Below, in pieces: positions 1-64,000 of a DNA stretch of 64,000 nt. The first letter of the stretch is position 1, and every line of letters starts with the position of its first letter. The translations under genes and the position numbers were made by a program. Source of the DNA: Thiohalophilus thiocyanatoxydans (GTDB lineage: Bacteria > Pseudomonadota > Gammaproteobacteria > UBA6429 > Thiohalophilaceae); assembly GCF_004366735.1 (NCBI RefSeq), contig NZ_SOQX01000002.1, positions 372,001 through 436,000 on the forward strand, read 5' to 3'. The notes beneath the pieces were generated by a model. It was not told where the DNA came from. It was given only the letters and a program-made list of their open reading frames with translations, and did no database searches.

Positions 1-74
1 TATACGGCAGACCCCGATAGCAAGGCTATGTGCAGGCGGATAAGCCTCTTGACGAGGCGATTTAACTGCTTGAA

Positions 75-413
75 TTAAAAGTAATGCGAGCTGCCACTGC
101 CTTCCTGGGGCGGGACATACTCGGGATCGTTGGGGTTCAGGAAAATAAAATTGAACTCGCCCGATTCCAGCTCGACAAAGTCCAGGGTGGCGCCCTGCAG
201 CAGTTCCACGCTGTCCGGCGGCACCATCACCGTAACGCCTTCGGAGGTATAGCTGATGTCATTCTCATCCTGCTGATCGGCGAATCCCATGGCGTACTGT
301 ATCGAGCCGGCGTCATCGCGTTTGGCGGCGATACGGATGGGCATGCCTTCCATCTGGTTCTGCTTGGCCGATTGCTTGATTTGTTCAGCGGCTTTGGGCG
401 TCACCGTAATCAT
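75..413 (-). CDS. dsrR: DsrR, IscA-like A-type scaffold homologue without cysteines
   Basis: The 112-aa product has the A-type iron-sulfur carrier fold signature (N-terminal ITVTPKAAEQIK, then a long beta-rich domain), but it contains no cysteine at all. The three conserved cysteines of IscA/SufA are therefore missing. This is the known hallmark of DsrR, which in Allochromatium vinosum is reported to be needed for full dsr expression rather than for cluster transfer. It is the last gene of the dsr operon, 76 nt downstream of dsrN, as in other sulfur oxidisers. The identity is firm from sequence plus position; the mechanism of action is not visible in the sequence. Confidence 0.93.
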   Translation of the reverse strand: MITVTPKAAEQIKQSAKQNQMEGMPIRIAAKRDDAGSIQYAMGFADQQDENDISYTSEGVTVMVPPDSVELLQGATLDFVELESGEFNFIFLNPNDPEYVPPQEGSGSSHYF

Positions 414-489
414 AAGAGAACTCCTTCATTTCGATTGTCTGACAGTGATTCACAGACCGGATGGTCAAATATCCCAGTCATTTAGTCAA

Positions 490-1884
490 TTATACATCAA
501 TTCCGTTCTGGCGGGTGTGGCGGACAAAGTCGATAAAGCGCCGCGCCCAATGGTGACGCGCGGTATCGCGCTGGTGCGCGTAACAGGCCAGCAGGTTTTT
601 GTGGATCAGCCCGTCATGGGCCCCGTCGATGCCGGTGCCGCGCACGACCTCGTAGGCGAAGCGCTGGGGCCGGCTCAGGTTCTCGAGGCTCGAATAGTGA
701 AACTCGTGGGCGGGGAATTCGCCCCGGGGCGCGGCGGAGGCGTCCGGCCAGGGGCTGTCGTCGGTCTCGCGCAGACGGACATAACCGCGTCCCTGGGGGC
801 GATCATGCATGACCACATCGGCGGGAATGACCCCGACCATGGGCGCGCTCTCCTCTTGCCAGCGGATCTGACGACACAGATACATCAGGCCGCCACACTC
901 GGCATAGGCGGGGAGGCCCCCCTCGATGGCGTTGTAGATGGCCTCGCGCAGCGGCCGATTGGCGGCCAGCGCGCTCAGACAGGATTCGGGAAAACCCCCA
1001 CCGATAAACAGGCCATCGATCGCCGGTAACCGGTCGTCGCGCAGGGTATCGATGGGCACCAGCTCGGCGCCGGCCTGCTCCAGGGCCTCGAGGTCCCCGG
1101 GATAGTAAAAGCCGAAGGCCTCGTCCCGGGCGATGCCGAGGCGGATATCCGGCGGCTGGACCGGTTCCGGGCCCGTCAGCGGCTCGCTCGCGGGCAGGGC
1201 CGGGGCCTGGCCGGCAAGGCTCTGGAGCCGCGCCAGATCCACCTGCCGGGCAATCAGCTGGCCGATGGCTTCGATTTTGTCGGCGGCTTCGGCATTTTCA
1301 TTGCTGGGAATCAGCCCCAGATGGCGTTCGGTAATGGCCAGGCGCGCATCATGATAGACGGCGCCGACCACGGGCAGGTGGGTGTAATGTTCGATGACGG
1401 CGCGCAGTTTGGCTTCGTGGCGGCTGCCACGGATCTGGTTGAGGATCACCCCGGCAATATTGACCTGGGGATCAAACGCCTGATATCCGAGGATCAGCGG
1501 GGCGATCCCCCGGGTCATGCCCTGCACGTCAATGACCAGAATGACCGGGGTTTCGGTCAGGCGGGCCAGGGCGGCATTGCTGTTGCTGCCCTCGATATCC
1601 AGTCCGTCATACAGCCCCTTGTTGGCCTCGATCAGCGCCAGATCGCTCGCCCCGGCCTGCTGTTGCAGGGTCTGCAGGATCTCGTCCCGGGACATGGTGT
1701 AAAAATCGAGATTATGACAGGGCCGCCCGGCCGCCTGACCCAGCCACATGGGATCGATATAGTCCGGCCCCTTCTTAAACGGCCGGACATCGAGCCCCTG
1801 CTGCCGAAACGCCGCGCACAGCCCGATCGACAGGGTGGTTTTCCCCGAGGATTTATGGGCGGCGGAAATGAGCAGGCGGTTCAT
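490..1884 (-). CDS. dsrN: DsrN, cobyrinate a,c-diamide synthase-like amidase for siro(heme)amide
   Basis: The 464-aa protein is a CobB/CbiA-type glutamine amidotransferase. The N-terminal ATP-binding domain has a modified Walker A (SAAHKSSGKTTLS, about residues 7-19), and the C-terminal class I amidotransferase-like domain carries the nucleophile region AYAECGGLMYL. In sulfur oxidisers DsrN is thought to amidate siroheme to siro(heme)amide, the prosthetic group of DsrAB. Its position after dsrP and before dsrR supports that role over cobalamin synthesis, and no cob genes are nearby. A 196-nt gap containing a strong hairpin separates it from dsrP, so dsrNR may be transcribed partly on its own. 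Confidence 0.93.
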   Translation of the reverse strand: MNRLLISAAHKSSGKTTLSIGLCAAFRQQGLDVRPFKKGPDYIDPMWLGQAAGRPCHNLDFYTMSRDEILQTLQQQAGASDLALIEANKGLYDGLDIEGSNSNAALARLTETPVILVIDVQGMTRGIAPLILGYQAFDPQVNIAGVILNQIRGSRHEAKLRAVIEHYTHLPVVGAVYHDARLAITERHLGLIPSNENAEAADKIEAIGQLIARQVDLARLQSLAGQAPALPASEPLTGPEPVQPPDIRLGIARDEAFGFYYPGDLEALEQAGAELVPIDTLRDDRLPAIDGLFIGGGFPESCLSALAANRPLREAIYNAIEGGLPAYAECGGLMYLCRQIRWQEESAPMVGVIPADVVMHDRPQGRGYVRLRETDDSPWPDASAAPRGEFPAHEFHYSSLENLSRPQRFAYEVVRGTGIDGAHDGLIHKNLLACYAHQRDTARHHWARRFIDFVRHTRQNGIDV

Positions 1885-1911
1885 GACAGGACGGGGCCTT
1901 TGAAAGGAATC

Positions 1912-1920
1912 AGCATATCA
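1912..1920 (-). promoter_or_regulatory. possible extended -10 promoter for dsrNR
   Basis: Read on the minus strand, TGATATGCT lies about 28 nt upstream of the dsrN start and fits an extended -10 (TGnTATnnT). The -35 match (TTTCGG at 16 nt) is poor. It lies just downstream of the hairpin that ends the dsrA-P segment, where an internal promoter would be expected. This is a pattern match only. Confidence 0.3.
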
Positions 1921-2034
1921 CGCGCATGTTGTCCCGAAACGAATGCGAGTGAAAAGCGAGGAGTGCTTTAGTATCTAAGAATTCTGGAGGCAATCGGAGG
2001 AGTCCTCGTACCTCGTCACTCGCCCCTCGTACCT

Positions 2035-2086
2035 GCCTGATTTTACCAGCGTCCTGTGTACAGGACGCTGGTGATTAAAATCAGGC
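2035..2086 (-). terminator. strong hairpin between dsrP and dsrN
   Basis: A perfect 12-bp inverted repeat (2045-2056 ACCAGCGTCCTG with 2061-2072, loop TGTA) sits inside an outer 10-bp pair (2035-2044 GCCTGATTTT with 2077-2086). The outer arm covers the dsrP stop codon. On the transcribed (minus) strand the hairpin is followed by AAAATC rather than a U-run, so it is not a classical intrinsic terminator. It may attenuate transcription into dsrNR or protect the 3' end of the upstream mRNA. Confidence 0.5.
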
Positions 2087-3304
2087 GGAGTGGTGGGGAT
2101 CAACATCCTCATCGGCCAGACTGGTGGGCAAGAAACGCAGGATCTTGACCGCCAGGGCGACCATGATCAGAGCCACGGCCATGCCACCCAGTCCCAGCAG
2201 CACTTCCCACATACTGGGCGTGTATTGCGCGACCTGGCCGTCAAAGAAGCTGCTTTCGATTACTTCCTTGCCCGGGAAGATTTCCAGCGGGTAGGCCTGG
2301 CCGCCGATGATCAGCACATACAGCTGAATCAGGCCGCCGATGATGACCAGTACGGCACCCAAACCGACCAGGCTGCGCTTCTTGCCCCAGCTGGGGTGAT
2401 AGAACAGCAGCAGCGGAAGCAGACTGCCGAGCACGATCTGGCCGATCCAGAACAGCTGGGTGTAGATGCCGCCATCGCGCAGGATGAAGGCTTCGATGCC
2501 GTGATGCTCGGTCGCGTAAAGGTTGGTCAGATGGTAGGCCAGTACAAAGTAGAGCACCGCAGCGACGAACACGCCCAGCAGATTCTTCAGGCGCTGGAAG
2601 AGGGCGTCGCCCAGCGGGCGGCCGGTCCAGCGGTAGGAGGCCATCAGTACCAGCAAAAAGATCGCCAGACCGAAGGAGAAGGACATGATAATGAACATCG
2701 GCGCCATGATGGCGGCGTCAAAGGCATCCCGGGCCACAAGGAAGCCGAAAATCGAGCCGGTACCGGTGGTCAGGATCAGGCGCCAGAGGAATGCGGCGAT
2801 CCCGACCGGTTTGCTGTACTTGTTCATGCTCTGCTGCATCATCATCCACAAATAGACGGCAACGATGACGAAGAAGCCGTTATACAGAATGATGTTCCAG
2901 GCAAAGATCGATTTGAAGTTATAGTAGGTCATGGCCACGATCAGGCGATCAGGGCGTCCCAGATCAAGCACCAGGATCATCAGACCACCGGCAAGCAGGG
3001 CGATGGCCAGCAGTCCGGAGAGCCTGGCCAGCGGCTTGTAGGCCGTTTTGTTGAATACCGAGGATATCGAGGCCACATTGAGTGCCCCCGAGGCCGCGAC
3101 GATCAGAAAGATCGCGAAGATATGCGGCGTGCCCCATACGATGGCGTTGTTCATGCCGGTTACGTAATGGCCATGATGTTCCATGACATACCAGGCACCC
3201 AGTGCGACCAGAATGATGGCGCCAAGGATGCCGAGGAGGGCAAGGTAGCCGAAGCTCCGGCCTTCAATTTCCATGAACTGTGCTTTTTTCATTTCGACTG
3301 ACAA
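2081..3304 (-). CDS. dsrP: DsrP, NrfD-family integral membrane subunit of DsrMKJOP
   Basis: The 407-aa, strongly hydrophobic protein has about ten predicted transmembrane segments and a hydrophilic C-terminus ending in DEDVDPHHSA. The length and NrfD/PsrC-like pattern fit DsrP, the quinone-interacting membrane subunit that pairs with the periplasmic DsrO and DsrJ. It starts 18 nt after dsrO. Together with DsrM/K it forms the transmembrane electron-transfer complex thought to handle electrons from DsrC thiol/disulfide chemistry. The start MSVEMKKAQFMEIEGR is chosen as the first ATG in frame after dsrO; M5 is an alternative. Confidence 0.95.
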   Translation of the reverse strand: MSVEMKKAQFMEIEGRSFGYLALLGILGAIILVALGAWYVMEHHGHYVTGMNNAIVWGTPHIFAIFLIVAASGALNVASISSVFNKTAYKPLARLSGLLAIALLAGGLMILVLDLGRPDRLIVAMTYYNFKSIFAWNIILYNGFFVIVAVYLWMMMQQSMNKYSKPVGIAAFLWRLILTTGTGSIFGFLVARDAFDAAIMAPMFIIMSFSFGLAIFLLVLMASYRWTGRPLGDALFQRLKNLLGVFVAAVLYFVLAYHLTNLYATEHHGIEAFILRDGGIYTQLFWIGQIVLGSLLPLLLFYHPSWGKKRSLVGLGAVLVIIGGLIQLYVLIIGGQAYPLEIFPGKEVIESSFFDGQVAQYTPSMWEVLLGLGGMAVALIMVALAVKILRFLPTSLADEDVDPHHSA

Positions 3305-3322
3305 CCTGCTTTGTAGATTTTG

Positions 3323-4084
3323 TTATAGACCCCGGTAGCGAACGCCGGTGTTCAGACCCAGATCGGCGCGTAACTGCTCACCACCATATTGCTTGAGCTG
3401 CCGTGAGATTTCGCTGTTGGGATCCTTCAGATCGCCAAAGTACATGGCGTTGTGATTGTCGGCATTGCAGGCCTCGACACAGGCAGGCGTGCCGTCTTCG
3501 TCGACACGATGGACACACATGGTGCAGGACTCAACGGTACCTTTACCACGCGGCGCCACGACTTTCTGATCTTCCAGATCCTCGTGGATAAAAGAACGCG
3601 CCTTGTAGGGACAGGCCATCATGCAGTAGCGGCAACCGATACAGGTATGCTTGTCGACCAGCACAATTCCATCAGCCCGTTTCATCGAGGCGCCGGTGGG
3701 GCAGACATCGACACAGGGCGGATTTTCGCAATGCTGGCACATCAGGGGCAGTGACTGGACATGGCCGGTCTGTTTGTCCTTGACGGTGACCTTGCGAATC
3801 CACTGGGCCTTCTGGTGAGGATTGGAATGTTCCTCGCTGTTGTTGATCTCGCCCCAGCCGTTTTCATTCATGCAGGCGGTGACGCAGCTGTCACAACCTT
3901 TTGCGCACTTGTCGGTATCGATCAGGATACCCCAGCGCTTCTCACTGGTCGCAGCCTGTTCCGCCGGGCGGGCATGCACCTGGCGCAGGAAAACCCCGGG
4001 TGCGATCGCCATGCCGGCCGCGGCGGCCGCTTTACTGAAAAAGTGCCGGCGCGACAGGTCCGCGTTATATGTTTTATTGGTCAT
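3323..4084 (-). CDS. dsrO: DsrO, periplasmic Tat-exported iron-sulfur protein
   Basis: The 253-aa precursor has a twin-arginine signal (SRRHFFSKAAAAAGMAIAPG, residues 10-29). Several ferredoxin-type cysteine groups follow, including CAKGCDSCVTAC, CQHCENPPCVDVCP, CIGCRYCMMACP and CTMCVHR, typical of the NrfC/PsrB-like subunit of DsrMKJOP. It passes electrons on the periplasmic face between the cytochrome DsrJ and membrane DsrP. Its ATG overlaps the dsrJ stop by one base (TAATG), indicating translational coupling. Confidence 0.96.
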   Translation of the reverse strand: MTNKTYNADLSRRHFFSKAAAAAGMAIAPGVFLRQVHARPAEQAATSEKRWGILIDTDKCAKGCDSCVTACMNENGWGEINNSEEHSNPHQKAQWIRKVTVKDKQTGHVQSLPLMCQHCENPPCVDVCPTGASMKRADGIVLVDKHTCIGCRYCMMACPYKARSFIHEDLEDQKVVAPRGKGTVESCTMCVHRVDEDGTPACVEACNADNHNAMYFGDLKDPNSEISRQLKQYGGEQLRADLGLNTGVRYRGL

Positions 4085-4587
4085 TATTCCTGGTCTCCTT
4101 CAGTCAATACCTTCAAGGTTTCGACGGAGAGTTTGTTCCCTTTCAGAGCCATTTTGCCGTGATGCGGATTATTGCCGACATTGAAGCTGTGCCGGTAATC
4201 CGTATCTTCCGGTGTATCCCGGTGGCAGCTAAAGCAGTCGACGCTGACCGAGGCATAGTTGTGGCAAGTGCTGCAAAAATGCTCGTCTTCACCGAAGCTG
4301 GCAAATTGGCCGTCTTCATCCGGGGTGACGTGGCAGTTGATACATTCCGCCAGGCTGAACTTGTCGGTCCGGATGCCTTCACGCAGTGTATCGTCGCGCT
4401 TGTGCATCAGCTCATCCATATGGTTTTTACGCATATATTCGACCGGCGCAACGCAACCATATTCCTCAGTCGCCTTTTCTTTGGCTTTGGGAATTTCAGG
4501 CGCAGGCGCATCACCTGCCAGCACAGTAAAGGGCAGGGCGAGAAGCCCTGCCATTATTGTTGTTTGTATCAACTGTCGTAGTGACAC
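4084..4587 (-). CDS. dsrJ: DsrJ, triheme cytochrome c of the DsrMKJOP complex
   Basis: The 167-aa precursor has an N-terminal signal peptide or anchor (residues 1-24, ending TVLAG) and exactly three CxxCH heme-binding motifs (CINCH, CSTCH, CFSCH). Cys45 in EEYGCVAPV matches the region of the unusual cysteine heme ligand described for A. vinosum DsrJ. The protein is periplasmic and works with DsrO/P. It begins 21 nt after dsrL and is translationally coupled to dsrO. Confidence 0.96.
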   Translation of the reverse strand: MSLRQLIQTTIMAGLLALPFTVLAGDAPAPEIPKAKEKATEEYGCVAPVEYMRKNHMDELMHKRDDTLREGIRTDKFSLAECINCHVTPDEDGQFASFGEDEHFCSTCHNYASVSVDCFSCHRDTPEDTDYRHSFNVGNNPHHGKMALKGNKLSVETLKVLTEGDQE

Positions 4588-4608
4588 CGTTACTACCTCT
4601 ATTCGTTG

Positions 4609-6555
4609 TTATTCACCCATTGCCATATCGATGTAGCCGGTCGGGCAAACATCGGCGCAGATGTGGCACCCGATACAGCGTGAGTAATCGGTGGCAACAT
4701 AACGGCCCATGGTGTGCTGGTTTTTCGGCACACGATAGACAGCGTCCTGCGGGCAGTAGATAACACAGTTATCACACTCGAAGCACATGCCACAGCTCAT
4801 GCAGCGATCGGCTTCTTCACGGGCCTGCTCTTCGGAGAGTCCCTTCACACGTTCCTGGAAGTGACCCAGTACATCGTCGGATGAAGGCACATCTTCATGG
4901 CGTTTGAGACGCGGCGTGTAGTGGAAATGACCCAGGAACAGTTCATCCGCGGGGATGATTTCATGCGCCGAACGGTCTTCATAGTTATGCACGGCCCATT
5001 CCGCGGCGGCGGTGCCCCATTCTGATTCATGGGTATAATCATTGGGTTCCAGTCCGGCTTCACGCAGCTTGTTGAGCAGGTTGAAGTGGTGCTTGTCGAC
5101 CTTCGGACGCTTGCCCAGGTTTTCCGCTTTCAGGTAGTGGTCGATGCTGTCAACCGCGATGGAAGCCTGGCCGATGGCGGTGGTCAGCAGATGCGGACGC
5201 ACGATATCGCCGGCGACAAAGTGTCCCGGTTTGCCAGGAACCTGGTAGTGCTGATCGGCGTCGATGAAGCCGCGTTCGTTACCCAGCTCTTCAAAGCCTT
5301 CCAGCTTGCCGCCCTGACCGATGGCCGAGACCAGCAGATCCAGTTCGATATCGTATTCAGAACCTTCGACCGGGGTCTTGCCGTCATCTTCCAGCTTCTG
5401 TACCCGCAGCGCCTTGGCACGGCCCTTGTCGTCGAGAATCACTTCCATCGGGTTAACGCGGTCGACAATATCGACACCTTCACGCAGGGCATCGTTAACT
5501 TCGTGCTCGGCGGCGGCCATGTCCTTGACCGGTGAACGGGACAGCAGCATGACCTGTGCACCCTGACGGGTGGCGGAAGAGGCCACGTCGTGAGCGGTAT
5601 GGCCCAGAACGATGTTTTCCGGGCGATCTTTTTCGTTGATTTCGCTGATGTGACCCAGACGACGGGCAACGGAGGCCACGTCGATAGAGGTATCACCACC
5701 ACCGACTACCACGACTTTTTCGGAAACCAGTTGCAGACGACCGTCGTTAAAGGCTTCGAGGAAGTCGACACCGGTCAGCACATTCTGCGCATTGTCGGCG
5801 CCGGGGATCGGCAGTTTGCGGCCGGTCCAGGTGCCCACGGCCCAGAGAATGGCGTCGTAGTCTTTTTCCAGCTGCTCGACGGTCACATCCTTGCCAACCC
5901 AGGTGTTGAGTTTGACATCGACACCCATTTCGGTGATGCGATCGATTTCGCCGTCCAGTACATCCCGCGGGGTACGATAGCCCGGGATACCGTATTTCAT
6001 CATGCCGCCCAGGGTGGCGTGGTTATCGAAAACGGTTGCGCCATAGCCCTTGCGACGCAGCTGGAATGCCGCTGCAAGGCCGGCCGGGCCGCCACCAACG
6101 ATGGCGACTTTCTTGCCGTTATCTTCGCCAACTTCGAACTTGTACTTGTTGGAGAGGCCAGTGTCGCCGATGAAGTGCTCGACGGAGTTGATGCCGACGT
6201 AGTCTTCAACTTCATTACGGTTACAGCCGTCCTGGCACGGCGCGGGGCAAACCCGGCCCATGACGGAAGGGAACGGGTTGGCGTTGGTCAAACGGCGGAA
6301 TGCATATTCCTGCCAGTCCATATCTTCGGGGGGCTTCTCGATACCGCGGGCGATATCCAGCCAGCCACGAATGTCTTCACCTGACGGACAGCTTCCCTGA
6401 CAGGGGGGCGTACGATGTACGTAAGTCGGACATTTGTGTGAAGTATCTTCTTTGAAGATCTTGTCCGACCAGGAAGCCCAGTCCTCATTGGTTTCACCAT
6501 CCTTGTATAGACGGAAGGTTAACTTGGTGTTCATATCGTCTTGGGAAGTCGCCAT
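4609..6555 (-). CDS. dsrL: DsrL, FAD/NAD(P)H oxidoreductase partner of DsrAB
   Basis: The 648-aa protein has the GltD-like domain order: an N-terminal cysteine region for Fe-S binding (CQGSCPSGEDIRGW and CPAPCQDGCNR), an FAD Rossmann motif (VGGGPAGLAAA, about residue 153), an NAD(P)H-binding motif (GGGDTSIDVA, about 286), and a C-terminal linker to a two-cluster ferredoxin domain (CMSCGMCFECDNC and CIGCHICADVCP, about 585-640). DsrL is essential for sulfur-globule oxidation in A. vinosum and is a marker of the oxidative dsr pathway. It lies between dsrK and dsrJ as expected. Confidence 0.97.
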   Translation of the reverse strand: MATSQDDMNTKLTFRLYKDGETNEDWASWSDKIFKEDTSHKCPTYVHRTPPCQGSCPSGEDIRGWLDIARGIEKPPEDMDWQEYAFRRLTNANPFPSVMGRVCPAPCQDGCNRNEVEDYVGINSVEHFIGDTGLSNKYKFEVGEDNGKKVAIVGGGPAGLAAAFQLRRKGYGATVFDNHATLGGMMKYGIPGYRTPRDVLDGEIDRITEMGVDVKLNTWVGKDVTVEQLEKDYDAILWAVGTWTGRKLPIPGADNAQNVLTGVDFLEAFNDGRLQLVSEKVVVVGGGDTSIDVASVARRLGHISEINEKDRPENIVLGHTAHDVASSATRQGAQVMLLSRSPVKDMAAAEHEVNDALREGVDIVDRVNPMEVILDDKGRAKALRVQKLEDDGKTPVEGSEYDIELDLLVSAIGQGGKLEGFEELGNERGFIDADQHYQVPGKPGHFVAGDIVRPHLLTTAIGQASIAVDSIDHYLKAENLGKRPKVDKHHFNLLNKLREAGLEPNDYTHESEWGTAAAEWAVHNYEDRSAHEIIPADELFLGHFHYTPRLKRHEDVPSSDDVLGHFQERVKGLSEEQAREEADRCMSCGMCFECDNCVIYCPQDAVYRVPKNQHTMGRYVATDYSRCIGCHICADVCPTGYIDMAMGE

Positions 6556-6604
6556 GCCTGTTCTCCTATGCGATGTCGGTTATTACCGTCAAATCGTAAA
6601 AAAA

Positions 6605-8131
6605 TTAAGCTTCTGCTTCAGCGTTACTCTCAGTATCGTCACTCGGCGCATCACTAAGAATGAGTGCCTCGCTGACGAGCTGATGAACACTGACAATGTC
6701 AGTCATACCGAACCCGTAGTAGGGTAGGACCTTGGTAAATTGGCTTTTGCAAATCGCGCAGATCGCCGCCACGTTGGTCACGCCGTTGTCTTCCACGACG
6801 CGCTTGTAGGCTTCCATACGCGGCTGGGCGCCTTTGACGCGGAGCTCCATAAGATCGTCGGTCAACAGGCCGCCGCCGCCACCACAGCAGAAAGTGGCTT
6901 CGCCGATGGCGTCGGCGGGCATGTCGACAAAGTTATTGCAGGCAGCCCGAATGATCGCGCGGGGAATATCGAACTGACCCCCGGCTTTGTCACCCATGCG
7001 CGAGGCGCGCGCCACGTTACAGGAATCGTGGAAGGTGAGGGTCATGTGATCGTTTTCGGACTTGTCGAATTTCAGCTTGTCCTTCTGGATCAAATCATAG
7101 GTGAATTCGCAGATGTGCTGCGGCACCGGATAGTTGGGATCCAGAAAGTCGAAGGGTCCGGCCAGGGTATTCAGGAAGCTGTAGGCAACACGCCAGGCAT
7201 GGCCGCATTCACCGAATACGATGCGTTTGACGCCCAGATCCTCGGCGGCCTTGCGAATACGTAATGACAGATTACGCATGTTTTCATAACTGCCGATAAA
7301 CATACCGAAGTTGGCCGCCTCGGAAGCGTAGGAGCTCATGGTCCAGCTCACTCCGGCTTCATGGAAGACCTTGGCATAACCGATCAGGCCGTCCACATGC
7401 GGTTCGGCAAAAAAGTCGGCGGAGGGGGTGACCAGCAGGATTTCCGCGCCTTTTTGATCCAGCGGGAACTTGACCGGGACACCGGTATCTTCCTCAACTT
7501 CTTCTTCGAGGCCTTCCAGCGTATCGGCCAGAGCCGGCTCCGGCAGACCCAGGTTGTTACCCACCGTCGCGGCCTTGCCGATAATTTCATTACAGTATTT
7601 TTGTCCGACCCCGATGGTATCCATGATTTCACGGGCAGCCATGGAGATTTCGGCGGTGTCGATGCCGTAGGGGCAGTATACCGAACAGCGCCGACACTGG
7701 GAGCACTGATGGAAATAGCTGTACCAGTCGTCGAGGACATCCTTGGTCAGGTCTTTCGCGCCGACCAGTTTGGGGAAGTACTTCCCGGCAAATGTGCGGT
7801 AACGGCGGTAAACCTGACGCAGCAGATCCTGACGCGCCACCGGCATGTTTTTCGGATCGCTGGTGCCAAGATAATAGTGACACTTGTCGGTGCAGGCACC
7901 GCATTTGACGCAGGAATCCAGATAGACCTGGAGGGAACGGTAGCGTCCTCTCAGATCATCGAGTTTTTCCAGTGCTTTTTCTTCCCAGTTATCCACCAGC
8001 TCGCCGGGAAAGCCCAGGGCTTCCTGGAACTGGACCTTGGCCACATACGGCTTGCTGTGTTCCATTACCCCTTCTTTGAGCTTGGGGATAATCGGGTATT
8101 CACGCAGTTCTGGTGTTTCGAAGTCTGCCAC
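6605..8131 (-). CDS. dsrK: DsrK, HdrD-like catalytic iron-sulfur subunit
   Basis: The 508-aa cytoplasmic protein has two 4Fe-4S motifs near the N-terminus (CVKCGACTDKC about 74-84, CSQCRRCSVYCP about 142-153) and two CCG-type regions (around CNVARAS, and the glycine-rich FCCGGGGG) that in HdrD-type proteins hold a noncubane cluster. DsrK docks on DsrM and is proposed to oxidise or reduce the DsrC disulfide or trisulfide. It is 32 nt downstream of dsrM. The C-terminus ends in an acidic tail (DDTESNAEAEA). Confidence 0.97.
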   Translation of the reverse strand: MADFETPELREYPIIPKLKEGVMEHSKPYVAKVQFQEALGFPGELVDNWEEKALEKLDDLRGRYRSLQVYLDSCVKCGACTDKCHYYLGTSDPKNMPVARQDLLRQVYRRYRTFAGKYFPKLVGAKDLTKDVLDDWYSYFHQCSQCRRCSVYCPYGIDTAEISMAAREIMDTIGVGQKYCNEIIGKAATVGNNLGLPEPALADTLEGLEEEVEEDTGVPVKFPLDQKGAEILLVTPSADFFAEPHVDGLIGYAKVFHEAGVSWTMSSYASEAANFGMFIGSYENMRNLSLRIRKAAEDLGVKRIVFGECGHAWRVAYSFLNTLAGPFDFLDPNYPVPQHICEFTYDLIQKDKLKFDKSENDHMTLTFHDSCNVARASRMGDKAGGQFDIPRAIIRAACNNFVDMPADAIGEATFCCGGGGGLLTDDLMELRVKGAQPRMEAYKRVVEDNGVTNVAAICAICKSQFTKVLPYYGFGMTDIVSVHQLVSEALILSDAPSDDTESNAEAEA

Positions 8132-8163
8132 GTCAGTAATCCTCTAGCGACTTTCCAGTGTAT

Positions 8164-8892
8164 TTACTTTTCGAGATCAGCGGCCCACGGCGCCAGATGG
8201 CGTTTTTCCCGCGGATTATCGACCTGGTTACGGCTCGGGCTGAAGAAAACGCCCGGTGCGTGCAACAGCTTGCTGATCGGGAAAATGATCATCAGCAGGG
8301 CAACCAGTGTCAGATGAGTGAGCAATAAAAGGTCACTCGGCAGCGGTTCAATGCTGAAACGTAGCAGGCCCAGGAAAAAGCCTTTCACCATGACAATGTC
8401 GGTATGGGTGACAAAGGTCATGAGCATGCCGCTGATACCGATGACAATCAGCAACAGCAGCATTAGATAGTCGGACGGTGCGGAGATGTAACGCACGCGA
8501 TCCACAAAGATGCGCCGGGCAAACAGGCCGAGCAGGCCGACGACCATGGCGTAAGAGGCATATTTGCCAAACGGTTGAATCAGATCAACCCAGAACCAGG
8601 TTTCAGCCTGGAAGTAGCGCAGATGGCGCAGTAAAACGAGCAGTAAACCTAAATGGAACAACCAACCGAACAGCCAGGTCCACTTGGTTGCCTTGAACAA
8701 ACTTGTGAATAGCACAACCTCTTGTACCATTCGCAAGACAACACCGGTGCGGTTTACGGGGGCCGGTGTCGTGGGAATCTTTAATGGTGCCGGTGTACGC
8801 GCATACAAGGCAATCTTGCGCACCAAACCAACAACCAGAAGCAGGGTTGCCGCATAAAATAGTATTGCGTAAGTCACGGACAGCGCCGACAT
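8164..8892 (-). CDS. dsrM: DsrM, NarI-like cytochrome b membrane subunit
   Basis: The 242-aa protein has five to six hydrophobic segments and several membrane-embedded histidines (for example in LFHLGLLLVLLRHLRY and LTHLTLVALL), in line with the diheme cytochrome b subunit that anchors DsrK. The length and position between dsrC and dsrK fit DsrM. A 103-nt gap with a hairpin separates it from dsrC, larger than the other gaps in the operon. Confidence 0.95.
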   Translation of the reverse strand: MSALSVTYAILFYAATLLLVVGLVRKIALYARTPAPLKIPTTPAPVNRTGVVLRMVQEVVLFTSLFKATKWTWLFGWLFHLGLLLVLLRHLRYFQAETWFWVDLIQPFGKYASYAMVVGLLGLFARRIFVDRVRYISAPSDYLMLLLLIVIGISGMLMTFVTHTDIVMVKGFFLGLLRFSIEPLPSDLLLLTHLTLVALLMIIFPISKLLHAPGVFFSPSRNQVDNPREKRHLAPWAADLEK

Positions 8893-8953
8893 GCTACTGT
8901 TCCCTCTACGTTATCTCGTTGTAATTATCGATTTACATCAGGTTAATGGAACA

Positions 8954-8974
8954 GAGGGGAGTAAAGCTCCCCTC
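8954..8974 (-). promoter_or_regulatory. intercistronic hairpin after dsrC
   Basis: A perfect 8-bp stem (8954-8961 GAGGGGAG paired with 8967-8974, 5-nt loop) lies 22 nt past the dsrC stop. There is no U-run after it, so partial termination or 3'-end stabilisation of the upstream dsrA-C transcript is more likely than full termination. DsrC is usually made in large excess over the membrane subunits, which such an element would favour. Confidence 0.45.
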
Positions 8975-8995
8975 GAATTCCGTCGCGTCAGAGCT

Positions 8996-9331
8996 TTATA
9001 CGCAACCTGTCGGCTTGGGCAGACCGGCATATTTACATGCCTGCTTGCCGGGGCCATAGGGGAACAGTTCGTACAGGTACTTGCTGTTACCTTTTTCCTT
9101 GCCCAGCTTCTTGCCGATCGCTTTGGTCAGTACACGAACTGCCGGCGCGATCTGATACTCTTCATAGTATTCGCGCAGGAAATTGATAACTTCCCAATGG
9201 TTTTCGGTCAGATCCTGACCTTCGTCTTTTGCCATATACTCGGCAACTTCCGGAGTCCAGTCGGCCAGATTGGAAAGATAACCTTCTTCGTCGACTTCCA
9301 GCTCTTTGCCACCTACGTTGATAGTACCCAT
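8996..9331 (-). CDS. dsrC: DsrC, sulfur-carrier substrate of DsrAB
   Basis: The 111-aa protein carries both redox cysteines of true DsrC on its flexible C-terminal arm: Cys99 (GKQACKYAG) and the penultimate Cys110 (KPTGCV). TusE proteins keep only the penultimate one. DsrC takes persulfide sulfur from DsrE and presents it to DsrAB; the released form then interacts with DsrK. It sits 39 nt after dsrH. A second family member without cysteines is encoded at 15575-15916. Confidence 0.98.
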   Translation of the reverse strand: MGTINVGGKELEVDEEGYLSNLADWTPEVAEYMAKDEGQDLTENHWEVINFLREYYEEYQIAPAVRVLTKAIGKKLGKEKGNSKYLYELFPYGPGKQACKYAGLPKPTGCV

Positions 9332-9370
9332 CGTTTATCTCCTATTAAGATACTGTGTGTGGATTGCTCA

Positions 9371-9679
9371 TTAAGTCCATGCGCTGACTTTGTCGTTATC
9401 GACAGTCAGCTGAACGAAATCGCTGTAGTCGACAACCTTGATGCCGTCGATCAGCTTGCTTTCGTCGATGCCTCGGGCTTTCAGATCAGGACCCAAAACA
9501 TAGAAAGAGACATCTTTCATGGCACCTGAAATTTTGTCAGCGGATGCTGTGCCCTTCATCGCACCATAAACCCCGTCTTCATACAGCATGACAGAGCTGC
9601 CTTTGAGAGCGTGACTAATGGCGCTGTCGAGGGAGTTACGCTCAAAAGGCGATTTATTTACAGTGTGTAAAATCGGCAT
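9371..9679 (-). CDS. dsrH: DsrH, TusB-like subunit of the DsrEFH sulfurtransferase
   Basis: The 102-aa protein begins MPILHTVNKSPFERNSLDSA and has the DsrH/TusB fold with VLGPDLKARG in the second half. It contains no cysteine. Residue 20 is alanine, where A. vinosum DsrH (from memory) has Cys20. It should still complete the DsrE2F2H2 hexamer, leaving DsrE Cys78 as the only sulfur-carrying site of the complex. The gene is 18 nt after dsrF. Confidence 0.95.
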   Translation of the reverse strand: MPILHTVNKSPFERNSLDSAISHALKGSSVMLYEDGVYGAMKGTASADKISGAMKDVSFYVLGPDLKARGIDESKLIDGIKVVDYSDFVQLTVDNDKVSAWT

Positions 9680-9697
9680 TTTTTTCTCACCTTATAC

Positions 9698-10105
9698 TTA
9701 GAAGCTCAATACGACGTCGGACTCATCCATCAGTTTGGCGAGTTCCTCGGCAGAGACCACCTTGATGGAATCTTTTTCCGCCCAGTCGTCATCTTCGTCT
9801 TCGTATTTCAGATCGAGGAGATCCTCGACTGTCAGACCGCGCGCGTCCAGCGACTCTTTTTCAACATAAATCTTCTGAACATCGTAGTCGCCCAGAGCAG
9901 AGTAGGTCGGCGAGAAGTTCTTGATGCCGAGCCCGGATGTATCCTGGCCTTTCATGATCTGGTAAACACCATCATCAACAAAAGCCAGTGAAACGTCCTG
10001 TTCAAAAGCGGCGCCAATCAGTACGACTTCCAGGGATTCCCAGGCATAGACCGTACCGTAGGGCGCCCGGCGGTTCAGATATAAAAAATTCTTCACATCA
10101 GACAT
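9698..10105 (-). CDS. dsrF: DsrF, TusC-like subunit of DsrEFH
   Basis: The 135-aa protein begins MSDVKNFLYLNRRAPYGTVYAWE, typical of DsrF/TusC, and has no cysteine. It is a structural subunit of the DsrEFH heterohexamer that relays persulfide sulfur toward DsrC. It lies 13 nt after dsrE. The C-terminal half has an unusual acidic stretch (KYEDEDDDWAEKD). Confidence 0.95.
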   Translation of the reverse strand: MSDVKNFLYLNRRAPYGTVYAWESLEVVLIGAAFEQDVSLAFVDDGVYQIMKGQDTSGLGIKNFSPTYSALGDYDVQKIYVEKESLDARGLTVEDLLDLKYEDEDDDWAEKDSIKVVSAEELAKLMDESDVVLSF

Positions 10106-10118
10106 GAGGCACCCCTAA

Positions 10119-10511
10119 TCAGTCGCCAAATACCATGAGACGATCCGCCTGTACACAGCCTTCGATCAGCTGTCCCAGACCAGAGATACGGAAACCGGGG
10201 GCAATGTTATTGCCGTCCTTACCGTTTCGACTCTGTTCGCCTTCATCAACAATACCGCGGCGTTGTGCAGCTGCGACACAAACCACCAGATCCAGTTCGT
10301 GTTTGCTGGCCAGTTCAGACCAGGTGTTCACGATGTTCAGATCATCCTGCGGCGGTGTGGTGTAACGCGTACCGTTATTTACGCCATCATGATAGAAAAA
10401 TACACGAAAGACCTCATGACCGGCATCCAGCGCGGCCCTGACAAAGTTCAGGGCCGAGGTGGAGGCTTCATGATTGTAAGGGCCTTCGTTAACCTGAATA
10501 ACATACTTCAT
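10119..10511 (-). CDS. dsrE: DsrE, persulfide-carrying subunit of DsrEFH
   Basis: The 130-aa protein is a DsrE/TusD family member. The functional cysteine is at position 78 (LDLVVCVAAAQRRG), the same number as the essential cysteine of A. vinosum DsrE. DsrE carries sulfur as a persulfide and hands it to DsrC. The downstream residues QRRGIVDEGEQ match the family. It lies 20 nt after dsrB. The presence of dsrEFH itself marks the oxidative direction of this dsr pathway. Confidence 0.97.
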   Translation of the reverse strand: MKYVIQVNEGPYNHEASTSALNFVRAALDAGHEVFRVFFYHDGVNNGTRYTTPPQDDLNIVNTWSELASKHELDLVVCVAAAQRRGIVDEGEQSRNGKDGNNIAPGFRISGLGQLIEGCVQADRLMVFGD

Positions 10512-10531
10512 CTGATTAACGTCCCCTTGGT

Positions 10532-11611
10532 TTAGAAGCGGATGTGGGTTGAAGCGTTCAGACTGTTACGGGCACCACGCCAGTTATCGATGTGATACTT
10601 GGTAAAGGGCAGTCCGGTTACTTCGAAGAAACGCGGCCAGCCGATACGCTCGATCCAGTCGTTGATACGCTCCCAGTCTTTCGCACCTTCTTTGTATTCC
10701 TTGAGGATGCGCTTGACGAGTGCAGTCGCTTCAGGCCAACGCGGCGGGTTGTTCGGAATACCGGAGGCAACCAGCTTCTGGAACGTCGGCTTGCTACGGG
10801 CGTTGGAGTGGTTACCACCAACCCAGATAGCCAGCTTGGTGTGTTCCGGATCGTTGATCTGCATCGGCGGGCAGGGCGGGAAGCAGGCACCACAACAGAT
10901 GCATTTCTTCTCGTCCACTTCCAGAGATGCCTTGCCGTTAACCATGGCCGGACGAATCGCGGCAACCGGGCAACGGGCAACAACCGAGGGACGCTCACAC
11001 ACATTGGCAACCAGATCATGGTTGATGCGCGGCGGCTTGGTATGCTGAACGTTGATGGCGATATCACCCTGACCGCCACAGTTGATCTGGCAGCAAGACG
11101 TGGTGATATGCACACGGTTGGGCATGTTGCAGTTCTGGAACTCGTCGACCAGCTCATCCATCATGGCCTTGACCACACCGGAGGCGTCGGTACCCGGGAT
11201 GTCGCAGTGCAACCAGCCCTGGGTATGCGAGATCATCGCAACCGAGTTACCGGTACCACCAACGATGAAGCCGGCGTCGGTCAGGGCGGTGATCAACGGA
11301 TCAACCTTGGCCGCGTCGGAGACCATGTATTCGATGTTACTGCGGATGGTGAAGCGCACGTAACCGTCACCATACTTTTCGCCGATTTCAGTCAGCTTGC
11401 GCAGGGAATAAACATCCAGAATACGCTGGGTACCGGCCTTGACGGTCCAGATTTCATCACCGCTATGGGCGACGTGGCGCAGAACACCCGGTTTCGGGTG
11501 TTCGTGGAATTTCCACAGGCCGAAGTTCTTGCGCATTACCGGATGCATGTACTGGAAGCCGTCAGGGCAACCAGATTCAATAGGTTGACGCATGTCTTCG
11601 TATGCCATCAT
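10532..11611 (-). CDS. dsrB: DsrB, dissimilatory sulfite reductase beta subunit (oxidative type)
   Basis: The 359-aa protein has the siroheme/4Fe-4S cysteine region (TSCCQINCGGQGDIAI, residues 171-186; Cys214 in VVARCPVAAIRP) and an inserted ferredoxin domain (CICCGACFPPCPPM, 237-250). With DsrA it forms the heterotetramer that oxidises DsrC-bound sulfur to sulfite in the cytoplasm. An AGGAG-type ribosome site precedes ATGATG; the second ATG is an equally possible start. Confidence 0.98.
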   Translation of the reverse strand: MMAYEDMRQPIESGCPDGFQYMHPVMRKNFGLWKFHEHPKPGVLRHVAHSGDEIWTVKAGTQRILDVYSLRKLTEIGEKYGDGYVRFTIRSNIEYMVSDAAKVDPLITALTDAGFIVGGTGNSVAMISHTQGWLHCDIPGTDASGVVKAMMDELVDEFQNCNMPNRVHITTSCCQINCGGQGDIAINVQHTKPPRINHDLVANVCERPSVVARCPVAAIRPAMVNGKASLEVDEKKCICCGACFPPCPPMQINDPEHTKLAIWVGGNHSNARSKPTFQKLVASGIPNNPPRWPEATALVKRILKEYKEGAKDWERINDWIERIGWPRFFEVTGLPFTKYHIDNWRGARNSLNASTHIRF

Positions 11612-11657
11612 TCTCTCCTGATTGAGTTAATCTTACTTAATCTGTCAACCTTGCTGG

Positions 11658-12917
11658 TTAGCCTGCTGCTTCTTCAGCCTTGCGGGCAAACCATTTCTCG
11701 GCTTCTTCGTCCCAACCGTCAGTACGAACATAGGAAGACTGACGCGGGTTGTTGACCATGTGCGGATCGACCTCGATACCGATACCTTCGAGGAAGTTGA
11801 CCAGGCCGATGCGCTCGATCATTTCACCGGTACGCTCGTGTTCCAGGGCGTTTTCGGCGAAGAAGTCGATGGTTTCCTCGGCGATTTCGACCAGACGTTC
11901 GTAGTCTTCTTCGCTTTCCAGCTTCATGAAGGGAACAATAACGGTACCCATCAGGTCACCGATCTTCAGTGTACGCTTACCACCGATCAGCAGGGTGATA
12001 CCGCGGTCGTCGCCGGGAGACAGTGCCTTGTTCATGACGTTCAGGCAGTGCATGCAGCGTACGCAGTTGTGGTTGTCCACTTCCAGCGTGTCGTCGTCTT
12101 TCAGGCTCAGTGCCTGGGTCGGGCAACGGGTGACAACGTTGTCGATAACGTATTCACGACCCTTGGCCTTGACGAAGTTCTTGACTTCTTCCTGGTCGAC
12201 TTTCATGTCGTCGCGCCAGGTACCGATTACGGCGAAGTCGGCACGTTCGATGGCGTTAACGCAGTCGTTCGGGCAGCCGGAAACCTTGAACTTGAATTTG
12301 TAGGGCAGGGCCGGACGATGCACGTCATCGGTAAAGTTGTTGACCAGCCAGCGCTGAATGCCGTGCTCGTTGGCACAGGACTGTTCGCAACGGGCGGAAC
12401 CAACGCAGGACATGGCGGTACGGACGCACGGACCGGCGCCGCCGAGGTCCCAGCCGTATTCGTTGATTTCGTCGAAGAAGTGCTGGGTACCGTTGGTGGT
12501 GGTCCCGATGAACATGATGTTACCGGTCTGACCGTGGAAGGTGACCAGGCCTGAACCGTGTTTTTCCCAGCTGTCGCCGAGCTGGTTCAGCATGTCAGTG
12601 GTGTAGTAGTTACCTGCCGGCGGCTGAACGCGCAGGGTATGGAATTCGCGGGAAGCGGGGAATGCGTCGCCAACTTCGGAGAAGCGCGGAATGATCCCGC
12701 CGCCATAACCGAATACAGAAACGGTACCGCCTTTCCAGTAACCCTTGCGGGTTTCGTAAGAGTGCTCCAGCTGCCCCAGCAGGGAACTGGCCATTTCATT
12801 AATGCGTTCGTCGGGATGGTCGTCGCGCAGACGCTTAAAGCCGGAAATAAAGCTGGGCCAGGGGCCTTTCTCCAGCTCATCGAGCATCGGAGTGTCATAC
12901 ATTTTCTTTGCAGCCAT
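11658..12917 (-). CDS. dsrA: DsrA, dissimilatory sulfite reductase alpha subunit (oxidative type)
   Basis: The 419-aa protein shows the siroheme-4Fe4S ligand pattern C-x5-C (Cys171 and Cys177, SCVGSARCEQSC) and C-x3-C (Cys215 and Cys219, SGCPNDCVNAIE), plus the ferredoxin insert (CVRCMHCLNVM, 285-295). Catalysis is the six-electron conversion between sulfide-level sulfur and sulfite, here run oxidatively. The start is supported by AAGGAG six bases upstream. It is the first gene of the 14-gene operon and is divergent from the dioxygenase gene at 13418. Confidence 0.98.
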   Translation of the reverse strand: MAAKKMYDTPMLDELEKGPWPSFISGFKRLRDDHPDERINEMASSLLGQLEHSYETRKGYWKGGTVSVFGYGGGIIPRFSEVGDAFPASREFHTLRVQPPAGNYYTTDMLNQLGDSWEKHGSGLVTFHGQTGNIMFIGTTTNGTQHFFDEINEYGWDLGGAGPCVRTAMSCVGSARCEQSCANEHGIQRWLVNNFTDDVHRPALPYKFKFKVSGCPNDCVNAIERADFAVIGTWRDDMKVDQEEVKNFVKAKGREYVIDNVVTRCPTQALSLKDDDTLEVDNHNCVRCMHCLNVMNKALSPGDDRGITLLIGGKRTLKIGDLMGTVIVPFMKLESEEDYERLVEIAEETIDFFAENALEHERTGEMIERIGLVNFLEGIGIEVDPHMVNNPRQSSYVRTDGWDEEAEKWFARKAEEAAG

Positions 12918-13417
12918 GGTGTTCTCCTTAAGGGGTTACCCAAATAAGCCGTTTTACGTTTTGCCTTACAACCCCACCAAGCCGTGGGATTAACACATCT
13001 TTTCAAAGTTACTGCGAAGTCTATGCCGCAATATTTGTGACGAGTATCGTACTGATGGGGTGAATTGGACCCCCCGGGTTATCCCTTATGGGGTATATCC
13101 ACCGATACTACATCTAGGGGCTGTCAGCCCGTCTATATACAATTGCCGTCCCGGTTCCTGTTCCAGGGACCAGTAATACAGTGTGTTGCGCTGTATTACC
13201 AGCTGGGTATTCGTCTTGCGGTCGCGGTATGCTCTAATCAACACCCTGCAATCGACCGGTTGTCAGGCGCAGCGCCGGATTACGGAATCCGCTGCGGATT
13301 CATTCCGGCCTATATAAAAGGTGGTCATTGCCATGCCGGCAATATTTTTACATACCCGAGTAAAACAGTCGGGACGCCTCGTAAAATGTGGGCGTATTCT
13401 ACTGATGAACAGCCAGA
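12918..13417. promoter_or_regulatory. divergent control region between dsrA and the TauD-like gene
   Basis: This 500-nt non-coding stretch must hold the dsr operon promoter (leftward) and the promoter of the rightward sulfur-accessory cassette. I could not fix a convincing sigma-70 pair on the dsrA side. Visible dyads are GTAATACAG (13173-13181) with its inverse at 13191-13199, and the palindrome GAATCCGCTGCGGATTC (13285-13301). A near-dyad ATCCCTTATGGGGTAT lies at 13081-13096. Any of these could bind a sulfide-responsive regulator, but none is proven. Confidence 0.5.
13173..13199. promoter_or_regulatory. 9+9 bp dyad, candidate operator
   Basis: GTAATACAG and its exact reverse complement CTGTATTAC are separated by 9 nt. 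The arms are AT-rich enough for an operator, and the site lies midway between two divergent sulfur gene sets. A transcribed hairpin is the alternative. Confidence 0.35.
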
Positions 13418-14332
13418 ATGCAAATCATTAATGCACCAATAAAAAACGCGGGTGTCGATGTTGCCGCGTTTGATCTCGACAATGCGCGCGCCTATCGGCA
13501 ATGGCGGGACCGGCGCCTGGCCGGCTATCCGGCCAGCACCGACGGGCTGCGGGTGCCGGTCGCCGATCCCGCGCAACTCACCGGGGCCGAGCTGGCGGCC
13601 CTGCGCGATCGGATCCAGCGCTGCAATATGGCGATCTACGCGATCGACCCGGCGCAGACGGGGCGTGAACCGATCCGCGCCCTGGGCCGGCAGCTGGGGC
13701 TCGAGCATCTGGATGGCAATCTGTGCGCTGACGAGGACAGCCTGACCGCATTGCAGGTGATCCCCGAGGGGCGCCAGCAGGGCTATATTCCCTACAGCAA
13801 CCTGCCGCTGAGCTGGCACACGGACGGATACTATAATAAGGGCGATCAAATGATTCGGGCCATGCTGCTGCACTGCGTGCGTCCGGCGGCCAGCGGCGGC
13901 GAGAATGCCCTGCTGGATCATGAAATCGCCTATATCCACTTGAGAGATACCGAACCCGCCTATATCTCCGCCCTGATGGCGGCGGATGCGATGACCATTC
14001 CGCCCAATGTGGAGCAGGGGGTGGAAATTCGCGGCGCCCGCAGCGGGCCGGTCTTTTCCGTCGATGGCCGCACTGGCAGTCTGCATATGCGCTATACCCA
14101 TCGCCAGCGCAGCATCGAATGGAAAGCCGATACCCTGACCCGGGAGGCCGTGGCCTGCCTGCGCGAGTTTCTGGCCAGCGAGTCGGACTATATTTTCCGG
14201 CATCGGCTGGCGCCGGGCGAAGGGATCGTCTGTAACAACGTACTGCACAGCCGCAGCGGATTCGACGACGACCCGGCGCAACCGCGGCTGCTGTACCGGG
14301 CGCGCTATTACGATCGCATCAGCGAGACATGA
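13418..14332 (+). CDS. TauD/TfdA-family Fe(II)/2-oxoglutarate dioxygenase
   Basis: The 304-aa protein has the facial-triad motif H134-T-D136 (LSWHTDGYYN), distal His277 (NNVLHSRSGF) and a C-terminal arginine (Arg290 or Arg294) for 2-oxoglutarate. The spacing fits the TauD/gamma-butyrobetaine hydroxylase superfamily, but the substrate cannot be told. It opens the plus-strand cassette divergent from dsrA, so an organosulfur or sulfur-carrier substrate is possible but not shown. The ribosome site before ATG 13418 is weak, leaving the exact start open. Confidence 0.85.
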   Translation: MQIINAPIKNAGVDVAAFDLDNARAYRQWRDRRLAGYPASTDGLRVPVADPAQLTGAELAALRDRIQRCNMAIYAIDPAQTGREPIRALGRQLGLEHLDGNLCADEDSLTALQVIPEGRQQGYIPYSNLPLSWHTDGYYNKGDQMIRAMLLHCVRPAASGGENALLDHEIAYIHLRDTEPAYISALMAADAMTIPPNVEQGVEIRGARSGPVFSVDGRTGSLHMRYTHRQRSIEWKADTLTREAVACLREFLASESDYIFRHRLAPGEGIVCNNVLHSRSGFDDDPAQPRLLYRARYYDRISET

Positions 14333-14340
14333 AAAGCGTG

Positions 14341-14522
14341 ACTCTCGCCAAGGCGCAGAGCCCGCAACGGGAACAGGGCATTGAATTACATTACTTTGCG
14401 TCTCTGCGTCTTGGCGAGAGAACAGCAAAATCAACAGTAAGCTCTGGCAGAGACGCCGAGCTCGCAACGGAAACAGGATGTCAAATTAACATGGCGTTGC
14501 GTCTCTGCGGCCTGGCAAGAGA
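14341..14522. repeat. two tandem palindromic units, about 80 bp each
   Basis: Unit 1 pairs 14342-14360 (CTCTCGCCAAGGCGCAGAG) with 14402-14420, one mismatch. Unit 2 pairs 14442-14460 with about 14500-14522. Both share an inner CGCAACGG(G)AACAGG segment and end in GAGAACA, so they are diverged copies of one element. They belong to the same CGCAGAG-type family found elsewhere in this window and separate the dioxygenase from the next gene. Confidence 0.7.
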
Positions 14523-14552
14523 ACAATCAACTTACAGCAACAGGACAGGATT

Positions 14553-14744
14553 ATGCTCTGGTTAAGTGAAGTGTTACTGCAAAACCACGATCTGGAAAGT
14601 TTTGAACAACTGGAAAAAGTGATCGTGGAAAAAGCCAAGGAAGGGGAGATGTTCTTTCGGATGGACGTGAAGCCGCCGTTTCAGGATACCCCGGCCAATT
14701 GGGAAGAGCGCCTGGAAGCGGTCTTTACCTCCCGCACAAACTGA
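14553..14744 (+). CDS. 63-aa protein of unknown function
   Basis: This small acidic protein (MLWLSEVLLQNHDLES...) has no cysteine, signal peptide or membrane segment, and is predicted to be largely helical. It ends 21 nt before the Cas6-like gene and is preceded by ACAGGA about 7 bases before ATG, so it looks translated and co-transcribed with its neighbours. I do not recognise a family. Its link with the Cas6-like and DsrC-like genes is the only clue to its role. Confidence 0.65.
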   Translation: MLWLSEVLLQNHDLESFEQLEKVIVEKAKEGEMFFRMDVKPPFQDTPANWEERLEAVFTSRTN

Positions 14745-14765
14745 ATCAACCCGAGGTGGTCCGAC

Positions 14766-15440
14766 GTGTTCTGGAATGAAGAAAACGACGAACAGCAGGA
14801 ATTTGTGATCCCCGATAATGTGGTGGATGTGGTTTTCGCCGTGAAAGATTGCCCGTGTCTGCCGGCGGAACACGCCTATCCGCTGGCCGAGGCCCTGCAG
14901 CAGACGCTGCCCTGGCTGGCGGAGGAGGAGCAGGTCGGTGTCCATCCGATCTACGGCGCCGAAAGCGGCAACGGCTGGCAACGCCCGGCGGATCCCGATG
15001 CCCCGATCTATCTTTCCCGGCGTCAGAAAATGACCCTGCGCGTCCCGCGTGAGCGGGTCGAGGACGCCAGGCAGTTGTCCGGCAGTACCCTGGAGGTCGA
15101 CGGCTACAGCCTGACCGTCGGCGAGGCCAAAACCCGTCTGCTGAGCGATCTGCCGACCCTGTTCGCACGCAACGTGGCGACCCGCCCGGGACTGAGCGAA
15201 GACGAGTTTCTCGAGCAGGTGGCCCGGGAACTGCAGGAACTGGATGTGCAGGTGAAGAAAATGATGGCCAGTATCGAGCGGGATATTCGCACGCCGGACG
15301 GCCCGCTGCACACTCGCGGACTGATGCTGGCCGATCTCACCCCGGAAGATTCGGTCCGGCTGCAGGAGACGGGGCTGGGACCCCACCGCAAGCTGGGCTG
15401 CGGCCTGTTTGTGCCGCAAAAAGGTATCAAGGCGGTTTGA
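14766..15440 (+). CDS. orphan Cas6/Cmx6-like RAMP-fold protein
   Basis: The 224-aa protein matches the pattern I know for Cas6 of the MYXAN subtype (Cmx6). It has an N-terminal strand VDVVFAVKD, then LPAEHAYPLAEAL (His36) and GVHPIYG (His60), a central LRVPRER strand, and a C-terminal glycine-rich loop G-L-G-P-H-R-K-L-G-C-G-L-F (residues 203-215), the RNA-binding loop of RAMP proteins. Cas6 proteins process CRISPR RNA, but this window has no array and no other cas gene. It is embedded between a 63-aa unknown and the RspA gene, next to dsr. A non-CRISPR RNA-binding or RNA-cleaving role is inferred. Confidence 0.75.
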   Translation: MFWNEENDEQQEFVIPDNVVDVVFAVKDCPCLPAEHAYPLAEALQQTLPWLAEEEQVGVHPIYGAESGNGWQRPADPDAPIYLSRRQKMTLRVPRERVEDARQLSGSTLEVDGYSLTVGEAKTRLLSDLPTLFARNVATRPGLSEDEFLEQVARELQELDVQVKKMMASIERDIRTPDGPLHTRGLMLADLTPEDSVRLQETGLGPHRKLGCGLFVPQKGIKAV

Positions 15441-15537
15441 ATCGCGGCCAATATGGTCGAAAACTCACGAAAAGTATTCACCCTGTCGGCGTTTTTTGGT
15501 TTAATAAGCGCCCTTTAATATTCAGCAATTGTAATTT

Positions 15538-15546
15538 TGGTATGAT
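15538..15546 (+). promoter_or_regulatory. extended -10 upstream of the rspA-like gene
   Basis: TGGTATGAT fits TGnTATnAT, 28 nt before the ATG, followed by a GAGAGGGGA ribosome site. No good -35 is seen, as is usual for extended -10 promoters. It would let the DsrC paralogue be transcribed apart from the Cas6-like gene. Confidence 0.45.
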
Positions 15547-15574
15547 CTATTGATTTGAGAGGGGACAAAGCGAA

Positions 15575-15916
15575 ATGGCTTACGAACTGAACGGCAAGAC
15601 CATTGAAACCAACGAAAACGGCTATCTGCTGGATCACAACGAGTGGAACGAGGAGCTGGCTCAGGTCATCGCCAATGAGGAAGGGCTGGGTGAACTGACC
15701 GAAAAACACTGGGACATCATCAACTACCTGCGTGATGAGTACATCAACAATGCCAGTAACCAGCCCAATGAGCGGACCATTCTCAAGGCGATGGGCGAAA
15801 AATGGGGTGCCAAAATCGGTCAGAAGGATACCTTCTCCCTGTTCCCCAAAATGCCCTCCAAGCAGGGCGGTAAGGTCGCCGGACTGCCGGAAAGTCGCCG
15901 CAAGGGCGGGTATTAA
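15575..15916 (+). CDS. RspA-type DsrC/TusE paralogue lacking both redox cysteines
   Basis: The 113-aa protein aligns along its length with the DsrC encoded at 8996-9331 (ELNGK.IE.NE.GYL, LTE.HW.IINYLR, LFPKMPSKQGGKVAGLPE). However, Cys99 is replaced by Gly99, and the penultimate cysteine is lost in the tail ESRRKGGY. It has no cysteine at all, so it cannot carry sulfur. Cysteine-less DsrC relatives have been grouped as RspA (regulatory sulfur-related protein). It might compete for DsrAB, DsrEFH or DsrK, or act on gene control; this is inference. Confidence 0.85.
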   Translation: MAYELNGKTIETNENGYLLDHNEWNEELAQVIANEEGLGELTEKHWDIINYLRDEYINNASNQPNERTILKAMGEKWGAKIGQKDTFSLFPKMPSKQGGKVAGLPESRRKGGY

Positions 15917-15967
15917 TTCCGGCATAGACCAAAAGTGATATAGGCGTGGCGGGCCCGGCCTGCTAAA

Positions 15968-16009
15968 TTGAGCCACAATCACGAATTCAGATACTATTTA
16001 TATAAATAG
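15968..16009 (+). promoter_or_regulatory. promoter with overlapping 16-bp palindrome
   Basis: TTGAGC (15968-15973) and TACTAT (15992-15997) are 18 nt apart. The perfect palindrome CTATTTATATAAATAG (15994-16009) overlaps the -10 and the likely start point, an arrangement that fits repressor control of the 69-aa gene 18 nt further on. Confidence 0.45.
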
Positions 16010-16026
16010 AGAGCGAGGTAACCGCT

Positions 16027-16236
16027 ATGAGCTCAAAAGCAGAAAAGATCGCCAAGTTGATCGAAATGCAGAAGCAATTCATCGAATACGAACAGACCCA
16101 CGGCGTGGATCCCAAGGACTACTATGCCCCGGAATCCGGTCACACCCTGGACGGTTACCGTCAGCAGTACCGCGACCTGGCCATGGACGTCCTGGATGAA
16201 GCGCACAAAGAGGTCGGTTCCAAGGCCTTCAGCTAA
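16027..16236 (+). CDS. 69-aa protein of unknown function
   Basis: The product (MSSKAEKIAKLIEMQKQFIEYEQ...) is a charged, probably helical soluble protein without cysteine, signal or membrane segment. A GAGCGAGGTAA ribosome site precedes the ATG, and an intrinsic terminator follows 30 nt after the stop, so the gene is well bounded. I do not recognise a family. It sits directly after the rspA-like gene and may act with it. Confidence 0.7.
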   Translation: MSSKAEKIAKLIEMQKQFIEYEQTHGVDPKDYYAPESGHTLDGYRQQYRDLAMDVLDEAHKEVGSKAFS

Positions 16237-16265
16237 TCGCTCTTTATTGCGAAAATAGCTAATAA

Positions 16266-16291
16266 AAACGGGGCCTTAGGCCCCGTTTTTC
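16266..16291 (+). terminator. intrinsic terminator after the 69-aa gene
   Basis: The stem CGGGGCC (16270-16276) and GGCCCCG (16280-16286) has a 3-nt loop, five A before and five T after. It is a textbook terminator for the rightward cassette; the A-run also lets it work leftward. Confidence 0.92.
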
Positions 16292-16335
16292 ATGTAAATT
16301 CTAACATCTATCCACTTTTCAGTTTCATTGTAATT

Positions 16336-16418
16336 AACGCGGAGTTCGCAGAGGCGCGGAGACGCAGAGTGAATAAATTGTTTTCTCCGCGCCTCCGCGA
16401 CTCCGCGAACTCCGCGTT
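16336..16418. repeat. GCGGAG-type long inverted repeat
   Basis: The left arm 16336-16369 (AACGCGGAGTTCGCAG...) pairs with the right arm 16385-16418 (...CGAACTCCGCGTT), leaving a 15-nt AT-rich centre. It lies between the terminator and the hydroxylase gene and is one of at least eight related elements in the window. Confidence 0.8.
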
Positions 16419-16440
16419 TCTTCCACTGTTCTAAAACGGG

Positions 16441-17115
16441 TCAGATCTCGGCCCACATGCGAAACAGGTTTGAATAGGCGATATCCACCTGTCGGGTCTC
16501 GTCGTCGTCGGGGCGCTGCTGCAGCAGGCTCTCGCGGGCCTGGTTGAGGCCGTAGAGCAGCTCCCGCTGCGCGGGGTCGCGGATCATGCTTTGCGCCCAG
16601 GTGACGGCCGCCAGCCGGGTGCCGCGGGTCACCTCGTTCACGTGGTGCACGCTGGACGAGGGGTAGACCACGGCGTGGCCCGCCGGCAGTTTGATCGTCT
16701 GCTCGCCGAAACTGGTGCGGATCACCAGCTCGCCGCCGTCATACTCGTCGGGACGGTTGAGAAATACCGTGGTCGACACATCGGAGCGATAGCGTCCCTG
16801 GGCCGGTCCCATGACGGCATCATCCACATGATCGCCATAGGCCATGCCCGACTGATAGCGTGCGTAGTAGGGGGCGGCAATTTTGGCCGGCAGGGCGGCG
16901 GACTGGTACAGCGGATGTTTGACCAGGTTGCCCATGACCAGATTGTTCAGCTGCTCCAGTTGTTGTGCATCGGCGGCCAGCTCCTCGTTCTGTTTGACCC
17001 GCCGGGCCGCCATGCCGGCGGAGAGTTTACCGTCGGCGAAGCGGGCGTTGTCCAGCACCGAGCGGATATAGTCGAGACGCTGTTGATCGAGTACCTCGGG
17101 TATTGTCACAAGCAT
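16441..17115 (-). CDS. PKHD-type Fe(II)/2OG hydroxylase (PiuC/YbiX family)
   Basis: The 224-aa protein has His96-Asp98 (YGDHVDDAVMG), a distal histidine at 157/158 (SSSVHHVNEV) and Arg167 for 2-oxoglutarate. This matches the Fe2+-dependent dioxygenases of the PiuC/YbiX family that are usually linked to iron uptake. No TonB receptor is adjacent, so its target is unknown. It converges on the plus-strand cassette and ends 22 nt from the inverted repeat. Confidence 0.9.
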   Translation of the reverse strand: MLVTIPEVLDQQRLDYIRSVLDNARFADGKLSAGMAARRVKQNEELAADAQQLEQLNNLVMGNLVKHPLYQSAALPAKIAAPYYARYQSGMAYGDHVDDAVMGPAQGRYRSDVSTTVFLNRPDEYDGGELVIRTSFGEQTIKLPAGHAVVYPSSSVHHVNEVTRGTRLAAVTWAQSMIRDPAQRELLYGLNQARESLLQQRPDDDETRQVDIAYSNLFRMWAEI

Positions 17116-17197
17116 TACGTGGTGTCTCTGTGGCAGGGATTCGTTACAATGGTATCAAATTCATGCCGGTCGACGCGCTGGTAAACAGGAGCACGTA

Positions 17198-17515
17198 ATG
17201 ATTTTGAATATAATGGCGGATGGGCAAAGTATTCCGCTGGAAATACCGGACAATATGCTCAACGAAGCCAGGCCGGTCTTTGACAAAATGGATGCGGACA
17301 TGGATAACGGCTGGCAGATGGGCCGGGACTGGCTGGATAATCCGGATCCGGAGCAGCGTTGTCAGATCGCCGCGGACAAGCTGCTGACCGCGCTGGAGAC
17401 GGACAATCGCAATATGGCACAAATGATGGCCGCCTACATTCTCAGCAAGGCGCCGCACGTTGAAACCGTGGTGATCGACACCAACGGCGAGATGACCGAA
17501 ACCCATTTCATGTAA
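17198..17515 (+). CDS. 105-aa protein of unknown function
   Basis: A soluble acidic protein (MILNIMADGQSIPLEIPDNML...) rich in Met and Asp, with one cysteine in PEQRCQIAADKLL, no signal peptide and no membrane span. AGGAGCACGTA precedes the ATG as a ribosome site. It is divergent from the PKHD hydroxylase. I do not recognise a family; the pattern looks like a real coding region because the reading frame is full length with a good ribosome site. Confidence 0.6.
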   Translation: MILNIMADGQSIPLEIPDNMLNEARPVFDKMDADMDNGWQMGRDWLDNPDPEQRCQIAADKLLTALETDNRNMAQMMAAYILSKAPHVETVVIDTNGEMTETHFM

Positions 17516-17826
17516 CTCCTCTGTTCTGTTCCCGCCAGCCGTTGTCGCAGACGGCAAGGCGGGCATTGTCTCGCATTTCCTGCTGTACACCGAAAGCCTC
17601 GCGGCTGAATCGAAACCCTTTTGAGCACGTTTGGCAGGACAGGCGCTGAAGCGTGCCTGCCCGATCTGGATAACCCCGGTGTTGATCATGTTTTCTGGCG
17701 ACAGGGTACGGAAAAACAGGCGTTGCTGGAGTAATCGGGCCGGTTTTCTGGCATTTCCGCTGCGGGGATCCTATAGTCAAAAACGGGCCTACGCGGATAG
17801 TCCTGACAACGAAAATAAATACAGGT
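17516..17826. other. 311-nt intergenic region
   Basis: It holds an imperfect hairpin near 17532-17562 (CCGCC...CCG...CGG...GGCGG) just after the 105-aa gene, without a U-run, and no recognisable gene. The right half must contain the promoter of the porin-like gene, but no clear hexamers are seen. Confidence 0.4.
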
Positions 17827-19116
17827 ATGACGCAGTTTTTGAATTTCCCTCTACGACAACCGGCCGCGATGCCTCGGCTTGCGGGCGGTCTTTGCTTTTT
17901 TATTGCCTTGTCGATCTGTTCGGATCCGGCGGTCGGCGATACCGGCGCCGAGATCGAGGCGCTCAAACAGCGGATCGAGGCGCTCGAGCAGCAACGGCAA
18001 ACCGCGCAGGATGAAGGTCTCGCCGATAAGCAGCGGGCGACACAGGCGAGTGAGAAAGACGAGGAGACGCCGGTGAAACTGGGCGGCGCACTGCGATTTA
18101 ATTACTTCAACGGTGAACACAGCGATGATCTGGAAAACCGCTATGGGGATACCGGTCTGGATCTGTTCCGGCTTAACGTCAATGGGGAGTTCGACAGGCT
18201 GTTTTTCTCCGCCGAATACCGTTTTTATCGTTATATGAACACCATTCATCACGGCTATGTGGGCTATCAACTGAGCGATCACAGCGAAATCCAGGGCGGT
18301 ATTACCCGGGTTCCCTTCGGGCTGCTGCCCTACGGCGCGCATAACTTCTGGTTCGGCGTGCCCTATTATCTGGGGCTGGCCGATGATTATGATTCGGGTA
18401 TCAAGTACCAATACAGCCGGGACGGCTGGGATACGCAACTGGCCTTTTTCAAGAATGCGGAGCTGGGCAATGCCGGGGATCTGGAGCGCTATTCCTACGA
18501 TCCGGTGACAACCGGCGCGACGGCCAATCAGGAGAGCAATACCGTCAATGCCCGGCTGACCTATACCGTCAATCCGCAGGGCAGCTGTAGTTATGAGCTG
18601 GGTCTGTCCGGCCAGGCGGGACAGTTGTACAACGCCGATACCGCCGAAGACGGCGATCACTGGGCCGCGGCAACCCATCTGGATACGCACTGCGGACGCT
18701 GGAATTTCCAGTTGCAGGCCGCGACCTATGAATATAACCCGAAAAATCCCGCCGGCGTCTCAACGGAGACGATCACCCTCGGGGCCTTTGCCGACAGTTA
18801 CGAGATCGCCGCCAAAGGCCATGTTTATGTGGCCAACGTGGCCTATAATCTGCCGGTCAACTGGCCGGGTATCCAGCTGCTGACCTGTTACAATGATTTC
18901 AGTATGCTGGACAAGCAGATTAACGGCTTTGATGATTCCTATATCAATACCACCGGCTGTTTGATCAATGCCGGACCGACCTACACCTACGTGGATATTA
19001 TTCGTGGCAAGAATATGCCGTATATAGGGACCAGTGACGCGGATAATGTGTTGGCGAGTGGGGGAGGTAACCGTTGGGAAACCCGCTTTAACATCAACTT
19101 TGGTATTTACTGGTAA
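17827..19116 (+). CDS. outer-membrane porin-like beta-barrel protein
   Basis: The 429-aa precursor has a signal peptide (clearest from M15: MPRLAGGLCFFIALSICS), a short coiled coil (AEIEALKQRIEALEQQ, about 40-57), then alternating aromatic beta strands (YFSAEYRFYRY-like patterns) and a C-terminal aromatic residue (NINFGIYW) as needed for outer-membrane assembly. A coiled coil followed by a barrel resembles phosphate/oligosaccharide porin families, but the solute is unknown. It is translationally coupled by TAATG to a periplasmic binding protein gene, which suggests a shared substrate. M15 (17869) is an alternative start. Confidence 0.75.
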   Translation: MTQFLNFPLRQPAAMPRLAGGLCFFIALSICSDPAVGDTGAEIEALKQRIEALEQQRQTAQDEGLADKQRATQASEKDEETPVKLGGALRFNYFNGEHSDDLENRYGDTGLDLFRLNVNGEFDRLFFSAEYRFYRYMNTIHHGYVGYQLSDHSEIQGGITRVPFGLLPYGAHNFWFGVPYYLGLADDYDSGIKYQYSRDGWDTQLAFFKNAELGNAGDLERYSYDPVTTGATANQESNTVNARLTYTVNPQGSCSYELGLSGQAGQLYNADTAEDGDHWAAATHLDTHCGRWNFQLQAATYEYNPKNPAGVSTETITLGAFADSYEIAAKGHVYVANVAYNLPVNWPGIQLLTCYNDFSMLDKQINGFDDSYINTTGCLINAGPTYTYVDIIRGKNMPYIGTSDADNVLASGGGNRWETRFNINFGIYW

Positions 19117-20264
19117 TGCATATGATTTCATTACGCACAAGCGCCTCTGGCCGTTCCCTGTTGTGCGCGGTGACACTGCTGTATCTGCTGGTCCCGGGTG
19201 CCGGGACAGTGCAGGCGCAAAGTAATACCTACCAGGATCCGTTGACCTTTGTCAGCTGGGGCGGGGCATACACGCGCAGCCAGATGCTGGCCTTTGTCTA
19301 TCCTTTTGAACGGCGTTTCAATACCCGGGTCAATGTGCTCGATTATCACGGCGGACTGGAGGAGGTCCGTGATCAGGTCAGCTCACTCAACGTCAAATGG
19401 GATGTGATCGACCTGGAGCCGGCCGATGCCCTGCGCGGTTGCGAGGAGGGGTTGCTGCAGCCGCTCGATCCGACGCTATTGAAAAAGAGTCCGGACGGCA
19501 AATCGTTGCAGGAGGACTTTTTTCCCGAGGCCATTCAAAAATGTGCCGTGGGCACCGTGGTCTGGTCGACCGTTATCGCTTATGACCGGCAGCAGTTTGA
19601 GGGCGAGAGGGCGCCGGAGAGTCTGAAGGATTTCTTTGATACGGAACGCTTCCCCGGTCCCCGCGGCATGCGCCGCACGCCCAAGGCCAACCTGGAGTGG
19701 GCGCTGATCAGTGACGGGGTCCCCGCGGATCAGGTCTATTCGGTACTGGAGACTGACGAGGGCCTGCAACGGGCGTTCAGCGTACTGGATCGATTGAAGC
19801 CGAATATTGTCTGGTGGAACAGCGGCGCCCAGGCACCGCGACTGCTGGAAGCCGGACGGGTGGTGATGACTACCGCCTATAATGGACGGGTTTACGACGC
19901 CATGGCCCAGCGCAATCCGGGGTTGCAAATTATCTGGGATCATCAGATCTGGAGCTATGACCTGCTGGGGATACCGCGCCACACCCGCAACCAGGAGCAG
20001 GCCGAGCAATTTCTCCGTTTTGCCACCAGCAGTGAACAACTGGCGGAACAGGCCCGGCATATTCCCTACGGACCGGTGCGCCATTCGGCCCTGGCGCAGG
20101 TCGACCGCGCCCTGCGCCCGCATCTGCCGACCGAACCGGATAACTTCGCGAACGCCTTGAAGATCAACGCCGCCTGGTGGGCCGAGCATTTCGAACAAAT
20201 CAACATCCGCTTCGAAGAGTGGCTGGAGCGGCCGGTGCGGGTGCCGCGGGCCTTGCCTCATTAA
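19116..20264 (+). CDS. periplasmic solute-binding protein, PotD/spermidine-putrescine type
   Basis: The 382-aa precursor has a signal peptide (to about residue 34, VQAQS) and the family pattern LTFVSWGGAYTRSQMLAFVYPFE, WDVIDLEPADAL and WWNSGAQAPRLLEAG of extracellular binding proteins for polyamine-like ligands. It shares the sequence TAATG with the porin gene. No permease or ATPase gene follows: the next 540 bp are repeats. It is thus an orphan binding protein within this window. Confidence 0.85.
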   Translation: MHMISLRTSASGRSLLCAVTLLYLLVPGAGTVQAQSNTYQDPLTFVSWGGAYTRSQMLAFVYPFERRFNTRVNVLDYHGGLEEVRDQVSSLNVKWDVIDLEPADALRGCEEGLLQPLDPTLLKKSPDGKSLQEDFFPEAIQKCAVGTVVWSTVIAYDRQQFEGERAPESLKDFFDTERFPGPRGMRRTPKANLEWALISDGVPADQVYSVLETDEGLQRAFSVLDRLKPNIVWWNSGAQAPRLLEAGRVVMTTAYNGRVYDAMAQRNPGLQIIWDHQIWSYDLLGIPRHTRNQEQAEQFLRFATSSEQLAEQARHIPYGPVRHSALAQVDRALRPHLPTEPDNFANALKINAAWWAEHFEQINIRFEEWLERPVRVPRALPH

Positions 20265-20269
20265 AAGAA

Positions 20270-20812
20270 GAGGGGCGAGGGACGAGTGACGAGGGACGAG
20301 GAAGATCAAAACCCGGTAACCACGAAGGCCCGAAGACACGAAGAATTTCAATCAAGGATGCTTCGTGTCTTCGTGGTGAATCTTCAGCAGGTAGGCCGGA
20401 CAGAGCGGTAGCGGTGTCCGGCAATCTGGCTTATAACAGGGACGAGTTACGAGGGACGAGGAAGATCAAAACCTTGCAACCACGAAGGCACGAAGAATAA
20501 GTCCTGAAATTTCAATCAAGGGTGTTTCGTGTCTTCGCGTCTTCGTGGTGAATCTTCAGCAGGTAGGCCCGATAAAGCGCCAGCGGTATCGGGCATTTGC
20601 CGGACACCGCTTTATAACAGGGCCGAGGGACGAGGAAGATCAAAACCTTGGAGCCACGAAGACACGGAAGGATAAGTCCTGAAATTTCAATCAAGGGTGT
20701 TTCGTGTCTTCGTGTCTTCGTGGTGAAGGAGGTAGGCCGGACATAGCGATAGCGGTGTCCGGCAATCCGGCACATGCCCGATACCGCTATCGCTCTATCG
20801 GGCCTACGCGGG
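20270..20812. repeat. composite tandem array of three units (about 160-190 bp)
   Basis: Units begin at 20291, 20451 and 20625 with GAGGGACGAGGAAGATCAAA. Each then has an inverted repeat built on CCACGAAG...CTTCGTGG and ends in a REP-like palindrome (GTAGGCC(G/C)GA...). The third unit ends in two REPs in opposite orientation (20731-20767 and about 20776-20806). It fills the whole space between the binding-protein gene and the acetyltransferase gene. There is no coding potential of note. Confidence 0.8.
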
Positions 20813-21250
20813 ATTCCCGGTCAGGGCTTTGTGCATTTCGTAGTGGACGATCTCGCCGAACAGGGTGTGGCTTTGTCCCAGCAGTTCATAACCGTGTTGT
20901 TGGTAGAAACCGACCACCGGTTCGCGTGCGTGCAATACCAGCGTCGTCATGCCTTGCTGGCGGGCGGCGTCTTCCAGGGATAACAGCATCTGTTTGCCCA
21001 GCCCCTGTCCCCGGTAGGCGGGAGCGACCGCCATGTAGCGCAGTTGTCCGTTCTCACTGTCCAGCGCATGCAGGCGGCCGACGGCCAGGACCTGCTGGTC
21101 CTGATTGATGATCATGCGATGGGTGGCGATGTTTTCCAGCTCGTCGCGTTCACTGCCGCGCGGCTGTTGCCAGGGGGCGCGCAGGATCCGCCAGCGCAGA
21201 TCGTAATAGGCTTCGAACTGCGCCGGTGTCTGCGGCGTGACAGGCTGCAT
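20804..21250 (-). CDS. GNAT-family N-acetyltransferase
   Basis: The 148-aa protein has the acetyl-CoA motif (YMAVAPAYRGQGLGKQML, motif A R-x-x-G-x-G) and a C-terminal FYQQHGYELLG strand-helix. It resembles ElaA-like small GNAT enzymes; the substrate is unknown. Its last codons enter the edge of the REP array. It starts 14 nt after the stop of the upstream hydroxylase gene and is probably co-transcribed with it. Confidence 0.85.
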   Translation of the reverse strand: MQPVTPQTPAQFEAYYDLRWRILRAPWQQPRGSERDELENIATHRMIINQDQQVLAVGRLHALDSENGQLRYMAVAPAYRGQGLGKQMLLSLEDAARQQGMTTLVLHAREPVVGFYQQHGYELLGQSHTLFGEIVHYEMHKALTGNPA

Positions 21251-21264
21251 GGGCTGCGTGGCCG

Positions 21265-21873
21265 TCAGGCAAACACCACCCAGGTGGTGGCGATGTACTT
21301 GACGCCCTGTTCGAGTACACAGGCGCGGTGCTCATGAGTCCAGAAGGGCGGGAACAGGATGAGTTTGCCGGTTTGCGGTTTGACCTTGATGTCCTGGTAC
21401 AAAAATTCGGTCTCGCCGCCGTCACTGACATCGTTCAGATACCAGAGGGCGACCAGCTGGCGCATGGCAAAATCGTGGCTGCCGCCGTCGATGTGCCAGT
21501 GATAATACTCCCCGGGCTGATAGCGCTGCAGACCGTAGCCCATGTCCTTGAACGGCCCCTTGAAATAGGGAAAGGTCTCGCGAAATTCCAGCAGGGCGGT
21601 TTTGAGCGACTGAAACAGGGCGTGATCCACGTCCTTCCAGTGCTCCTTGCCGCTGACCACCAGATCGGTGGTCTTTTTCACCCCGCTGTTCTCATCCACC
21701 GTCTGGCCGATGCGCCCCGGGTACTGTTCATCGGTATGTTGCTCGAAGCGTTCGATCATCTCCCGGCACAACTCGACCGACAGCGCATTGTGTTGCTCGA
21801 AAATAAAACTGTTGGGCTGGACCTCGCGGATACTTTTCAACGGCGGCGGGGTGAATTCCATCTTGGCGGACAT
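21265..21873 (-). CDS. 2OG-Fe(II) oxygenase (prolyl 4-hydroxylase-like)
   Basis: The 202-aa protein has His127-x-Asp129 (YYHWHIDGGSH), a distal histidine at 180 or 182 (PPFWTHEHRA) and Lys192 at the position used by prolyl hydroxylases to bind 2-oxoglutarate. The target is unknown. It lies in a two-gene unit with the GNAT protein. Confidence 0.82.
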   Translation of the reverse strand: MSAKMEFTPPPLKSIREVQPNSFIFEQHNALSVELCREMIERFEQHTDEQYPGRIGQTVDENSGVKKTTDLVVSGKEHWKDVDHALFQSLKTALLEFRETFPYFKGPFKDMGYGLQRYQPGEYYHWHIDGGSHDFAMRQLVALWYLNDVSDGGETEFLYQDIKVKPQTGKLILFPPFWTHEHRACVLEQGVKYIATTWVVFA

Positions 21874-21908
21874 TGTCGGACCTGGCTAAATTTAACAGAT
21901 TAAGATCT

Positions 21909-22000
21909 TAACGCAGAGGCGCAAGGTAATGTTGAATGCTTAATGTTGAATTTTGAATTAAATGCGGGCCCCTATTCAAAATTTAAAATTCAACATTCAA
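21909..22000. repeat. AT-rich inverted repeat
   Basis: After a short CGCAGAGGCGCAAGG arm, AATGTTGAATTTTGAATT (about 21943-21960) is mirrored by AATTTAAAATTCAACATT (about 21977-21995). A related ATTCAACATTCAAAAT string recurs near 23895. This looks like another family of short dispersed palindromes. Confidence 0.6.
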
Positions 22001-22010
22001 AATTATATCT

Positions 22011-23063
22011 TCACAGTCGGTTGTTTTCGATCAGGTCCTGGATGGCTGCCACGTACTGGCGCTCGGGATCGGGCTCGATCTGGAGGATTTGCTCGGTCAG
22101 TTGCGACCAGTGTTCCTCGTTGCGCCCGGCCAGTTCTTCGAGCCGGGCACGATGGCCGCTCTCCTGCCAGTGGCGGTAGGCATCCATCAGCGACGGCGAC
22201 AGGTGCTTGCGCATGTGGGTCAGGTTGCCGAAATAAAAATGCAGGGAGGGTTCGTTCCCGTTTTCCAGCAGCGCGGGCAGGGTGGTGATGGCGTCGGCCA
22301 GATGATCGCGTACCGCGCGCAGCATCAGCTCGGCTTTGGTGTAGGGCAGGGTGATCAGCAACTCTTCCCATTTTTGGCCGAGGCGTTCACCGGCGCGGAT
22401 CTCGCCGATTTCATGCAGCAGGATGGTTTCCAGCTCGTTATCGGTCATCGCCTCCAGCGCCTGGTCCACATCGCCTTTGAAATCGTAATAGCCCAGCGCC
22501 TTGCCCATGGCGTTGTCGGGCTGGTTCCAGTTCCAGCTCTCGAGCTTTTCCCAGAGCATGCGTTTGAGCGATTCGCGACGGATGTAGATATTGTTGCCCT
22601 GGGCCATGGCGGGCGGGGAGGTCAGATCCCGGGCCAGCTCCTTGTCGGCGACATACAGGCTATAACCGTTGTATTGATCGTAGCGCTCGAGGCGGGCGAG
22701 GAAAAAATGGGGTTTGTTGTTGATCCCCAGGCCGCCGCTGTAGACCAGATCGTCGTCGCGCAGGGCTGCGTTGATGGCGCCGGAGTCAAACGGATCGTAT
22801 TCATGCTCGCCGATGCGCATGGGGGCAAACTCCTCGCTCTCCAGGCTCTCCCAGAGCGCCTCGCGCTCGCGCAGCCAGCGCCCGACCTGGCGATTGTCCA
22901 GTGACGCCGAGAAGCCTTCTCCGGCCTCCCAGCGGAAGAATTCGCGCATTTTCATGAGATAGATACAGAGGGTATAGTCACCGGCATGGCTGGCATCGGC
23001 GATATGGCAATTGCGCTGTACAGTCTCTTGCAGATTTTCCATCTTCGACCCCATCGGTTTCAT
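22011..23063 (-). CDS. 350-aa conserved protein of unknown function (Sfum_1244-like)
   Basis: This soluble protein begins with a cysteine-containing segment (NCHIADASHAGDYTLCIYLMKMREFFRWE) and continues as a mostly helical protein with a DDLVYSGGLG motif. The segment CIYLMKMREFFRWE is, to my recollection, the signature of the family annotated Sfum_1244, whose function is unknown. It contains HEIGE, which is not a full HExxH. It is divergent from the 183-aa gene at 23278. The start could also be M8. Confidence 0.6.
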   Translation of the reverse strand: MKPMGSKMENLQETVQRNCHIADASHAGDYTLCIYLMKMREFFRWEAGEGFSASLDNRQVGRWLREREALWESLESEEFAPMRIGEHEYDPFDSGAINAALRDDDLVYSGGLGINNKPHFFLARLERYDQYNGYSLYVADKELARDLTSPPAMAQGNNIYIRRESLKRMLWEKLESWNWNQPDNAMGKALGYYDFKGDVDQALEAMTDNELETILLHEIGEIRAGERLGQKWEELLITLPYTKAELMLRAVRDHLADAITTLPALLENGNEPSLHFYFGNLTHMRKHLSPSLMDAYRHWQESGHRARLEELAGRNEEHWSQLTEQILQIEPDPERQYVAAIQDLIENNRL

Positions 23064-23277
23064 TATTCCTCGACGCCCAAACCGGAGTATAATCTTGTTT
23101 TTCCGGCAAGTAACTTAGTAAAATACTCTGGATTACAGGTTAGCATGTTGAGCTTTCAGGTTCTACCCCTTGAAATTCAATGTGTTATATATGACTTTTA
23201 AAGTTTTTTCGCTCCCCTGTCCGGGCGCGGAACCCGGTGCACAGAGCGCACCCTGATAATTTGTATGTGAGGTTCAA

Positions 23278-23829
23278 ATGGTACGTTTAAAGACCCGCTG
23301 GCATAACAAGGAGGTCAGCCACAGTTTCGATCAGATCGCCGGCGCACTGGCCTATAACCTCTGGAAAATCGCCATGAACGGCGTCCTGAACCTGGAGAAG
23401 GCCGATTTCGAGACCAACAGTCTCAAGCACCGGATGGAGATCATCGCCGAATACCTCGCATTCAGCGTTCATCTGGCGGATCGCATGACCTACGAGCAGT
23501 TCGACGAGAACGAGCGCCAGGCCTTCATGACCGAGCTGGTGAGCAAGTGTGCCAAGCACTACGAAGACAACATGCGCGACGTGATGGGCGGCGGCGACTA
23601 CCGTGCGGCATTCATCGACCTGGTGAATCATCGCATGGCCGAATACGCCGAATGTGACTACTCCGCCGAGAACGGTCCCAGCTTCGGCATGAAGCGGATC
23701 TTCGGGGAGTTCGTCAAGGCGCTGCTCAACGACCGGGACAAGGAGTGGATCGGCCAGCAGATCATCGACGCCGAGGCGCCCGAGATCGTCAAACAGCTGC
23801 GCCGTGCTATGCCGAATCTCTTTACATAG
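23278..23829 (+). CDS. 183-aa protein of unknown function
   Basis: A soluble, largely helical protein (MVRLKTRWHNKEVSHSFDQIAGAL...) with two cysteines (SKCAKHY, YAECDYS), no signal peptide and no membrane span. A GAGG ribosome site lies six bases before ATG. I do not recognise it. It is divergent from the 350-aa gene and could be controlled together with it. Confidence 0.65.
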   Translation: MVRLKTRWHNKEVSHSFDQIAGALAYNLWKIAMNGVLNLEKADFETNSLKHRMEIIAEYLAFSVHLADRMTYEQFDENERQAFMTELVSKCAKHYEDNMRDVMGGGDYRAAFIDLVNHRMAEYAECDYSAENGPSFGMKRIFGEFVKALLNDRDKEWIGQQIIDAEAPEIVKQLRRAMPNLFT

Positions 23830-23950
23830 TTGAGTTCTTAGTGCTGAGTGCTGAGTGCTGAGTTAGCCGGGATTTCGCCATTCGAAATTCATAATTCAAC
23901 ATTCAAAATCAGGGTCTTTTCGTCTCTGCGGTGAAAGATTTCAGACATAA
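23830..23950. repeat. short tandem and palindromic repeat remnants
   Basis: GTGCTGA occurs three times in tandem from about 23841, followed by ATTCAACATTCAAAAT, shared with the element near 21990, and a GTCTCTGCGGTGAAAGATTT fragment of the CGCAGAG family. It separates two convergent genes. Confidence 0.5.
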
Positions 23951-23976
23951 AAAAAGCGGGCCGTAGCCCGCTTTTT
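23951..23976 (-). terminator. bidirectional intrinsic terminator
   Basis: AAAAAGCGGGC (23951-23961) pairs perfectly with GCCCGCTTTTT (23966-23976) over a 4-nt loop. It lies 26 nt after the stop of the 64-aa gene and also serves the convergent 183-aa gene. Confidence 0.9.
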
Positions 23977-24001
23977 GTTCAACTTGCCGTTGGTCCGTGG
24001 G

Positions 24002-24196
24002 TTATTTCTTCCACTTGGCGAAGTTGTCGGTGTTCTTGGCCTTGCCGTCTTCGTAGCCGGCACTGTAGGCCTCGGTGACACGCTGCTCTTCCCGTCCGGG
24101 ATTGTTCAGGAAGCCACCTTGCCAACCCTGGATGTATTCCGGATCAACACCTTCTTTTTCCATCTTGGTCACAGCGTCGTAGTAGTCTTGGTTCAT
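24002..24196 (-). CDS. 64-aa protein of unknown function
   Basis: A small hydrophilic protein (MNQDYYDAVTKMEKEGVDPEYIQGWQGG...) with no cysteine or membrane span, preceded by AGAGGAGACG as a ribosome site and followed by a strong terminator. The repeated G-x2-G and YxxGYEDGKA segments suggest a compact fold. I do not recognise a family. Confidence 0.7.
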   Translation of the reverse strand: MNQDYYDAVTKMEKEGVDPEYIQGWQGGFLNNPGREEQRVTEAYSAGYEDGKAKNTDNFAKWKK

Positions 24197-24199
24197 TGA

Positions 24200-24720
24200 G
24201 CGTCTCCTCTATATTCAGCAGATTATCGCAGTACGTTGGTATCAGTAGGTTCCGGCCCGCGGCGTTTCAACCGTCGGAGCCGGACCGAAATTCAGTCAGT
24301 GGCATTTCTGTCGCCGTATTGCGCCAACCCGCCGGGTTGCGCAGAATGGCCGCGAAATATACCAGACTCTGGCGCGTAAATCCTGTTTTTCCAGCGCCCC
24401 CCGCCCGGGTCAGTTGTCACCTGACGGACGCCACTGTGAGGGTAGTGTACAAAAACCCTGATTTATCACGTATATCCCGATAGAGGGAGATGGCCACTTT
24501 CACAAGGGAATAATAACCGAGTGCGTGACTAGGTTAAGTGAATCAGGATATACTAGCGTCCTGTCACACGTCTAATGACGCCTTGCCCAAAGGGAGCTAC
24601 CGAGCCGCGCCATTGCCTGCGCGCTGCGCCTTGCAGTGGCGCGGCTCGGTGGCTCTGAAGACGCCATTAGACGTGTGACAGGACACATGCATTAAAGCGA
24701 CAAACCCGCAGCGGGAGCCC
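24200..24720. other. 520-nt gene-poor region
   Basis: I see no coding sequence. The right part (24558-24684) is the nested palindrome described separately; the left part is non-repetitive and should hold the promoter of the 64-aa gene on the minus strand. Confidence 0.5.
24558..24684. repeat. nested 127-bp palindrome
   Basis: The outer arms are GTCCTGTCACACGTCTAATG... at 24558-24580 and their inverse at 24662-24684 (23 bp, one mismatch). The inner arms, AGCTACCGAGCCGCGCCATT... at 24595-24616 and 24633-24654 (22 bp, two mismatches), enclose a 16-nt loop. The element stands 42 nt before the Sel1-repeat gene. Both arm pairs would fold in RNA into a long interrupted hairpin. It has no coding capacity and looks like a miniature mobile element. 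Confidence 0.8.
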
Positions 24721-24726
24721 AATATT

Positions 24727-25161
24727 ATGTCTGAACATACCAGCACCGAAGAAGTGGAATTTTCCAGCGCCATGTCCGCCTTCGAGGCCAAGCACTTTTC
24801 GCGCGCCATGCCGATGTTGATGCCGTTCGCCGAAAAGGGCGAGCCGGAAGCCCAGCACCGGGTGGCGATCATGTACCAGAACGGCCTGGGCGTGGTGCGC
24901 AGCGACGAACAGGCGCTCAAATGGATGCGCGCCGCCGCCGAACAGGGCCACGCCCTGGCCCAGCACGGCATGGGGTTCATGTATCTGGAAGGCGAGTGCG
25001 TCGACAAGGATGAAGCCCAGGCGGTGGAGTGGTTCCGCAAGGCCGCCGACCAGGGCCTGGCCGGCTCCATGACCACCCTGGCGCTGATGTACGAAGAGGG
25101 CAAGGGCGTCCCGCAGGACGCCGAAGAAGCCCAGAAATGGTACGCCAAGGCGGGCTTTTGA
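24727..25161 (+). CDS. Sel1-repeat protein
   Basis: The 144-aa protein contains three Sel1-like TPR repeats (for example AQHRVAIMYQNGLGVVRSDE, AQHGMGFMYLEGECVDKDEA and MTTLALMYEEGKGVPQDAEE) after a 35-residue N-terminal segment. There is no signal peptide, so it is a cytoplasmic protein-protein interaction module. Partners are unknown. It precedes the MoxR operon but is separated from it by a 182-bp inverted repeat. Confidence 0.88.
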   Translation: MSEHTSTEEVEFSSAMSAFEAKHFSRAMPMLMPFAEKGEPEAQHRVAIMYQNGLGVVRSDEQALKWMRAAAEQGHALAQHGMGFMYLEGECVDKDEAQAVEWFRKAADQGLAGSMTTLALMYEEGKGVPQDAEEAQKWYAKAGF

Positions 25162-25176
25162 TAGAGCGGTGGAAGT

Positions 25177-25358
25177 AACGCGGAGGTCGCGGAGACGCGG
25201 AGACGCGGAGACGCAAAGAGTTTTGTGGATTACAAAAAACAATCATGAGTCAGTAGTTAAAGCTCATAGCCAGAGCGTTTTGAACTGAGCAAGTTCAAAG
25301 TTTGAGAATTAATAATCGTTTTACTCTGCGACTCTGCGTCTCCGCGACCTCCGCGTTA
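25177..25358. repeat. GCGGAG-type long inverted repeat
   Basis: The left arm 25177-25220 (AACGCGGAGGTCGCGGAG...) pairs with the right arm about 25322-25358 (...CGACCTCCGCGTT). The left arm contains GGAGACGC repeated in tandem. The centre is about 100 bp of unrelated DNA. Confidence 0.75.
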
Positions 25359-25392
25359 TTTATAGTTAATTTGAAAAGTGGAAGTTTAGTTT

Positions 25393-26436
25393 ATGCGTCC
25401 AGCACATTTGATGACGGTTCTCGACAAGGAATTTCTCAGTGCCCGGGAGGGGCAGCACACGCCGGTGATGATCTGGGGCCCGCCCGGGGTGGGCAAGTCG
25501 CAGATCATCGGCCAGATCGCCGAGCGGCATCAGGTGCCGTTGATCGACATTCGTCTGTCGCAGATGGAACCCAGCGATCTGCGCGGGATTCCGTTTCGCA
25601 ACGGCGAGACGGTGGAGTGGGCGGTGCCGGCGATTTTGCCGGATGCCGAACGCCATGGTCCCCAGGGCATTCTGTTCCTGGATGAAATCACCTCGGCCAC
25701 GCCGAGTGTTTCGGCGGCGGCCTATCAGTTGATTCTCGATCGGCGTCTGGGCGAGTACGAGATACCCGACGGCTGGGCCATTTTCGCCGCCGGCAACCGC
25801 CAGGGTGATCGCGGGGTGACCTATACCATGCCGGCGCCGCTGGCCAACCGCTTCTCGCACTTCGAGTTCGAGGTTAACCTGGACGACTGGGTGGCCTGGG
25901 CCTATCAACACGGCGTCGACGATCGCATTATCGCCTTCGTGCGCTTTCGCCCCGAGCTGCTGTTCGAATTCGATCCGGCGCACAACCCCATGGCGTTTCC
26001 GTCGCCGCGTTCCTGGGAGTTTGCCAGCCGCGCCCTGCACAAGTTTGAACATCAGAACGATGTGCGCCTGGGTACCCTGCAGGCGTGTGTCGGACCGGCC
26101 GCCGGGATCGAGCTGAACGCCTTTATCAATAATCTGGATCAGCTGCCGGATATCGACGCCATCGTACGCGGTGAGCCGGTGTCGGCGCCCAAGGAGATCG
26201 ATCTGCAATACGCCGTGGCGGCGTCGCTGGTCGGGCGTGCCATCAAGGCCCGCGACAGCGAGGAGTCCATGGAGGTGCACGGCAACATCATCGAGTATGC
26301 CAACGCCTTCCCGCAAAAGGAGATGGGGGTGATGCTGGTCTCCGATATGCACCGGGCCATCGGCCAGGATATTTTCAACGTGCCGCAGTTTACCAAATGG
26401 TCGAATGCCGTGGCTGACGTCATGCTCTACAACTGA
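25393..26436 (+). CDS. MoxR-type AAA+ ATPase
   Basis: The 347-aa protein has Walker A GPPGVGKS (29-36), Walker B ILFLDE (93-98) and the MoxR features SQMEPSDLRG and ANRFSHFEF. MoxR ATPases act with von Willebrand-A partner proteins to remodel or load cofactors into enzymes (NorQ/D, CbbQ/O and RavA/ViaA are examples). The VWA partner gene follows 23 nt downstream. Its co-location with the DsrS-like gene points to maturation of a sulfur-metabolism enzyme, which is inference. Confidence 0.92.
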   Translation: MRPAHLMTVLDKEFLSAREGQHTPVMIWGPPGVGKSQIIGQIAERHQVPLIDIRLSQMEPSDLRGIPFRNGETVEWAVPAILPDAERHGPQGILFLDEITSATPSVSAAAYQLILDRRLGEYEIPDGWAIFAAGNRQGDRGVTYTMPAPLANRFSHFEFEVNLDDWVAWAYQHGVDDRIIAFVRFRPELLFEFDPAHNPMAFPSPRSWEFASRALHKFEHQNDVRLGTLQACVGPAAGIELNAFINNLDQLPDIDAIVRGEPVSAPKEIDLQYAVAASLVGRAIKARDSEESMEVHGNIIEYANAFPQKEMGVMLVSDMHRAIGQDIFNVPQFTKWSNAVADVMLYN

Positions 26437-26459
26437 ACCGGGACGGGTTGTCGAAGGTT

Positions 26460-27845
26460 ATGAGCGAGCAGGATCTGGAAACCAAGCTGGCCGCCGCGCG
26501 CACCAAACTGATCATCGACAAACCGTTTCTGGGGGCGCTGGTATTGCGCCTGCCGATGGTCAAGGGTGACCCGGGCTGGTGCAAGACCACCGCCACCGAC
26601 GCGCGCAAGTTCTATTACAACGCCGAGTACATTAACGATCTGAGTCTGGCCCAGACCCAGTTTGTGCTCGCCCATGAAGCCCTGCACTGTGCCCTGTCCC
26701 ATTTCGCGCGTCGCCAGCACCGGGTGCGCCATCGCTGGGATCTGGCCTGCGATTTCGCGATCAATCCGCTATTGATGAAAGACGGCCTGACGCCGCCACC
26801 CAACGCCCTCTACCAGCCCATGTTCGACGGCATGACCGCCGAAGAGATCTACCCCATGCTGGACGACTTCGAGAACGAGACACCGCAGGACCAGCATGTC
26901 TACGACGAATCGGACTCGGACGGGGAGAATCCGCAGGGCGACATGGAACCGCCCACGGAAACCCCGTCGTCCCCGCAGGACCAGCCGAGCGAGCAGGGCG
27001 GCGATAAGGACGACCAGGAACCCGATTCACAGCCCAACGAGGGCCAGGGCGGCAACAGTGACGCGGATGACGATAGCGACAGCGAATCCGACGGCAACGG
27101 TACGAGCCCGCAGCTCGACGAGGACGAGATCAAGGGCGGGGGTTCGAGCCCGGAGCCGGATGAATCCGACTCCCCCGAGGGCGCGCCCCAGCCGGTGCCG
27201 TTGTCACACAGTGAGAAAGAAGCGCTCAATGTCCAGTGGAAACAGCGCCTGGCCGGCGCGGCCCAGTCGGCCATGCAGGCCGGCAAACTGGGCGAGGATA
27301 TGGCCCGGCTGGTGGACTTTCTGCTGCAGCCGGAGCTGCCCTGGCGGGCGCTGCTGGCCCGCTATATGAGCTCGGTGGCGCGTGACGACTACAGCTATAC
27401 CCGGCCCAATCCCCGGCGCGGCGATCCCGCTGTTTATCCGAGCCTGCGCAGTCAGCAGGTGGATATTGTGGTGGCCGTGGACACCAGCGGCTCCATCTCC
27501 GATGCCGAGATCCAGGAATTCATCTCGGAAATTGATGCCATCAAGGGCCAGATGCGCGCCCGCATTACGCTGGTGGCTTGTGACTCCGAGCTGGCCGGCG
27601 AGGGGCCCTGGGTCTATGAGCCGTGGGATGAATTCACCAAACCGGTGTCGATCACCGGCGGGGGCGGCACCTCGTTCATACCGGTGTTCGAGTGGGCCCA
27701 GCGTCAGGATCGCTATCCGGAGCTGTTGATCTATTTTACCGATGCCCGGGGCGCGTTTCCCAAATACGAACCGGACTTCCCGGTCATCTGGCTGGTCAAG
27801 GGCAAGGCACCGGTGCCCTGGGGCCAGCGTATTCAGCTGAACTGA
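26460..27845 (+). CDS. VWA-like protein with HExxH metallopeptidase-like N-domain
   Basis: The 461-aa protein has an N-terminal domain with HEALH (residues 72-76) and a conserved WDLACDFAIN. A very acidic, low-complexity linker follows (about 145-245, rich in D, E, S, P, Q). The C-terminal VWA-like domain has an intact MIDAS start DTSGS. This is the DUF2201-type partner of MoxR ATPases. The HExxH looks able to bind zinc, but protease activity is not established for the family. ATG 26460 is preferred to the upstream TTG at 26448. Confidence 0.88.
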   Translation: MSEQDLETKLAAARTKLIIDKPFLGALVLRLPMVKGDPGWCKTTATDARKFYYNAEYINDLSLAQTQFVLAHEALHCALSHFARRQHRVRHRWDLACDFAINPLLMKDGLTPPPNALYQPMFDGMTAEEIYPMLDDFENETPQDQHVYDESDSDGENPQGDMEPPTETPSSPQDQPSEQGGDKDDQEPDSQPNEGQGGNSDADDDSDSESDGNGTSPQLDEDEIKGGGSSPEPDESDSPEGAPQPVPLSHSEKEALNVQWKQRLAGAAQSAMQAGKLGEDMARLVDFLLQPELPWRALLARYMSSVARDDYSYTRPNPRRGDPAVYPSLRSQQVDIVVAVDTSGSISDAEIQEFISEIDAIKGQMRARITLVACDSELAGEGPWVYEPWDEFTKPVSITGGGGTSFIPVFEWAQRQDRYPELLIYFTDARGAFPKYEPDFPVIWLVKGKAPVPWGQRIQLN

Positions 27846-27872
27846 TCCACACCGAGTTGGTACAATAGACCT

Positions 27873-29000
27873 ATGGAACTCTCCAACGAAGACGCGCTGC
27901 GCCTGAATGTCTTGCTCAACCAGGATCTGCAGGCGATCCGGATCGATGAGTCAAAAATGATCGTCTACGGCCTGTCCGACAAGGGCGAGGCGACGGTCTC
28001 ACTCAATCCCAACTGCCGGGACGAGCAATACCTCAAGCAGGTCAAGGAGCTCATCTCCACCCAGGTGCTGGGCTCGCCGGGCGGTTACCCGGTGTTCCTG
28101 CGCCGCTGGACCCGCATGGGCCAGACCAAAGACAAAAGTCTGGACAAGCTGCTGCAACTGGGCGAGTCCGAGGCGGTGGTGGCCGTGGTCCACGCCGAGG
28201 GGCTGACCGACGATCTGGCGCGGCGCGCCTGGTGGGCCATGCCCTGTTCGGAGAACGCTCGCTGCATGCTGCGCCGCGAGACGGTGGTGCAGGGCGAGAT
28301 GGGGCCGGTGCTGGCCGAGTTTCTGCTCGAATTTCTGCCCTTCGAGGAAGAGCCCCGCGATATCGTCGAGTCGGTGCGTCTGGTGTTGCAGCCGGGACTG
28401 ATTGACGAGGCGACCAAACAGGATCTGTGGGCCAAGGGACAGCGCAAGAACGCCTATCTGGTCGGCTTTCTCAAGACGCTGCCGGATGCGCTGCCCGAGC
28501 CGGCGACGCCCCATCCTGAATTCGAGACGCTGCAACCGGCGCTCGATGCCCTGATCGAGCAGGGTAACCCGGCGGCGCGGCAACTGCGGCGCACACTGGA
28601 TACGCCCGGACAGGCCTTTCTCAAGACCGCCAGCCAGGTGATGAAAAAGCCAGCCAACCAGGATGTGGTGGTGGCCCTGCTCGAGGCGATGGAAGAGTAC
28701 TTTGCCCCGTTGCATCCGGGCTGCGAACCGTGCCGCGAGGTCGACACGCTTCTGGAGACGGCCCGGCGCTGTTGCGAGGAACCGCAACAACTGCCGGCAC
28801 CGGCCCGCGAGGTGATCGAGCAGGTCCCCGAAAGCCGGGAGCTGGCCGAGTCGGCCCTGGTGCTGGCGCAAATGGGGGTGCCGGTGGTGAATCCCATTTT
28901 TGCCGCCACCGACTCGGTCGGTTCGGTCATGCGGCGCAAGATTGAGCCGGTCAGCATCCCGTTTTTTGAACACGCCGGTCGACTGTTGGGCGAGTCCTGA
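27873..29000 (+). CDS. dsrS: DsrS-like sulfur-oxidation accessory protein
   Basis: The 375-aa soluble protein begins MELSNEDALRLNVLL and contains AIRIDESKMIVYGLS and VLGSPGGYPVFLRRWTRMGQ, which I recall as the N-terminal pattern of DsrS. In A. vinosum dsrS directly follows dsrR; its product is cytoplasmic and of unknown biochemical function. Here it lies about 27 kb away from dsrR and on the opposite strand, behind the MoxR/VWA pair. The protein has five cysteines near the middle and C-terminal half (for example CEPCREVD), which could bind metal or react with sulfur. Confidence 0.7.
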   Translation: MELSNEDALRLNVLLNQDLQAIRIDESKMIVYGLSDKGEATVSLNPNCRDEQYLKQVKELISTQVLGSPGGYPVFLRRWTRMGQTKDKSLDKLLQLGESEAVVAVVHAEGLTDDLARRAWWAMPCSENARCMLRRETVVQGEMGPVLAEFLLEFLPFEEEPRDIVESVRLVLQPGLIDEATKQDLWAKGQRKNAYLVGFLKTLPDALPEPATPHPEFETLQPALDALIEQGNPAARQLRRTLDTPGQAFLKTASQVMKKPANQDVVVALLEAMEEYFAPLHPGCEPCREVDTLLETARRCCEEPQQLPAPAREVIEQVPESRELAESALVLAQMGVPVVNPIFAATDSVGSVMRRKIEPVSIPFFEHAGRLLGES

Positions 29001-29004
29001 TCCG

Positions 29005-29568
29005 ATGGGACTGAAGTTCTCTCGCGTCGCACTGTCGCTGGTCGTCAAGGTGCCTCTGGAGGTCCTGGAACAGCACATGGTCGCCAATCCGGCGGTGGTC
29101 GGCGAAGAGCTGGCGCGCGAGGTGGCACGCTATGCCCAGCAGCATGATCTGGGCTATTACCCGGCGCTGGATTATTTTCTCGAACACGGTGGCGTGGAGC
29201 CGGATCTGCTCAATGCGGTGGAGAGTATGACCTGGCTGGTCACCGGCCTGGTGCGTGAAGAGATCAAGACTCGTCTGCGACCGGTGTTTTCCAATCTCCG
29301 CTTTGAGTCCATTCAGGCACTGGCCTACACCATGCCTACCGTGCGCCCCGGCCAGAACAATGCCCTGCTGCGTCTGGGCGAGCATTTCACCCCGGATCAG
29401 GTCAAGCTGACCCTGATCGCCACCTCGATCCGCCATCGGGATACCCCCGAAACCGCCATCAAGATGGCCGAGCGCATGACCTGGCGCTGGCTGCATGAGC
29501 ACTTCGAGGCGATCGATATCACCAACATCCGCTATCTGCCGCCGGACGGGGATGAGACACAGGCATGA
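29005..29568 (+). CDS. 187-aa protein of unknown function, operon partner of dsrS
   Basis: The frame starts with ATG 29005, four bases after the dsrS-like stop, and its stop overlaps the glutaredoxin start (ATGA). It is soluble, helical, and without cysteine (MGLKFSRVALSLVVKVPLEV...). Translational coupling on both sides says it works with its neighbours. I do not recognise a family. Confidence 0.75.
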   Translation: MGLKFSRVALSLVVKVPLEVLEQHMVANPAVVGEELAREVARYAQQHDLGYYPALDYFLEHGGVEPDLLNAVESMTWLVTGLVREEIKTRLRPVFSNLRFESIQALAYTMPTVRPGQNNALLRLGEHFTPDQVKLTLIATSIRHRDTPETAIKMAERMTWRWLHEHFEAIDITNIRYLPPDGDETQA

Positions 29569-29837
29569 TCCGGGTTCAAATGTACTGCACCAAAGCCTGT
29601 CCCTATTGTCAGCGCGCCGAGCAACTGTTGCGCAAACGCAAGATTCGTTTTGAGAAGATCCGGGTGGATCTGGCCAAAGGCAGGTTGCGCGAGATGCTCA
29701 AACGCAGCAAACGGGAAACGGTACCGCAGATATTCATCGGCGATCGCCATATCGGCGGGTATGACGAACTGCGCAAGCTGGATAAAAACGGCAAATTGTT
29801 AAAGTTGTTACAATCCGATCCCCGTACTGGAACCTGA
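29565..29837 (+). CDS. grxC: glutaredoxin, GrxC type
   Basis: The 90-aa protein has the dithiol active site Cys12-Pro-Tyr-Cys15, the cis-proline motif TVPQIFIG and the GGYDEL glutathione-binding segment. It reduces disulfides or glutathionylated proteins with glutathione. A location at the end of the MoxR-VWA-DsrS operon suggests a role in keeping cysteines of these proteins reduced. Confidence 0.92.
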   Translation: MIRVQMYCTKACPYCQRAEQLLRKRKIRFEKIRVDLAKGRLREMLKRSKRETVPQIFIGDRHIGGYDELRKLDKNGKLLKLLQSDPRTGT

Positions 29838-29917
29838 GCTGTCGTTTGGCATGATTCGATGGTAATGTTCATCCGGAATAGCTTTCGATAAACAGATAAC
29901 GACAGCAGGGGATTTAT

Positions 29918-31198
29918 ATGGTCGCCTCGATGGAACCCATCGCGCCGCAAACAGACAGCCAGGAATTGCGCTCGGCCTATCAACGGGTGCGCAAGACCAG
30001 CGAGCTGATTTGTGAGCCGCTGTTTATCGAGGATTACGGCGTACAGACCATGCCTGACGTCAGCCCGCCCAAATGGCATCTGGCGCACGTCAGCTGGTTT
30101 TTTGAAACCTTTTTGCTCAAACCGTATGGCGAGGATTACCGGGAATTTCATCCCGAGTATGTGCGGCTGTTCAACTCCTATTACGAACAGGTCGGGGTCT
30201 ATCATCCCCGTTCGCAGCGCGGGCTGTTATCGCGTCCCACCGTCGAGGAGATCGATGCCTATCGTGCACATGTCGACGCGGCGATGTTGCAGCTGATCGA
30301 CTCGGGCCGTGCCGAAGCCGACACCCGAATCCGCGAACGTCTTCTCACCGGGCTGCATCACGAACAGCAACACCAGGAGCTGTTGCTCACCGATATCAAA
30401 CATATCCTTGGTATGAACCCCCTGCGTCCCGCCTACCGCGAATGTGATCTGCCAGAAGGGATGGCGCAACCGCTCACGTTCATCCGCGTTACCGGCGGGT
30501 TGAAAAAACTCGGCGCCGAAGAGCATGGCTTTGCCTTTGATAACGAGCGTCCCCGGCACGATATCTGGCAATCGCCGTTTCGAATCGCCGCGCGCCCGAT
30601 CAGCAACGGCGAATACATCGACTTCATTGAAGACGGCGGTTATCAACGCCCGGAGTTATGGCTGGCCGACGGCTGGGCCGCGATCAAAGCCGGCCAATTC
30701 CACGGCCCGCTGTACTGGGAGAACCGCGACGGTCAGTGGTGGCACTATACCCTGGGCGGCATGCAGCCGGTCGATCCCCATGCGCCGGTGGCACATGTCA
30801 ATTATTTCGAAGCCGACGCCTATGCCAGCTGGGCCGGCAAGCGTCTGCCGACCGAGGCGGAGTGGGAGACCGCGGCGGAGAATCTGCCCGTCGAGGGCAA
30901 TCTGCGCAGCAGCGGTTATCTGCAACCGCTCGCGCCGGATACGATCGCAACCGGCCTGAGCAAGATGTACGGCGACGTCTGGGAATGGACCCAGAGCGCC
31001 TACGGGCCTTATCCCGGCTACCGGCAGGCCGGGGGCGCGCTGGGCGAATACAACGGCAAATTCATGTGCGGCCAGTATGTGCTCAAAGGCGGCTCCTGCG
31101 TCACCCCGGCCGATCATATTCGCCGCACCTATCGCAACTTTTTATACCCCGCCGATCAATGGCAGTTCAGCGGGTTTCGCCTCGCGGAGGATCTCTGA
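29918..31198 (+). CDS. egtB: EgtB, ergothioneine sulfoxide synthase
   Basis: The 426-aa protein has the DinB-like iron-binding histidines (KWHLAHVSWFFE and LHHEQQHQELLLTDIKH) and a C-terminal formylglycine-generating-enzyme-like domain (RLPTEAEWE, GDVWEWTQS, KGGSCVTP, RRTYRNF). EgtB joins a cysteine or gamma-glutamylcysteine thiol to hercynine with oxygen. It is coupled to egtD: the stop TGA overlaps ATG. Confidence 0.95.
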   Translation: MVASMEPIAPQTDSQELRSAYQRVRKTSELICEPLFIEDYGVQTMPDVSPPKWHLAHVSWFFETFLLKPYGEDYREFHPEYVRLFNSYYEQVGVYHPRSQRGLLSRPTVEEIDAYRAHVDAAMLQLIDSGRAEADTRIRERLLTGLHHEQQHQELLLTDIKHILGMNPLRPAYRECDLPEGMAQPLTFIRVTGGLKKLGAEEHGFAFDNERPRHDIWQSPFRIAARPISNGEYIDFIEDGGYQRPELWLADGWAAIKAGQFHGPLYWENRDGQWWHYTLGGMQPVDPHAPVAHVNYFEADAYASWAGKRLPTEAEWETAAENLPVEGNLRSSGYLQPLAPDTIATGLSKMYGDVWEWTQSAYGPYPGYRQAGGALGEYNGKFMCGQYVLKGGSCVTPADHIRRTYRNFLYPADQWQFSGFRLAEDL

Positions 31199-32169
31199 TG
31201 TCGGGCATACCGCAAACGCGGATTCGTTTTTATGATGAACATCCGCTTATGGCCGATTTTTTCGGCGAAGTACTCAGCGGACTGCAACAGCGGCCCCGGT
31301 GCATCTCGCCCAAGTTTTTTTATGACGAGCGGGGCTCGGAACTGTTCGACGCCATTTGCCGTACCGAGGAGTATTATCCGACCCGCACCGAACAACAGTT
31401 GCTGCAAACCCACGCGGCGGAGATTGCCGAGCTGATCGGCGAGCAGTGTCTGTTGATCGAGCCGGGCAGCGGTAACAGCGACAAGGTCAGGCTACTGCTG
31501 GATCAACTGCAGCCCGCCGCGTATTTACCAATGGATATCTCCCGAGACTTTCTTTTTCAGGCCGCCGAACAGGTGGCGAATGATTACCCCTGGCTGGATG
31601 TGTATGCCGCCTGTGTGGACTTCACCGCGCCATTGAATTTGCCCTGGTGTCCGGACGACGGCCGACGACTGATTTTCTTTCCGGGTTCCAGTATCGGTAA
31701 CTTCGATCCCGGGCAGGCAGAAGTGTTCCTGCGTAACCTGCATAATGTGGCCGGTGATCAGGGGAGCCTGTTAATTGGCGTGGATATGAAAAAAGATCCG
31801 GCGATTCTCAATGCCGCCTATAACGACAGTGAGGGTGTGACCGCGGCGTTTAATCTGAATTTATTGCACCGCATACAGCGGGAACTCAACGCTGAACTCG
31901 ATCCGGCTTTATTCAGGCATCATGCTTTTTACAATGAAGATCAGGGCAGGGTAGAGATGCATCTGATTAGCCAGCGGGCGCAGACGCTGAAAATCGGCGA
32001 TCAGCAATTCCATTTCGACAAGGACGAGTCGATCCACACCGAAAGCTCCTACAAATATACCGTCGAGGAATTCACCGACCTGGCCGGGCGCGCCGGCTTC
32101 ACCAGCCGCCAGGTCTGGACCGATCCCGATCAGCTCTTCAGCCTGCACTATTTTGATGTCAGAGACTAA
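31198..32169 (+). CDS. egtD: EgtD, histidine N-alpha-trimethyltransferase
   Basis: The product read from ATG 31198 is 323 aa: SAM-binding EPGSGNSDK, FFPGSSIGNFDP and the family ends KYTVEEFTDLAGRAGF. EgtD makes hercynine from histidine and three SAM, the first step of ergothioneine synthesis. A much longer in-frame extension upstream overlaps egtB and is not credible. EgtC and EgtE are not seen, as in many bacteria. Confidence 0.95.
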   Translation: MSGIPQTRIRFYDEHPLMADFFGEVLSGLQQRPRCISPKFFYDERGSELFDAICRTEEYYPTRTEQQLLQTHAAEIAELIGEQCLLIEPGSGNSDKVRLLLDQLQPAAYLPMDISRDFLFQAAEQVANDYPWLDVYAACVDFTAPLNLPWCPDDGRRLIFFPGSSIGNFDPGQAEVFLRNLHNVAGDQGSLLIGVDMKKDPAILNAAYNDSEGVTAAFNLNLLHRIQRELNAELDPALFRHHAFYNEDQGRVEMHLISQRAQTLKIGDQQFHFDKDESIHTESSYKYTVEEFTDLAGRAGFTSRQVWTDPDQLFSLHYFDVRD

Positions 32170-32430
32170 AAGATCTCAACGCAGAGGCGCAAAGGCGCAG
32201 AGATACGCAGAGGAATAAATAATTAATCTATCTAAACAGGATCCGGCAACTCATCCATGACATCCTGTCGGTTTATAGAGTAAGTATTAATACTCTGATA
32301 CGACAGTTCTGCTTCCTGACGGATTGCTAATTCTGCAGAATTTAAGAAAATGGAATAAATCATGATTTGATTTATAAATCATTTTCTTTGCGTTCCTCTG
32401 CGCCTTTGCGCCTCTGCGTTAATCTCTTTT
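32170..32430. repeat. GCAGAGGCGCAAAG-type long inverted repeat
   Basis: The left arm (AACGCAGAGGCGCAAAGG..., 32178-32212) pairs with the right arm (...CCTTTGCGCCTCTGCGTT, about 32390-32421). The outer ends AAAAGATCT/ATCTCTTTT also pair. The right arm overlaps the last codons of mrpG. The centre, about 175 bp, is AT-rich and non-coding. Confidence 0.75.
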
Positions 32431-32742
32431 GCTTTCAGCTTCCGGCGGTTCGGCAAGGGAGCGCAGTTGCAGGTGCAGGGCGGCTTTGGCGAGCAGGTGG
32501 GCGCTGACCGGGGCGGTGATGAACAGGAACAGGGTGACCAGGATCTCGTGCATGCTCAGTTCACCGCCGCGGCTGAAATAGAGCGCCGAGGCGAACAGCA
32601 GGCTGCCGACGCCGAGGGTGGTGGCCTTGGTGGGGCCGTGCAGGCGGGTATAGAAGTCTTTCAGACGCACCAGGCCCAGCGAGCCGATGAAGGTGAACAG
32701 CGCGCCAATCAGTATCAATGCTGAGATGATGTATTCAATCAT
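32419..32742 (-). CDS. mrpG: MrpG/MnhG antiporter subunit
   Basis: The 107-aa membrane protein has three hydrophobic segments and the family motif FIGSLGLVRLKDFYTRLHGPTKATTLG. It is the last subunit of the multicomponent Na+/H+ antiporter. Its final codons (ESKRD) lie in the arm of the inverted repeat, so the element has invaded or formed the gene end. Confidence 0.93.
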   Translation of the reverse strand: MIEYIISALILIGALFTFIGSLGLVRLKDFYTRLHGPTKATTLGVGSLLFASALYFSRGGELSMHEILVTLFLFITAPVSAHLLAKAALHLQLRSLAEPPEAESKRD

Positions 32743-32746
32743 ACGG

Positions 32747-33016
32747 TTACTCGATGATGTCGCCGCGTAACAGGTATTTGCTCAGTGCCACCGTGCCGAC
32801 AAAGCCCATCAGGGCGATCAGCAGGGCCGCTTCGAAATAGATGTTGCTGGCGGAGTAAATACCGAACAGCACCAGCAGGGCGATGGTGTTCACATACAGG
32901 GTGTCCAGCGCCAGAATCCGATCCGGGGCATCCGGCCCGAACAGTAGCCGCCAGAAGTTGAGCACCACGGCCAGTGCCACCAGGGTAAAGGCGATGGGAA
33001 TGACGGTTTCGATCAT
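32747..33016 (-). CDS. mrpF: MrpF/MnhF antiporter subunit
   Basis: The 89-aa protein has three membrane segments with GPDAPDRILALDTLYVN, the MrpF hallmark. It overlaps the end of mrpE by 4 nt and precedes mrpG by 4 nt. Confidence 0.94.
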   Translation of the reverse strand: MIETVIPIAFTLVALAVVLNFWRLLFGPDAPDRILALDTLYVNTIALLVLFGIYSASNIYFEAALLIALMGFVGTVALSKYLLRGDIIE

Positions 33017-33504
33017 GGTTCGAACACCTCCTTTAACGGCGCTTCATAACGCTGTTTGATCTTTTTCACCAGCGCCTCGCTGTCGGTTTCATGCAGGGCG
33101 TGGACCAGCAGATGGCTGTGATCTTCGGCCAGTTGTACCGACACGGTGCCCGGGGTCAGGGTGATGGTGTTGGCCAGCATGCTGATGGCCAGTTCGTTGC
33201 GCAGATCCAGCGGCAGCTCGACAAAGACGGGGCGCAGTTTCTTCGGCCGGCCGAGAATCAGCGCCGCCACGATCAGGTTGGCCACGATGATATCGAACAG
33301 CACGATGACAATGAATTTGAACAGCACCAGGGGCCGGGCGATGCGCACCTTCTCCGGCCAGAAGTGACGGGTAAACAGCGGGATCGCCCAGCCCAGCAGC
33401 AACCCCAGCAGCAGATGGCCGGGGGCAAAGCTGTTGACCAGCAGCAGCCAGATCAGCGCCAGCACCAGGGTCAGTACGGGATGGGGTAACAGACGTTGTC
33501 TCAT
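33013..33504 (-). CDS. mrpE: MrpE/MnhE antiporter subunit
   Basis: The 163-aa product read from ATG 33504 (MRQRLLPHPVLTLVLALIW) has two to three membrane segments and the MrpE tail VQLAEDHSHLLVHALHETD. A longer upstream reading is charged and overlaps mrpD, so the shorter start is chosen; it overlaps the mrpD stop by 4 nt (ATGA). Confidence 0.92.
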   Translation of the reverse strand: MRQRLLPHPVLTLVLALIWLLLVNSFAPGHLLLGLLLGWAIPLFTRHFWPEKVRIARPLVLFKFIVIVLFDIIVANLIVAALILGRPKKLRPVFVELPLDLRNELAISMLANTITLTPGTVSVQLAEDHSHLLVHALHETDSEALVKKIKQRYEAPLKEVFEP

Positions 33505-35021
33505 GTGCCGCTTCCTCCCAGGACCGCGCGAATATAGATCTCCGGCTGCAGCAGTTGTTCGGCAATAGTGCGGGTCACGGCGTCCACCGGCCCGGCGCCG
33601 ATCACCAGGACGAGACACAACAGCACCAGGCCGCCGACCGGGAGCAGTTCCGTGCTCAAACGCCGCGCGGCTTGAGACCGCTTCTCAGCGGGGTTGTCAC
33701 CGGGCACCGAACGATAGAAGAGCACGCTGCCCGAGCGCGCCAGGGCAATGATGGTCAACAGGCCGCCACCGAGCACGATCGCCAGTACCCAGGCGATGGC
33801 CGGGCTGTCCAGCGCCGCGCGCAGGATCAGGAACTTGCCCACAAAGCCTGACAGCGGCGGCAGCCCGGCCACCAGCAGGGCGAGAATGAAAAAGAGCCCG
33901 CCGAGCAGCCGGCGATCCACCAGGACCCCATTGGGGGCAAACCGATCCCCGGCGTCCACGCGGCGCCGGGCAATGCTGTCGGCCAGCAGGAAGAAGGCGC
34001 CGCCGGCAAAGCAGGTATGCGGCAGATAATAGAGGCCGGCGGCAATCCCGTTGACGCCGCCCAGGGCAAAGGCGGTGAGCAGGCTGCCGACCGAGAGGAC
34101 CACCAGCCAGGCGATCTGCCGGCGCAGGGCGGTGCTGGCCATTACACCCAGGGTCCCCAGTACCAGGGTGGTCAGGGCCAGCGGCAACAGCCAGGCATCG
34201 AGCAGGTCCGCGGCGGCTCCCTGACCATAGAGCAGGGTGTCCAGGCGCAAGATGCCGTAGGCGCCGACCTTGGTCATGATCACGAACAGCGCCGCCACCG
34301 GGGCGGTGGCGGCCGAGTAGGCCGCCGGCAACCAGAGGTGAAGCGGCACCAGCGCTGCCTTGAGCGCGAACACCCCGAACAGCAGCAGCCCGGCCAGGCG
34401 CACCAGCCCGATCTGCTCCGGGGTGACCTGACGGATCTGCACAGCCAGATCGGCCATGTTGAGCGTACCGAAGACGCCGTACAGGGTGCCGACGGCAAAC
34501 AGAAACAGCGTGGAGCCGGCCAGGTTGATGACCACAAAGTGAAGGCCGGCGCGGGTTCGTTGCGGGCCGCTGCCATGCAGCAAGAGCCCGTAGGAGGCGA
34601 GCAGCAGGATCTCGAAAAAGACGAACAGGTTGAACAGATCCCCGGTCAGAAACGCCCCCTGCAGACCGAACAGTTGCAGCTGAAACAGCACATGAAAATG
34701 GCGTCCGGCCCGATCCGCCCCCTGGCAGGCATAGAGCAGGGCGAACAGGCCCAGCAGGGCGGTGATGAGCACCATCCAGGCGGCGAGCGGATCGGCGACC
34801 AGGACGATACCGAAGGGGGCCTGCCAGTTGCCCAGTGCATAGACCTGCAGCGGTCCGTCGAGCACGTGCTGTAACAGGATCACGGCCACGCTCACCTGGG
34901 CCAGCAGGGCCAGCAGACCGAGGCCCCGTTGCCAGCGGACTGTGATCCGGCGCAGCAGGAGCAACAGGATGCCGCTTAACAGCGGCAGAAGGATGGGTGC
35001 GATAACCAGATGGGTCGTCAT
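33501..35021 (-). CDS. mrpD: MrpD/MnhD, NuoN/L-like proton-channel subunit
   Basis: The 506-aa polytopic protein belongs to the NADH-quinone oxidoreductase M/N-like family. It carries the lysine-containing helices LFGVFALKAALVPLHLWLP and a glutamate in LFVFFEILLLASYGLLL typical of proton translocation. It lies fourth in the transcribed order, after mrpC, with overlapping starts and stops. Confidence 0.95.
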   Translation of the reverse strand: MTTHLVIAPILLPLLSGILLLLLRRITVRWQRGLGLLALLAQVSVAVILLQHVLDGPLQVYALGNWQAPFGIVLVADPLAAWMVLITALLGLFALLYACQGADRAGRHFHVLFQLQLFGLQGAFLTGDLFNLFVFFEILLLASYGLLLHGSGPQRTRAGLHFVVINLAGSTLFLFAVGTLYGVFGTLNMADLAVQIRQVTPEQIGLVRLAGLLLFGVFALKAALVPLHLWLPAAYSAATAPVAALFVIMTKVGAYGILRLDTLLYGQGAAADLLDAWLLPLALTTLVLGTLGVMASTALRRQIAWLVVLSVGSLLTAFALGGVNGIAAGLYYLPHTCFAGGAFFLLADSIARRRVDAGDRFAPNGVLVDRRLLGGLFFILALLVAGLPPLSGFVGKFLILRAALDSPAIAWVLAIVLGGGLLTIIALARSGSVLFYRSVPGDNPAEKRSQAARRLSTELLPVGGLVLLCLVLVIGAGPVDAVTRTIAEQLLQPEIYIRAVLGGSGT

Positions 35022-35344
35022 GACTCGCGCCCGTCCACGTGATCATTGCCCAGTTCCGCGCGCGCTTTGAGGGCCAGCACGATGGCAAAGGCGGTCATAC
35101 CGAAACTGATGACAATGGCGGTGAGCACCAGGGCCTGGGGCAGGGGATCGGTATACTGGCTGATACCCTCGCGAATGATCGGCGGTTGCCCGATGGTCAG
35201 CCGGCCCATGGCGAACAGAAAGACGTTGACCGCATAGGAGAGCAGGGTCAGTCCCAGTACCACCGGAAAGCTGCGTCCGCGCAGCATCAGATAGACGCCG
35301 CAGGCGGTCAGCACACCGATGATCAGCGATAACAGTGCTTCCAT
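35018..35344 (-). CDS. mrpC: MrpC/MnhC, NuoK-like subunit
   Basis: The 108-aa protein has three membrane helices and resembles NuoK (LLSYAVNVFLF, DPLPQALVLTAIVISFG). It shares 4 nt with mrpD and its start touches the end of the mrpA frame, so all Mrp genes are coupled. Confidence 0.94.
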   Translation of the reverse strand: MEALLSLIIGVLTACGVYLMLRGRSFPVVLGLTLLSYAVNVFLFAMGRLTIGQPPIIREGISQYTDPLPQALVLTAIVISFGMTAFAIVLALKARAELGNDHVDGRES

Positions 35345-38154
35345 CAGGCTGACTCTCCGGCGGGTTTGTGTTCCGTATCATCGCCGCTGTGCAACATGCC
35401 GATAAAGATCAGAATCAGCAAGGTGGCGCCGACCACGGTCAGATAAACGCCCAGATCGAACAGCATGGCCGAGGCCAGTTCAAACTCGCCGACGATCGGC
35501 CAGTGCATATGACTGAAGGTGGAAGTCAAAAACGGATAGCCGAACCACCAGCTGCCCAGCCCGGTGAGGGTGGCCAGCAACAGCCCGACGCCGATCACCG
35601 GGTGCATGTTGGCGGGCAGGCGCGCCTGGGTCCAGCGAACGCCGTTGGCCAGATACTGGGTGATCAGCGCCACGGCGGTCACCAGCCCGGCGATGAAACC
35701 GCCACCGGGCAGATTGTGCCCGCGCAGCAGAATAAACAGTGAGACCAGCAGGGCCATGGGCAGCAATATCCGGGTCAGGGAGCCCATGATGGCGGGGTGG
35801 ACGTCCCGATCCCACGGCCGGCCGCGGCGATCGACCGTGGGCCCGCTCAGGCTCAGATGCTCCAGCATGGCGTAGATCCCCAGTGCCGCCAGCGCCAGGA
35901 CCGTGATCTCGCCGAGGGTATCAAAGCCACGGAAGTCGACCAGGATCACGTTGACCACATTGGTGCCACCGCCCCCGCTGACGCTGTTGTCGAGAAAGTA
36001 GTCGGAGATGCTGGTAAAGGGCCGGGTCAACACCGCCCAGCTCAACAGGGCGGCGCCGCCGCCGGCGGCCAGCGCCAGCAGCCCATCGCGAGCGCGGCGC
36101 CACAGCCCGGATTCCGGGAGTTGCCGCTGGGGCAGGTAGTAGAGGGCCAGCAGCAGCAGGACGATGGTGACCACCTCCACCGAGAGCTGGGTCAGGGCCA
36201 GATCCGGGGCAGAGAATTTGACGAAAATCAGCGCCACGATCAGCCCCACCGCGCCCATCACGATCAGACTCAACAGCCGTCGACGATGCAGCAGCACGGT
36301 TGCCAGCGCGGCGGCAATGACGCCCGCCGCGGCGACCAGACTGACGCCATCGAGCGGCAGCGTAGTGCGCGGGCCGCGCAGGATACCGTCACCGGCCGCA
36401 AAGCCGCTGATCCCCAGCACCAGCGCGCTGAATACAAACCAGGCCAGCATGCGTTGCAGGGAGCCGATATCGGTGTGCCGGGTAATCGCGGCTGCCAGGG
36501 CGTGGAGCGCGCGCAGCAGGGCGTCGAATACCTTGCTGGCCTGAACATAGGGCTCGAAACGATCATGCAAGCGAAACAGCGGGTAACGCAGGCTGTATAC
36601 CAGCAAGCCGCCGATCAGGGCGATGAGGCTCATCAACAGTGCCGGGCTGAGACCGTGCCAGATGGCCAGATCAAAATACGGCAGCGGTGCCTGCAGCACC
36701 CCGCCGGCGGCAATGCGCAACAGCGGTTCGACGGTCAGGGTCGGCAGGATCCCCACCAGCAAGCACAACGCCACCAGCATCTCCACGGGCACTTTCATCC
36801 AGCGCGGGGGTTCGTGAGGCGTTTTGGGCAGCCCGATCGGCTCGCCGTTGAAAAACACATCGTGAATAAAGCGAATGGAATAGGCGAAGGCGAAAATCCC
36901 CGACAGCGTCACCAGCGCGGGCAGTATCCAGCCCAGTTGCAGATAGGTGGCGGCGCTGACCGCCTCGGCAAAGAACATCTCCTTGGAGAGGAACCCGTTG
37001 AGCAGGGGCACCCCGGCCATGGCCCCGGCCGCCACCATCGCCAGCAGGGCGGTATGCGGCATGTACTTCCACAGGCCGTTGAGCTGGCGCATGTCGCGCG
37101 AGCCGGCTTCGTGATCGATGATCCCGGCGGCCATGAACAGCGACGCCTTGAAGATGGCGTGATTGATGATATGGAACACCCCGGCCACCGCCGCCAGCGG
37201 GGTACCGATGCCGAACAGCAAGGTGATCAGGCCCAGATGGCTGATGGTGGAGTAGGCCAGCAGTCCCTTGAGATCGTGTTTGAACAGCGCGACGATGGCG
37301 CCGACCAGCAGGGTAATCAGCCCGGCGCCGCCCACCAGCCAGGACCACTCCGGGGTGTTCGACAGGGCCGGAAAAAACCGCGCCAGCAAAAAGACCCCGG
37401 CCTTGACCATGGTGGCCGAGTGCAGATAGGCGGAGACCGGGGTGGGGGCCGCCATTGCATTGGGCAACCAGAAGTGAAACGGGAACTGGGCGGACTTGGT
37501 AAAGGCGCCGAGCAGAATCAGGATCAACACCGTCAGGTATTGCGGGTGATTGCGAATCAGTTCACCGGAATCCAGGATGACGGACAGTTCATAACTGCCG
37601 ACCATCTCGCCCAGCAGTACAAAGCCCCCGAACATCGCCAGGCCGCCGGCGCCGGTGATAGCCAGCGCCATGCGCGCGCCGTTGCGGGCGTCGCTGCGCT
37701 CCTGCCAGTAACTGATCAACAAAAATGACGACAGACTGGTCATTTCCCAGAAGATCAAAAGCTGGATGATGTTTTCCGACAGGACGATGCCCAGCATGGC
37801 GCCCATGAACAGCATCAAATAGGCGTAAAACCGTCCCATGCAGTCCCGCTCGGAGAGATAGTAGCGGGCATAGATGACGATCAGCAGGCCGATCCCCAGA
37901 ATCAGCAGGGCAAACAGCATTCCCAGACCGTCGAGGCGAAAGACCAGATCCAGCCCCACCGTCGGTATCCAGCTCCAGCGTTCGATGGTGGTTTCGCCGT
38001 CAATGACCGGTGTCATCAAAAACAGCAACTGGATCAACGCCACCACCACCACCACGCCGGAGAGCCACGCGGCGTGCAGTCGCCCGAAGCGGGAGACCAG
38101 TGCAGCCAGCATGCTGCCGACAAAGATTGTGAGTACCAGTCCCAGCAGACTCAT
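35344..38154 (-). CDS. mrpA: MrpAB fusion, large Na+/H+ antiporter subunit
   Basis: The 936-aa protein has a NuoL-like N-terminal two-thirds ([33 protein letters not shown]-type region), an MrpA C-domain ([18 protein letters not shown]), and a final MrpB domain ([16 protein letters not shown]). There is no separate mrpB gene, so the operon is mrpABCDEFG with A and B fused. The antiporter exports Na+ using the proton gradient and helps pH and salt tolerance. Confidence 0.95.
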   Translation of the reverse strand: [936 protein letters not shown]

Positions 38155-38256
38155 GGGTCGCGTTTTATCCTTCTACAGACAACGGGTTTTTATGCCGTGA
38201 ACATAACTGTCAGGTTTGCTGTGGCGCAACGCAACGCACAATACCACAAGCGACTC

Positions 38257-38631
38257 TCAGGTGCTTGCCTGGGGCGGTATTGTCGGCGGGGTCATTGGTC
38301 GTTTTTCATACAGGTACAACCAGCCCTTGACAATGCGGTACACCACCCAGAAAAAAGTCGCGAGCAGGATCAGCCAGCCGATCACAATGAAGTAAGTGAT
38401 GGCACCGACGATCAAGCCGAGCAGACCGTACCAGAAAGTGCGGATTTGCCAGCGAAAATGGGATTCGAGCCAGGTGCCGCGCACGTCATCCAGTTTGACA
38501 TAATTGACAATTACCGCGATGACATAGGTGATTGCCGTGACATACGCCAATGCCTGCAACAGATAGACAATGTGGGTCAGCTTGACCAGATTGTCGAGGG
38601 GGTCCTGATAGGGGTCGTAGGTCGGTTCCAT
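38257..38631 (-). CDS. 124-aa membrane protein, DUF4870-like
   Basis: The protein has an N-terminal cytoplasmic segment, then three to four hydrophobic helices (LLQALAYVTAITYVIAVIVNYV, FWYGLLGLIVGAITYFIVIGWLILLATFFWVVYRIVKG). The pattern with DDVRGTWLESHFRWQIRTFWYG is that of small proteobacterial membrane proteins of the DUF4870/YidH-like group. The function is unknown. It lies between mrpA and the M61 peptidase gene on the same strand. Confidence 0.75.
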   Translation of the reverse strand: MEPTYDPYQDPLDNLVKLTHIVYLLQALAYVTAITYVIAVIVNYVKLDDVRGTWLESHFRWQIRTFWYGLLGLIVGAITYFIVIGWLILLATFFWVVYRIVKGWLYLYEKRPMTPPTIPPQAST

Positions 38632-38706
38632 GTGTTGTTTTGTGCCAGGTTGTTGTTATGCCGGTTATCAAAATAAGGGCGTACAGGCGATTCAATGCCC
38701 GGGGCT

Positions 38707-40569
38707 TTATTGATTGACAGCCTGTTTTGTCGAAGCCGCTTCATCCGCAAGTTGCAGCCAGTTTGCACGGGCCGACGATTGTGTCGCGCTGGCATCCGCC
38801 TGCCAGGTTAAATAGACCGTATCGGCCGGCGCCGGTTCCAGACGGAGTCGGGTTTCAAACAGTTCATCCCGCCGAAAGGCGTGTATTGTGACGGGTGTAT
38901 CAAGCGGGTAATTCTCCAGCCGGGGCTCCAGGCTGGTTTTGCCGACCTTGATGCCGTCCCAGGCAATGATCACATCCCCGGCGGAGAGGCCCGCTTTTTG
39001 CGCCGGGCCGTTGTCGAACACATGGCTGAGCCGGGCACCGGTATTGTCGTCGACGATCCGTGCGCCAAGCCAGGGTTGGGGCCGGTTGCTGATCTCTTCC
39101 GCGGCCGGCTCACCACCCCTGTCATCGGCATTGCGTGCGGGGCGCAGTTGAAAATCGATCTCCAGATCGGCGAACAGCTCCTGTAATGGCGGATCCTCGG
39201 TGCCGTAGACATAACGGCTGAAAAACTCGCTCAGATCCCGCCCGGCGATATCCGCCGCCAGTTGTTCGATCCCGCCTTCGGGCACACCGATCCCCGCCTT
39301 GCCGTATTCCTGCCAGAGGCGCCGCATCAGATCGTCCAGTGAGCGCTGTTGATCCGTTACCCGGCGCAGGGTCAGATCCAGCGCCAGGGCAATCAACGCG
39401 CCTTTGCTGTAATAACTGACGATGTTATTCGGGGCGCTTTCATCCTGTTTGTAAAACTTGTTCCAGGCATCGAAGCTGCTGTCGGCGACACTCTGTTTGA
39501 AACGTCCCGCGCCGCGCCAGACGCGGGTGACGGTCTGGCCCAGCAGCTGGAGATAACTTTGCGGCTCGATCAGCGCGCTGCGCACCAGCGCCAGATCATC
39601 GTAATAGGAGGTGATGCCTTCGAAGGCCCATAACTGCCGGGTCGGGGTTTCGCGACTCAGATCGTAGGGCATGAAGACCGCTGGCTTGATGCGCTTGATA
39701 TTCCACAGATGAAAATATTCATGGCTGCACAGGCCGAGAAAATTGCGATAGTTGTCGGTCATTGTTTCCTGTCCCGGCTGCGGCAGATCCTCGCGACTGC
39801 ATAACAGGCTGGTGGAGCTGCGATGCTCCAGTCCACCGTAACCTTCACCGACGGCCATCACCATAAACAGGTAGCGCTCCATGGGGGGCAGCTCGCCGAA
39901 CATAGCGACGTGGGTGGTGCAGATTTTTTCCAGATCCCGGCACAGGCGGGGCAGATCGGCGCGGTGTTTGCCGGTGATGACAATGTCATGCGGCGTGCCG
40001 GCGACCTCGAAGGAGGCGAGATCGAACTGGCCCATCTCCACCGGGTGATCGATCAACTCATCATAGTCACGGGCCAGATAGCTGCCGAACTGGTACAGCT
40101 CCGCATCCAGGCGCGGCAGGGTGGTGGCGAGCCGCCAGTTTTCATAGGCCGTGCCCGCCGGCGGGGCAATATCGACCCGGCAGGGTTGCTCGCTCTGGCC
40201 GTCGACGGCGATAAAGACACTGGTGCCATTGAAGTAGCCGTGGCCGGTATCCAGGTGCGCGCCGCGCACCGACAGATCCCAGGCATAGACCTCGTATTCT
40301 ATATATAAGGGCCCGTCACAGGGCGCGACCTGCCAGCGTGCCTTGTCCCGCTTCTCTACCGTCACCGGGTTATGGTTACGATCAGTCGCGTTGAGCCAGA
40401 CAATGTTTCGGGCAAAGTCGCGGATCATGTAACTGCCGGGAATCCAGTTCGGCATGCTCAGTCGCTGGCCGTCCGGATCCGGTTGATCGACGCGACAGCG
40501 AACTCGAAACAGATGGGCTTCGGGGGAAACCGGAAAAATGGAATAGGCTATCGAATAAGTCTGGTTCAC
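38707..40569 (-). CDS. M61-family (glycyl) aminopeptidase with PDZ domain
   Basis: The 620-aa protein has the zinc motif HEYFH in CSHEYFHLWNIKRIKP, the M61 N-terminal beta domain (MPNWIPGSYMIRDFARNI) and a C-terminal PDZ-like domain (GPAQKAGLSAGDVIIAWDG). M61 enzymes cleave N-terminal glycine or other residues; many are cytoplasmic. No signal peptide is visible. It is 14 nt from the secretin-like gene in the same direction. Confidence 0.92.
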   Translation of the reverse strand: MNQTYSIAYSIFPVSPEAHLFRVRCRVDQPDPDGQRLSMPNWIPGSYMIRDFARNIVWLNATDRNHNPVTVEKRDKARWQVAPCDGPLYIEYEVYAWDLSVRGAHLDTGHGYFNGTSVFIAVDGQSEQPCRVDIAPPAGTAYENWRLATTLPRLDAELYQFGSYLARDYDELIDHPVEMGQFDLASFEVAGTPHDIVITGKHRADLPRLCRDLEKICTTHVAMFGELPPMERYLFMVMAVGEGYGGLEHRSSTSLLCSREDLPQPGQETMTDNYRNFLGLCSHEYFHLWNIKRIKPAVFMPYDLSRETPTRQLWAFEGITSYYDDLALVRSALIEPQSYLQLLGQTVTRVWRGAGRFKQSVADSSFDAWNKFYKQDESAPNNIVSYYSKGALIALALDLTLRRVTDQQRSLDDLMRRLWQEYGKAGIGVPEGGIEQLAADIAGRDLSEFFSRYVYGTEDPPLQELFADLEIDFQLRPARNADDRGGEPAAEEISNRPQPWLGARIVDDNTGARLSHVFDNGPAQKAGLSAGDVIIAWDGIKVGKTSLEPRLENYPLDTPVTIHAFRRDELFETRLRLEPAPADTVYLTWQADASATQSSARANWLQLADEAASTKQAVNQ

Positions 40570-40583
40570 AACAACCTCGTGAG

Positions 40584-41474
40584 TTACGGCTGGAGTTCGA
40601 TTTTAACAAAGACGCGCTGGCGCCGTTCACTGTCACTTCGACGGGAGTAGGTGGTACCGCGCTGCCGGCTTTGCCGGCTTTCATGCGTGCCGCCCAGTTC
40701 CACCCATTCACCGAGACGGGTATTCACGGTCGTCGTCAGTCCACTGACATCAATCCGTCCGTTACGGGTGTCGTTAACGGCGGCGCGTTGCGGACGAATA
40801 AACAGCTGTACCTGTTCGCCATTGAGCCGGGGACGGATTTGAACGCCGCGGCGGACCGTGTGATAACGGGTCGTGCGAGTGACGGTGCCGTCGGGATTGG
40901 TGGTCTGTTCGCGGATCGGCCTGGCCTGACCGGTGTGGATGGTGGCCCATTGGCCCTCCTGAACCCGGATGGTCTGCGCGGACGGCGCCTTCGAGCGGGT
41001 TCGGGAGCGGGACAGGTCGACCCCGCCGCGGATGCCGTCCCCGGTTTCCCGGCCACCCTCAATGACCCCGCGTTTTTTATCCGGGTCCGGCGCCTCGGCG
41101 CGCGCTTCGACTGAACCGTTACCCAGCCGGCCCCGGGCCGTAATTGACTGCTCGGCCTCGATAGCCTGGTAATCGGTGGAGACGTACACAGTTAATTCCC
41201 GCGGCGCGGTGTCCAGCTTGTCCAGCAGCTGGCGAATCTCTTCATGATTGCGTGGTGTGGTGCGAACAATCAATTTGTAATCGGTACCGCTTACCGTACC
41301 GCCTTTGGCGACAAACGGTTTGACCATGGGGACCACTTCCTCCGCCGTGCGATGGCGCAGATCGATTACGTCCAGTTCCATCGCCGCGGCGATCAGCGGC
41401 GGGCTACAGAGTAGCCCGGCCAATAACAGCGGCATGAACAGGAAACGTTTGATCAGGAATAAAACAGGCTTCAC
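40584..41474 (-). CDS. secretin-like exported protein (short)
   Basis: From GTG 41474 the 296-aa precursor has a signal peptide (KPVLFLIKRFLFMPLLLAG). A secretin N-like domain follows (ELDVIDLRHRTAEEVVPMVKPF, VRTTPRNHEEIRQLLDKLD), and then a region like the start of a secretin core (GVQIRPRL, TTVNTRLGEWVELGG). It is far shorter than pore-forming secretins, and the family function is unclear. No ATG exists in frame near the signal peptide, hence the GTG start. Confidence 0.75.
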   Translation of the reverse strand: MKPVLFLIKRFLFMPLLLAGLLCSPPLIAAAMELDVIDLRHRTAEEVVPMVKPFVAKGGTVSGTDYKLIVRTTPRNHEEIRQLLDKLDTAPRELTVYVSTDYQAIEAEQSITARGRLGNGSVEARAEAPDPDKKRGVIEGGRETGDGIRGGVDLSRSRTRSKAPSAQTIRVQEGQWATIHTGQARPIREQTTNPDGTVTRTTRYHTVRRGVQIRPRLNGEQVQLFIRPQRAAVNDTRNGRIDVSGLTTTVNTRLGEWVELGGTHESRQSRQRGTTYSRRSDSERRQRVFVKIELQP

Positions 41475-41499
41475 GCTGCGTCTCTGCGGTGAAATGATG

Positions 41500-42030
41500 T
41501 TACAAATGGAGCCGACGCGCGTCGGTCGGCACCTGGCTGTGATCCCAGACTTCATTAAAGTGCTGCAACAGGTAGTGGGCCAGCTTGGGATCGTTGTAGT
41601 TAACAATGCCCTGGTAACGATCCGCCTGCTGGCGGTGTAGTACCGCCCGTTCATCCACGATAAAAAAGCTTTCGAGATTGTTCGCATACTCCTTGTGAAT
41701 TTCCCGGATTTCCATCGAGCTGCTCAGGTGCCGGGACAGTTCGATCAGTCGATGGCCCGATTTGACCAGGGGATCGATATCCCGAATCAGAATGCGGATC
41801 CGTGACTGGGGATGACGCGTCGCCAGGCGGCGTAACGCCTCATTGAATTCCTGCTGGTCGTAGAGTTTACCGTCCAGGTACCGGCTGTAGACGGACAGGC
41901 TGCGGCGTCCCTTGTTGAGCATGTTGAGCAGGGTCTGATAATTATCCTGGCTGTCGTCGATCGTCAGCTCGCCGGTCTGCTCGCCGATCTCGGCACGGGT
42001 TAACGCCGGGGTGTCGTGAATCTGTGTCAT
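41500..42030 (-). CDS. 176-aa PLD-like protein without HKD motif (DUF7931-like)
   Basis: The protein has the fold pattern of a phospholipase D-like domain (RRSLSVYSRYLDGKLYDQQEFNEALRRL, IRILIRDIDPLVKSGHRLIELSRHL), but the catalytic HxKxxxxD is not present, so it is probably not a hydrolase. It has the same neighbours (GNAT, RoxA, PurB) as in other gammaproteobacteria, from memory. The function is unknown. Confidence 0.7.
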   Translation of the reverse strand: MTQIHDTPALTRAEIGEQTGELTIDDSQDNYQTLLNMLNKGRRSLSVYSRYLDGKLYDQQEFNEALRRLATRHPQSRIRILIRDIDPLVKSGHRLIELSRHLSSSMEIREIHKEYANNLESFFIVDERAVLHRQQADRYQGIVNYNDPKLAHYLLQHFNEVWDHSQVPTDARRLHL

Positions 42031-42039
42031 GGTAAAATT

Positions 42040-42483
42040 CTAGTCGATCCGGGCCAGTTCCAGAACCATTCTTTTATGCGGGATACCGGCATCCATGAAG
42101 GTCTCCCCCTCGCTGTGGAATCCGGCTTTGGCATAAAACCCTTCAGCCCCGAGCTGGGCGTTCAAAAATACCCGGGACAGGTGCTGCTCGCGGGCCATCT
42201 CCAGCAGGCGTCGGAGCATTGCCGCGCCCACGCCCTGACCCCGCCAGGCTGGCAGCACTGCCATGCGACCGATGTGACCCTCTGGCAGGAGTCGGGCCGT
42301 GGCCACCGGGGTGCCGTCGCCGGCTGTCACCAGCAGATGTCTGGCGTGCTCATCCTGGCCGTCCCACTCGAGTTCCTCGGGTACCTGCTGTTCCTCGATA
42401 AAGACCCGCCGGCGGACGGCTTCGATGGCCGGGCGCGCCTCGGCGAAGGTCGGCTGTGCGAGATTGAACTCAGTCCGCTTCAT
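42040..42483 (-). CDS. GNAT-family N-acetyltransferase
   Basis: The 147-aa protein has the acetyl-CoA loop MAVLPAWRGQGVGAAMLRRLL and ends like YjcF/ElaA enzymes (FYAKAGFHSEGETFMDAGIPH). Its start overlaps the roxA end by 14 nt, so the pair is co-translated. The substrate is unknown. Confidence 0.88.
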   Translation of the reverse strand: MKRTEFNLAQPTFAEARPAIEAVRRRVFIEEQQVPEELEWDGQDEHARHLLVTAGDGTPVATARLLPEGHIGRMAVLPAWRGQGVGAAMLRRLLEMAREQHLSRVFLNAQLGAEGFYAKAGFHSEGETFMDAGIPHKRMVLELARID

Positions 42484-43639
42484 CGATCAGGATTACCCCG
42501 AGGTTGATCAGCTGACTCAGCAGGGCGATAAACGCGGGATCGGCCCCCCAGCGAGGCACATCCGAGAGATCGTAAACCTCGTGATCACATAACCAGCGCA
42601 GCGGCTCGAACAGCTCATGCACCACGGTCAGGCTGTGGCCTGCGGCGAACAGGGTGAGCTGTTGCCCGTCATCGGTATAGAGCAGCCGGGCCCAGGGATT
42701 GCGTACCAGTACCGACTGCCGGACCAGCGCCTGCTCAACCGCCTGCTGACTCAAGGGCTTGTCCAGTGGCACAACACTATCGGCCTGTTTGGCCTCGGTT
42801 AACAAGCGACCCAGCCACTCGTCCAGTTGTGTGTCGGATAAAAACCGCAGGCGCAGGATCTCGCGCAATTCGCGCAGTGATTCGCTATCCAGGTGCGCGG
42901 GATGATCGGGCAGGGCACGGCCGGGATCGGTATAAAAGCGCGGGCTCGCCTCTTCTTCCACGTAGTCATCGGCAAAGCTGCCGATCAGCTGGGCATAGGA
43001 GGGGGCGCGAAAGCCGACGGAGAGGGTCATGCCTTCGCCTTGGGCGATACCGTGGTGGGCCACGCCGGGCGGCAGGTACAACATGTCACCGGGTTCGAGC
43101 AACCACGTCTGTTCGGGTTCGAACTGTTGCAGAATATTCAGGGCAATGCCGGGCACGAAGTTCTCCGCCGCGACGGGCCGGGTATTGACCTGCCAGCGCC
43201 GGGTCCCGCTGGCCTGCAGCAAAAAGACATCGTAATTGTCGACATGCGGCCCCACCGAGCCCTGATCGGCGGCATAACTGATCATGATGTCATCCATGCG
43301 CCAGTCGGGAACAAATCGAAACGCCTGCAGCAGTTCGGCCGCGGCGGGAATGTATTTGTCCACATCCTGCACCAGCAGGGTCCAGTGGCTTGGGGGGAGT
43401 TCGGCAAAGCGTTGCGGGGTGAACGGCCCGTTTTCCAGATGCCACGGGGCGGGGCCGTCTTTTTCCAGCACCAGACGCGATTCGATGTCGGATTCGCAGG
43501 CCAGCCCCGCCAGTTCGTCCGCATTCAGGGGCGGGACAAAATCGGGAAACGCCTGGCGAATCAGCAAGGGGCGTTGTTGCCAGTAGTCCTGTAAAAAATC
43601 GGCAGTGGAGAGTTGGCCCAGCGGAGTGCGTATGGCCAT
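42470..43639 (-). CDS. roxA: RoxA, ribosomal protein uL16 arginine 3-hydroxylase (cupin-like)
   Basis: The 389-aa JmjC-like protein has the facial-triad motif His132-x-Asp134 (GPHVDNYDVFLLQ) and a distal histidine at 195/196 (LPPGVAHHGIAQ), followed by a C-terminal winged-helix region. This matches YcfD/RoxA, which hydroxylates an arginine of ribosomal protein uL16 with oxygen and 2-oxoglutarate. It follows purB by 5 nt. Confidence 0.9.
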   Translation of the reverse strand: MAIRTPLGQLSTADFLQDYWQQRPLLIRQAFPDFVPPLNADELAGLACESDIESRLVLEKDGPAPWHLENGPFTPQRFAELPPSHWTLLVQDVDKYIPAAAELLQAFRFVPDWRMDDIMISYAADQGSVGPHVDNYDVFLLQASGTRRWQVNTRPVAAENFVPGIALNILQQFEPEQTWLLEPGDMLYLPPGVAHHGIAQGEGMTLSVGFRAPSYAQLIGSFADDYVEEEASPRFYTDPGRALPDHPAHLDSESLRELREILRLRFLSDTQLDEWLGRLLTEAKQADSVVPLDKPLSQQAVEQALVRQSVLVRNPWARLLYTDDGQQLTLFAAGHSLTVVHELFEPLRWLCDHEVYDLSDVPRWGADPAFIALLSQLINLGVILIDEAD

Positions 43640-43644
43640 CGGGG

Positions 43645-45336
<1,692 letters not shown>

Positions 45337-45564
45337 TTAACCCGCCCGGCGGTAAATCAGACCCGGTTTGAACAGCACCTCGTTGGCCGCCAGCTGATCC
45401 AGGGGACAGCCTTCATCATTACACCAGGCGAGGCGATCGTATTCATAACGCTGGCCGTTGCGCTCGATGGACTGGTAGATCGGCTTGCCCAGATGACTTC
45501 CGATTTTCGGTCCGTAAGACGGTTTTTGCACGACACTGACCTCCTGATTAAGGGTTTGCGACAT
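45337..45564 (-). CDS. 75-aa protein of unknown function
   Basis: A small soluble protein (MSQTLNQEVSVVQKPSYGPKIGSHLGKPIYQSIERNG...) with two cysteines in WCNDEGCPLD that could bind metal. A purine-rich site precedes the ATG. It lies between acnA and purB on the same strand and is not a recognised family. Confidence 0.65.
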   Translation of the reverse strand: MSQTLNQEVSVVQKPSYGPKIGSHLGKPIYQSIERNGQRYEYDRLAWCNDEGCPLDQLAANEVLFKPGLIYRRAG

Positions 45565-45621
45565 TCACTTGCCTTTGGCGGCAAGATGTCCTGTTGCTTT
45601 AGTCCCTACATGGTCATGAAA

Positions 45622-45643
45622 CCGCCCGGTTTCAACCGGGCGG
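45622..45643 (-). terminator. terminator-like hairpin after acnA
   Basis: CCGCCCGG (45622-45629) pairs with CCGGGCGG (45636-45643), about 45 nt after the acnA stop. On the minus strand it is followed by TTTCAT, a short U-run. Confidence 0.6.
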
Positions 45644-45687
45644 CTCGTGTCATCGAGCGATTAAGTGATGCCAGCTGTTTCGCGGAT

Positions 45688-48348
<2,661 letters not shown>

Positions 48349-48426
48349 GTAACGGGCTCCTTCGGAGAAAACGATGATTTTGCCGGTGAATGATACTGCC
48401 CCGATTATACGCGAAAGCCCGGCCCG

Positions 48427-48960
48427 CTGGAACAAACCCGGCTCTTTTCAGGGGCGGGAAAGACAACGCGGAGTTCGCGGAGGCGCAGAGGCGCGGAGAA
48501 AGTAATTTTGCTTCATCGGACAGATCACTTTACTGAGTCTGATTGATGACGCTTACTTTGAACAGGGTTAGCTAAATTATAAGGAAATCCCTGTCTCTGT
48601 TCCGGTAAAACTAACTTACATAAAATCATTTGTATAATTATACCTCCGCGCCTCCGCGAACTCCGCGTTAATTTCCAGAAACTATCTACTGGCGAAGCAA
48701 TTGCTGGCAGTGTTGATCTGGAATAAACCGGGTTTTTTTACGGACGGGAAAGAAAACGCGGAGATCGCAGATACGTTTATGCCCGTCGTTTGGGTACGGA
48801 GGCACAGAGGTTTTAATATTGTATGGTTGAAATTGGTGCAGTAATACAAGTTCAGAAAAATACGTCGATTTTAATAAATTGAATTTGTTTTCTCCGCGCC
48901 TCTGCGACTCCGCGTTCTCCGCGTTAATTTCCAGAAACTATCTACTGGCGAAGCAACTGT
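48427..48960. repeat. tandem duplication of a GCGGAG inverted-repeat element
   Basis: Copy 1 (about 48427-48704) and copy 2 (about 48717-48960) each begin TGGAA(C/T)AAACC, carry a GGGAAAG(A/C)(A/C)AACGCGGAG left arm and a CTCCGCGTTAATTTCCAG right arm, and end in CTACTGGCGAAGCAA. In copy 2 that end is the real hflD 3' end; in copy 1 it is a duplicated fragment. The unit length is about 290 bp. There is no other coding sequence. Confidence 0.75.
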
Positions 48961-49559
48961 TGCGCTGTGTCGACGATGCGTTTGCGTTTGAAGAGGATCT
49001 GCCAGCGGTTGCCGCCGACCTGACGCCAGAGTACGGCGGCGCGGATGCCGGCCAGCAGCAGGGCGCGGATACGACTGACATTGTCGGGGTTGGAGAGGTA
49101 TTGTTGTTCGCCGTTGACCATGATCTTGGGTGTCATGTGACTCACGGTATCACTGTAGATGCCGGCCAGGTTGGCCAGCACGTTGGTATGGGTCAGGGCG
49201 TAGTGTTCGGTCTGGGCGCGGGCCCGTTCGATCCCTTCGGCGACTTGACCCAGCATGGCGGGGTTTTTGTCCAGTTTGCGTTGCAGGTGCAGCAGCGCGA
49301 TCACGTAGCGGGCGATTTCGACCTTGCGGGTTTGTGCGCTGGCTCCCAGTTGATTGATCAGGGTCTGCAATCCGGTACGCAAAACCGCAGGTGGACCAAA
49401 GACATCGGTGACCGAATCGGGATCGGTGTTAAGGATCCCCTGCAGACAAACCTGCAGATCATCGTCGTCGTAGCGGCCGCTGCTGGCGATGTTGTGCACC
49501 AGCTGGGCCGTTTGAAACACCGCGGCTAACGCCAGGGTTTGTTCTTCTGTCCGGTTCAT
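48942..49559 (-). CDS. hflD: HflD, high-frequency lysogenization protein homologue
   Basis: The 205-aa helical protein from ATG 49559 ([25 protein letters not shown]) fits HflD in length and sequence. In E. coli it binds phage lambda CII; its housekeeping role is unclear. Its start overlaps the mnmA stop (ATGA). The last six residues (QQLLRQ) are encoded in DNA that is also duplicated downstream. Confidence 0.95.
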
Positions 49560-50653
49560 GCCTGACTCCGCTGATAATTCTGAATAATGCCGCCGCCGAG
49601 GCAGACCTCGTCCTGATAGAACACGATCGACTGACCGGGCGTGATGGCCCACTGGGGATCGGCAAAGCTGACCTCACAGACGCCGTCGTGTAAAGCGGTG
49701 ATGGTACAGGCCGTGTCCGGCTGGCGATAGCGGGTCCGGGCGGTGCATTGCAGGGGGATGGGCGGCGCACTGCCGGCGACCCAGTGCAGATCGGTGGCGC
49801 TCAGCTGTTGACTGTAGAGCAGGGGATGATCGTGGCCATTGACGACGATCAGCACATTATTCTCCAGATCCTTGTCGGCCACATACCAGGTGGCATCCGG
49901 ATAGCCCCTGACCCCGCCGATCCCCAGCCCCTGACGCTGGCCCAGGGTGTAATACATCAACCCCTCGTGACGGCCGAGCCGATCGCCTTCGGGCGTGCGG
50001 ATCTCGCCGGGCCGGGCGGGCAGGTAGTGTTTGAGAAAGGCCCGAAAATCCCGCTCGCCGATAAAACAGATCCCGGTGCTGTCTTTCTTATTATAGGTGA
50101 TCAGATCCTGTTGTTCGGCCAGCCAGCGGACCTGCGGCTTGTCCAGTTCGCCCACGGGAAACAGGCTGCGGCCGAGCTGTTCCTGATTCAGGGTATATAA
50201 AAAGTAACTCTGATCCTTGTTGTGATCCTTGCCACGTAACAGATAAAACCGGCCATCCTGTTCGCGGATCCGCGCGTAATGACCGGTGGCAATGCGTTCG
50301 GCGCCCTGCGCCAGGGCATAATCCAGAAACGCCCGGAACTTGATCTCCCGGTTGCAGAGAATGTCGGGATTGGGCGTGCGCCCGGCACCGTACTCCTGCA
50401 GAAAATAACTGAACACCCGATCCCAGTACTGATCGGCAAAGTTCACACCCTGTAACGGGATGCCCAGTGCTTCGCAGACCTGTTGCGCATCCTTGAGGTC
50501 TTCCTCGGCGGCGCAGTGGTCGTCCTCATCGTCACCTTCCCAGTTTTTCATGAACACCCCGCGCACGGCATGGCCCTGTTGCTTTAACAACAGTGCCGCC
50601 ACCGACGAATCAACCCCGCCGGACATGCCCACGATGATATCCATTGCTGCCAT
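49556..50653 (-). CDS. mnmA: MnmA, tRNA 2-thiouridylase
   Basis: The 365-aa protein has the PP-loop [15 protein letters not shown], the catalytic cysteines in [11 protein letters not shown] and [12 protein letters not shown], and the family end. It transfers sulfur to U34 of Lys, Glu and Gln tRNAs. In E. coli sulfur arrives through TusBCD-TusE; the related DsrEFH-DsrC proteins here are dedicated to oxidation. M4 is an alternative start. Confidence 0.97.
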
Positions 50654-50847
50654 GATCTTAATAACTTGTTGGTTGCTTTAATTAAACCACCGAAACACCG
50701 ACGTCACCGAATACACTGAAAAGTAAAACGTGATATTAATCGGTGACAGCGGAATCAATCGGACAGGTAAAGTTTCTGAAATACTTATTTTTCTCTGCGC
50801 CTCCGCGTTCTCCGCGTTTTCTCCCGGAGCGCTAAAAAAATGAATCG
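50654..50847. repeat. half element of the GCGGAG family
   Basis: Only the right arm type is present (CTCTGCGCCTCCGCGTTCTCCGCG, about 50793-50816), without a matching left arm. The rest of the gap between nudJ and mnmA shows only imperfect CACCGA repeats near 50690-50715. Confidence 0.5.
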
Positions 50848-51294
50848 CTACTCGATGTCTCGATACAGTTTGAGAGGATAGCGCTGTCCGTTCAGATAAT
50901 CCTCGATGCTTTGCATGACCAGCGGGCTGCGCAGTTTGTCCGCTTGCGCCCGCAGTTCGTCCGGGCCGAGCCAGAGCGCGCGCAGGATACCTTCATCGAG
51001 CGCAAGATCGGTATCAGGTTCGCCGACGACACCGCAAAACGCATGGCGCACAAAGGTGATACCGTTATCCGGATGCATCCAGCGATAGATTCCGGTGACC
51101 GCCTGCGGTTCGAAGTGATGCGCCGTCTCCTCCAGGGTCTCGCGTTTGACCGCCTGGAGGAAACTTTCACCGGCCTCCACGTGGCCGGCCGGCTGGTTAA
51201 GGACGATCCGGCCCTCGACGTCTTCCTCGACCATCAGAAAGCGGCCGTTTTGTTCGATGACCGCGGCGACGGTCAGGTGGGGCTGAAATGTCAT
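50848..51294 (-). CDS. nudJ: NudJ-type Nudix phosphatase
   Basis: The 148-aa product from ATG 51294 (MTFQPHLTVAAVIEQNGRFLMVEE) has the Nudix box G-H-V-E-A-G-E-S-F-L-Q-A-V-K-R-E-T-L-E-E-T. The NudJ family hydrolyses phosphorylated thiamine and nucleotide pyrophosphates. Order and direction match rluE-nudJ-mnmA of other gammaproteobacteria. Its first 98 nt lie inside the rluE reading frame. Confidence 0.92.
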   Translation of the reverse strand: MTFQPHLTVAAVIEQNGRFLMVEEDVEGRIVLNQPAGHVEAGESFLQAVKRETLEETAHHFEPQAVTGIYRWMHPDNGITFVRHAFCGVVGEPDTDLALDEGILRALWLGPDELRAQADKLRSPLVMQSIEDYLNGQRYPLKLYRDIE

Positions 51295-51871
51295 GGGACT
51301 CGCAATACTGTTGCAGGCTGGGCCAGGGTTGCTCAATCTCCCGCCACTGTCCGGGCTGGAGCCCGTCGAGTGACCAGGGGCCGATAGCATACCGGATCAG
51401 ACGCAGGGTAGGGTAGCCGACGGCGGCGGTCATGCGCCGTACCTGGCGGTTGCGGCCCTCGCGCAGGGTCAGGGCGAGCCAGGCGGTGGGGATTGACGCC
51501 CGGTGACGCACCGGGGGCTGGCGGGGCCACAAGGCCGGCGGTTCGGGGATCCGTGCAGCCTCGGCCGGGGCGCTCAGACCGTCTTTTAATTCAATCCCCT
51601 GCTGTATTTGTTGAAGTGCGGCGGCATCGGGTTCACCCTCGACCTGCACTTGGTAGATTTTGGGCAGCTTGAAGGCCGGGTCGCTGATCCGGTTTTGCAG
51701 TCTGCCGTCATCGGTCAACAGAATCAGACCTTCGCTGTCCTTGTCCAGACGCCCGGCCGGGTACACACCGGGCAGCGAGATATAGTCGGCCAGGGTTGTG
51801 TCAGCAGTCTGGCCGCTAAACTGACAAACCACGCCAAAGGGTTTGTTGAAGCCAATCAACATTGCTGGCAC
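51197..51871 (-). CDS. rluE: RluE-type 23S rRNA pseudouridine synthase
   Basis: The 224-aa protein has the catalytic motif AGRLDKDSEGLILLTDDG and REGRNRQVRRM of the RsuA family; RluE makes pseudouridine 2457 of 23S rRNA. The last 33 residues (SAPPDRRRGHRTKR...) lie within the nudJ frame and look like non-conserved read-through. M4 (51862) may be the true start. Confidence 0.92.
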   Translation of the reverse strand: MPAMLIGFNKPFGVVCQFSGQTADTTLADYISLPGVYPAGRLDKDSEGLILLTDDGRLQNRISDPAFKLPKIYQVQVEGEPDAAALQQIQQGIELKDGLSAPAEAARIPEPPALWPRQPPVRHRASIPTAWLALTLREGRNRQVRRMTAAVGYPTLRLIRYAIGPWSLDGLQPGQWREIEQPWPSLQQYCESHDISAPPDRRRGHRTKRPLSDGRGRRRGPDRP

Positions 51872-51936
51872 TTTACAGCAAAAAAAGTCCCGGTAAAGGG
51901 CTCAATTATTAATTTCGACAGCCGATAAACCCCACT

Positions 51937-54858
51937 GTGAATAATTTTGCCACCCGTATGTTTCAATCCACCCTGCAAAGACGTTTTGTGGTCATGGCCT
52001 TGCTGATGCTGGCAGTGCTCAGCGGGATCATTGTCTATACCCAGAACCAGGTCGGTCAGATTACCGAGGAAACAATTCAGAGCGTGGCAGAAATCCGCCA
52101 GATGGAACGCCGGATCAATGAGATCCGCGCCGGCCTGCAGAAACTGGAGCAGCGGGTCTATCAGCGCACGGTAATCGCTTATGCTGACGAGGGGGATGTC
52201 GAAAAGAAACTGATGACGCAGATCGAGCAGGTCGACAGCCAGATCGAAAAGCTGTTTGCGACATCATCCCGGCATAACGACTGGCAGGAGATCGCAAAAA
52301 ACGAACAGGACTCATTTGCAGCGCTGACCGTGAAGTTGAAACAGGATTTCCAGAAAATCAAACGCTATATCGGGTATTACAATATGGTGATCGTCGATAC
52401 CCGCCTGCGATTTCCGTTTGCCGAGAACCTGAACAATAAACTGTTGCCCCTGAATAATGAGTTTGTTACCAGTATTGGGACCGCCTTGACCGGCATGGAG
52501 GATGCCGAGCTGTCACGGGAATACAGGCAGGTCAGGCAATTGCTCATTGAGTTGCGTTATGCCTGGATTCAGAAAATCAGTGCCTTTCGCATGTTTGTGC
52601 TCTCACGCAGCGGGATGTTTGACACGCCACGTTCTGCCATGCAGGCAACCCTGAGTGACCGGGATATTTTTGTTGAGCGAGTATGGGGCTTGTTGACCGA
52701 GCTGCAGCAGCTGAATGAGCAGACAGGTTTGCCATTTGAGGTCGAGATTGCGATCGAGCAGATGAATCGTATCCATTCCATCTATGAAGAGGAATTTAAC
52801 AGTATAAAGCCAACATTAATGTCGGACGAATGGCGAATTGATCAGTTGTTTCTGCATGAAAAATTGCAGCCGGAGTTTGGCGCGTTGAACCAGCTGGTCA
52901 GTGACTTAAGCGAAAGAGTCAAACAACAATCAACGCAGATAATCGGCCGTACCGATGAAACTGTGAACCGGATTAACCTGGTTATCTGGCTGTCTGCGGT
53001 AATTTTTGTCATCCTGATATTGCTTGGGTATTTGATGTTTGAACGACTGATACGTCGTCCTGTGCGGGTGGTTGCCGATGCAATGAATGCCGAGGCCAGT
53101 GGTGAGTCGTTTTATCCGATAATGAGTTCCAGTATTCAGGAAACTCAACTTCTGGTCGATGCATTTCATAACATGCAGGAGCAGGTCCACTCCAGACAGG
53201 CGAGGCTGGAGTCGATACTGGGCAGTGCTGCCGAAGGTATTATCACCATAGATAAAAACGGGGTGATTGAAAGCTTCAACAAGTCAGCGGAAAAATTGTT
53301 TGGTTACGGGGCGAAAGAGATGATCGGCGCTAATATCAAGCAGCTTTTTCCGGAAGCAATTCAGGCGCGCAAGGGTTCATTTGTTGGTCGTCTCTGCCAG
53401 GGCAATATTTCCCAGACAAACTCGGAGATCGACACTGTTGGGTTGCATCGTGACGGAACAACCTTTCCGATGTCGATAAAAATTGGCGAGATGAATGTTG
53501 CAGGTCAGCAACTGTATACCGCGATGGTTGATGACGTGAGCGAGCGCATGACCATGATAAGCAACCTGCGCCACCTGGCGGAACATGATTCGCTTACCGG
53601 GCTGGCCAATCGCTATTTCTTTTTGCAGGAACTGGAAAGAGTTGTGCAGCGCGCGGCAAGAGGATTGCATGGCGATGTCGCTTTGTTATATATCGACATG
53701 GATAACTTTAAGTACGTTAATGACACCATGGGGCACATGGCGGGTGACAAGCTTTTAATCGAGGTTTCTGGGATGCTGAAAAAACGCAGCCGCGATACGG
53801 ATCTGGTGGCGCGTATCGGTGGCGATGAATTTGCGGTTATCCTTTATGATGTTGAACAGTATGATGCATTGAAAGCTGCTGATGCGTTTCGCGAAAAGCT
53901 GGGTGAGTATCGTTTTTCTTTTGATGGCAACCTGGCCGATGTCGGTTGTTCCGTCGGCGTAGCTATGGTCGAACAAAATGTAACCAGGGACGAGCTTCTG
54001 GCCCGGGCGGATCTTTCCTGTAACGCCGCCAAGCGTTCGGGGCGTAATAAAGTACATCTGTATAGCGATATAGATAAACAAAATTTGGATAATATTTCCG
54101 ATGATATGGGGTGGGTAAGACGCATCAAGGAAGCGGTGCGTAATGACCGGTTCGTATTTGCATTGCAACCCATTATGCATGCCGGTACCGGTGAGATCAG
54201 CCGTTTTGAAGCCCTGCTGCGCATGCTTGATGAGCAGGACGAGTTGATTATGCCCGGTGGGTTTATACCACCGGCGGAACGTTTCAGCATGATGCCGGAA
54301 ATCGATCGCTGGGTCGTCAACCATGCCGTGGGGTATCTGGCCAGTGAAGACAGTGGCGACAGTAATCTGTCGATCAATCTGTCTGCGAGCTCATTTGATA
54401 ATGAGGCAATGATTGATTTTATTACCGATAGAATCTCACAAACCGGGATCGATCCCACCCGTATTACTTTCGAAATTACCGAGACCATGGCAATGGCCGA
54501 TCTTGAGTTGACGGCGTCGTTTCTGGAGAAGCTTCGCAGTCTCGGTTGTCGTACCGCGCTGGATGATTTTGGTATTGGCTATTCGTCGTTTGCCTATCTC
54601 AAGGAATTGCCGGTGGATTATGTCAAGATCGACGGCTCTTTTGTCCGGGATATCGACAGCAATGAGCTGAACAGGGCGATCGTCAAATCGATGAATGATG
54701 TAGCCCAGGCCATGGGCAAGCTGACCGTGGCCGAATTTATCGAAACGGAATCGGTTATGAATATACTGGAGCTGATTGGCCTGGATTACCTGCAGGGCTA
54801 TTATATCGGCCGTCCCGAAATCCCCGACTTCGAGCGGCGGCGTATTACCCCGGAATAG
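51937..54858 (+). CDS. membrane-bound PAS-GGDEF-EAL cyclic-di-GMP regulator
   Basis: The 973-aa protein has a transmembrane helix at about 19-37, a 310-residue helical periplasmic sensor region, a second helix at about 345-372 with a short HAMP-like segment, a PAS domain (about 425-545), an intact GGDEF (about 627) with RDTD inhibitory site, and an EAL domain with FEALLR (about 757), DDFGIGYSS and KIDGSFV. Both synthesis and breakdown of c-di-GMP look possible. Codon choice is less GC-rich than its neighbours, and it interrupts the rluE-icd neighbourhood, hinting at later acquisition. Confidence 0.95.
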   Translation: MNNFATRMFQSTLQRRFVVMALLMLAVLSGIIVYTQNQVGQITEETIQSVAEIRQMERRINEIRAGLQKLEQRVYQRTVIAYADEGDVEKKLMTQIEQVDSQIEKLFATSSRHNDWQEIAKNEQDSFAALTVKLKQDFQKIKRYIGYYNMVIVDTRLRFPFAENLNNKLLPLNNEFVTSIGTALTGMEDAELSREYRQVRQLLIELRYAWIQKISAFRMFVLSRSGMFDTPRSAMQATLSDRDIFVERVWGLLTELQQLNEQTGLPFEVEIAIEQMNRIHSIYEEEFNSIKPTLMSDEWRIDQLFLHEKLQPEFGALNQLVSDLSERVKQQSTQIIGRTDETVNRINLVIWLSAVIFVILILLGYLMFERLIRRPVRVVADAMNAEASGESFYPIMSSSIQETQLLVDAFHNMQEQVHSRQARLESILGSAAEGIITIDKNGVIESFNKSAEKLFGYGAKEMIGANIKQLFPEAIQARKGSFVGRLCQGNISQTNSEIDTVGLHRDGTTFPMSIKIGEMNVAGQQLYTAMVDDVSERMTMISNLRHLAEHDSLTGLANRYFFLQELERVVQRAARGLHGDVALLYIDMDNFKYVNDTMGHMAGDKLLIEVSGMLKKRSRDTDLVARIGGDEFAVILYDVEQYDALKAADAFREKLGEYRFSFDGNLADVGCSVGVAMVEQNVTRDELLARADLSCNAAKRSGRNKVHLYSDIDKQNLDNISDDMGWVRRIKEAVRNDRFVFALQPIMHAGTGEISRFEALLRMLDEQDELIMPGGFIPPAERFSMMPEIDRWVVNHAVGYLASEDSGDSNLSINLSASSFDNEAMIDFITDRISQTGIDPTRITFEITETMAMADLELTASFLEKLRSLGCRTALDDFGIGYSSFAYLKELPVDYVKIDGSFVRDIDSNELNRAIVKSMNDVAQAMGKLTVAEFIETESVMNILELIGLDYLQGYYIGRPEIPDFERRRITPE

Positions 54859-55025
54859 GCATTTCGCGTACCGATTGAAACCCGGGTGATCGGACATTCG
54901 CAGGCCGGTCCAGTCATAACATCGCCGTTTACCGCACCCGGCTGAGTTAGTGGGCCCGAACCGTTCTGTCCGGCGCCTTTATCCGATATAATCCGAAACT
55001 CATTTGCGATTCACAGGACAGAGGT

Positions 55026-56285
55026 ATGGCTTACGAGAAGATCGCCGTCCCCGCCGATGGTCAGGCCATCGCGGTCAACCCGGATAATTCCCTGAATGTG
55101 CCCGACAATCCCGTTATTCCCTATATTGAAGGCGACGGGATCGGGGTTGATATCACCCCGGTGATGCAGAAGGTGATCGATGCCGCGGTGGAAAAAGCGT
55201 ACGGGGGCGAGCGCCGGCTGCACTGGATGGAGATCTACGCGGGGGAGAAGTCCACCCGCCTGTACGGTGAAGATGTCTGGTTGCCCGACGAGACCCTGGC
55301 GGCGATTCGTGAATTCAGCGTGGCCATCAAGGGTCCCCTGACCACGCCGATCGGCGGCGGTATCCGTTCCCTGAATGTGGCGCTGCGTCAGGATCTCGAT
55401 CTCTATGTCTGCCTGCGCCCGGTCCGTTATTATGACGGCACGCCCAGTCCGCTGCGCGAACCGGAAAAGACCGACATGGTCATTTTCCGCGAGAATTCCG
55501 AGGATATCTATGCCGGCATCGAATGGCAGGCCGGTACCCCGGAGGTGAAAAAAGTCATCGATTTTCTGCAACAGGAGATGGGGGTTAACAAAATCCGCTT
55601 CCCCGACAGTTCAGGAATCGGGATCAAACCGGTTTCCCGCGAAGGCACCGAGCGGCTGGTACGCAAGGCGATCCAGTACGCCATTGATAATGACCGGCCC
55701 TCGGTGACCCTGGTGCACAAGGGCAATATCATGAAATTCACCGAAGGGGCCTTCAAGCAGTGGGGTTACGAACTGGCTCAACGGGAGTTCGGGGCAAAAG
55801 AAATTGATGGCGGCCCCTGGTGCAGCTTTAAAAACCCTGACACCGGCACCGAGATCGTCGTCAAGGATGCGATTGCCGACGCGTTCCTGCAGCAGATCCT
55901 GCTGCGCCCGGAAGATTATGACGTGATCGCCACACTCAACCTCAACGGGGATTACATTTCCGATGCCCTGGCGGCCCAGGTAGGGGGCATCGGCATCGCG
56001 CCGGGCGCCAATATGTCCGATACCGTGGCGCTGTTCGAGGCGACCCACGGCACGGCGCCCAAGTACGCTGGCCAGGACAAGGTCAATCCCGGTTCGCTGA
56101 TCCTCTCCGCGGAGATGATGCTGCGTCATCTGGGCTGGGTTGAAGCGGCCGATCGGGTGGTGCAGGGGATGTCCCGCGCCATTGCCAATAAAACCGTGAC
56201 CTATGATTTTGAACGCCTGGTCCCGGGCGCGAGTCTGCTCAGCTGCTCGGGCTTCGGCGATGCGCTGATCGCGCAAATGGCGTGA
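55026..56285 (+). CDS. icd: Icd, NADP-dependent isocitrate dehydrogenase
   Basis: The 419-aa protein has the substrate-phosphorylatable serine region ([15 protein letters not shown]) and the signature [25 protein letters not shown]. It converts isocitrate to 2-oxoglutarate with NADP. The ATG is preceded by CACAGGACAGAGG as ribosome site. It is upstream of the cspD-clp group, as in Pseudomonas. Confidence 0.98.
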
Positions 56286-56309
56286 CCGGGCAGAGCCGGG
56301 CCAGGCAAA

Positions 56310-56334
56310 ATAACCGCTCTAAAAGAGCGGTTAT
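56310..56334 (+). terminator. hairpin after icd
   Basis: ATAACCGCTCT (56310-56320) pairs with AGAGCGGTTAT (56324-56334) over AAA, 24 nt after the icd stop. The U-run is short (TT), so strength is moderate. It also lies about 33 nt past the end of the convergent csp gene. Confidence 0.65.
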
Positions 56335-56367
56335 TGGCTGATGAGTGAATCCCGTGGCCGGTCCGAA

Positions 56368-56586
56368 TCAGTGGGTACCGGTGTCCTGGGGGGTGATGGT
56401 GGTCGCATGCATCCCTTTGGGGCCCTGTTGATACTCGAATTCAACCTGCTGGCCCTTTTTCAGGGTCTTGTAGCCCTCCATGCTAATGGCGGAAAAATGG
56501 GCAAAAATGTCGTCTCCGCCATTTTCGGGGGCGATAAACCCGTATCCCTTGGCATTACTGAACCATTTTACTGTACCTGTCGACAT
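56368..56586 (-). CDS. cold-shock protein, CspD-like
   Basis: The 72-aa protein has the RNA-binding motifs KGYGFIAPE and DIFAHFSAI of cold-shock domains. The location between icd and clpS is that of cspD in Pseudomonas. It binds single-stranded nucleic acid. Confidence 0.93.
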
Positions 56587-56780
56587 AGTCTTTCAGCCTC
56601 CTCGTCCATCGACGGGGCAACCCGGTTACCCCTTGTATTGTCATGGAATTGCACTGCCCCGGGCCCGACCCGGGTGCAACTTCACCCCCTGACTATAGTC
56701 AAAGTGAGTTGAATTTCATCCGACAAAGCCACAAAAACGGGGGATGTGAATCCCTGGCCTGTATCGGCTAAAATCGACCT

Positions 56781-57113
56781 ATGAGTGATCAAGAGCATAC
56801 CCGTGACAACCAGGATGAAGGGCTGGTCCTTGACGAGGCAAAACCCAAAGTCAAGCGCCCGCCAATGTATAAAGTTGTGCTGATTAATGACGACTACACT
56901 CCGATGGAGTTCGTTGTTCATGTATTGCAGGCATTTTTTGGCATGGATCGTGAAAAGGCGACCCATATCATGTTGAACGTCCATACCAAGGGCAAAGGCA
57001 TCTGCGGTATCTATCCCCGCGATGTTGCCGAAACCAAGGTGGAGCAGGTCAACGAGTATTCGAGGCAGAATGAGCATCCGCTACTTTGTACCCTCGAGTC
57101 GGATTCCGACTAA
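56781..57113 (+). CDS. clpS: ClpS, N-degron adaptor of ClpAP
   Basis: The 110-aa protein has an acidic N-terminal tail and the ClpS core ([35 protein letters not shown]). ClpS binds N-terminal Leu, Phe, Tyr or Trp and delivers the protein to ClpA. clpA follows 21 nt downstream. Confidence 0.97.
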
Positions 57114-57134
57114 GCAGTAGGCGAGGAGGTCGTC

Positions 57135-59393
57135 ATGTTGAACAAGGACCTGGAAAAAACCCTGAACGAAGCGTTCAAACAGGCGCGGGAGCAGCACCAC
57201 GAATTTATGACCGTGGAGCACCTGCTTCTGGCGCTGCTGGACAATCCGTCCGCCATCGAGGTCCTCAAGGCCTGCGGCGCCAACATCGAGGCCTTGCGCA
57301 AGGACCTGGGTAAATTCCTCGACGAGACCACGCCGCTGCTGCCGCCCCATGACGACCGCGAGACCCAGCCCACCCTCGGCTTTCAGCGTGTGCTGCAACG
57401 GGCGGTGTTTCATGTGCAGTCTTCCGGCAAGCAGGAGGTCAGCGGGGCGAATGTCCTGGTGGCCATCTTCAGCGAGCAGGAATCCCAGGCCGTCTATTTT
57501 CTGAAAAAGCATGACGTCAATCGCCTGGAGGTGGTGAATTACCTCTCCCACGGCATCAGCAAGGTGCAGGACGAAGAGCAGGTGGATTCGGAAAACCTCG
57601 GCGACGAGGAAGGCGGCGACGATGCCAGCAATCCGCTCAAGCAGTTTACCGCCAATCTCAACGAGCTGGCCCGTCAGGGGCGGATCGATCCGCTGATCGG
57701 GCGCAAGAACGAACTGGAGCGCACCATTCAGGTGTTGTGCCGCCGGCGCAAGAACAATCCGCTGTTCGTCGGCGAGGCCGGAGTGGGCAAGACCGCGCTG
57801 GCCGAAGGGCTGGCCAAGAAGATCGTCGACGGCGAGGTCCCGGAGATTCTCCGCGACAGCACCATCTATTCACTGGACCTGGGTACCCTGCTGGCCGGGA
57901 CCAAATACCGGGGCGATTTTGAAAAGCGGCTCAAGGCCGTTCTCGCACAACTGCACAAACAGGAGGGCGCGGTGCTGTTCGTGGACGAGATCCACACCAT
58001 TATCGGCGCCGGCGCCGCCTCGGGCGGGGCGATGGACGCCTCCAACCTGATCAAACCGGTGCTGGCCTCCGGCGAGCTCAAATGCATCGGCTCCACCACC
58101 TATCAGGAATACCGCGGCATTTTCGAAAAGGATCGGGCCCTGTCCCGCCGGTTTCAGAAGATCGACGTCCCCGAGCCAACGGTGGAAGAGTGCGTGCAGA
58201 TCCTCGAAGGGCTCAAGTCGCGCTTCGAGGAGCACCACAGCGTGCGTTACACCCACCAGGGCCTGCGCCTGGCGGCGGAGCTGTCGGAGCGCTATATCAA
58301 CGATCGGCATCTGCCGGACAAGGCGATCGATGTGATCGACGAGGCCGGGGCCAATCAGCGCATGCAGGCCCCGTCCAAACGCAAGAAAACGATCGGCGTC
58401 AAAGAGATCGAGGCCATCGTGGCCAAGATCGCCCGGATTCCGCCCAAGACCGTCTCCTCCAGCGATATGGAGACCCTGCGCAACATGGAACGGGATCTCA
58501 AGCTGGTTATCTACGGTCAGGAAGAGGCGGTCGACAGTCTCTCGGCGGCGATCAAGCTCTCCCGGGCCGGCCTGGGCAACGAGAGCCGGCCCATCGGCTC
58601 GTTCCTGTTTTCCGGTCCGACCGGCGTGGGCAAGACCGAGGTGACCAAGCAGCTGTCGCGAATTCTCGGTATCGAGCTGATCCGCTTCGATATGTCCGAA
58701 TACATGGAACGGCACACCGTCTCCCGCTTGATCGGCGCCCCTCCGGGCTACGTCGGTTACGACCAGGGCGGCCTGCTGACCGAGGAGATCAACAAGCATC
58801 CGCATGCGGTCCTGCTGCTCGATGAGATCGAAAAGGCCCATCCCGATGTCTTCAACCTGCTGCTGCAGGTGATGGATCACGGTACGCTGACAGACAACAA
58901 CGGACGCAAGGCCGATTTTCGCAACGTGATCATCGTCATGACCACCAATGCCGGGGCCGAAAACCTGTCACGCAGTTCCATCGGCTTCACCAAGCAGGAT
59001 CACTCCAGCGACGCCATGGAGGCGATCAAGAAGACCTTTACCCCGGAATTCCGCAATCGCCTGGATGCGGTCATTCAGTTCAAGCAGCTGAGCCCGGACA
59101 TCATCAGCCAGGTGGTCGACAAGTTCATGTTCGAATTCGAGGCCCAGCTGGAAGAGAAGGGTGTGACGCTGGAAGTGGATGCCGAGGCCCGTACCTGGCT
59201 GGCCATGCGCGGCTACGATCCGACCATGGGCGCCCGGCCGATGGCGCGACTGATTCAGGAAAATATCAAGAAGCCGCTGGCCGAGGAGCTGCTGTTCGGC
59301 AAACTGGCCAACGGCGGGCACATCCGGATCAGCGTCGACAACGACGAACTGAGCTTCGAGATGGACAGCAAGGACGAGCTGGCCACTCAGTAA
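57135..59393 (+). CDS. clpA: ClpA, AAA+ unfoldase of ClpAP protease
   Basis: The 752-aa protein has two nucleotide-binding sites (GEAGVGKT about 212, GPTGVGKT about 493), an N-terminal Clp-N domain and the ClpP-docking loop as IGF (RSSIGFTKQ, about 613) where E. coli has IGL. It unfolds substrates for ClpP. A GAGGAGG ribosome site lies upstream. Confidence 0.97.
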
Positions 59394-59704
59394 CAGGGGC
59401 TAGGTCCTAGAAGTAAGGTGTAGGCCGGACAAAGCGCGAGTGATGTCCGGCAATTCTGTAACAGGGGCCAGGTTCTAGATAAGAGGGGGCTGGTTTCCTG
59501 CTCGTAGGTCACGTTGGCGATAGCCTGCGTGACAAGGCTCGAGCCAGAGATGTAGGCCGGACATAGCGTGAGCGATGTCCGGCAATCTGCCCGATACCGC
59601 GGAGTTTATGCCCGAAGGGTGCTTTATCGGGCCTACAGGCTTATGAACAGGGGGTTGTTTTACTAGCGACTAGCACCTGGCCCCTGCCAGGCCGCAGGCC
59701 TGGC
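59394..59704. repeat. REP/BIME-like region bounded by inverted ends
   Basis: A first REP at 59420-59452 (GTAGGCCGGACAAAGCGC...) and a double REP at 59552-59636 lie inside outer ends CAGGGGCTAGGTCCTAG (59394-59410) and CTAGCACCTGGCCCCTG (59670-59686). The outer end is repeated at about 59463-59479. At 59687-59703 the perfect hairpin CCAGGCC-GCA-GGCCTGG touches the infA stop and may stop infA transcripts. Confidence 0.7.
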
Positions 59705-59923
<219 letters not shown>

Positions 59924-60058
59924 TCAGTAAATATTCTCACTCTCCCGAAACAGCGCGAATGATGCCTGATTCGGGACCAATTTTCAAAGTAAATACGTCG
60001 ATAGCGACGGATTCGACCGTTTCAAGGCCGGGGAGGGGGGACAGCGGTAGTGGGCGAC

Positions 60059-60295
60059 TCAGACCGCCACGGCGCGTCGCCAGTCTGTCGCGGTCCAGTA
60101 GACGTGGGGATGGACCAGTTCATCATCCAGCACGATCTCCATGCCCAGTAGCCGGGTAATCATGTCCAGATCGGGAATGGCCGCGAGATCCGCTTTTAAC
60201 CGGCCAAAATGCTGGTGATTCATGGTTAATACGTTGGGCCGAAAGCCCTGTTCAAGCTCGAACTTGTTCGCGAGGTGGTAGATGAAGCTCAACAC
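60059..60295 (-). CDS. 78-aa protein of unknown function (GTG start)
   Basis: The frame read from GTG 60295 (VLSFIYHLANKFELEQGFRPNVLTM...) has a perfect AGGAGGT ribosome site at 60301-60307, six bases before the start, which decides against longer readings. It has no cysteine or membrane segment. It lies between infA and bpt on the same strand. I do not recognise a family. Confidence 0.75.
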   Translation of the reverse strand: MLSFIYHLANKFELEQGFRPNVLTMNHQHFGRLKADLAAIPDLDMITRLLGMEIVLDDELVHPHVYWTATDWRRAVAV

Positions 60296-60438
60296 AAGGC
60301 ACCTCCTTCTGTTGGGAACCCGGCGTGCCTGTCTATTAAGACAACCCGATGACACGGGAGTTCAGATGGTCTTACCGCATATATCGACCGGCTGCGCTGT
60401 CGGCTTTAATTCGAGCTATCCGATTGATTAATTGAGGA

Positions 60439-61173
60439 TTAATCAGTGTCGAGGGTTCGCCACTGGTGGCCATCATACCCCTCCAGGGGCTGAAAACGGC
60501 GTTTGTAATTCATTTTTTCCGATTCGCCAATCCAGTAACCGAGATAGAGATAGGGCAGTTGACGTTCGCGGGCCAGTTCGATCTGCTGCAGGATGGCCTG
60601 CGTTCCCGGACCGCGTTGCGCGGCGTCGGGATCGAAAAAGGTATAGACCGCCGACAGGCCGTCCGCGAGTCGATCGGTTACCGCGACGGCCAGTAAGTGT
60701 TGTTCATCGCGAAGCTCCAGCAGTTCGGTACTGGCCCAGTAGGAGTCGAGCACCCGCATATAGGTATCGGGATCATCCTCGTCCATACCGCCTCCGGGGT
60801 GGCGGTGCTGCATATACCGGCGGTACAACGCATAGTGCTCATCGATAAACTCAACAGGACGTATCACCCGCTGCAGATCGTCATTGGCCCTGCGGGTACG
60901 GCGCTGGCTGCGCGTCGGTTGAAACTGTTCGACGGGAATCCGGACCGGCACACAGGCCCGGCAATTTCGGCAATGCGGGCGATAGATGTAATTGCCGCTG
61001 CGGCGAAAGCCGATGGTGGCGAGTACCGAATAGTGCTGTGGCGTCAACAGCAGGGAGGGATCGACGAAGATCGAGGTGGCCGTGCGACCGTCAAGATAGC
61101 TGCAGGGATGTTCCGGGCTGGCAAAAAACTGCAGCTCGTTCAGTAACGGGTGGAAGCTCTGGCGATCATTCAT
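60439..61173 (-). CDS. bpt: Bpt, aspartate/glutamate leucyl-tRNA-protein transferase
   Basis: The 244-aa protein has the ATE N-domain cysteines (IYRPHCRNCRACVPVRIP) and FDPDAAQRGPGTQAILQQIELAR. Bpt adds Leu to N-terminal Asp or Glu, creating substrates for ClpS-ClpAP. It lies with aat, clpS and clpA. Confidence 0.95.
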   Translation of the reverse strand: MNDRQSFHPLLNELQFFASPEHPCSYLDGRTATSIFVDPSLLLTPQHYSVLATIGFRRSGNYIYRPHCRNCRACVPVRIPVEQFQPTRSQRRTRRANDDLQRVIRPVEFIDEHYALYRRYMQHRHPGGGMDEDDPDTYMRVLDSYWASTELLELRDEQHLLAVAVTDRLADGLSAVYTFFDPDAAQRGPGTQAILQQIELARERQLPYLYLGYWIGESEKMNYKRRFQPLEGYDGHQWRTLDTD

Positions 61174-61284
61174 CAGAATTTACACGATTTGTCTGTGTTA
61201 AATAAGCGTTTCGAATACCAATACAGGTATGAGGCGTGGCAGTACCGATTAAAGTTAAAGTGAACGGGCATTCGGAACGCCTGG

Positions 61285-62022
61285 TTAAAAATCGGTGCGA
61301 CCGGTTTCCTGTAACAGCCTGATCCATTGTAAATCGGTTGTCCAGTGTTCGGCCACGAGCGGGGCACAATAGTCGTTCAAATAACGGGTGAATTCCCGCC
61401 GGGGAATCGTTCTGGCGCCCAGGCTGTTCAGGTGCGCGGTTTCCACCTGGCAATCGATCAATTGAAAATCCCACTGGCGCAGATGGGCTACCAGGGTGAC
61501 GAAGGCGACCTTGGAGGCATCGGTCATGCGCGCAAACATCGATTCGCCAAAGAAGACCTTGCCCAGCGCGACACCGTAGAGTCCGCCGACCAGTTTGTTC
61601 TGATACCAGGCTTCGACCGAATGGGCGTAACCCGCTTCATGCAGGCGTTGATAAGCCTGCTGCATTTCATCGGTGATCCAGGTGCCGTACTCATCGACGC
61701 GGGGTTCGGCGCATTGTTGTACCACATCAGAGAAGGCCGTATCGAAGGTAATCTGATAACGTTCTTTTTTGAGTGTTTTGCGCAGACTGCGGGCGATTTT
61801 CAGTTCTTCGGGGAACAGGACCGAGCGGGGATTCGGTGACCACCACAGGATCGGTTGTGCATCGCTGTACCAGGGAAAGATGCCGTGTCGATAGGCGCTC
61901 AGCAGGCGAGTCAGTGAGAGATCGCCACCGATGGCCAGCAAACCATCGGGATCGCGCAGGGCTTCCTCCACATCGGGAAACCAGTCGGGCTGGTGGGGCG
62001 GTAACCAGTAAGGCGCGCTCAT
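61285..62022 (-). CDS. aat: Aat, leucyl/phenylalanyl-tRNA-protein transferase
   Basis: The 245-aa protein has the Aat signature [23 protein letters not shown] and [18 protein letters not shown]. It adds Leu or Phe to N-terminal Lys or Arg, again for ClpS recognition. It starts 8 nt after the 382-aa gene. Confidence 0.97.
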
Positions 62023-62030
62023 GGTCGCAA

Positions 62031-63179
62031 TTAATCGGTTTGTTTAAAGGGTGAATGATCCTGCAATTCGTCGATGTAGTCTTCCACGGCCTCGCGCTCA
62101 TGATCAAGATAGCGGATCAGCCCCTCGCGGAACCCCTCATGGGCGATCCAGTGGGCCGACCAGGTCGGGGTCGGTAAAAATCCGCGACTGATCTTGTGTT
62201 CACCCTGGGCACCGGGCTCGAACCGTTGCAGTCCATGTTCGATACAGTAGTCGAGACCCTGGTAATAACAGGCTTCAAAATGGAGGCTGTGAAATTCCCG
62301 GTTGCAGCCCCAGTGCCGCCCATACAGGGTATCGCTGCCGCGGATATTGAACGCGGCTGCTACATATTCCCCCTGGTATCGGGCCATGACCACAACCACG
62401 TTATCCGGCATGCTCTGGCCGAGCTCCATAAAGAACTCGCGGGAGAGGGTGGGGATACCGCTTTTGCGTTCAAAGGTGGAGCGATAAAAGCGGTGATAAA
62501 TATCCCAGTGCTGTTCGCTCATCTCGTGACCATGGCGGATCTCGATCTCGACCCCCTGTTCGGCAACCATGCGTCGCTCGCGGCGGATTTTTTTGCGCTT
62601 TTGCTGGGTAAAATGGGACAGGTAATCGTCAAAATCGCGAAAGCCGTGATTCTGCCAGTGGAACTGGCAATCCAGGCGCATCAGATAGCGTGAATCATTT
62701 TGAAACTGTCGCGTATCGCGTTCGTCGGTAAACAGCCAGTGCAGGGATGACATGCCGCTCTGTTGCGCATGGGCCGTTGCCGCATCGATTAGCTGTGAGG
62801 CATACGTTGCATAGTCCCTGTCCGGCCGCACCAGCAGACGCGGCCCGGTCGCCGGGGTGTAGGGGATGGCAACGACCAGCTTGGGATAATAGCGCAGCCC
62901 GGCCCGGTGCCAGGCATCGGCCCAGGCCCAGTCAAACACAAACTCGCCGTAGGAGTTGTCCTTGATATACATCGGCGCGGCGGCCACCGGGACGCCGTCT
63001 TCCTCGATCAGCACATATTGCGGATACCAGCCGTACAACTCACCGACCGCGTTATGCTTCTCCAGCGCGCGCAGAAATTCATACCGCACAAATGGAAAAC
63101 GCCCGTCAGAGAGGGCGTTCCATTGCTCGGCGGAAACCTCGGCGAGACTTTCCAGTATCCGGATTGTCATGTCATTCAT
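62031..63179 (-). CDS. GNAT/FemAB-like acyltransferase (PF04339 type)
   Basis: The 382-aa protein begins [21 protein letters not shown] and has the family segments [21 protein letters not shown] and [21 protein letters not shown] of the cytoplasmic proteins described as peptidoglycan-biosynthesis/recognition related. The substrate is unknown. It is the first gene of a unit with aat and, perhaps, bpt. Confidence 0.85.
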
Positions 63180-63203
63180 TTTTTGAGTTCAATGGGAATA
63201 TAT

Positions 63204-63363
63204 CGCAGAGGACGCGGAGGCGCAGAGTCGCGGAGTTTTATTAATTTGTACAAATTATTGCTGTCTGTCGACATCATTGAACTGCTTTGTTTACAGAATA
63301 TGTGCTGAACAGATTTAACAAAATGTTTTCTCTGCGTCTCCGCGCCTCCGCGTCCTCCGCGTT
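63204..63363. repeat. GCGGAG-type long inverted repeat
   Basis: The left arm 63204-63235 (CGCAGAGGACGCGGAGG...) pairs with the right arm 63329-63363 (...CGCGTCCTCCGCGTT); the centre is about 93 bp and AT-rich. It separates trxB from the downstream acyltransferase gene. Confidence 0.8.
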
Positions 63364-63390
63364 ATTTCCCAGAGCGTCAGCTATTGCCCG

Positions 63391-64000
<610 letters not shown>

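Follow-up and report, generated by a model that had tools for sequence, protein, structure and literature searches.

Cas6 proteins ordinarily cleave CRISPR RNA, and P. furiosus Cas6, Thermus Cas6/Cse3, and E. coli CasE all mature it. The nearest CRISPR-linked relatives that we found for the protein discussed here are cyanobacterial type I-MYXAN Cas6 proteins on plasmids, mostly encoded beside cas3, cmx8/cas8, cas7, and cas5, with one exception (L100) that lacks these neighbors. The protein itself, which we call Cas6L, is encoded among the dsr genes. In Allochromatium vinosum, the dsr genes are transcribed as a single unit, within which dsrC and dsrS have additional promoters (PMC3368242); the genes of this unit react unequally on pyrite (PMC11267869), and a passage in PMC3397948 that cites Grimm 2010 places dsrEFH and dsrC mRNA above dsrA on sulfide. 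An open-access literature search returned no report tying Cas6 to dsr and none listing a Cas6 homologue as a dsr accessory gene.

The window, that is, the whole stretch of DNA analyzed here, comprises 64,000 nt of Thiohalophilus thiocyanatoxydans (NZ_SOQX01000002.1, 372,001-436,000, forward strand), and all coordinates are positions within it. With the comparisons below, the observation grows from one orphan gene in this window to a conserved component of the dsr locus.

A Cas6 homologue beside the dsr genes

The genes on both sides of cas6L are the following:

8996..9331, minus strand: dsrC
10532..11611, minus strand: dsrB
11658..12917, minus strand: dsrA, oxidative-type dissimilatory sulfite reductase alpha
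13418..14332, plus strand: TauD/TfdA-family dioxygenase, heading the cas6L-side gene row and divergent from dsrA
14553..14744, plus strand: s63, conserved 63-aa protein of no assigned family, directly upstream of cas6L
14766..15440, plus strand: cas6L, encoding the orphan Cas6-family protein Cas6L (224 aa; GTG start; His36 at the catalytic position, glycine loop at 203-215)
15575..15916, plus strand: DsrC paralogue (PF04358, RspA-type, without C-terminal Cys), downstream of cas6L
16027..16236, plus strand: s69, conserved 69-aa protein of no assigned family
16441..17115, minus strand: PKHD-type Fe(II)/2OG dioxygenase
17198..17515, plus strand: conserved 105-aa protein of no assigned family

The GTG start of cas6L is backed by a tryptophan at residue 3 that is invariant in 65 of 65 relatives. 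The initial annotation had described the product of 14766-15440 as Cas6/Cmx6-like, and profile searches against Pfam, TIGR02807, and PADLOC bear this out. Cas6L scores 211.5 bits against the Pfam family Cas6 (PF09559; cutoff 26.7, E 1.4e-62, 190 of 191 profile positions) and 131.8 bits against NCBIfam TIGR02807 cas6_cmx6 (cutoff 98.85), and it matches the PADLOC Cas6 models at 8e-63. By sequence, the closest solved structure is the Cas6 of a type I-B CAST (8fcj_B), reached at E 2.9e-13 from the single sequence and at E 1.1e-25 with a 22-sequence profile.

Fold prediction likewise leaves the assignment standing. In an AlphaFold2 model built from five sequences (pLDDT 69, pTM 0.62, the glycine loop being of low confidence), the predicted chain has the tandem ferredoxin/RRM (RAMP) fold. 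Its top Foldseek match is again Cas6 8fcj_B (E 5e-12), followed by the P. furiosus and Thermus Cas6 proteins. VIA-align superposes 188 residues on 8fcu_B at Z 16.9 and gives Z 11.3 to 5yi6 and 10.6 to 3qjj, with P. furiosus Cas6 at Z 9-11. Judged by its sequence and modeled fold, Cas6L is a genuine Cas6 homologue.

The small flanking proteins and the DsrC paralogue noticed at the outset were all confirmed beside cas6L, as s63, s69, and the PF04358 paralogue. Counted over 64 distinct cas6L loci, a divergent dsrA lies at most 5 kb from cas6L in 54, the distance down to the DsrC paralogue is at most 350 nt in 55, s63 lies no more than 1.2 kb upstream in 56, and a TauD-like dioxygenase is found within 3 kb upstream in 48. 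In the divergent families (L105-L107) the order is rearranged, with dsrA directly facing cas6L and tauD located elsewhere, and the link to dsr is kept.

Two further features of this gene row were observed. Between s63 and cas6L, 16 loci (including L044, L049, L060-L062, L067, and L069) encode a conserved protein of ~235 aa that matches no Pfam or NCBIfam family. The gap between tauD and s63, mostly under 30 nt in other loci, measures 221 nt in the window (14333-14552) and carries 'tctctgcg..tggc.agagaac' repeat units, an apparent dispersed repeat insertion.

Absence of a CRISPR context

The window contains no CRISPR array, as the initial annotation had stated, and the 2.9-Mb genome to which it belongs yielded no Cas1 and no DevR/Cas7. 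Cas3 gave no match over cutoff in this genome, and the three matches below it are weak; the same model also matches weakly in all 14 control genomes. PF09559 finds a single protein there, Cas6L. A type I-MYXAN locus elsewhere in the genome, raised earlier as a possibility that would speak against an orphan role, was not found in the PF09559, Cas1, Cas3, and Cas7/DevR searches. Throughout the neighborhoods of 65 cas6L loci, dsr genes occur in place of cas genes, and the 19 loci compared with Cas3, Cas5, Cas7, and Cmx8 references have no type I cas neighbors.

These results bear directly on the idea that Cas6L still processes transcripts of CRISPR arrays located elsewhere in the genome. The family models do label it a type I-MYXAN Cas6, and Cas1 is present in 51 of the 118 genomes that encode Cas6L; however, Cas1 and Cas6L show no significant association across 369 genomes (51/67/85/166, p 0.08), the window's own genome lacks Cas1, DevR/Cas7, and an over-cutoff Cas3, and cas6L is a single-copy gene tied to dsr without a type I cas neighbor in the compared loci. 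We regard this explanation as highly improbable. Given the same absences and the missing Cas1 association, a residual CRISPR role is not supported, and a CRISPR-serving role can be called largely refuted already.

Co-occurrence and co-inheritance with dsr

A survey of genomes for co-occurrence with dsr had been suggested from the outset, and it turned out strongly positive. In an even draw of 369 gammaproteobacterial genomes from 272 genera, with DsrA called at E below 1e-30, Cas6L (PF09559) occurs in 118 genomes and 87 genera, with one match per genome; one of the 118 holds two adjacent pieces of a broken cas6L copy. DsrA was detected in 119 genomes, so that 111 have both proteins, 7 only Cas6L, 8 only DsrA, and 243 neither. 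The co-occurrence (111 of 118 versus 8 of 251) has a Fisher p of 7e-75 on raw counts that are uncorrected for kinship.

The exceptions are mostly found at contig ends or on short contigs. All seven Cas6L-only genomes have cas6L on a short contig beside tauD, s63, the DsrC paralogue, or s69, and one of them has a dsrA fragment. In six of the eight DsrA-only genomes (G207, G123, G070, G110, G079, and G238) the contig ends in dsrA or at the flank where Cas6L would be expected. The remaining two, G211 and G355, are 86-88% complete. The dsrA contig of G211 is without Cas6L, and its genus mate G087 has Cas6L on a separate contig; in G355 the 1.7 kb upstream of dsrA is free of Cas6L, which other sampled members of the genus do have. 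Where dsrA sits in a one-contig gammaproteobacterial genome, Cas6L is always present (14 of 14, 12 from the class draw and 2 from a second draw). This second, phylum-wide draw of 299 genomes included 52 with dsrA: the four gammaproteobacterial ones all have Cas6L adjoining dsrA, and it is absent from all 48 outside Gammaproteobacteria. Cas6L is retained even in genomes of 1.0-1.1 Mb. It is a near-universal resident of the gammaproteobacterial dsr locus, a conserved component rather than a stray gene.

As a separate observation, seven genomes (G082, G147, G156, G194, G311, G334, and G350) have two strong, separate dsrA matches and a single Cas6L.

In a phylogenetic tree, 69 dsr-linked proteins form one clade on a 100/99 branch, apart from seven cyanobacterial CRISPR Cas6 proteins, the only CRISPR references in the tree. 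Cas6L distances follow those of DsrA (Mantel r 0.54) and TauD (r 0.63; p 5e-4). These distances point to inheritance of cas6L together with dsr. An origin from phages or plasmids was considered and rejected: no relative was found in phage records and none was confirmed among viral contigs, and the plasmid relatives found are cyanobacterial CRISPR Cas6 proteins only.

Oxidative dsr loci outside the class shed some light on how the arrangement came about. In loci outside Gammaproteobacteria s63 also adjoins dsr without Cas6L, and four of them (L139 and L141-L143) show dsrA opposite tauD-s63, followed in three of the four by a gene read as siroheme synthase. These four loci suggest that the tauD-s63 pair was already in place when Cas6L was inserted behind it.

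A gene inherited in this way could be a neutral passenger of the dsr locus with no function in sulfur metabolism, and indeed no cas6L phenotype is known. What makes this a very remote prospect is the persistence of an intact frame and invariant residues, at 33-57% identity, in over 100 genomes from 87 genera, those of 1.0-1.1 Mb among them. Purifying selection on cas6L is already evident, and domestication of a Cas6 outside CRISPR is strongly supported.

Conserved residues and charge of Cas6L

Residue conservation was counted over 65 dsr-linked relatives and set against 7 CRISPR-linked proteins. The initial annotation had pointed to three landmarks of MYXAN-type Cas6, and all three are real. 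Within the glycine loop (GLGPHRKLGCGLF), G203, G205, G211, and G213 are kept in 64-65 of the 65 relatives. His36, in the LPAEHAYPL motif at the start of helix 1 and thus at the catalytic position, is kept in 64 of 65 dsr-linked and in all 7 CRISPR-linked proteins; the sole dsr-linked exception (L074) has asparagine, which counts against a role at the RNA level. The third landmark, His60 of the GVHPIYG motif, is conserved in the dsr-linked clade (63 of 65) but is missing from all 7 CRISPR-linked proteins and so is no hallmark of CRISPR Cas6 in general.

R92, R135, and the glycine loop are common to dsr-linked Cas6L and CRISPR Cas6, whereas the basic residues K30, R73, R85, R86, K124, K164, K165, R184, and K219 are kept mainly in the dsr clade. 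W3, an NGWxRP insertion, S84-R85-R86, E145, K164-K165, R184, and K219 are specific to the latter, from which the window's protein itself deviates at residue 169 (Ser instead of Gly). Predicted pI values are 4.8 for Cas6L of the window, ~6 as the median of the dsr clade, and 9.3-9.6 for CRISPR-linked Cas6; the acidic pI of Cas6L likewise counts against an RNA-level role. Basic positions that are conserved in an otherwise less basic protein look to us like a probably re-specialized RNA site and not like a loss of RNA binding, although the same pattern could also reflect a protein interface.

In a rival reading, the RNA function has been lost and Cas6L would use the old RAMP fold as a protein-binding scaffold on which Dsr proteins or the DsrC paralogue are held or assembled. 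The acidic-to-neutral charge relative to the basic CRISPR homologues, the orphan-specific invariants W3, G70-W71, and E145, and the co-inheritance with dsr all agree with such a scaffold. A near-invariant His36 and glycine loop, however, would be superfluous for a pure scaffold, as would the several orphan-specific conserved residues that are basic, and we hold this reading to be rather unlikely.

Candidate RNA and DNA sites in the dsr locus

Two sites in the window deserve attention as possible elements of dsr regulation:

8954..8974, minus strand: stem-loop GAGGGGAG-CTTTA-CTCCCCTC, candidate RNA target, 21 nt past the dsrC stop
13080..13095, no strand assigned: palindrome TACCCC-ATAA-GGGATA (TACCCCATAAGGGATA; consensus TATCCC-N4-GGGATA, 16 bp), between dsrA and the cas6L-side genes

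Perfect stems were counted in the 60 nt behind each of eleven cluster genes and compared with shuffles. Stems of at least 7 bp follow dsrC in 60% of 51 loci versus 1.1% in shuffles, and they follow dsrA in 27%, the DsrC paralogue in 25%, the PKHD gene in 18%, dsrB in 8%, and the remaining genes in 0-5%; at the 3' ends of dsrE, dsrF, dsrH, tauD, s63, and cas6L the frequency is near background. The dsrC stems are oriented by strand (GGGG/CCCC), with the G-rich arm on the 5' side in 28 of 31, the reverse in 1, and ties in 2. A T run (at least 5 T in 8 nt) after the stem is mostly missing (present in 6 of 37).

The pattern GAGGGG-N3-12-CCCCTC occurs once in the genome, namely, in the dsrC stem-loop. 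Its uniqueness carries little weight because about two occurrences are expected by chance, by our estimate. The reversed pattern CTCCCC-N3-12-GGGGAG, for its part, occurs 50 times in the genome versus once for the former, and its copies are probably a dispersed repeat family. At the dsrA-dsrB junction (L035-L107), a strong stem-loop was seen in 27% of the loci, without a bias toward a G-rich 5' arm.

How closely the dsrC hairpin follows Cas6L is a separate matter. A perfect dsrC stem was found in none of five dsr loci without Cas6L, a small control set from other lineages, one of which (L141) has a strong but imperfect hairpin. Conversely, the hairpin is absent or weak despite Cas6L in the small symbiont-like genomes L075, L082, L089, and L093, and also in L073, L087, L088, and L105. 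A strict link between Cas6L and the hairpin is disfavored because small symbiont-like genomes keep Cas6L without it. To judge from its sequence, moreover, an ordinary mRNA stabilizer or attenuator would look the same.

A hairpin in the 5' leader of dsrA was also considered as a target and rejected: it is visible in several loci with no general excess (mean z -0.43 over the last 100 nt and -0.96 in a post-hoc window). Rfam gave no match in positions 1-24000 of the window.

The other site, the palindrome, probably acts as DNA. Of 54 loci, 29 have TATCCC-N4-GGGATA upstream of dsrA versus 0.2 expected; it occurs once in the window's genome, has variants in L105-L108, and was not found in five Cas6L-less dsr loci. 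An RNA hairpin was rejected here, since the imperfect arms show U-G and C-A about equally in the dsrA sense; pairing on one strand of RNA is therefore not favored, and a DNA operator of a putative dsr regulator fits better and is probable. Nearby, ~100 nt upstream of dsrA (13017-13023 in the window), TAGACT(T) is present in 25 of 54 upstream regions versus 5.4 expected and is probably a -10 element or another conserved site.

Proposed role of Cas6L

The family, fold, conservation, and synteny described above are observed, and the role that we build on them is conditional. The initial annotation's interpretation is supported in part: an orphan Cas6 homologue tied to dsr is borne out, and its action on dsr mRNA hairpins is a hypothesis. 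A type I-MYXAN/I-B-like Cas6 would have arrived in the oxidative dsr locus of sulfur-oxidizing gammaproteobacteria, been inserted behind tauD-s63, and afterward been passed on with dsr. Cas6L may still bind, and probably cut, a specific short RNA stem-loop and would thereby set the expression of the dsr polycistron at the RNA level, perhaps together with the neighboring DsrC paralogue. We give roughly even chances to this reading of Cas6L as an ancient domesticated Cas6 that takes part in dsr expression by binding or processing RNA.

The identity of the substrate is far more tentative. The dsrC stem-loop is the likeliest single target that we can name, but its choice is a guess, and a doubtful one; if Cas6L recognizes it, Cas6-type cleavage or capping at this point would detach the dsrABEFHC portion of the message from dsrMKLJOP or shield it. 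The complete scenario, in which a Cas6 was exapted in an ancestor of gammaproteobacterial sulfur oxidizers as a processor of the dsr polycistron via the GGGG/CCCC stem-loop and became fixed in essentially all dsr-bearing members of the class, strikes us as possible but improbable. Cutting of the transcript at the dsrC hairpin might play a part in the unequal dsr transcript levels, yet for the higher dsrC level dsrC's own promoter (PMC3368242) is a sufficient rival cause.

Cas6L might also act on RNA outside the dsr messages, such as tRNA or small RNA, and, as a pair with the DsrC paralogue, link sulfur status to tRNA or small-RNA processing. A gene of the DsrC/TusE family adjoins cas6L in the 55 of 64 loci mentioned above, TusBCD/TusE, which act in tRNA thiolation, are homologues of the DsrEFH/DsrC relay (PMC3397948), and Cas6L persists where the dsrC hairpin is not seen. 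The near-strict restriction to dsr genomes would nonetheless be odd for a general tRNA role, and neither an RNA partner nor, in positions 1-24000, an Rfam family was found, so we rate the odds of this alternative as low.

Should Cas6L act on RNA, as the domesticated-processor reading has it, it would offer a rare example of a Cas protein for RNA processing that has become a fixture of core energy metabolism, and the unequal transcript levels from the dsr polycistron would become directly testable. If the exaptation took place as outlined, a CRISPR RNA-maturation enzyme would have become the regulator of a metabolic operon.

Comparison with known systems

For annotation, the comparison with CRISPR Cas6 has a practical side. 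The NCBIfam equivalog TIGR02807, which is used in NCBI protein naming, scores Cas6L, which many sulfur oxidizers encode, as 'type I-MYXAN CRISPR-associated Cas6/Cmx6' despite its dsr context without CRISPR, and genome surveys should not count dsr-linked cas6L genes as CRISPR-Cas remnants.

With the type I-MYXAN/I-B Cas6 proteins (the plasmid cas6 of Gloeothece PCC 7424 and the type I-B CAST structures 8fcj/8fcu), Cas6L has the family profile, the tandem ferredoxin fold, R92, R135, and the terminal glycine loop in common. The plasmid-borne Cas6 also has histidine at the position of His36, whereas 8fcj has asparagine there. Cas6L differs from this group in its 25-30% identity, separate clade, and dsr context without an array or cas neighbors, and in its NGWxRP insertion, own conserved basic set, and acidic-to-neutral charge. 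The P. furiosus, Thermus, and E. coli proteins have the same RAMP fold (Z 7-11) but only 8-19% identity to Cas6L. On the dsr side, dsrN, dsrR, dsrS, and the RspA-type DsrC paralogues are, like cas6L, small non-core genes inherited with dsr; unlike Cas6L, none of them is a RAMP or Cas protein.
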